From a virus, in the IMG/VR virus record IMGVR_UViG_3300017726_000063, positions 1-26,679 of that record: a stretch of DNA of 26,679 bases; one strand, written 5' to 3'. This document shows positions 1 to 26,679 of the stretch, piece after piece. How positions within the stretch are numbered: position 1 is the stretch's first letter; the number at the start of each line of letters is the position of its first letter. The translations under genes and the position numbers were made by a program. The notes beneath the pieces were generated by a model. The model worked only from the letters and a program-made list of their open reading frames with translations, did not search any database and was not told the DNA's origin.

Positions 1-59
1 TACATTATTTCTTTACAGTGATCAGCTACACCTTGTGCTATCGAATCTAATTCTTTCAT
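1..59 (-). CDS. Small hypothetical protein, N-terminus only
   Basis: An open frame starts at the ATG on the minus strand at 59-57 and runs off the left edge with no stop. The 19 visible residues begin MKELDSIAQG and contain a His-Cys pair (DHCKEIM). The start lies five bases after the TGA of the upstream gene, which matches the tight packing of this block. Function unknown; too little is present to say more. Confidence 0.55.
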   Translation of the reverse strand, partial: MKELDSIAQGVADHCKEIM

Positions 60-64
60 TTTAC

Positions 65-274
65 TCATTCTCCATATATTTTATTTAACACTCTATCAAT
101 TACTGTTAGAGCTAAGTCACTATCATAAGCAATAAACTTTGATAATATATTAGTATAATCTATTCTATTTGCTATTGAATCACTAGTAAGTAAGTAAACA
201 AGTGTTTTTATTACGTGGTTTTTATTACCATTTATCCATGTTTCTACATAATATGTAGCTTTTTCTGTTACCAT
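65..274 (-). CDS. Small hypothetical protein (69 aa)
   Basis: The frame encodes 69 residues rich in Ile, Leu, Asp and Asn, with no cysteine and no clear membrane segment. It looks like a small helical soluble protein (NHVIKTLVYLL, then DLALTVIDRVLNKIYGE). The ATG at 274 lies one base past the TAA of the upstream 44-aa gene, and its own TGA lies five bases before the next ATG, so it is one link in a co-transcribed minus-strand chain. I do not recognise the family. Its position among many tiny genes suggests an early host-takeover protein, but that is inference only. Confidence 0.6.
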   Translation of the reverse strand: MVTEKATYYVETWINGNKNHVIKTLVYLLTSDSIANRIDYTNILSKFIAYDSDLALTVIDRVLNKIYGE

Positions 275-275
275 A

Positions 276-410
276 TTATTTAAATTTATTAGCTACTTCG
301 TATATTTCTTCTTTGTCATCTGAATCCATTCCATGTGTTTGTTGAGCGTACATACGTAGCACATAGTGTACAAAAGTGCAGTCGTTATCTGTTAGTTTTA
401 TATTTCTCAT
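276..410 (-). CDS. Small hypothetical protein (44 aa)
   Basis: A 44-residue frame runs from ATG 410-408 to TAA 278-276. It begins MRNIKLTDND and ends with an acidic-then-basic tail (DSDDKEEIYEVANKFK). It fills the gap between its neighbours exactly: the upstream gene stops at 412-414, one base before this ATG, and this TAA is one base before the next ATG. That packing is the main evidence that it is real. No domain is recognised. It is shorter than common gene-calling cut-offs and is easily missed. Confidence 0.55.
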   Translation of the reverse strand: MRNIKLTDNDCTFVHYVLRMYAQQTHGMDSDDKEEIYEVANKFK

Positions 411-411
411 A

Positions 412-816
412 TTAGTACATTGTTAAGTTTCTCATGTTATAATTTCTTTTGCAAAAGTCTATTATATACATAAGTCTCGCAAGCGGATCATGTATTAATT
501 CTCTAGCATAACATATAGCTTTTGAAGTTTTTAGTTTACCGTCTTGTCCTATAACTGTCCATCTTTCTTCTCGCTTATATACTTTGTTTAGTTGATATAT
601 TCTATCGCTTGAGTTACATCTTCTAACATAACCTGTTGTATAAGACGCTAGTTGATCGCCATTAGGTAACACAAATTGTCTTGTGCCATTTTTCTTCTGT
701 CTTTCAGTAGTCATTTCTTTAATATTATACTCGATAAACATACGTTTAGCGAACATATCTACTAGCTCTATACGTCTCTGTCTCCAGTCCATATTTTCTT
801 GTTCTAAATCTCTCAT
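412..816 (-). CDS. Basic hypothetical protein (134 aa)
   Basis: The frame is open from 873, but I place the start at ATG 816-814, because this ATG overlaps the TGA of the upstream gene (815-813) as ATGA, a classic translational-coupling junction. The upstream start would overlap the neighbour by 61 bases. The protein begins MRDLEQEN and is rich in Arg and Lys, with an early helix (WRQRRIELVDMFAKRM), a central part suggesting beta strands (QFVLPNGDQLASYTTGYVRR, then RWTVIGQDGK) and two cysteines in the C-terminal half. The charge would suit nucleic-acid binding, but no known motif is present. Function unknown. Confidence 0.65.
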   Translation of the reverse strand: MRDLEQENMDWRQRRIELVDMFAKRMFIEYNIKEMTTERQKKNGTRQFVLPNGDQLASYTTGYVRRCNSSDRIYQLNKVYKREERWTVIGQDGKLKTSKAICYARELIHDPLARLMYIIDFCKRNYNMRNLTMY

Positions 817-1064
817 AGGGTTTTTATTTGCTTTAATTGTTCTGTTGTAAATTTCTTTGATGTTTCTCGCCACATACGGTTGTGAGTGAACTTTCTTGCT
901 TTGCTGAATGTAGATTTCTGCTTGTATCGTACTCGATTGTACTCTGCATCGGTGAGTCCACTACACGTGCCGTTATGGAGAACTAGACGTCTATGCCCAT
1001 CTGCTCTGATTTTACGTTGTGCTTTTGCATAAGCGCACAATTCTTTCATATTAGTTACTACCAT
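813..1064 (-). CDS. Small basic hypothetical protein (83 aa)
   Basis: The frame encodes 83 very basic residues (many Arg and Lys) with two cysteines (LCAYAK and GTCSG). The ATG at 1064 overlaps the upstream TAG (1060-1058) by seven bases, so I keep this start; a second Met five codons later (1049) is possible. The C-terminus overlaps the next gene by ATGA. It could be a small DNA- or RNA-binding protein judging by charge, but no fold or family is recognised. Confidence 0.6.
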   Translation of the reverse strand: MVVTNMKELCAYAKAQRKIRADGHRRLVLHNGTCSGLTDAEYNRVRYKQKSTFSKARKFTHNRMWRETSKKFTTEQLKQIKTL

Positions 1065-1243
1065 GGTAATATAGTTTTTTCTATATAAGTTAAACCTTTG
1101 TAGTTAAACCATTGTGATTTACCTTGTTTTTCGTTTTGAAAAATAAAGCCGAATGAGTTAGGTATATTGCCTATTGAATAACCTTTGTAAGTTGTTTTGT
1201 TAAGGCGAATGTGATTGTTAGGTAAGAATTTAATTGATTGCAT
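1058..1243 (-). CDS. Small hypothetical protein (61 aa)
   Basis: The frame encodes 61 residues, MQSIKFLPNN onwards, rich in Asn, Gly, Phe and Tyr. The pattern of short strands separated by turns (GYSIGNIPNSFGFIF, then KSQWFNYKGL) suggests a small beta-rich fold. The start sits 28 bases downstream of a copy of the 30-base promoter-like element, in an A/T-only leader ending ACTATG, a context shared with five other starts in this block. It is therefore likely the first gene of a transcript running left. Function unknown. Confidence 0.6.
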   Translation of the reverse strand: MQSIKFLPNNHIRLNKTTYKGYSIGNIPNSFGFIFQNEKQGKSQWFNYKGLTYIEKTILPW

Positions 1244-1270
1244 AGTATATTATTTATGTTTTACATTGTT

Positions 1271-1300
1271 ATTATCCAAGAGTAATCGTATTTAGTTTGT
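1271..1300 (-). promoter_or_regulatory. Early promoter-like 30-base element, copy 1
   Basis: On the minus strand it reads ACAAACTAAATACGA, then eight variable bases, then GGATAAT. Taking GATAAT as a -10 box (five of six match TATAAT), the -35 position falls 17 bases upstream, on CAAACT within the conserved block. The gene starting at 1243 lies 28 bases downstream. The same 30-base layout recurs at 1802, 2503 and 2675, each 11-37 bases ahead of a minus-strand start. The promoter role is inferred from position and spacing. Confidence 0.6.
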
Positions 1301-1301
1301 A

Positions 1302-1523
1302 TTATAACAAAGCTTTGTGAGCATTTTTACTTGCATAATTACCTAAAGCTTGACGCCATTCCCACTCGCGCTTGCGATATTCATAGTCAGTACACCATTT
1401 CTTCATAGCTTTACTGTTAGTATTAGGATTGAAGTTAGCTTCAAACTCATCAATTTGTTGAAGTTTTTTAGTGATTAGACCTTTAGCGTCTAGTTCTTTG
1501 AATTTAGCGTCTATAAATTGCAT
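1302..1523 (-). CDS. Small hypothetical protein (73 aa)
   Basis: The frame encodes 73 residues, MQFIDAKFKE onwards. It is strongly helical in appearance: an N-terminal amphipathic stretch (LITKKLQQIDEFEANF), then KKWCTDYEYRKREWEWRQAL with many charged and aromatic residues and one cysteine. The ATG context is GACTATG, like its neighbours. It overlaps the upstream 41-aa gene by 13 bases, and its TAA lies just before promoter-like copy 1, so it probably ends a transcript unit. Function unknown. Confidence 0.6.
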   Translation of the reverse strand: MQFIDAKFKELDAKGLITKKLQQIDEFEANFNPNTNSKAMKKWCTDYEYRKREWEWRQALGNYASKNAHKALL

Positions 1524-1636
1524 AGTCTTTTAAAGTTTAAATAGTTAGTTAATAATGTTTCTTGTTGGTCTGAAGTACACGTAGAGAATCCGAACTCGCC
1601 GAATACTTCTTGTGCCATTTTATCTAAATCTTGCAT
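1511..1636 (-). CDS. Small hypothetical protein (41 aa)
   Basis: A 41-residue frame runs from ATG 1636-1634 to TAG 1513-1511. It begins MQDLDKMAQE and includes FGEFGFSTCTSDQQETLLTN. The start has the shared ATAATACTATG context. It lies 11 bases after the stop of the upstream 39-aa gene and overlaps the next by 13 bases, consistent with the chain of tiny early genes. No family recognised; moderate confidence because of the short length. Confidence 0.5.
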   Translation of the reverse strand: MQDLDKMAQEVFGEFGFSTCTSDQQETLLTNYLNFKRLCNL

Positions 1637-1647
1637 AGTATTATATT

Positions 1648-1767
1648 TTAGTAGAAGTCATCGTATATATCTCTAACTTTAGACTTCTGTTCATCAGTTA
1701 GTTTAGTATAGTGCTTGTCGAATAGTCGCCAAGATATTTTTAGGAGAGTGTAAGAGTAATTGCACAT
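1648..1767 (-). CDS. Small hypothetical protein (39 aa)
   Basis: A 39-residue frame runs from ATG 1767-1765 to TAA 1650-1648. It begins MCNYSYTLLK and ends KVRDIYDDFY. The start has the AATAATACTATG context and lies 34 bases downstream of promoter-like copy 2, the same arrangement as for the genes at 1243 and 2466. That positional match is the best evidence for it. Function unknown. Confidence 0.5.
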   Translation of the reverse strand: MCNYSYTLLKISWRLFDKHYTKLTDEQKSKVRDIYDDFY

Positions 1768-1794
1768 AGTATTATTATTTAATTAGTTAGTATT

Positions 1795-1941
1795 TTATTT
1801 TATTATCCGACTTTTGTCGTATTTAGTTTGTAATGGTTTTTCATAGTTTTCATCAGTGAGAGTCGCGAAGAGTAGTTCATCAAAGTAAACATCACTCGTC
1901 ACAAATCTCTGCTGTAATTTACTGTAATATCCTCTATCCAT
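1795..1941 (-). CDS. Small hypothetical protein (48 aa)
   Basis: The frame is open from 1980 (61 aa), but a start at ATG 1941-1939 overlaps the upstream TAG (1936-1934) by only eight bases and fits the packing of the block; the longer form would overlap the membrane-protein gene by 47 bases. The 48-residue product begins MDRGYYSKLQ and ends KYDKSRIIK. Its last codons are also the 5' part of promoter-like copy 2, so one stretch of DNA carries coding and regulatory information. Function unknown. Confidence 0.5.
   Translation of the reverse strand: MDRGYYSKLQQRFVTSDVYFDELLFATLTDENYEKPLQTKYDKSRIIK
1802..1831 (-). promoter_or_regulatory. Early promoter-like 30-base element, copy 2
   Basis: It has the same 15-base block ACAAACTAAATACGA, an eight-base spacer and GGATAAT as copy 1, with a different spacer (CAAAAGTC). 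The spacer and flanks can form a CGAC/GTCG hairpin, but the other copies do not share this, so the hairpin is probably incidental. It lies inside the 3' end of the upstream small gene and 34 bases before the 39-aa gene. Preservation of the element inside coding sequence argues for a selected role. Confidence 0.55.
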
Positions 1942-2083
1942 ATATTCCGAAACTTGTTGGTGCGCCAACTGTAAACACATGTATTAGTAGTGCAGCACAT
2001 GAAAATATTATAAATGTTAGTGTTGCGTAAGATAGTACTTTAGTGATTACGTCAATCACTTTATTGTGATGGAATTTTGCCAT
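1934..2083 (-). CDS. Small single-pass membrane protein (49 aa)
   Basis: A 49-residue frame runs from ATG 2083-2081 to TAG 1936-1934. It begins MAKFHHNKVI and has an unbroken hydrophobic stretch at about residues 16-38 (VLSYATLTFIIFSCAALLIH), long enough to cross a membrane once, with a basic N-terminus that predicts an N-in orientation. The start has the AATAACTATG context shared in this block. It sits just downstream of the structured RNA. Roles such as superinfection exclusion or host membrane modification are possible, but nothing in the sequence decides this. Confidence 0.55.
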   Translation of the reverse strand: MAKFHHNKVIDVITKVLSYATLTFIIFSCAALLIHVFTVGAPTSFGIYG

Positions 2084-2106
2084 AGTTATTTAGTTTTAAA
2101 GATTAG

Positions 2107-2214
2107 TAGACATGGTGAGAATCGAACTCACATTAACCATTATGTCTTACTCACGTGTATTTACCCTGCCCAGTTTTCCCGTTGCCTGAAGGTTCGGACA
2201 GTCACCTGTGTGAG
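2107..2214 (-). ncRNA. Structured RNA ending in a tRNA T-arm/acceptor minihelix
   Basis: Read on the minus strand, 2131-2115 is an exact tRNA T-arm: five-base stem GTGAG/CTCAC around the loop TTCGATT. Seven bases (CATGTCT, 2114-2108) and an A (2107) follow, just as the acceptor strand and discriminator base follow in a tRNA. The matching strand AGACAT (2147-2142) lies only ten bases 5' of the T-stem, so the D and anticodon arms are absent. Upstream, CTGTCC (2201-2196) pairs with GGGCAG (2171-2166), and CTCAC (2214-2210) with GTGAG (2154-2150), giving a folded 5' domain. No CCA is encoded. It could be a tRNA-derived RNA, a relic, or a tRNA-fragment attachment site. The flanks to 2238 hold no gene. 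Confidence 0.5.
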
Positions 2215-2238
2215 ATTTTATTTGTAAAGAGTAGTTTA

Positions 2239-2466
2239 CTATTGTTCAACTACTTCACGTACACTTACTGGAACACTTGTTGATGAAGTGTAAGATTTGT
2301 ATTTGATAAAGCAAGGCATGTTTTCAAGTTTATCTTTCATAACTTCATACACTTTATCGTGATTGTAAGTGACAGTTTTGCCATTTTTGAAGTTAACAGT
2401 GATTGTTTGATTTTTGCCGATTAAAGATTTTCTGATTACAAATCTTTTAGAAATTAAATTTTGCAT
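2239..2466 (-). CDS. Small hypothetical protein, beta-rich (75 aa)
   Basis: The frame encodes 75 residues, MQNLISKRFV onwards. A strand-turn-strand pattern (NQTITVNFKNGKTVTYNHDK) precedes a helix (YEVMKDKLENM) and a Ser/Val-rich tail; one cysteine. The NGKTVTY hairpin resembles many small phage beta proteins but is not diagnostic. The start at 2466 has the AATAACTATG context and lies 36 bases after promoter-like copy 3. The structured RNA begins 25 bases past its stop and could be in the same transcript. Function unknown. Confidence 0.6.
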   Translation of the reverse strand: MQNLISKRFVIRKSLIGKNQTITVNFKNGKTVTYNHDKVYEVMKDKLENMPCFIKYKSYTSSTSVPVSVREVVEQ

Positions 2467-2502
2467 AGTTATTATTATTTATTAGTTATTATTTACATTT
2501 AT

Positions 2503-2532
2503 ATTATCCACAATGGTTCGTATTTAGTTTGT
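2503..2532 (-). promoter_or_regulatory. Early promoter-like 30-base element, copy 3
   Basis: It has the full 15-base block ACAAACTAAATACGA, an eight-base spacer, and GGATAAT running into TATAA. The 75-aa gene starts 36 bases downstream. The TAA of the upstream 46-aa gene lies inside the element, so gene end and new promoter share bases, as at copy 2. Confidence 0.6.
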
Positions 2533-2664
2533 GAATTTATTTTGAAATCTTTGAAAGTAATATATTTCATTAATTAATTCTTGTGGCAACAATTGTTGTA
2601 AAAGTATTTCTTGATTTGATTGAAGAAATGTAGTTAATTGCTTTATGTAGTATATTCGTTTCAT
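2524..2664 (-). CDS. Small Gln-rich hypothetical protein (46 aa)
   Basis: A 46-residue frame runs from ATG 2664-2662 to TAA 2526-2524. It begins MKRIYYIKQL and is rich in Gln, Leu, Ile and Phe (EILLQQLLPQELINEIYYFQ), suggesting a small amphipathic helical protein. It is the first gene of the minus-strand block in this window and starts ten bases past promoter-like copy 4, so its leader would be very short or absent. Function unknown. Confidence 0.5.
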   Translation of the reverse strand: MKRIYYIKQLTTFLQSNQEILLQQLLPQELINEIYYFQRFQNKFTN

Positions 2665-2674
2665 ATTCAATTAT

Positions 2675-2704
2675 ATTATCCATTTGAGTTCGTATTTACA
2701 TTGT
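2675..2704 (-). promoter_or_regulatory. Early promoter-like 30-base element, copy 4 (variant)
   Basis: Same layout as copies 1-3, but the 15-base block reads ACAATGTAAATACGA, with changes at the -35-like end, and is followed by eight bases and GGATAAT. It lies 10 bases upstream of the 46-aa gene and is the outermost copy, so it probably opens the minus-strand block. The altered end may change its strength or timing relative to the internal copies. Confidence 0.55.
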
Positions 2705-2736
2705 AAAAAGTATATGAATTGTTTAGTAATAGAATA

Positions 2737-2842
2737 TGTCAGTATGTCATTCCACACTATGTCACAATGTCATACAATATAATTATTAAGTATATGTCGT
2801 AATGTCATGACAATCAGTCATATGTGTCATGTCAAATTGTCA
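2737..2842. repeat. Cluster of TGTCA boxes (operator or origin iterons)
   Basis: TGTCA occurs on the plus strand at 2737, 2745, 2760, 2768, 2803, 2825, 2830 and 2838, with a TGTCG at 2795. The copy at 2803 is part of a perfect ten-base palindrome TGTCATGACA (2803-2812). A five-base word should appear by chance about 0.1-0.2 times in 106 bases. The boxes lie in the divergent gap between the minus-strand and plus-strand blocks. Further copies in the inverted orientation occur at 2887, 3082 and 3101, and a direct copy at 3139. Such clusters bind regulators or replication initiators; which applies here is not decided by the sequence. Confidence 0.6.
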
Positions 2843-2870
2843 TAATAGTTATGAAGGTTTGGCATGGTTG

Positions 2871-2900
2871 TTGAGGTGTCGGCGAGTGACAGCGTATAAT
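2871..2900 (+). promoter_or_regulatory. Sigma70-like promoter with dyad operator in spacer
   Basis: TTGAGG (2871-2876) and a perfect TATAAT (2895-2900) are separated by 18 bases on the plus strand. The spacer contains TGTC (2877-2880) and GACA (2888-2891) as inverted arms, matching the TGTCA box family just upstream. Transcription would begin near 2907 and read the plus-strand genes with a leader of about 275 bases. Repression by a protein bound in the spacer is inference. Bacteroidetes housekeeping promoters differ (TAnnTTTG type), so this may serve a phage-modified polymerase or be fortuitous. Confidence 0.4.
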
Positions 2901-2997
2901 GTAAACGAATGCATGTGTAAAAACGGGTAATGCACAGATAGTTGAGGATAAAAACAAGGTGAGTTAATGGGTATATAATAGGATAAAATAAAAATAA

Positions 2998-3059
2998 GGG
3001 TGGGGCTGGGTCAAAACATTTGGCTTTCTGTTTAGGCGTAATGGTGGGGAGGGAGGGGG
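2998..3059 (+). other. Non-coding G-rich tract
   Basis: Two clusters of G-runs lie 32 bases apart on the plus strand: GGGTGGGGCTGGG (2998-3010) and GGTGGGGAGGGAGGGGG (3043-3059), making six runs of three or more G. This is striking in a genome that is roughly one-third GC. No open frame covers it. The spacing allows a G-quadruplex in DNA or in the leader RNA of the plus-strand transcript. An origin or packaging signal is another option. The rest of 2901-3181 is AT-rich and shows no gene. Confidence 0.5.
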
Positions 3060-3181
3060 CAACACTATACCCCTAATTATCTGACATTTTTTTAAAAACG
3101 TGACAGTAGCCTTATAAGATATATAAGTAAGCCCCTATTGTCACACTTTAAAACATTTTAAATATATGTGATTATACTCAT

Positions 3182-3418
3182 ATGGCAAAGAAAAGAAGAG
3201 GAAACTCGCAAGGATTATCCCCTACTGCTTTAAAAGCAAAGAGAGAAAGAGATTTAGCTATGGCTAAGACACCTAGGCGTACAGCCATGAGATCTCAAAA
3301 CCAAAGCATAGGCCAAACCTCAACCAGAGATATACATCATGTTAACGGTGTAGCTGGTAAAACAATATACCAGTCTATATCTGAAAACAGAGATACAAGT
3401 AAAGAAAGAAACGCATAA
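3182..3418 (+). CDS. Small basic hypothetical protein (78 aa)
   Basis: This is the first gene of the plus-strand arm. The 78 residues are very basic at the N-terminus (MAKKRRGNSQ, then KAKRERD) and Ser/Thr/Asn-rich later, with an IHHVNG stretch at residues 51-56. The double His recalls HNH nucleases, but the remaining His/Asn positions and any zinc cysteines are missing, so I do not call a nuclease. The ATG follows an A/T leader with no Shine-Dalgarno. It could be a small DNA-binding or virion protein. Two short hairpins (ACGC/GCGT at 3411-3422 and GGCA/TGCC at 3428-3439) follow it without T-runs. Confidence 0.6.
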   Translation: MAKKRRGNSQGLSPTALKAKRERDLAMAKTPRRTAMRSQNQSIGQTSTRDIHHVNGVAGKTIYQSISENRDTSKERNA

Positions 3419-3460
3419 GCGTAACCCGGCAATAATGCCAATAACCTAAATACCAAAACA

Positions 3461-3787
3461 ATGACGTATTTTTATTACAAGACTAATACGTGGAATAGTC
3501 AACCACAACCACAATTAACCGAAGAAACAATAAACCTTTGGAAACACCTCGCAGATAAAAAGAACTGGAGGATTGTACAACTACCAAATGGATTCTTTCA
3601 AACAGAATACAAAGACATCGATTGTCCTTGTGATCCTGAAAAAGATGATTGCTGTGAAAAATGGCATGATGTCACAAGAAGAGAAACTATAGAAGGTGCA
3701 GAAGCTGCTATTGATGGATCAGTAGAGCACTATGCTAAAAAAGTAGATTTCTTAAAAGGACCAAAAGTAGTTAAAACATTTAAATAA
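3461..3787 (+). CDS. Hypothetical protein with a cysteine cluster (108 aa)
   Basis: The frame encodes 108 residues. The N-terminus is aromatic and polar (MTYFYYKTNTWN), followed by a Trp-rich helix region (TINLWKHLADKKNWR) and a hairpin-like LPNGFFQTEY. A compact cysteine cluster follows at residues 55-65: CPC, six residues, then CC, flanked by acids. Four closely spaced cysteines with His69 nearby could bind zinc or an Fe-S cluster, or form disulfides; no named family fits. It lies 43 bases after the previous gene and 21 bases before groEL, and is probably co-transcribed with them. Confidence 0.65.
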   Translation: MTYFYYKTNTWNSQPQPQLTEETINLWKHLADKKNWRIVQLPNGFFQTEYKDIDCPCDPEKDDCCEKWHDVTRRETIEGAEAAIDGSVEHYAKKVDFLKGPKVVKTFK

Positions 3788-3808
3788 CATATAATATAAT
3801 TTAATCTA

Positions 3809-5374
3809 ATGGAATATCACAATCCCAGTGAACTTGTCAAAGAATTATCTTTTGGCGACGAAGCTAAAAACAAAGTAATACAAGGTGTAGATAAACTAGC
3901 AAGAGCAGTTAAGTCTACATTAGGAGCATCAGGTAAGTGTGTAATATTTGAAGATGCCCGTGGAAAACCGGTGATAACAAAAGACGGTGTAACCGTTGCG
4001 GAAAGCGTAGTCTTACTTGATCCGGTTGAAAACATAGGGGCAACACTTATTAAAGAAGCTGCTAGAAATACAGTGAAAGAAGCAGGAGACGGTACTACTA
4101 CAGCTACCGTCCTTGCTGAATCACTACTAAAAGAAGCAACAAAAGCTAAAGAGTCTATAAGAGATACTAAAGCCGGTATTGCCTCTTATGCTAAAAAAAT
4201 AAATAAATACCTAGACGATATAGCTATACCTGTAGAAGGTGAGATGTTAAAAGACGTAGCGGCTATATCTTGTAACAATGATTTAAAATTAGGTAGTATA
4301 ATATCTGAAGCCTACGAAAAAGTAGGTAAATCAGGTGTGGTACTGATGGAAGAGTCAGATACAGAAAAGACGTACGTTGAAATCGTAGATGGAGTACAGT
4401 TAGAATCTGGCTTAAAATCACCACACCTTATAACAGATAAAGATAAACAACGAACAGTGCTAGATAAACCACTGGTTTTAATAGTAGCATCGGAAATACC
4501 TAATATACGTAAGATACAACCTATATTAGAACATGTTATAAAAAACAAAAGATCATTACTTATAGTGGCTGAGGTTAGCACTCAGGTGTCATCTACGTTA
4601 TTAATGAACAAAGTTAAGGGTAATATCAAGGTAAATTACATTGATCCACCAGGTTTTGGTCCAACAAAGCAAAGTACACTTGAAGATTTAGCGTTTTTAA
4701 CAGGCGCTACAATAATGGATGAGAACTTAGGTGATGATTTAGACCTTATTAACCCTGATTGTTTAGGTGAAGTACAAAAATCAGTCACAGATGATAAAAC
4801 TACAGTTCTAACCACAATTGATTTAGGCTTAGATTTGCAAGAAAGGATTGAAAGTGTACAAAAAAGCATAAAAAAAGAAAAAAATCAGTTTATAAAACGT
4901 AGACTAGACCAGAGGTTAGCCATGTTAAGTGGTTCAGTTGGGCTAGTTAGGGTTGGCGCTGACTCAAAAGTGGAGTTGAAGGAGAAAAAAGACAGAATAG
5001 AAGATGCTATTTACGCTGTTAAGGCCGCCTTGAAAGAAGGAATAGTCCCGGGCGGTGGCGTTGCATTAGTCGATGCTGTCAGAAACAATAAGCCTGTCAC
5101 CGAAGGTGAAGAAATATTGTCAAAGGCTGTTTTAGCTCCATTTTTTACGATATTAGATAACGCTGGTCTTAAAAAAATACCAGTTTTAGAGTTAGAAGAT
5201 GGCGAGGGAATGGATGTAACTTGTGGTTGCATGAAAAATATGATAGATGCTGGCATTATTGACCCGGTTTTGGTTACAAAGTCAGCTTTAAAAAACGCTA
5301 TATCAGTAGTTTCTACTATAATTTCAGCAGATTGTGTAATTTCTAATATAAGAATTGAAAATGCAAGCAGTTAA
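3809..5374 (+). CDS. groEL: Phage-encoded GroEL-type chaperonin
   Basis: This is a group I chaperonin subunit of 521 residues (bacterial GroEL is about 545). Family landmarks occur in order: GVDKLARAVKSTLG (26-39), TKDGVTVAE with the ATPase Asp (57-65), GDGTTTAT nucleotide loop (93-100), the apical-domain SPHLITDKD and PPGFG, and KKDRIEDAIYAVKAALKEG followed by PGGGVAL near residue 411. The three catalytic-type Asp residues are therefore kept. Changes include TLGASGK for the usual TLGPKGR and loss of the Gly-Met tail; the end is IENASS. It would form ring oligomers that fold proteins with ATP and a GroES lid. The groES gene follows with a 14-base overlap. It may serve phage structural proteins (inference). 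Confidence 0.95.
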   Translation: MEYHNPSELVKELSFGDEAKNKVIQGVDKLARAVKSTLGASGKCVIFEDARGKPVITKDGVTVAESVVLLDPVENIGATLIKEAARNTVKEAGDGTTTATVLAESLLKEATKAKESIRDTKAGIASYAKKINKYLDDIAIPVEGEMLKDVAAISCNNDLKLGSIISEAYEKVGKSGVVLMEESDTEKTYVEIVDGVQLESGLKSPHLITDKDKQRTVLDKPLVLIVASEIPNIRKIQPILEHVIKNKRSLLIVAEVSTQVSSTLLMNKVKGNIKVNYIDPPGFGPTKQSTLEDLAFLTGATIMDENLGDDLDLINPDCLGEVQKSVTDDKTTVLTTIDLGLDLQERIESVQKSIKKEKNQFIKRRLDQRLAMLSGSVGLVRVGADSKVELKEKKDRIEDAIYAVKAALKEGIVPGGGVALVDAVRNNKPVTEGEEILSKAVLAPFFTILDNAGLKKIPVLELEDGEGMDVTCGCMKNMIDAGIIDPVLVTKSALKNAISVVSTIISADCVISNIRIENASS

Positions 5375-5618
5375 TTATTATATCGTAGTAGAAAATATAA
5401 AAGTAGAGCCGAAGAAAGTAGGTGGACTTATATTAACAGAAAAAACTGATACTGACAATAGATATATAAAAGCTAAAATACTTTCAATAGGTAATTTAGT
5501 AAAAGGAGTTGGCAAAGGTGATGTAGTTTACTATGACAAACATGCTGGTCATAGCATACAGGTAAAAGACGATTTGTATAAAGTAATACAAGTTGGTGAT
5601 GTAGTTTTAGTTGAATGA
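5361..5618 (+). CDS. groES: Phage-encoded GroES-type co-chaperonin
   Basis: This 85-residue protein (typical GroES is about 97) matches the cpn10 layout: an N-terminal strand YYIVVENIKVE, a short mobile-loop region ending in GGLILTE (compare GGIVLT in GroES), then KAKILSIGN, the VGKGDVVYYDKHAG turn and a C-terminal GDVVLVE strand. I start at the ATG at 5361; a TTG two codons earlier is also in frame but unneeded. It overlaps groEL by 14 bases and lies after it, the reverse of the usual host groES-groEL order. Its stop overlaps the next start as ATGA, implying coupled translation. It should cap the phage or host GroEL ring. Confidence 0.88.
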   Translation: MQAVNYYIVVENIKVEPKKVGGLILTEKTDTDNRYIKAKILSIGNLVKGVGKGDVVYYDKHAGHSIQVKDDLYKVIQVGDVVLVE

Positions 5619-6055
5619 GACTAACAGCACAAGATTTAAGAGATATGAATTTATTTAAGTATTACAGGCTCGTACGCAAATGGGCCTGTAAAACTTATAA
5701 TCTCAAAGACGCTGATTTAGAACTTTTAATCTATTTAGATTGCAAATCGCGATTTACACGTAATAACTTTATAGAGGGCGTATATACTTACTCGTGGGAT
5801 AAAAACAGATGGGAAAGGCTTCGTAGAGAAGGTTGGATCGATGTTTGGCGAGAAAGAAATAGAACTTCACAAAAATACGCTATCTACAAAACATCATTTA
5901 AATGCAGTCAACTTATATCAAGAATATATAGAATACTTTTAGCAGAAGAGGACTTACCTACTTCAGAAAGAAGTAAATTTTATAAAAATAAATCATATAC
6001 AGACAAAGTCTATAATAAATCTATAGACGATATGATAAAAGATAAAAACAGATAA
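5615..6055 (+). CDS. Possible winged-helix protein (146 aa)
   Basis: The frame encodes 146 residues and starts in an ATGA overlap with groES. The order of elements looks like a winged helix: helix ADLELLIYLDCKSRF (33-47), helix WDKNRWERLRREGW (61-74), then a two-strand wing DVWRERNRTSQKYAIYKTSF (76-95), and a closing helix CSQLISRIYRILLAEEDLP (97-115). MarR-like regulators share this order, but I see no diagnostic residues. The C-terminal 30 residues are basic and Tyr/Lys-rich. A DNA-binding regulator of late genes is the most economical reading; confidence in function is low. Confidence 0.65.
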   Translation: MRLTAQDLRDMNLFKYYRLVRKWACKTYNLKDADLELLIYLDCKSRFTRNNFIEGVYTYSWDKNRWERLRREGWIDVWRERNRTSQKYAIYKTSFKCSQLISRIYRILLAEEDLPTSERSKFYKNKSYTDKVYNKSIDDMIKDKNR

Positions 6056-6057
6056 TT

Positions 6058-6282
6058 ATGAAAGGAATAGGTCCAAACAATTTGGGTATGTCAAAGTCTT
6101 CAGGTAACTACTGCTGTGGAATACCAGACTGCGATCATACGGGTAGTGCAGCTAAATTTAACGATAAGCTAGAAAGTCAAGCAATGAAAGGTAATTTACC
6201 TGAAAATTTTGCTAAAGCAGTTATGGAAAATAAAGAAAAGTCTGCCACACCGTTAAAAAAAGGTTGCACTTCAAAAAAATAA
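6058..6282 (+). CDS. Small hypothetical protein with TPLK motif (74 aa)
   Basis: The frame encodes 74 residues. The N-terminal half is Gly/Ser/Asn-rich (MKGIGPNNLGMSKSSG) with CCGIPDC (residues 19-25), and the C-terminus ends SATPLKKGCTSKK. The TPLK string belongs to a motif shared by several of the following genes. Its four cysteines could coordinate a metal, though spacing matches no known finger. It starts two bases after the previous stop, and the next ATG follows two bases after its own stop. Function unknown; probably a minor virion protein by context (inference). Confidence 0.6.
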   Translation: MKGIGPNNLGMSKSSGNYCCGIPDCDHTGSAAKFNDKLESQAMKGNLPENFAKAVMENKEKSATPLKKGCTSKK

Positions 6283-6284
6283 AA

Positions 6285-6653
6285 ATGTCATTTAAGCTAC
6301 CCAACACTATAAACAGTTTACTAGGACTAGATCCTGTGACAACTACTTATTCAAATCCTGTATTTTTAAAAGATCTACCAGGCGAGATAAAAGGTGAGGC
6401 TAATACTGACGGTACTACGTATGTGGACAAGTCTTTATCAGCAAAAGATAGAGTAGAGGTAAAAAAGCATGAAGACGTACACCATGATCAAATGGGTCAA
6501 AACAGACTCGCGTATGACAATAAAAACGTTTATTGGAAAAAAGACACAGGTAGTCCTATGAAAATATTTTCAAGAGAAGTGATGGAAGAAGGCAATCACA
6601 GCCTACAATGGGAAGCTGAAGCTCACTTAAAACACAAACCAGTAAAAAAATAA
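6285..6653 (+). CDS. HExxH-containing putative zinc peptidase-like protein
   Basis: I start at ATG 6285 (122 aa), right after the upstream stop, rather than at an in-frame non-ATG codon 21 bases earlier that overlaps the neighbour. The N-terminus MSFKLPN carries the FKL motif seen nearby. Residues 62-66 are HEDVH, an HExxH zinc-binding motif within KKHEDVHHDQMGQ, and WEAEAHL (109-115) supplies possible third-ligand glutamates about 45 residues later, the order seen in gluzincin-like small metallopeptidases. A domain this short would be minimal. It could be a virion-associated or capsid-maturation protease, or a non-catalytic relative. No signal peptide. Confidence 0.6.
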   Translation: MSFKLPNTINSLLGLDPVTTTYSNPVFLKDLPGEIKGEANTDGTTYVDKSLSAKDRVEVKKHEDVHHDQMGQNRLAYDNKNVYWKKDTGSPMKIFSREVMEEGNHSLQWEAEAHLKHKPVKK

Positions 6654-6656
6654 AAA

Positions 6657-6944
6657 ATGTCAAATAAAAACAGATCAAACTACACACCGTTTAATATCTA
6701 CCAAAAGAGAAAAATGGCAGAAGATGAAAAATCAGGAACACCGCTAAAGAGTATCTATGCTAAAAACCATAATATGTTTAGTAAAGGTGTAGGTCATCTT
6801 AGAGCAGGTTTAGATAGTGGTTTTGAACTAGCTGAAGGACAAAAAAGAAAAAAACCGCCAGCAATAGTAAACTCACCTGATGAAAGTGGTGGTGGTGCTA
6901 AAGGCGCTGAAGGAGTTGATTTAAGTAATTCAAAAAATCAATAA
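6657..6944 (+). CDS. Small basic, low-complexity protein (95 aa)
   Basis: The frame encodes 95 residues, MSNKNRSNYTPFNIYQKRK onwards. It contains YTPFN and SGTPLKS, two variants of the motif shared by this gene group, and ends in a Gly/Ser-rich acidic segment (SPDESGGGAKGAEG). No hydrophobic core is obvious, so it may be largely disordered. Spacing to both neighbours is short (3 and 11 bases) and there is no Shine-Dalgarno. Probably a small structural or injected protein by context; function not recognised. Confidence 0.6.
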   Translation: MSNKNRSNYTPFNIYQKRKMAEDEKSGTPLKSIYAKNHNMFSKGVGHLRAGLDSGFELAEGQKRKKPPAIVNSPDESGGGAKGAEGVDLSNSKNQ

Positions 6945-6955
6945 ATAAATAAATT

Positions 6956-7861
6956 ATGAGAAAAGCAAAAGGAACACCATTTAAACTAAGGTCTGCTAGT
7001 CCATTTAAGAAAGATGGAGATCCTATAAAAAAAGATCTAGGTAAAAAAGTAAACGATGCAAATCATTTAGTGAATGTGTCAGAAGAAAGAATCACTGTAC
7101 CAGATTACAGTGGTAACCCAGGTAAAGTTGTCAAAGCTTCTAAAGAGCGCTGTGGTATTGAGGTTCCTATGGACGACCCTAGATGTGTAGCTTATTCTAA
7201 AATGAGTGACGATGAAATAAAAGCTTCTGAGCAGAAGCAAGGACTTAGAGAAGGTTATGAGCCACCGGTAGAAGGCGGTGATAGTGTATCTTATAAAGAA
7301 GAAAATATAGCCTCTCCTGGTAAACCTGGTGATAAAATGGATCCATTTACATCTTCTGAATATAGAGTACAAACTAGATTAGGTAAAGTTGCAGGAAATC
7401 AAGCTGTAAAAGCTGCAAGAAAGCAGAAGAGAAATATGACTGATGCTGATTTTGACGCTACAAATGATCAAAGAGTAAAAGATGGTTTAAAACCATTTAA
7501 AAACAAAAGAGCTTGGTTTAAACAGCAAAAATCAGATATTAGAACAGAGCAAGCGGATGCGCAAAGAGAATCTAGTAGAAATAGATTTGATCAATTAAAT
7601 CAAGGTAGAAACGCATCAAGATCTGGTGAACAAATAGAGTACAGAAAAAAAATGAGTAAAGGTTCAGATGGAACTGATTTTACAGTCGCAAGTGATAGTG
7701 ATGTAGAAACTTATGGTAGAACTAGTGATTTAGAAGGGTATAACAGTGGTGATTTTAACTTTAAAGCAATAGGTAAAAGAGTCGCTGATATGGTCGGAAG
7801 AGGCGTTGGTTATGGTAAAAAATCAGGTACACCTTTTAAACTTAATAAATATAAAAAATAA
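6956..7861 (+). CDS. Lys/Asp-rich protein flanked by TPFKL motifs (301 aa)
   Basis: This 301-residue, highly charged protein opens with KGTPFKLRSASPFKKDG and closes with SGTPFKLNKYKK, so near-identical motif copies mark both ends. The middle is rich in Lys, Arg, Asp and Ser, with a CGIEVPMDDPRC segment (two Cys) near residues 67-78 and a very polar section (NQRVK- and RFDQLNQGRN-like). It looks largely disordered. Its TAA overlaps the next ATG by one base (TAATG). Such proteins in phages are often packaged with DNA or act as internal virion proteins, but that is inference. No family recognised. Confidence 0.65.
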   Translation: MRKAKGTPFKLRSASPFKKDGDPIKKDLGKKVNDANHLVNVSEERITVPDYSGNPGKVVKASKERCGIEVPMDDPRCVAYSKMSDDEIKASEQKQGLREGYEPPVEGGDSVSYKEENIASPGKPGDKMDPFTSSEYRVQTRLGKVAGNQAVKAARKQKRNMTDADFDATNDQRVKDGLKPFKNKRAWFKQQKSDIRTEQADAQRESSRNRFDQLNQGRNASRSGEQIEYRKKMSKGSDGTDFTVASDSDVETYGRTSDLEGYNSGDFNFKAIGKRVADMVGRGVGYGKKSGTPFKLNKYKK

Positions 7862-8316
7862 TGGCATTTAAACTAAACAAATCATCGGAGAACTTATTTC
7901 ATAAAATAGGTAAATCAAAATCAAAAAACCCCGCTAAAGATCCTATGCTGAATGTAGGTGTGGGTAAAACATCTGCCTCGGCTTTAAAAAACAAAGGACC
8001 AGCTCTAACACCAGTTGTAGAAAAAGGAGTTATACCTTCTGATATGACAACAGGTAGGTCTGGCTATTTAGACGAGGTTGTTATTAGCTCAAAACCTAAA
8101 AAGGATTATAAAACTAGAGTAGAGCATAGATTAGATAAAACTCAAATAAAAGGTCAAGAAGCTGTAGATGATGGTAACATTAAAAAAGCTAAAAGACTTC
8201 AAAAAAGAAAACAAAGATTACTAGCTAGAAAAGCAAAACAAGACGTTACTAGAGGTAAGAAACAATACGTTAGAAAAGACAAGAAGTTTTATAGAGACAG
8301 AGAAGAAAATGCCTAA
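7861..8316 (+). CDS. Very basic protein with a TonB-box-like motif (151 aa)
   Basis: The frame encodes 151 residues. It opens MAFKLNKSSENLF, again with the FKL motif, and has a C-terminal third dominated by Lys and Arg (KKAKRLQKRKQRLLARKAK, about 114-132). Residues 70-77 are LDEVVISS, which resembles the LDEVVVTA-type TonB box of Bacteroidetes outer-membrane receptors. The basic tail could bind DNA or act as an internal virion protein. The start overlaps the previous stop by one base; the end overlaps the holin start by eight. Function is not recognised and the TonB-box reading is speculative. Confidence 0.62.
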   Translation: MAFKLNKSSENLFHKIGKSKSKNPAKDPMLNVGVGKTSASALKNKGPALTPVVEKGVIPSDMTTGRSGYLDEVVISSKPKKDYKTRVEHRLDKTQIKGQEAVDDGNIKKAKRLQKRKQRLLARKAKQDVTRGKKQYVRKDKKFYRDREENA

Positions 8317-8767
8317 AAAACAATTTAAAGAAACAACTGTTGGTAAGTTATTACTTGGAGCAGCTGGAATGATAAACCCTGCGCTTGGTAGTGTTTTACA
8401 AGGTGTTGTATCACCTAAGGACGCTATTGCAGAGATAACAAAATCAGATGTAAGTGTTGAGGATAAAATAAAATTACAACAACTAATATACGATCAGCAA
8501 AATAAAGAAATAGAAGCTATAACAAATAGATGGCAAGCAGACGCTGCCTCTGATTCATGGCTTAGTAAAAACGTACGCCCACTAGTTTTAGTGTGGTGTA
8601 TTACTATTTTTTCACTTGCAGGTATATTAGATAGTGTTGAAGCAATACCTTTTAATATAGGTGTTACATGGAACGATACTTTTGAGAAGGTTATGATGGC
8701 TGTTGTATTAGCCTATTTCGGCGGGCGCACGACGGAAAAAGCCACAAGTATGATAAAAAAGAAATAA
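8309..8767 (+). CDS. Putative holin (3TM gene-transfer-release type)
   Basis: This 152-residue protein has the layout of the three-segment holin family first named for gene-transfer-agent release. An N-terminal hydrophobic stretch LLLGAAGMINPALGSVLQGVV (14-34) is followed by a Gln/Glu-rich amphipathic helix (56-75), the characteristic RWQADAASDSWLSKNVRPL (74-92), a membrane helix VLVWCITIFSLAGIL (93-107) and a final one VMMAVVLAYFGG (128-139), then a Lys tail. It would form pores in the inner membrane at lysis. No endolysin is visible nearby; it may lie outside the window. The ATG overlaps the upstream gene by eight bases. Confidence 0.8.
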   Translation: MPKKQFKETTVGKLLLGAAGMINPALGSVLQGVVSPKDAIAEITKSDVSVEDKIKLQQLIYDQQNKEIEAITNRWQADAASDSWLSKNVRPLVLVWCITIFSLAGILDSVEAIPFNIGVTWNDTFEKVMMAVVLAYFGGRTTEKATSMIKKK

Positions 8768-8768
8768 A

Positions 8769-9500
8769 ATGGCAAGAATAAGCACTGTAAAGCTAGATAC
8801 TAGTGTCGAAGCTGCAGACAGATTACTAGGTTCAAATAGCGGAGGTGCTACAAAAAACTTCCAGGTATCTGATATTGCTCAGTTTTTAGGTGCTACAAAC
8901 GCTACTGGTATAGCTGGCTCTGTTCCTTTTAAATACACAAACTCGGCAAATATGTCTCCTGGAACCATGCAGGTAAAACCATTAATTAATCAGGCTTTTC
9001 CAACTACAAATAATGTAAACTTAATAGTAAGTAAGTATCAAAATGGACCAGCTGGTAAGTTAGCTCTATCTGTTTTAAATACTTATGTAACAAAAGATAT
9101 TGTAATTTGCCAGGTTCAAGATCCTAGCGTTTTTGCAGTTTATAGAGTAAAAACAATAACTCAAGTAGGTTCTACAGATTATTATGAAATTTCAATGACT
9201 CACCTACAGTCAAACAATAATTCAGACGGCGTAGGTTTTATATCAGATGTTTATTACGTTTTAACACCTTATTCAGGTGCTCAAGATAAAAATTTTACTT
9301 CATCTTTTTCAACTAATGACTTAGTATCTGACTCAGGACAGTATTATTTATTAGTTGATCATAATTTAGGAAAATTTCCAAACATAACAGTAAAAATAAG
9401 CACTGGCTCAATAGTTCAAGTGCCAATAGTACATATAACAAACAATCAATCAAAAGTGTTTTTCAAGGGTTTGAACTCTGGAGTGATACACGCAAACTAA
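8769..9500 (+). CDS. Structural/tail-associated protein (243 aa)
   Basis: The frame encodes 243 residues, MARISTVKLDTSVEAADRLL onwards. The opening (LLGSNSGGATKNFQVSDIAQFLG) matches the start of many marine phage tail and fibre proteins, where a short conserved leader attaches the protein to the tail. The rest is Ser/Thr/Asn/Val-rich and beta-strand-like, with a late LVDHNLGKFPNITVKI segment. No cysteine-rich or enzyme motif is seen. It follows the holin by one base and precedes three larger fibre genes, so a base or adaptor for the fibres is plausible. Confidence 0.7.
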   Translation: MARISTVKLDTSVEAADRLLGSNSGGATKNFQVSDIAQFLGATNATGIAGSVPFKYTNSANMSPGTMQVKPLINQAFPTTNNVNLIVSKYQNGPAGKLALSVLNTYVTKDIVICQVQDPSVFAVYRVKTITQVGSTDYYEISMTHLQSNNNSDGVGFISDVYYVLTPYSGAQDKNFTSSFSTNDLVSDSGQYYLLVDHNLGKFPNITVKISTGSIVQVPIVHITNNQSKVFFKGLNSGVIHAN

Positions 9501-9512
9501 CAAAATTTAAAA

Positions 9513-11402
9513 ATGGCAATACAATTTTTACACGACATTGACTTAAACGGCAATGAACTACAAAACATAAAACTGCATGTTACGAGTTCAGCTCCCTCTG
9601 CGGCAGCTGGTGCAATATTCTTTGACAGTGGTAACAATCTTTTAAAAGTTTGTCTTGACGGTACTAACTTTGTAACTGTAGCAACAGGTTCAGATGCAAA
9701 TACCCAAAACGTTTTTACATCATCTTTCGTAGATAGTAGTAGTGACGCATTGTTAAGACTTACAAAATCTGGAGCTTCAAGTGGCACGCAAGACATAAAG
9801 TTTGTTGCTGGTAATAATATAACTCTTACACCAAATAACGCTGGAGATGAGTTGTCTATTGCAGCATCAACTACACCTTTAACTCAAGAACAAGTTGAAG
9901 ACTTTGTTGGTGGATTAATAACAGGAAATGACGGTGAAGGAATAACAACAACATATGATGATACCAATGGTACGTTAAAAATTGAAGCTGAAAAAGCATC
10001 ATCTACAAATCTAGGTGTAGCTAAGTTTAACACAAACAATTTCTCAGTAAGTGTAGCTGGTGATGTTCAAATAAAAGACAATGGTGTTGCAAATGCCGAA
10101 CTTGTTAACGATAGTATTACAATTAATGGTACAGCTATAGCGTTAGGTGGTTCTGTAACAACTCCAAACGACAATACAGATACATTACAAAACATTTCTG
10201 CTGCTACTGATGATGATGATAAATTTGTTACTTTTGTTGAAACAGCAACTGGCGCACAACAAGGTCAATCACAAAGCAGCTTTAAGTTTAATCCAAGTAC
10301 TGGTACGTTAAAAGTAACAAACTTAGAAGTATCAGGTACTCAAACAATAAGTAATGAAACAGTACAGGTTGTAGAAAATAATACAATATTATTTGAAGGA
10401 GCTACAGCTGATGATTTTGAAACTAAACTTACGCTTGTAGATCCAACAGCAGATAGAACAATACAATTACCAAACCAAAGTGGTTTCGTTGCTGTTTTTG
10501 ATACTGCTTCAACAGCTGCAATAACAGCTACTCCTGCTGAACTTAATACTTTAGATGGTTTTGATGGTGATGTTGATGATTTAAAATATGCAAAAGATCT
10601 TTACGATACTGGTGTAACAGCAACTGAATTTGATAAACTTGACGGTTCTCTTACTCCTGGAGCTAGTACTGTTATTAATAGTGATGGTTTCATACATAAT
10701 GACGGTGGAACCATGAAGCAAACCCAAGTTGGTAAAATTGCTTCACTATTTGCGGGTAATGGTTTAACAGCTACCTCAGGTGTAATTAACATTGATGCCG
10801 CTCAAACTGTAATATCAAGTATATATAATACTGGATTAAAAGTTGGTAAAGCAAGTGATGACGCTAGAATTGATTTCAGTGCATCAGGCGCTGTAAGTAT
10901 TATTGCAAACTCAGATGGTCAAGGGGGTGTTAAAGTTCAATCGTCACAACTATCACCAATAACTCACAACTCTGTAGATCTTGGTAATCAAACTGGTGCT
11001 TTTAAAGATCTATACCTTACTGGTTCAATAAAACTTTCTGGTACTACAGTTACTGCTTCAGGTGCTGAACTTAACTTTGTTGATGGTGTTACATCTAATA
11101 TTCAAACTCAATTAGATGCTAAAGAATCATCTTCAAACAAAGTAACTAAGAAAATAAGTGGTGATGGAAGTACAACAGCTTTTGAGGTAACTCACGGTTT
11201 TGGAACACAACTTGTCAGAACTACCGTATTACATTATGGTAATAATGGAAACAGTGCTACTTATCAAAACGTGTATGTTGATGTTAAAAACTCAACAACT
11301 AGTAACACTTCTAATAATAAAATTACTGTAACATTTGGCAAAGCGCCTTCTAGTACTGAAGACTACTTAGTGCTTGTTGAGAAATTTCCAGCTGTAAGCT
11401 AA
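9513..11402 (+). CDS. Tail fibre-like protein with ELNxLDG repeats (629 aa)
   Basis: The N-terminus (FLHDIDLNGNELQNI, then SSAPSAAAGAIFFDSGNNLLKVCLDG) is the classic marine-phage fibre head, where an AGAIFFDS-like segment precedes a short beta repeat. Later come PAELNTLDGFDG, TEFDKLDGSL and GAELNFVDGVTSNIQTQLDAKE, the ELNxLDG repeats of cyanophage and other marine fibres. The C-terminal 90 residues (STTAFEVTHGFG to LVLVEKFPAVS) form a compact domain that may bind the receptor or trimerise. The protein is low in Cys and Trp, as expected for elongated beta fibres. Exact receptor unknown. Confidence 0.8.
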   Translation: MAIQFLHDIDLNGNELQNIKLHVTSSAPSAAAGAIFFDSGNNLLKVCLDGTNFVTVATGSDANTQNVFTSSFVDSSSDALLRLTKSGASSGTQDIKFVAGNNITLTPNNAGDELSIAASTTPLTQEQVEDFVGGLITGNDGEGITTTYDDTNGTLKIEAEKASSTNLGVAKFNTNNFSVSVAGDVQIKDNGVANAELVNDSITINGTAIALGGSVTTPNDNTDTLQNISAATDDDDKFVTFVETATGAQQGQSQSSFKFNPSTGTLKVTNLEVSGTQTISNETVQVVENNTILFEGATADDFETKLTLVDPTADRTIQLPNQSGFVAVFDTASTAAITATPAELNTLDGFDGDVDDLKYAKDLYDTGVTATEFDKLDGSLTPGASTVINSDGFIHNDGGTMKQTQVGKIASLFAGNGLTATSGVINIDAAQTVISSIYNTGLKVGKASDDARIDFSASGAVSIIANSDGQGGVKVQSSQLSPITHNSVDLGNQTGAFKDLYLTGSIKLSGTTVTASGAELNFVDGVTSNIQTQLDAKESSSNKVTKKISGDGSTTAFEVTHGFGTQLVRTTVLHYGNNGNSATYQNVYVDVKNSTTSNTSNNKITVTFGKAPSSTEDYLVLVEKFPAVS

Positions 11403-11420
11403 TAAATTAAATAAAATAAA

Positions 11421-11615
11421 ATGATAATTAAAGTAGAATATGATAAGTCAGATGCTACTTTAACGCTCACAAAAGATGATGATGTGGTTGCTGTTATCAA
11501 TGACAATACAGTTGTTGATAATAGCGACAAACTATCATTTGAAATAGCGTTAGATGTATCTCAATATCAAGAACAATATAACGAAGCAATAGTAGATGGC
11601 GACAATAACGAGTAA
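11421..11615 (+). CDS. Small acidic protein between fibre genes (64 aa)
   Basis: The frame encodes 64 acidic residues, MIIKVEYDKSDATLTLTKDD onwards, with alternating Val/Thr and Asp suggesting a small beta sheet, then a helix (VSQYQEQYNEAIVDG). A good A/T leader (AAATTAAATAAAATAAA) precedes the ATG. Its last 20 bases overlap the next fibre gene, implying coupled translation. A fibre chaperone or small fibre-associated subunit would fit the position, but nothing in the sequence identifies it. Confidence 0.6.
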   Translation: MIIKVEYDKSDATLTLTKDDDVVAVINDNTVVDNSDKLSFEIALDVSQYQEQYNEAIVDGDNNE

Positions 11616-14397
11616 TTCATCGGGTAACTGGGCTACAGGCTCTACTTGGGTAGGAGGATCAGTTCCTGCTGCTGATGATTTAGTAGTTATTGCACATGGC
11701 CATAAAGTTACTTTAAACACAAATATACAGTCTGCTAAAACAGGTGATATTACCATTGATGGTAACTTACACTTTGCTACTAATGGTAAAATGCATCTAC
11801 ATGGTCGTATGACCGTCAACAATACTAGCAACAACAATGATTCAGCTGGTGAATTTGTTGAAGGCACAACAACTTCTGGTTCTTTGCTTAGTATGGCTAG
11901 CGGTACTGAAATAAAAATATCAGGAGATAATAGTGCGCAGCATGGTATACAAGTTTATAGTAGAAAGTGGTGCGGGGTTCAAATAGATGGTAGCGAACCT
12001 ACATTAATAACAACAGTTAACGGTAACCATGCGCCTGATTCTTCTTATATAACAGTAGCTGACGCTAGTAATTTTGCGATTAACGATAGAATATCACTTT
12101 ATAAAAGAGAAGATGATTATACACTTGTTAATGACGAGTGTTTCTTTGTTCATGATGTAGATACTATAAACGATAGAATATACTTTAAACAATACGTTTG
12201 CCCTGAAGCAACGATACAATCAGTTAGTGGATCTACAATAACAGTAGATGATGCTGCTGTATTTAGAATTAATTATCTATTAATATTTGGTACAGGTAAT
12301 AATAGAAATGTACTACGAGTCACAGATATAAACTTAAAAACAAATGTTATTACCTTTGGTAGTTCTGTCGACAACTCTCCCTCCTTAGTTGGTGCAAAAG
12401 TATATCAAACCGGCACCGAAAAATATCACATAAATGGAAAATTCTGCAGAAGAATCGCAAGTGCTATAGCTACAGAGTATGTAGGTGCTACTAATCTTAG
12501 AACTATTACTCTTAATGACGTAACTGATTTTTCAGTTGGTGACGAAGTGTATATACACGCTAGCTTTAGTAAACTTGGTGGTAATCTTGCTAGTAACTAT
12601 TATTACACCTCTAGCGGTTTTGGAAGTACGTCATTAAATACTAATGAAGGTGTATGGAGGCTTAAAGCGAAATATACTATATCAAGTATTGATACTAGCG
12701 CTAAAACAATAACAGTTGATAGAGATATACTTTTTAACGGTGCCGTAGGTGATCCTGTTGTAAAAATGACAAGAGATGTTGTTATTAAAGCTTGTGATAC
12801 CAGTGGTAATGATATAGCTGACGGTGACAGAGATACGGCCAGAGTTTTTTTTAATGTAAGATATTGGACAAGTAATAGTTGGAACAATGCACCAACAAGA
12901 AGAGTAAAGATAAAATACGTACAGTTTTCTGGATTAGGATATAATACTAATGACAGTACGAACTTTAGAGCTGGTGTAACAATAGCTGGTTATGGTGGTT
13001 ATTATGACACAACTATAAATGGCTCGTCAGCAGACAGTAACACAATACATAACAATAGCGGTGTATCACAAACCGGTGAGAATTATATAGACGGGTGTAG
13101 TTTTAGCTCTTATAATCAATATAGTAACGACGTGCGCGACGGCGATGATTATGGCTCTATATGTATAAGACATCCATATGGTATGGTTAGCAGAAATCAT
13201 ATAGTAGTTGGTGCAGGTAGAGGAGTGTGGCATTGGAGCTCTCAATATTATATTAAGTCTCATGGACATATTACAGCACACTGTAATTACGCTTGTTCAA
13301 ACCTAGAAGCTGGATATGAAATGCCTAACGAATATTCTTATGGCCAGTATTATAACGCTGAAGATTATGGTTTGATGCTTTTTAATATAGGTAGACAAAA
13401 CGATCAAGCTAAGGTAATGCACATGCGAATTGAAAATCAGCGTGGTTATGGTTTTTACTTTGGAGGATCTACAATAAGTCCTAATTATAGAAGATTTTTT
13501 GTTAATAGATATAAACAATTATGTAACCTAGCTGACAGTAATAACAACGTAATAGTAGATAACTCTAAAGTATACCCTAATGATTGGGATGCTACAATGA
13601 GTATATACGGGAAAGGTACGGGTGTAATTTACGCAAACACTTTACAAAATCACGGCAGTAGCCATCACGCTTTAAGAAGAGGTGGCACTGGTTGGAAAGG
13701 TACTTATGCTTTTACTGAACAAGGTTTTAAAGAAAATGAAAAAGTAACAGTTTTTTACAACATGACTAAGTTCGAAGGTGTACAAAACTTACGCAACAAT
13801 CTTTGGGTTCCTTCTTGGAGTAGTAATCCAAATGCTTTTGGAATAATTAAAGTTCCAGCAAACTGTACAGTTGCGATAAAATCTGTAATATATATACCTA
13901 CAGACGAGCTTGATGGAACAGCGTCTACTTTAGGTAATAATAATCCACCTTATATTATAGCGTCTTATGCTAACAATATGCTTTACGGTGCAAACGAATA
14001 CGACGTTAATGATAACAACCATAGATTTGCTCAAGATGACTTAGACTTAGATGATTCTGATGAAACAGCTGATTTAAAAAACAGCACGCAAGCTCAAGGT
14101 AAATTATATCAAGGTTTTATAGAATACACTCAACACACTACAGCCGCTGATGGAGCTTGGGAAACAAAAACATTAACAGTTCAACCACAGTATAGGGCTT
14201 ACTTTTTAAGATTTGGTTATTACTTCTCAAATCATAATTTAGTTCATGAGGGTTTTTACGCTAAGGATATACAAGTTGCAATGTCTGTATCTCCACCAAA
14301 TGGATTAGAAATGTGGCCTAATAATTTTGCTAAAGTTTCAGTAAGACCTTCAGCGAATTTTAATGTTGGTAAAAAAAGAATATCAGGAAGAATTTAA
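11596..14397 (+). CDS. G8-like, beta-helix host-recognition protein (933 aa)
   Basis: This is a large adhesin-like protein of 933 residues. Its first 60 residues (SGNWATGSTWVGGSVPAADD, then VVIAHGHKVTLNTNI and GDITIDGNLHF) follow the pattern of the G8 domain found in surface and polysaccharide-active proteins. Residues about 430-650 are rich in Asn, Gly, Tyr and His with recurring short strands (VQFSGLGYN, IDGCSFSSYNQY, HIVVGAGRGVWHW, HITAHCNYACSN), as in right-handed beta helices. The late part (about 690-860) looks like a jelly-roll-like module. Depolymerase activity is possible but no catalytic set can be assigned. It likely binds or cuts a surface sugar. Confidence 0.75.
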   Translation: MATITSNSSGNWATGSTWVGGSVPAADDLVVIAHGHKVTLNTNIQSAKTGDITIDGNLHFATNGKMHLHGRMTVNNTSNNNDSAGEFVEGTTTSGSLLSMASGTEIKISGDNSAQHGIQVYSRKWCGVQIDGSEPTLITTVNGNHAPDSSYITVADASNFAINDRISLYKREDDYTLVNDECFFVHDVDTINDRIYFKQYVCPEATIQSVSGSTITVDDAAVFRINYLLIFGTGNNRNVLRVTDINLKTNVITFGSSVDNSPSLVGAKVYQTGTEKYHINGKFCRRIASAIATEYVGATNLRTITLNDVTDFSVGDEVYIHASFSKLGGNLASNYYYTSSGFGSTSLNTNEGVWRLKAKYTISSIDTSAKTITVDRDILFNGAVGDPVVKMTRDVVIKACDTSGNDIADGDRDTARVFFNVRYWTSNSWNNAPTRRVKIKYVQFSGLGYNTNDSTNFRAGVTIAGYGGYYDTTINGSSADSNTIHNNSGVSQTGENYIDGCSFSSYNQYSNDVRDGDDYGSICIRHPYGMVSRNHIVVGAGRGVWHWSSQYYIKSHGHITAHCNYACSNLEAGYEMPNEYSYGQYYNAEDYGLMLFNIGRQNDQAKVMHMRIENQRGYGFYFGGSTISPNYRRFFVNRYKQLCNLADSNNNVIVDNSKVYPNDWDATMSIYGKGTGVIYANTLQNHGSSHHALRRGGTGWKGTYAFTEQGFKENEKVTVFYNMTKFEGVQNLRNNLWVPSWSSNPNAFGIIKVPANCTVAIKSVIYIPTDELDGTASTLGNNNPPYIIASYANNMLYGANEYDVNDNNHRFAQDDLDLDDSDETADLKNSTQAQGKLYQGFIEYTQHTTAADGAWETKTLTVQPQYRAYFLRFGYYFSNHNLVHEGFYAKDIQVAMSVSPPNGLEMWPNNFAKVSVRPSANFNVGKKRISGRI

Positions 14398-14407
14398 ATA
14401 ATAAAAT

Positions 14408-17400
14408 ATGTCAATACCATTTTTAAATAACATAATAATAGATGACGCTGGGCACATACAATTTAAAACCTCAGCAGGCACTGACGCTGGTAAGATAGAT
14501 CAAGATGGTGATAACCTAGTTTTGAGTAATGCTATCGGTGATATTATTATTGGTAATGGTAGTGACGATGTTTATATTGGAGATGGAACAAATGCTGTAG
14601 ATATTAGGTTTGAGCAGAACATGGTTATATATGCTGATTCTAGCTCAACAAGAACTTTAACTTTAGGTGGTGCTAATACAAATTTAATATTAGAAAGCCC
14701 GACAATTAACGGTTCCTTAACCTTAGGCGCCACAACAATAAACAATAAGCTTACATTTACAGGCACTTCCGGTTATATACTATTTGATCGCGAACCAACG
14801 GGCGATACAGGTGCTTACGACGGCACCACATCAGTTCCTATGATAAAAGTAGATAGAGATGGTAGTGAATTAGTAGTTTTAGAAAGAGTATCAGATAACG
14901 GAGCTTTACTGCTTGGTAATGATGATTCTGTTATAATAGCGGCTGGAGACACTAGAGGTCAGATAAGAGATAATATTAATGAAAGCTCAGAAACTGTTAT
15001 TTTTTCCGCTGAGAGTGGTTTTCACGCATATGGTTTTCCTGGCAATGACACAACTTGGTCAAATAGAAATGAATTTAGATTTAGATCAGAGAGTACAACA
15101 GCTAGTGATAATGGATTATATATAGGTGATGGTGGTAATACACAATTTATAGATTTAAGTAGAAACTTAAAAAATATTGGAAATATAACTTTAACCGGTA
15201 CAGTTGATGGTGTTGATATAGCTGCAAGAGACGCTGTGTTGACAACTACAACTAATACAGCAAATGCTGCTGCTCCAAAGGCAAGTCCAACATTTACTGG
15301 AGATATAACTATACCAAATAAAATAATACACAGCGGTGATACCGACACATACATGCAGTTTGAAGCTGCCGATGTTTGGAGAGTTGTAACTGGAGGTACT
15401 GAAAGATTAGACATTAACACTAACAGAATATTAGTTGGTGATGGTATGATGATGCAGTACGATGGCATTAGCACAAGTAATAGCGGTACTGTTGTAAAAG
15501 GTGGTTTTTTAAATCCTGCATCAGAAGCTAATATGGTTCATATACCGCATATTGTAAATGATTTAGCTGGGTTTAATAAATGGAGCAACGCTACAATAAC
15601 TACAAGTGGTTTTTATGCATCAAGAAGTGGTAGTTCAGGTAGTTACACTTATAGCAATGAAGTAACAAATACGAACAGTGGTTGGGCAAACGCTTTTGAT
15701 GCACACTCAAGCACAGCGGGTAGTTGGTACTCAGATAATGGTTCTGATGGTATTTATCAACACGGCACAGATACACCAGGTGTAGTAGAATTAGAATGGA
15801 CTAATGAAGCACAATATTCACTATGGGCTGGTATTGTATTTGGTTCAGGTAGTTTTACACCAACATATGTAAAAATTGAAGCTTATAGAGCTAGCGCTTG
15901 GCAAACTCTTTGTGAGATAACTGATAATACAGACCAAGTTATATTAAGACAAGTTAATAGTAATAGTGGTACAAACGCTGCAACAAGAAGATTAAAATAT
16001 ACATTAGGTGGTTCTGTAAATAATAGTTATTTTAGAATCCACTCTTTATACATGGCTAACTATGCCGCTGGAAATAATAATCTAAACAACACAGGTACAG
16101 ATACCACAAGAGGTGTTAATTTCTTAGAAAGATATAAAGATGGTTATTTACATGGGCATCTTAGACCTGGTAAAGATGATACTTATGATTTAGGTTCTAG
16201 TAGTTATGAGTGGAAAGATGGTTATTTTGATGGAACTGTTTATTCAGACGCATTAAATATAAGTGGTAATATTACTGTATCTGGTACAGTTGATGGTGTT
16301 AATATAAGTGCTTTACCAACTTCCTTCGCTCCTACAAATGCTGATGCTACTCCTTCTTGGGTTCCATCAAGTGATCCAGGTTACTTAACATCGTCAATCG
16401 CATCTAATACATATCTTCCTCTTACAGGTGGCACTATGACAGGTGATTTAACTATTACTCATGCTAGTACACCTAGGCTTGTAATTACAGACACTACTAA
16501 TGATGTAGATTTTAAAATTAGAGCAGCTAACTCATATGTTTATATAGAAGCTGATACTGATAATGACGCTGCTTCTACTAGATTTAACTTTAAAGTAGAT
16601 GGTAATTTAGTTCATGAGATTTTACCAACTAGCCAAATATCTCATGGTAACTTTACTATAAGAAAAGATGATGCAACAGCTAAAGCGGTTCTTGATCTTT
16701 CAACAATAAAAGATCATACTGGTAGCGGTAACTTTGCTGCTGGTGATGATGTTGGTGTAATAAATTTTAAAGCAAAAGATAGTGTTGTTACAAGTGATTT
16801 AACAGTTGGTACTATTATAACAGAAGCAGATAATACATTTGCGGCTAACGATAAGAAAACAAGAATGAAAATGCAGGTATACACTGGATCTGCTTTAGAA
16901 AATGTTTTGTTTTTAGATTCTGACAAAAGTGCTACTTTTTATGGAAATATAATTACTAGTGGTACAGTTGATGGCGTAGATGTAGCAACTTTGAAATCTG
17001 ATTTTGATGGATTAGGTACTGCTGCTAATTTTGCCTCTAGTGCTTTTGCGACATCAGCACAAGGTACTAAGGCGGATAACGCTCTACCAAAAGCAGGAGG
17101 TACTATGACTGGTGATTTAACTTTAGACGATGGCTCAGGTGAATCACCACACATTGTTTTTCAAGATGATGATGATGTCAAATTTAGAGTCTACAATGCA
17201 GACAACAATGACTTTATTATCACAAGAGAAAACAATAGTGGGGCTGACTTTATAATACGCGCTAACTCAACAGCGTATACAAGCAGTTACTTAATGATTG
17301 GTGGTGCTACTGTTAGTCCAACAGCGATAGGCAACTGGAACACTGCTTACTCCCATTCTCAAGCAGCACATGCGCCATCTAATGCAGAACAAAACGTACA

Positions 17401-19906
17401 GTCTGATTGGAATGCTACTAGTGGTGATGCGCTTATATTAAACAAACCAAATATACCAGCGGCTATTACAGATTATGTATCTAAGGCAAATGGCGGCACG
17501 TTTAGTGGTGCTGTAACAATAGACGACAATTTAACAGTAACTGGCAATTTAATAATTACTGGTGACATAAACTCTTATAACGTTACAGATTTAGATGTTG
17601 CTGATAAAACCATAACAATTGGTAAAGGTCAAACAGAATCTAACTCAGGTGGCTCAGGTATCATTGTTGATGGCTCTGGTGCAAATTTACTTTGGAGCGA
17701 AACTAATTCTGCTTGGGAATTTAATAAAAAATTAGAAGTTAAAAGTAAACTTACTGTAGACACTATTGATAATGCAACATCAGATGTTGATAAGTTTTTA
17801 GTCTCTGATACCGGCGAAATAAAATATAGAACAGGCGCTCAAGTTTTATCTGATATAGGTGCTCAAGCCGCGGGAAGTTACCAAGCTTCTGGAAACTATA
17901 TAACTGGCACAGGAAGTTTATCAGCACAAGATCTTACAGATATAGGCAACTTATCTGGTACTAATACTGGTGATCAAGTATTACCAACAGCTAGTTCTCT
18001 TGGCGCTGTTACAAAAACAGGCACGCAAACTATATCAGGTGCTAAAACATTTACAAGCAATAGTCACAAACATAGTGGGCATTACTACATGACTGCATAT
18101 GATGCTGCCGGTAGTCACTACCCACACTTTTTAGACGGAAGTAATAATGGTGGAACAACTGTTAATTGGAGACAGTATTACGGTTCTACTTATAAAACAC
18201 ATACATGGTCGTCAGATAGCTCTGGTAACATGGCGTTTACTTTTCAAGGACAAATCAAAGCTAATGGTGAATTAGAAGGAACAAGTTTAGATATAAACGG
18301 TAATGCAGATGTATCTGGTACTTTAAACATTCATGATGAAATACTAACAACCGCTGCTGGTTCTTTACTTGAGATGTATAAAAGCAGCTGGAATAACGCA
18401 ACTAACCACGATGTACTATATTCTAGTTGGAATACATACGTTGGGGACTATTTATATTTAAAAGCACCCGGTAATAGTGTTAATGATCACGGTACAGCCC
18501 TTATTGGAGACGATGTTATTGCTTTTGGTAGGTCTGATGTTGAAACTGGAAGTCCAGAACTAACATCAGCAACAGCTCCACTTAGTGAAAACTGGTTTGT
18601 ATTAAATAGCTCAAGCGCAACTTTTTCAGGAGGCGTAACTGTTGAGGGTGGAACTTTAGACTTAGGTAAAGCAAATACAGCGTCTGGTCATATTAATGCT
18701 AAAGAGTTAATGACATTTAATATTGACACAGACAATGATGATACTAATAGATACTTTGCTTGGTATACAAATAGTTCGTCTGGCTCTGGTACAGAATTAT
18801 TAAAAATATTAGAAACAGGAGCCGCAACTTTTTCAGGTAATATTGTTATGGCTTCTGGTAAAACAGTTGATGGTGTAGATATATCCGCTTTACCAACTAC
18901 TTTTGCCCCAACAAATGCTGACGCAACACCATCGTGGGTGCCTAGTTCTGACCCTAGTTACACTCCAAACGCTTTACCACTAGCTGGTGGCACTATGACT
19001 GGTAATACTTTACACGGAGATGATGTAAGAAGTCATTATGGAGGAAGTAGTAATTTGAGCCTATATCACAAAAGTGGTGAATCATTTGTTGGTGGTGGTG
19101 GGCCTGATGACTTATTTCTTTCGCAAAGTAAAGGCTATATTTATATTGGAACAGCAGACAAGACAACATCTACTTTATATATTGATTCTCAAAACAAAAA
19201 AGTAGGATTTAGAACGCAAACCCCTGGCGCTGCGTTTGATGTTAATGGATCAATGCGTGTAAGAAACCAATTAAATGTTGGACACACTTCGGAGCAAAAT
19301 CTATATGTTCACGGTGATGGTACTGCAGGTGGTCGATACGTAAAAATGGGTGACTACGGTAAGGGTAGTTATTTCGCAATGTCCAGTACTGAAAATCAAC
19401 CTAAATATTGTACAGCTTTTGGAAGTGGAGGTAAGATAGTTGAAGACATGCGTATTGTAACTATTAAGTTATCAGGTGATGCGTTTAAATTATTAAGTAC
19501 TACAGGAACAACTTTAATACCAGCGCCAGGAGCTAATAGCTTTATAATACCTTACGAGTGTATAATACATAATAGCGGTGGTACATCTGGTAACTGGACT
19601 AGTACTGCACAAACAACAGCAGCTATAGGTTTTTGTGACACTACCAATTGTACTTATCCTGGTCAATTCAATAGACTATTTGTTATAAATAACACTTTAC
19701 TAAACACCAACGCCGCTTGGTATTACGCGGCCGGTATAGGAACAACTGGTAAAGTTATGGCACTCAACAAGCCTTTATTATTAAAAGCTTCTCAAAACCT
19801 TACAACAGTACCAACAGGAAATTGGTATATACAAATTAGATACCAAGTAATGAATAAGGACTCAGGACTTATACAAAACGTAGATATTACTAAAACCACT
19901 AATTAA
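14408..19906 (+). CDS. Giant modular tail fibre (1832 aa)
   Basis: This is the largest gene in the window. The N-terminus (FLNNIIIDDAGHIQFKTSAG) is a marine-phage fibre head. Residues about 393-560 (SGWANAFDAHSSTAGSWYSD to YFRIHSLYMANY) resemble a discoidin-like carbohydrate-binding module. DDTYDLGSSSYEWKDGYFDG (about 590) is a repeat known from cyanophage fibres. GTVDGV units recur near 627, 854 and 1485, and GGTMTGDL-type collar repeats near 671, 895 and 1524. NLSGTNTGDQ and TQTISGAKTF occur near 1175-1215. The last 150 residues (from MRIVTIKLSG) form a distinct tip domain. No S74 self-cleavage motif is seen. Probably a trimeric receptor-binding fibre. Confidence 0.85.
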   Translation: MSIPFLNNIIIDDAGHIQFKTSAGTDAGKIDQDGDNLVLSNAIGDIIIGNGSDDVYIGDGTNAVDIRFEQNMVIYADSSSTRTLTLGGANTNLILESPTINGSLTLGATTINNKLTFTGTSGYILFDREPTGDTGAYDGTTSVPMIKVDRDGSELVVLERVSDNGALLLGNDDSVIIAAGDTRGQIRDNINESSETVIFSAESGFHAYGFPGNDTTWSNRNEFRFRSESTTASDNGLYIGDGGNTQFIDLSRNLKNIGNITLTGTVDGVDIAARDAVLTTTTNTANAAAPKASPTFTGDITIPNKIIHSGDTDTYMQFEAADVWRVVTGGTERLDINTNRILVGDGMMMQYDGISTSNSGTVVKGGFLNPASEANMVHIPHIVNDLAGFNKWSNATITTSGFYASRSGSSGSYTYSNEVTNTNSGWANAFDAHSSTAGSWYSDNGSDGIYQHGTDTPGVVELEWTNEAQYSLWAGIVFGSGSFTPTYVKIEAYRASAWQTLCEITDNTDQVILRQVNSNSGTNAATRRLKYTLGGSVNNSYFRIHSLYMANYAAGNNNLNNTGTDTTRGVNFLERYKDGYLHGHLRPGKDDTYDLGSSSYEWKDGYFDGTVYSDALNISGNITVSGTVDGVNISALPTSFAPTNADATPSWVPSSDPGYLTSSIASNTYLPLTGGTMTGDLTITHASTPRLVITDTTNDVDFKIRAANSYVYIEADTDNDAASTRFNFKVDGNLVHEILPTSQISHGNFTIRKDDATAKAVLDLSTIKDHTGSGNFAAGDDVGVINFKAKDSVVTSDLTVGTIITEADNTFAANDKKTRMKMQVYTGSALENVLFLDSDKSATFYGNIITSGTVDGVDVATLKSDFDGLGTAANFASSAFATSAQGTKADNALPKAGGTMTGDLTLDDGSGESPHIVFQDDDDVKFRVYNADNNDFIITRENNSGADFIIRANSTAYTSSYLMIGGATVSPTAIGNWNTAYSHSQAAHAPSNAEQNVQSDWNATSGDALILNKPNIPAAITDYVSKANGGTFSGAVTIDDNLTVTGNLIITGDINSYNVTDLDVADKTITIGKGQTESNSGGSGIIVDGSGANLLWSETNSAWEFNKKLEVKSKLTVDTIDNATSDVDKFLVSDTGEIKYRTGAQVLSDIGAQAAGSYQASGNYITGTGSLSAQDLTDIGNLSGTNTGDQVLPTASSLGAVTKTGTQTISGAKTFTSNSHKHSGHYYMTAYDAAGSHYPHFLDGSNNGGTTVNWRQYYGSTYKTHTWSSDSSGNMAFTFQGQIKANGELEGTSLDINGNADVSGTLNIHDEILTTAAGSLLEMYKSSWNNATNHDVLYSSWNTYVGDYLYLKAPGNSVNDHGTALIGDDVIAFGRSDVETGSPELTSATAPLSENWFVLNSSSATFSGGVTVEGGTLDLGKANTASGHINAKELMTFNIDTDNDDTNRYFAWYTNSSSGSGTELLKILETGAATFSGNIVMASGKTVDGVDISALPTTFAPTNADATPSWVPSSDPSYTPNALPLAGGTMTGNTLHGDDVRSHYGGSSNLSLYHKSGESFVGGGGPDDLFLSQSKGYIYIGTADKTTSTLYIDSQNKKVGFRTQTPGAAFDVNGSMRVRNQLNVGHTSEQNLYVHGDGTAGGRYVKMGDYGKGSYFAMSSTENQPKYCTAFGSGGKIVEDMRIVTIKLSGDAFKLLSTTGTTLIPAPGANSFIIPYECIIHNSGGTSGNWTSTAQTTAAIGFCDTTNCTYPGQFNRLFVINNTLLNTNAAWYYAAGIGTTGKVMALNKPLLLKASQNLTTVPTGNWYIQIRYQVMNKDSGLIQNVDITKTTN
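16286..16390 (+). repeat. Fibre internal repeat, copy A
   Basis: This encodes TVDGVNISALPTSFAPTNAD and continues through ATPSWVPSSDPGYLT in the 1832-aa fibre. It is nearly the same protein string as copy B at 18862, with only a few residue changes. At DNA level the two copies differ at many third codon positions, so they are old or re-randomised copies kept by protein-level selection, not a recent duplication. Confidence 0.75.
18862..18962 (+). repeat. Fibre internal repeat, copy B
   Basis: This encodes TVDGVDISALPTTFAPTNAD and continues through ATPSWVPSSDPSYTP, about 858 residues after copy A. Each copy is followed, about 10-20 residues later, by a PL(T/A)GGTMTG collar string, so the repeat unit is a linker plus collar that probably joins fibre shaft modules. 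Confidence 0.75.
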
Positions 19907-19956
19907 CATATGACAATAGCTTTTTAATTAAAGTACTATATATGTAATAATTATAC

Positions 19957-19972
19957 TATGCAATAGTGCATA
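19957..19972 (+). promoter_or_regulatory. Hairpin in the gap before the packaging genes
   Basis: TATGCA and TGCATA pair perfectly around ATAG in the 88-base gap after the giant fibre. No T-run follows, so it is not a standard terminator. A TATACT at 19953-19958 overlaps the hairpin and could be a -10 box for the genes that follow. This is the largest non-coding gap in the structural block, which makes a processing or promoter site plausible. Confidence 0.3.
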
Positions 19973-19994
19973 AATAACAATTAAATTAAATAAA

Positions 19995-20270
19995 ATGGCA
20001 AAAAAAGAAAAAATAGTAGATTTAGCGCCTTCAATTAAAGAAGAAGAACTGAAAGAGCTTCAAGATGTAATTAACAAAATACAACAAGCTCAATCTCAAT
20101 TAGGTCAAATGGAAACTCAAAAGTTTGGTTTATTAACAATGACTCAAGAGTTACAAATGAGCCTTAGAGCAATTCAAGAGAATCTAGAAAAAGAATACGG
20201 TAATGTATCTATTAATATTAAAGACGGTACTATAAGCGAGATAAAAGATGAAGCTGATAAGAAAGATTAG
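19995..20270 (+). CDS. Coiled-coil, prefoldin-like hypothetical protein (91 aa)
   Basis: The frame encodes 91 residues. A long heptad-like helix with many Gln and Glu (IKEEELKELQDVINKIQQAQ, then QLGQMETQKFGLLTMTQELQ) is followed by NLEKEYGNVSINIKDGTI, which suggests a short hairpin. The helix-turn-helix coiled coil with a small beta element recalls beta-type prefoldin subunits, but the resemblance is architectural, not proven. The ATG has a clean AATTAAATTAAATAAA leader. It is the first gene after the 88-base gap and overlaps the next by 23 bases. It could be a small chaperone or a packaging accessory. Confidence 0.65.
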   Translation: MAKKEKIVDLAPSIKEEELKELQDVINKIQQAQSQLGQMETQKFGLLTMTQELQMSLRAIQENLEKEYGNVSINIKDGTISEIKDEADKKD

Positions 20271-20466
20271 TATCGGTAAAGATTATAAAAATGAAGCTAT
20301 GCACTACTCCGTAGGTCAAGAGGTCTACGGAGGGCATACTATTTGTCATATAACAGAAGAAGACGATAAGTTCAGTATATTTATTAAAAAAAATGACGAG
20401 GTTTTACCTTGGAAAGACTTTAATAAAAACATGGCTGTAGCTGTTGAGTATAACTTAGAGTATTAA
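20248..20466 (+). CDS. Small hypothetical protein (72 aa)
   Basis: The frame encodes 72 residues, MKLIRKISIGKDYKNEAMHY onwards. It is likely a small beta-barrel: GQEVYGGHTICHITEED, then FSIFIKKNDEVLPWKDF and AVAVEYNLEY. One cysteine. The start overlaps the previous gene by 23 bases; the alternative Met at residue 18 would remove the overlap but would drop a conserved-looking strand. Its TAA overlaps the next ATG (TAATG). Close linkage to the packaging genes suggests a virion or assembly role; family not recognised. Confidence 0.6.
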   Translation: MKLIRKISIGKDYKNEAMHYSVGQEVYGGHTICHITEEDDKFSIFIKKNDEVLPWKDFNKNMAVAVEYNLEY

Positions 20467-21059
20467 TGAAAAGTATTTTTGACTTTGTTATAGAACCTAT
20501 TGGATCTAGATATAACAACACTAAAGAGATTGAAGGTAAAAAACTTATACTAAATACTCAAATATTTACACATCAAAGCGTTAATAGGCTTGCAAAAGTT
20601 AAAAGTGTACCAATAACAGGTGACACTAATATTAAGGTAGGTGATCAAGTTGTTGTTCACCATAACGTTTTTAGAAGGTTTCATGACATAAGAGGTGTTG
20701 AAAAAAACAGCAGAAGTTATATAGATGATAAAAATTATCTATGTTCTTTTGATCAAATATTTTTATATAAAAACAAAGACGATTGGAAAGCACCTAAAGG
20801 CTATTCATTCGTAAAACCTATTGAATCTAATGATATTTTTAATCTTAACAACGAAAAACCTTATATAGGAATATTAAAGTTCCTAGATGAAACAATAGAT
20901 AGTGTTTTTGAAAAAGGTGATTTAGTTGGATTTACGCCTAGTAGCGAATATGAATTTGTTATAGATGGTGAAAGACTTTATAGAATTAGATCTCAAGCAT
21001 TAACTATAAAGTATGAATATCAAGGAAACGAAAAAGAATATAATCCAAGCTGGACATAA
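20466..21059 (+). CDS. Putative double GroES-like protein (197 aa)
   Basis: This 197-residue protein appears to hold two cpn10-like barrels. In domain 1 (about 4-103) a first strand FDFVIEPIGSRYNNT is followed by a loop, LAKVKSVPI, KVGDQVVVHH (57-66) and a closing SFDQIFLYK (94-102), the order of strand, mobile loop, GxVL strand, VGD turn and final strand in GroES. Domain 2 (about 112-185) repeats this: YSFVKPIES, YIGILKFLD, EKGDLVGFTP (149-158) and RIRSQALTIKYE. It is inference from pattern, not a recognised exact match. It lies 15 kb from groEL/groES, next to the terminase genes. Confidence 0.65.
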   Translation: MKSIFDFVIEPIGSRYNNTKEIEGKKLILNTQIFTHQSVNRLAKVKSVPITGDTNIKVGDQVVVHHNVFRRFHDIRGVEKNSRSYIDDKNYLCSFDQIFLYKNKDDWKAPKGYSFVKPIESNDIFNLNNEKPYIGILKFLDETIDSVFEKGDLVGFTPSSEYEFVIDGERLYRIRSQALTIKYEYQGNEKEYNPSWT

Positions 21060-21288
21060 GGCTGTTGAAGAGCTAATTAAAGTAGCTAAAGAAGCTATTG
21101 TTGATTCAGATGATGATATATCAGCTGATAGACTTAAAAATGCTGCTGCTACTAAAAAACTAGCTATATTTGATGCTTTTGAAATATTAAACAGAATACA
21201 GGAAGAAGAGGATATGTTGAATGAAAAACCTAAAAAAGTAGAAGAAAAGAAGGCTTTTGGTGGTTTTGCAGAAAGAAGATCTAAATAA
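21013..21288 (+). CDS. Candidate small terminase subunit (91 aa)
   Basis: The frame encodes 91 residues, MNIKETKKNIIQAGHKAVEE onwards, almost entirely helical: a basic N-terminal helix, an acidic linker (DSDDDISADRL), a helix LKNAAATKKLAIFDAFEILN, then an acidic Glu-rich and Lys-rich tail ending FAERRSK. The size, helix content and place directly before the large terminase fit a small terminase, but no clear helix-turn-helix DNA-binding motif is visible, so this is positional inference. The start overlaps the upstream gene by 47 bases and the stop overlaps the terminase start by one base (TAATG). Confidence 0.55.
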   Translation: MNIKETKKNIIQAGHKAVEELIKVAKEAIVDSDDDISADRLKNAAATKKLAIFDAFEILNRIQEEEDMLNEKPKKVEEKKAFGGFAERRSK

Positions 21289-23504
21289 TGTACCAGCAAT
21301 CGCTTTATGAGGTTGTAGAACCTATAAAAATAAATACCGTAAAAAGACTTAATAAGTCTAAAAGCTGGAAATATGGTTATAACAAAGAGCATGATGTTGT
21401 AGTTATAAGCAGAACGGGTCAGATTGGTGAGGTGTATAGCATACAAAACTTGCACATAGCTTTACCCAAAAAACCTACAAATGTTTTTAAGTTTGATAAA
21501 AATACTTGGGAAAAATCTGAATACCCAAAAGAGTTAGGTAAAATAAAAACAGTTTTTGACTGGAAAGAATATCCAGAAGACTTTAAAGAAAAATGGTATG
21601 ATTACATCGATAATGAGTTTACCCGAAGGGAGGAAGGTTTTTGGTTTTATAACAAAAGCGTTCCTACTTACGTTACTGGTACTCATTACATGTACTTGCA
21701 GTGGAGTAAAATCGACGTTGGAGCACCGGACTTTCGCGAGTCAAATAGATTATTCTATATTTTCTGGGAGGCTTGTAAGGCCGATTACAGATCCTATGGG
21801 ATGTGCTATCTTAAGAATAGGCGATCTGGATTCTCATTTATGGCATCAGGCGAGGTGGTTAACATGGCAACCATATCCTCTGACTCTAGATATGGAATAT
21901 TATCTAAGAGTGGACCAGATGCGAAGAAGATGTTTACTGACAAGGTGGTACCAATATCCATTAATTACCCCTTCTTTTTCAAACCCATCCAGGACGGAAT
22001 GGATCGTCCAAAGACCGAGCTTGCCTTCAGGGTCCCAGCCAGTAAGCTTACCAGAAGAAAACTTACCAGTAACGAAGCCTTACAGGAACTCGAGGGTCTC
22101 GACACCACGATCGACTGGAAGAATACGGGTGACAACTCCTACGACGGTGAGAAGCTTAAACTCCTCGTCCACGACGAGAGCGGTAAATGGGAGAGGCCGA
22201 ACAACATCCTCAACAACTGGCGTGTTACGAAAACCACCCTACGACTAGGTAGTAGAGTAATTGGAAAGTGTATGATGGGTTCAACATCAAATGCTTTAGA
22301 TAAAGGTGGTGATAATTTTAAAAAATTATATAAAAACTCAGATGTTACAAAAAGAAACCGCAATGGACAGACAAGCTCAGGATTATATAGTTTGTTCATA
22401 CCTATGGAATGGAACTACGAAGGATTCATTGATTCTTATGGCTTACCTGTATTCGATACACCCGAGCAAGAAACTTTTGGTCCCTATGGGGAAAATATAG
22501 ATATAGGAATACTAGAGCATTGGCAAAACGAAGCTGATGGTTTAAAAAATGATGGAGATGCTTTAAATGAATTTTATAGACAATTTCCACGTACTGAAGA
22601 ACATGCTTTCAGAGATGAAACTAAAAATAGTATATTTAATTTAGCAAAAATATACGAGCAAATAGATTACAACGAAGAAACTAGATATGAAAATACTATA
22701 ACAACAGGTAATTTCCAATGGTTAAATGGTGTAAAAGATAGTAAAGTTATATTTTATCCAGATAAAAACGGTAGATTTAAACTAAGCTGGACACCACCTT
22801 CTCATCTACAAAATAATGTTGTAATGAAAAACGGTTTAAAAAGACCAGGTAATATCCACATGGGTTGTTTTGGTTGCGATAGTTATGATATATCAGGAAC
22901 AGTTGACGGTAAAGGATCTAAAGGTGCATTGCATGGTTTAACAAAGTTTAGTATGGAGGATTCACCCGCTAATCATTTCTTTTTAGAGTATATAGCTAGG
23001 CCTCAGACCGCTGAGATATTCTTTGAGGACGTTCTAATGGCACTTGTGTTTTACGGGATGCCTATACTAGCAGAGAATAATAAACCCCGTCTATTGTATT
23101 ATTTAAGAAGGCGTGGTTATAGAGGATATTCGATGAATAGGCCTGATAAGGTCTGGAATAAATTGTCAACCGCAGAAAAAGAAGTTGGTGGTATACCAAA
23201 TTCAAGTGAAGACATAAAGCAAGCGCATGCCTCTGCTATTGAAATGTACATACAGGATCACGTTGGTATTACGCCAGATGGTTCTTTTGGAACAGTCTAC
23301 TTTAATGAATTATTAAGTGACTGGGCTAAATTTGATATAAATAATAGAACTAAGTTTGATGCTTCTATTAGTTCTGGTTTAGCTATAATGGGTTGCAATA
23401 GGCATTTATATGCACCCAATGCTAAAGTAGAAAAACAAAAAATAAATATAAGTTTTGCTAGATACAAACAAAGCGGAACGCATTCAAAATTAATAGAAAA
23501 TTAA
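21288..23504 (+). CDS. terL: Terminase large subunit (738 aa)
   Basis: This is the ATPase-nuclease motor that packages DNA into the head. Residues 176-184 (KNRRSGFSF) form a deviant Walker A of the KxRRxGxS type; KLLVHDES (291-298) is Walker B with D296 and catalytic E297; GSTSN (331-335) fits the coupling motif. GCDSYD (529-534) starts the RNase H-like nuclease domain with its first acidic residue. At 738 residues it is longer than many TerL proteins (about 450-650) and near the size seen in crAss-like and related marine groups. Codons 125-321 lie in a GC-rich island. The portal starts one base after the stop. Confidence 0.9.
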   Translation: MYQQSLYEVVEPIKINTVKRLNKSKSWKYGYNKEHDVVVISRTGQIGEVYSIQNLHIALPKKPTNVFKFDKNTWEKSEYPKELGKIKTVFDWKEYPEDFKEKWYDYIDNEFTRREEGFWFYNKSVPTYVTGTHYMYLQWSKIDVGAPDFRESNRLFYIFWEACKADYRSYGMCYLKNRRSGFSFMASGEVVNMATISSDSRYGILSKSGPDAKKMFTDKVVPISINYPFFFKPIQDGMDRPKTELAFRVPASKLTRRKLTSNEALQELEGLDTTIDWKNTGDNSYDGEKLKLLVHDESGKWERPNNILNNWRVTKTTLRLGSRVIGKCMMGSTSNALDKGGDNFKKLYKNSDVTKRNRNGQTSSGLYSLFIPMEWNYEGFIDSYGLPVFDTPEQETFGPYGENIDIGILEHWQNEADGLKNDGDALNEFYRQFPRTEEHAFRDETKNSIFNLAKIYEQIDYNEETRYENTITTGNFQWLNGVKDSKVIFYPDKNGRFKLSWTPPSHLQNNVVMKNGLKRPGNIHMGCFGCDSYDISGTVDGKGSKGALHGLTKFSMEDSPANHFFLEYIARPQTAEIFFEDVLMALVFYGMPILAENNKPRLLYYLRRRGYRGYSMNRPDKVWNKLSTAEKEVGGIPNSSEDIKQAHASAIEMYIQDHVGITPDGSFGTVYFNELLSDWAKFDINNRTKFDASISSGLAIMGCNRHLYAPNAKVEKQKINISFARYKQSGTHSKLIEN
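21661..22250 (+). other. GC-rich, codon-shifted island inside terL
   Basis: By hand count, 151 of 300 bases (50%) are G or C in 21961-22260, against 38 of 120 (32%) just downstream in 22261-22380. From 21661 to 21960 it is about 42%. Codons switch to C- and G-ending forms (CTC, GTC, ATC, AAC, GAG), then abruptly back to TTA, ATA and AAT types after about 22250. The reading frame stays intact. The segment covers residues 125-321, including Walker A and Walker B. The signal suggests intragenic recombination with a higher-GC relative, although an assembly chimera is not excluded. Confidence 0.8.
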
Positions 23505-23505
23505 T

Positions 23506-25935
23506 ATGGCTGAATCAGTTGTTAAAGGTTATTTTCCAAGTCAAGTCGCTAGCGATTTAGAAAAAATGAGTAAAGACTACGGTTTGAAAGTTGCTAAAGC
23601 AATTGAAAGCGAGTGGTTTAAAAGAGACTCTGGTACTAATAGGTTCTTTGGTAATCAAACAGAATTTCATAAACTAAGACTATACGCTAGAGGAGAACAA
23701 TCGATACAAAAATATAAAGACGAATTATCTATAAACGGTGACTTAAGCTATTTAAACTTAGACTGGAAACCAGTACCTGTTATACCAAAGTTTGTAGACA
23801 TAGTTGTAAACGGTATCTCAGAAAGAGTTTATGACATAAAAGCATACTCTCAAGACCCCTCAGGCGTTAGCAAAAGAACAGCTTACATGGAGTCTGTATT
23901 AAGAGACATGCGCAGTCAAGATTTAATATCATTCGCTAAAGAGTCTTTTGGTATAAATTTAGCTGAAAATGATCCTGAAAAACTACCTGATTCTCAAGAA
24001 GAATTAGATTTACATATGCAGCTTAGTTACAAGCAAGCTGTAGAATTAGCGGAAGAGCAAGCTATAAACGTAGTATTAGACGGTAATAAATACGATTTAA
24101 CAAGAAGAAGAGTTAATTATGATTTAACAGTTTTAGGTATTGGAGCTGTTAAAACTGTTTATAATAAAGCTGAAGGTATAAAAGTAGAGTATGTTGACCC
24201 TGCTAATATGGTTTATTCGTACACAGAAGATCCTTATTTTAGCGATGTTTACTATGTAGGTGAGGTTAAAAACGTACCTATTAACGAGCTCAAAAAACAA
24301 TTTCCTAACTTAACAGATGATCAGTTAAACAAAATAACTGGTCAAGGTTTTCAAAATCAAGGTTTTTATAATAGAAGCCTTACAGAATCAAACCAAGTTG
24401 ATAAAAACCAAGTGCAAGTTTTATATTTTAATTATAAAACATATGCTAATGAGGTTTATAAAGTAAAAGAAACAGCAACTGGAGCTAGCAAAGTTATAGT
24501 GAAAGATGATACTTTTAATCCTATATTAGATGAAGCTTTAGAAATGAAGTTTGGTAAACTACAAAAATCACTTGAAGTTTTATATGAAGGAGCTATCATA
24601 TTAGGTACTGATATATTACTTAAGTGGAATTTGAGTAAAAACATGATGAGACCTAAAAGTGATTATACTAAGGTTAAGATGAACTACGCTATGTGCGCGC
24701 CACGAATGTATAAAGGTAGAATAGAAAGTTTAGTAAGTCGTATAACTGGTTTTGCTGACATGATACAGTTAACTCATCTAAAACTACAACAGGTTATGTC
24801 TAGAATGACACCTGATGGTATATATTTAGATGTAGATGGTTTAGCAGAAATAGATTTAGGTAATGGAACAAATTACAACCCACAAGAAGCGTTAAACATG
24901 TTTTTCCAAACTGGTAGTATTATAGGTAGATCTATGACTAGTGAAGGTGACATGAACCCAGGTAAAGTTCCAATACAAGAAATACAAAATGGTAATGCTG
25001 GTGGTAAAATGCAAAGTTTGATTGGTACATATAACTATTATTTGCAAATGATCCGCGACGTAACCGGGTTAAACGAAGCATCAGACGCTTCTACTCCTTC
25101 AAAAGATGCTTTAGTTGGTGTTCAAAAAATAGCAGCAGCTAATAGTAACACAGCAACAAGACATATATTACAATCTGGTTTATTCTTAACATCGGAAGTT
25201 GCAGAAGCTGTTTCATTAAGAGTTTCTGATATATTAGAGTACTCTCCAACAAAAGATGCTTTTATACAAAAAATAGGTATACATAATGTAGCTACTTTAG
25301 CAGAAATGCAAAACCTACATTTATGTGATTTTGGTATAACAATAGAGTTATCTCCTGATGAGGAGCAAAAACAAATGCTTGAAAACAATATACAGATGGC
25401 TCTTAGTGGAGGAGGCATAGAACTTGAAGATGCTATTGATCTAAGAGAAATTAAAAACGTTAAACTAGCAAATCAATTGCTAAAAATACGTAGAAAAAAG
25501 AAAATTGAAAAAGATCAGATGATGCAGCAGCAAAACATACAAGCACAAGCTCAAGCTAACGCTCAAGCGCAACAAGTTGCTGCACAGGCTGAAATACAGA
25601 AAAATCAAGCTATAACTGAACAAAAAATACAGTTAGAGCAAATACAAGCACAATTAGAAGATTCTAAAATGGCTAAAGAGGTAATGCATAAAAAAGAACT
25701 TATGAATTATGAGTTTCAACTTAACATGCAACTAAAAAGCTTAGAGGTAGAAGGCGCTAAAAACAAAGAAGCTTACAAAGAAGATCGTAAAGATCAAAGA
25801 ACAAAAATGCAGGCTACTCAACAATCTGAATTAATGGACCAAAGAAATAATGGCAAAGCGCCTAAAAACTTTGAGTCTTCAGGTAATGATAGTATGAGTG
25901 GAGGCATTGACTTAGGTTCATTTGGACCTAGGTAA
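23506..25935 (+). CDS. Portal protein (809 aa)
   Basis: The portal forms the dodecameric ring through which DNA enters and leaves the head and to which the terminase docks. The gene lies directly after terL. The protein has an alpha/beta N-terminal wing (NRFFGNQTEFHKLRLYARGE, then PKFVDIVVNGISERVYDIK), a core segment RRVNYDLTVLGIGAVKTVYN and VEYVDPANMVYSYTEDPYFS typical of large marine and crAss-like portals, and a long Gln/Lys-rich coiled coil (about 655-770) starting IRRKKKIEKDQMMQQQN. The coiled coil probably forms the barrel that projects into the head. Its size (809 residues) exceeds the more common 500-700 range. Confidence 0.85.
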   Translation: MAESVVKGYFPSQVASDLEKMSKDYGLKVAKAIESEWFKRDSGTNRFFGNQTEFHKLRLYARGEQSIQKYKDELSINGDLSYLNLDWKPVPVIPKFVDIVVNGISERVYDIKAYSQDPSGVSKRTAYMESVLRDMRSQDLISFAKESFGINLAENDPEKLPDSQEELDLHMQLSYKQAVELAEEQAINVVLDGNKYDLTRRRVNYDLTVLGIGAVKTVYNKAEGIKVEYVDPANMVYSYTEDPYFSDVYYVGEVKNVPINELKKQFPNLTDDQLNKITGQGFQNQGFYNRSLTESNQVDKNQVQVLYFNYKTYANEVYKVKETATGASKVIVKDDTFNPILDEALEMKFGKLQKSLEVLYEGAIILGTDILLKWNLSKNMMRPKSDYTKVKMNYAMCAPRMYKGRIESLVSRITGFADMIQLTHLKLQQVMSRMTPDGIYLDVDGLAEIDLGNGTNYNPQEALNMFFQTGSIIGRSMTSEGDMNPGKVPIQEIQNGNAGGKMQSLIGTYNYYLQMIRDVTGLNEASDASTPSKDALVGVQKIAAANSNTATRHILQSGLFLTSEVAEAVSLRVSDILEYSPTKDAFIQKIGIHNVATLAEMQNLHLCDFGITIELSPDEEQKQMLENNIQMALSGGGIELEDAIDLREIKNVKLANQLLKIRRKKKIEKDQMMQQQNIQAQAQANAQAQQVAAQAEIQKNQAITEQKIQLEQIQAQLEDSKMAKEVMHKKELMNYEFQLNMQLKSLEVEGAKNKEAYKEDRKDQRTKMQATQQSELMDQRNNGKAPKNFESSGNDSMSGGIDLGSFGPR

Positions 25936-25963
25936 TTATTTATTAATTTTATAATATCATATT

Positions 25964-26679
25964 ATGGCAGAAGAACAAAAACAAGAAGAACTTCAAGAAG
26001 AAGCTGTAGAGCAGAATCAAAAGGTTCAAGCTGAGGCTGTTCCAGAAGAACAAGCTAGTGATGTACCAAAATCTGAAGTTTTAGAAGATGGTACAATTAA
26101 ACTTGACTTATCAGCTAAACCAGCTGAAGAAGAAGTTAAAACCGATGATCAACTAGAAAACGTTGAAAAACAAGTTGAAAATCAGGAACAAGAAACACCT
26201 ATTGTTGAAGAAATAACTGAAGAAGAAGTTATTGAGCAAGCTGAAGAAGTACAAGAAGAAGTTGAAGAAGCTATAGCTGAAGCCCAGCAAACAGGTGAAC
26301 CTTTACCAGAAAACATACAAAAAGTCGTAGACTTTATGGAAGAAACTGGTGGAAGCTTAGAAGATTATGTAAAGCTAAATCAAGATTTTAGTAATTATAA
26401 TGACAAAGCTTTATTAAAAGAATATTACAAACAAACTAAACCTCACTTAGAAGAAGAAGAAATAAACTTCTTAATGGAAGATAATTTTTCATTCGACGAA
26501 GAAGTCGACGACGAGAGAGATGTTAGAAGAAAAAAATTAGCACTAAAAGAGCAGGTTGCAAGTGCTAAAAGCCACTTAGACGGGCTAAAGTCTAAATACT
26601 ATGAAGAGATCAAGGCTGGTAGCAAGTTACTCCCAGAGCAACAGAAAGCAGTTGAGTTCTTTAATAGATATAACAAAGA
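25964..26679 (+). CDS. Acidic scaffold-like head protein, N-terminal part
   Basis: The ATG at 25964 opens a frame of 238 codons that runs off the right edge. The first 110 residues are dominated by Glu, Gln and Val (EEQKQEELQEEAVEQNQKVQ, then EEEVIEQAEEVQEEVEEAIA), followed by ENIQKVVDFMEETGGSLEDY, a DNFSFDEEVDDERDVRRKK segment and a basic helix. Highly acidic, disordered N-termini with helical C-termini are usual for scaffolding proteins, and the place after the portal is the usual site for one, ahead of the major capsid gene. No protease motif is visible in the part present. Confidence 0.75.
   Translation, partial: MAEEQKQEELQEEAVEQNQKVQAEAVPEEQASDVPKSEVLEDGTIKLDLSAKPAEEEVKTDDQLENVEKQVENQEQETPIVEEITEEEVIEQAEEVQEEVEEAIAEAQQTGEPLPENIQKVVDFMEETGGSLEDYVKLNQDFSNYNDKALLKEYYKQTKPHLEEEEINFLMEDNFSFDEEVDDERDVRRKKLALKEQVASAKSHLDGLKSKYYEEIKAGSKLLPEQQKAVEFFNRYNK

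Follow-up and report, generated by a model that had tools for sequence, protein, structure and literature searches.

Known tRNA-like elements

tRNA-like elements that serve in RNA processing are already known in kind, and those nearest to the element described here are the t-elements of plant mitochondria. They are homologous to tRNA genes, retain a tRNA-like secondary structure, lie at mRNA ends without an encoded CCA, and are cleaved there by RNase P and RNase Z without being charged (PMC11658184). The phage element likewise places a tRNA-like fold without an encoded CCA at mRNA or cistron borders; it differs in having only an acceptor and a T-arm, in recurring in gap after gap and in being phage-borne. 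In mitochondrial tRNA punctuation, tRNA folds between genes also set the ends of mRNAs, but there functional, real tRNAs do the job, unlike the phage minihelix. The tRNA-like domain of tmRNA shares with the minihelix an acceptor, a T-arm and a D-loop (in the phage case a likely stand-in) without a D-stem, and some variants in mycobacteriophage Cuke also carry a helix at the anticodon position; however, the minihelix has no tag reading frame and, as a rule, no CCA. The 3′ ends of some plant RNA viruses resemble the phage arrangement in that a pseudoknot is followed by a tRNA-like acceptor, but those structures end the genome and are charged, whereas the phage elements are internal, intergenic and without CCA. 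Finally, the SAS/ESAS elements of cluster K mycobacteriophages are repeated intergenic inverted repeats before start codons, of unknown function; they are 17-bp imperfect inverted repeats, and the term 'tRNA-like' appears nowhere in their description (PMC3203893). We found no description of a phage minihelix class in the open-licence PubMed Central literature searched and, within that scope, it appears to be new in phages, an unannotated structured RNA outside Rfam.

An acceptor/T-arm minihelix between two phage genes

The window analyzed here is the whole 26,679-nucleotide stretch of IMG/VR record IMGVR_UViG_3300017726_000063. On its minus strand, positions 2107 to 2147 form an acceptor/T-arm mimic of tRNA, confirmed mainly by sequence comparison. 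Read from 2147 to 2104, this strand is AGACAT-AATGGTTAAT-GTGAG-TTCGATT-CTCAC-C-ATGTCT-A-CTA. The parts of the element and its surroundings, all on the minus strand, are as follows.

2108 to 2147, minus: tRNA-like minihelix (sequence; model R1, 69 bits; covariation; Python scanner)
2147 to 2142, minus: acceptor 5′ strand, AGACAT (sequence)
2141 to 2132, minus: 10-nt linker AATGGTTAAT, probably D-loop-like (sequence)
2131 to 2115, minus: T-arm, GTGAG-TTCGATT-CTCAC (sequence)
2114, minus: unpaired C (sequence)
2113 to 2108, minus: acceptor 3′ strand, ATGTCT (sequence)
2107, minus: discriminator A73 (sequence)
2106 to 2104, minus: CTA tail, C74-N75-A76 and not CCA (sequence; C-N-A pattern kept across the class)
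2166 to 2207, minus: whole H-type pseudoknot, 5′ of the minihelix (both stems covary)
2207 to 2204 with 2193 to 2190, minus: pseudoknot stem S1, AGGT/ACCT (alignment A4)
2201 to 2196 with 2171 to 2166, minus: pseudoknot stem S2, CTGTCC/GGGCAG (alignment A4)
2150 to 2214, minus: possible outer pairing, CTCAC 2214 to 2210 with GTGAG 2154 to 2150 (window-like relatives only)
2239 to 2466, minus: upstream gene, 75 aa, C-terminus KYKSYTSSTSVPVSVREVVEQ (ORF list)
1934 to 2083, minus: downstream gene, 49 aa, N-terminus MAKFHH (start codon 20 nt downstream of the CTA tail)
2502 to 2522, minus: promoter-like motif TACGAACCATTGTGGATAATA, before the 75-aa upstream gene (sequence scan)

The sequence-only reading had reported a perfect T-arm (GTGAG/TTCGATT/CTCAC), its partner AGACAT ten bases upstream of the T-stem with the D and anticodon arms missing, and seven acceptor bases followed by an A. 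The first two claims held, with every piece of the T-arm in place. The third held in part: the acceptor has six pairs, and position 7 is an A opposite a C, which leaves it short of a perfect 7 bp. The secondary structure of an acceptor plus T-arm is present; coaxial stacking of the two is inferred. The linker probably resembles a tRNA D-loop carrying G18-G19, a reading drawn from sequence alone; in tRNA, the GG of the D-loop docks into the T-loop.

In many relatives the element is preceded by genes with C-termini similar to that of the window's 75-aa gene. The 49-aa downstream product is likely a membrane protein, and its gene likely shares one transcription unit with the element. A promoter-like motif, TACGA-N8-GGATAATA, recurs at window positions 1270, 1801, 2502 and 2674 (minus strand), before several early genes. 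The gap that holds the minihelix contains no copy of this motif, copies standing before the neighboring genes instead, and this is consistent with an element internal to a transcription unit.

Standard searches of the single sequence gave little. ARAGORN called neither a tRNA gene nor a tmRNA in the window, and none of the 4227 Rfam families scored above its gathering threshold for the window element; the best cmscan hint was to tmRNA, at 12.3 bits (gathering 47) and confined to the T-arm. Identity as a tmRNA was rejected on these grounds, and a cloverleaf with an anticodon arm is lacking, as merely 10 nt link acceptor and T-stem. Group I intron core, ribozyme and tmRNA were also considered for the upstream domain, and none had Rfam support down to an E value of 10. 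A blastn search of the element against INPHARED returned T-arm or chance matches only. The G3-U70 mark of alanine minihelices is absent in the window, where the third pair is A-U. Single-sequence folding of the window element was no better than that of shuffles (z ∼0.3); energy alone is therefore no proof of the fold, and comparison was needed.

Comparative evidence for the fold

An exact 25-mer of the window element is present in 13 IMG/VR contigs. A first IMG/VR pattern, in which only linker and T-loop letters were fixed, returned at least 119 stretches. Among the 71 distinct sequences whose T-stem had four pairs or more, 67 also had complementary acceptor strands, although the pattern placed no requirement on the acceptor; we estimate the chance expectation at about 6%. 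A second pattern scan, with AACGGTT, led to cultured mycobacteriophages; its counts too are lower bounds. Because these scans fixed the linker and T-loop, they account in part for the conservation of GG and TTCGA.

A first alignment mixed two register types and put the gap at the end; it was dropped, and the model was built on a single register. In an alignment of 27 sequences, selected for acceptors with at least five of six pairs, 98.7% of cells were paired, and both sides varied in each of the six acceptor pairs and in four T-stem pairs out of five. Covariation was 1.121, against 0.264 in shuffled alignments and at most 0.202 when the pairing was slid. A broader set, aligned or fitted to the model, gave 1.078 against 0.204 shuffled. 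Compensatory change in related phages, which the sequence-only reading had set as its test, was thus passed strongly, and its alternative of a relic failed: the structure is kept while the sequence turns over.

When run over the fetched loci (2.38 Mb), a fold scanner found 258 instances, corresponding to 177 distinct minihelices; shuffled or reversed DNA gave no match. There are thus at least 177 distinct minihelices, in 170 of the 251 loci fetched through the IMG/VR scans; since the loci were fetched by pattern, this density is not a natural frequency. What had been described as a single element is a member of a large class spread over many unrelated phages, often with several copies per phage. 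The acceptor and T-stem together comprise 11 or 12 layers in 147 of the 177 elements, and in tRNA the same stack has 12.

The inverted repeats are present in the DNA and could in principle act there, as a hairpin or a protein-binding site. We consider this very unlikely, although the contradiction is weak: orientation strictly follows transcription, the stems contain G-U pairs (70 of 1934), and the loop letters are specific to tRNA.

A further alternative is that the element serves recombination, as an attachment site (raised in the sequence-only reading) or as another target derived from a tRNA. The 3′ ends of tRNA genes are common attB sites, which speaks for it. However, a search of 149 Flavobacteriaceae genomes for the window 25-mer, allowing up to two mismatches, came up empty in 148; the sole match is a contig of a metagenome-assembled genome (L122) that bears the whole element and is likely phage DNA. 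No tyrosine integrase was found among nine related records (serine integrases were outside that search), and copies within a phage differ in sequence. This alternative is all but excluded.

Flanking structures

The pairing CTGTCC/GGGCAG, previously proposed upstream of the minihelix, held and was extended to an H-type pseudoknot with AGGT/ACCT. Pairs exchange in both stems (AU/UA/GU in S1; AU/CG/GC and UA/AU/UG in S2), and in the window family 97.1% of cells are paired with a covariation of 0.371 against 0.095, from only seven sequences. A second upstream pairing of the same proposal, CTCAC/GTGAG, is confined to near-identical relatives, and comparison gives it no covariation support. In many flavophage members, an H-type pseudoknot ends 2 to 5 nt before the minihelix. 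A generic pseudoknot scan over all loci showed a modest enrichment (23 of 187, ∼9 expected); the signal is due to the flavophages, a subset with constant geometry. In two further loci (L125 and L126), the pseudoknot of the window group, the acceptor and the T-arm are kept and a longer insert replaces the linker, a retention that reveals which part is selected. A further conserved fold, ACCTCAGCTGAAGTGCTGATTAGGCTGAGGTGG, was seen ahead of the pseudoknot in L051 and L094.

In Shine-Dalgarno-type phages the order is stop codon, ∼9 nt, minihelix, A, CGA, stem-loop, ribosome-binding site and start codon. In the group with CG tails, the downstream hairpin has a mean z of −2.46, with 38 of 59 at p ≤0.05, and its first paired base most often lies 3 nt after base 73. 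No such downstream hairpin was found in the CT- and CA-tail groups.

Distribution and gene context

Four cultured mycobacteriophages carry the element, with nine scanner matches each in Cuke and Indlulamithi and seven each in Fowlmouth and MrMiyagi within the fetched regions. All lie on the coding strand and at gene borders, mostly 8 to 10 nt after a stop codon and ∼35 to 50 nt before the next start; a few appear to fall inside an annotated ORF, where genes overlap or the start was probably drawn too early. Between orthologous gaps of Cuke and Fowlmouth, the T-stem changes from GTAGG/CCTAC to GGGAG/CTCCC, with an identical acceptor and the fold kept. Longer tRNA-like variants fill the remaining gaps. 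In some, such as Cuke gp057/058, a helix occupies the anticodon position; the member at Cuke gp049/050 folds differently, with an extra helix and an ACCA tail. Long helices at the anticodon position, resembling the tRNA-like domain of tmRNA, were noted in the Cuke locus (L248) at 14527 to 14725 and 17974 to 18096.

The uncultured phage L115 has 10 minihelices of differing sequence in successive gaps over ∼5.4 kb. It has no relative in INPHARED. Among relatives by terminase, a family common to 87 records, MW202828 (42 kb, L247) and elemoF (first 30 kb, L254) showed no minihelix. Within the phage group to which the window belongs, the window and L003, a near-identical relative, have one full-score element each. 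Where a locus has three or more copies (15 loci), all of them share one strand, and 28 of 189 elements lie inside a long ORF against 58% of random positions, the ORF caller behind these context statistics being crude.

Generic acceptor/T-arm mimicry and several copies per phage would also suit a decoy acting in trans on a tRNA-binding host protein or a tRNA-targeting defense (EF-Tu, CCA enzyme, a synthetase or a toxin). Against this, one element per gap at a fixed spacing from genes points to action in cis, acceptor sequences vary freely (the G3-U70 pair occurs in only 5 of 177 class members), and CCA is avoided. A decoy role is very unlikely.

Avoidance of CCA

Of 176 elements, 162 have a cytidine at base 74 or adjacent to it, yet CC follows base 73 in just 3 of these 162 (binomial ∼2e-12 at p 0.2). 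The prevailing tails are CTA, CGA and CAA, and CCA is encoded in 2 of 176 elements; of the 301 distinct tRNA genes that ARAGORN reports in these loci, 90 have a terminal CCA. RNase Z is suppressed by trailers that begin with CC or CCA (PMC7479834), and avoidance of CCA therefore fits an RNase Z site. C74 is kept although cytidines there are disfavored by RNase Z. The 3′ end of tRNA pairs with the L15 loop of RNase P (PMC4919913), and retention of C74 could possibly reflect this pairing.

Proposed function as a processing signal

Sequence comparison shows that the fold exists and is maintained by compensatory change, that it lies between co-directional genes, that CCA is avoided, and that further structures flank it. 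RNase P recognizes the acceptor/T-stem stack and the elbow; the D-loop is dispensable and a T-loop-like fold is seemingly needed (PMC4919913). From the 11 to 12 layers and the preferences of RNase P and RNase Z, we propose cleavage on both sides. The element would then be an intergenic signal for RNase P (5′) and RNase Z (3′) that splits polycistronic phage RNA, a reading we favor by a modest margin, cleavage itself being inferred. The transcript would fold into the portion of a tRNA that the two enzymes measure, namely 11 to 12 stacked layers, a T-loop and a D-loop stand-in whose GG docks on it. RNase P would cut 5′ of the acceptor and RNase Z after base 73, the polycistronic RNA would fall apart, and each gene of a long transcript would obtain its own mRNA. 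The pseudoknot would shield the new 3′ end from exonucleases and the stem-loop the new 5′ end; with ends so protected, neighboring genes could differ in mRNA lifetime. The excised minihelix would itself likely be a by-product. The earlier proposal that acceptor mimicry recruits tRNA-processing enzymes is supported in that it fits these findings, although actual recruitment remains an inference, and the model rests on sequence comparison without transcript or cleavage data.

The main difficulty lies in one gap common to Cuke, Fowlmouth and MrMiyagi, where the upstream stop codon is inside the acceptor. A 5′ cut there would leave an mRNA without a stop codon, so that cutting would have to be regulated or partial, or is not the function. 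The same gap speaks for a rival in which the minihelix stays uncut and acts in cis as a stable structure, at the ends of mRNAs or between cistrons, its tRNA fold used only for stability, forming a barrier that isolates translation of neighboring genes or blocks exonucleases. The position 8 to 10 nt after stop codons and just ahead of initiation regions, and the other stable structures flanking the minihelix, also suit it. However, a plain hairpin would suffice for such a barrier, and the kept T-loop, GG linker, 11 to 12 layers and C-N-A tail are the marks that tRNA enzymes read. We regard the barrier as unlikely.

Returning to the processing model, a bolder form of it is that undescribed, widespread armless minihelices, in phages of Flavobacteriia, Mycobacterium and other hosts, punctuate phage operons together with protective pseudoknots or stem-loops, and that host tRNA-maturation enzymes serve as the phage's mRNA-cutting machinery. 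We find this joint claim marginally more credible than its denial, cleavage again being inferred. If true, bacterial viruses would be using tRNA mimicry systematically to process mRNA, a counterpart to t-elements and to mitochondrial punctuation, and these phages would control mRNA lifetime gene by gene without a nuclease of their own. Because M. smegmatis mc2 155 is a host of the carrier mycobacteriophages, the idea can be tested directly; the elements also offer ready-made minimal substrates for studies of RNase P and RNase Z.

Other observations

Across five loci (L132, L201, L207, L208 and L213), the minihelix block is identical or nearly so, and beyond GTTCCT the sequences diverge abruptly; this may mark a mobile or integrating element. 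Minihelices lie near tRNA genes or arrays in L018 (1572 to 1615), L038 (4255 to 4297) and L020 (4136 to 4179), and the tRNA-like sequence that follows the minihelix in L038 escapes ARAGORN. In the window, a small ORF at 5355 to 5618 is GroES-like by eye only, the region 3809 to 5374 encodes a phage GroEL (phrog_5725), and a 197-aa protein at 20466 to 21059 matches a GroES PHROG.
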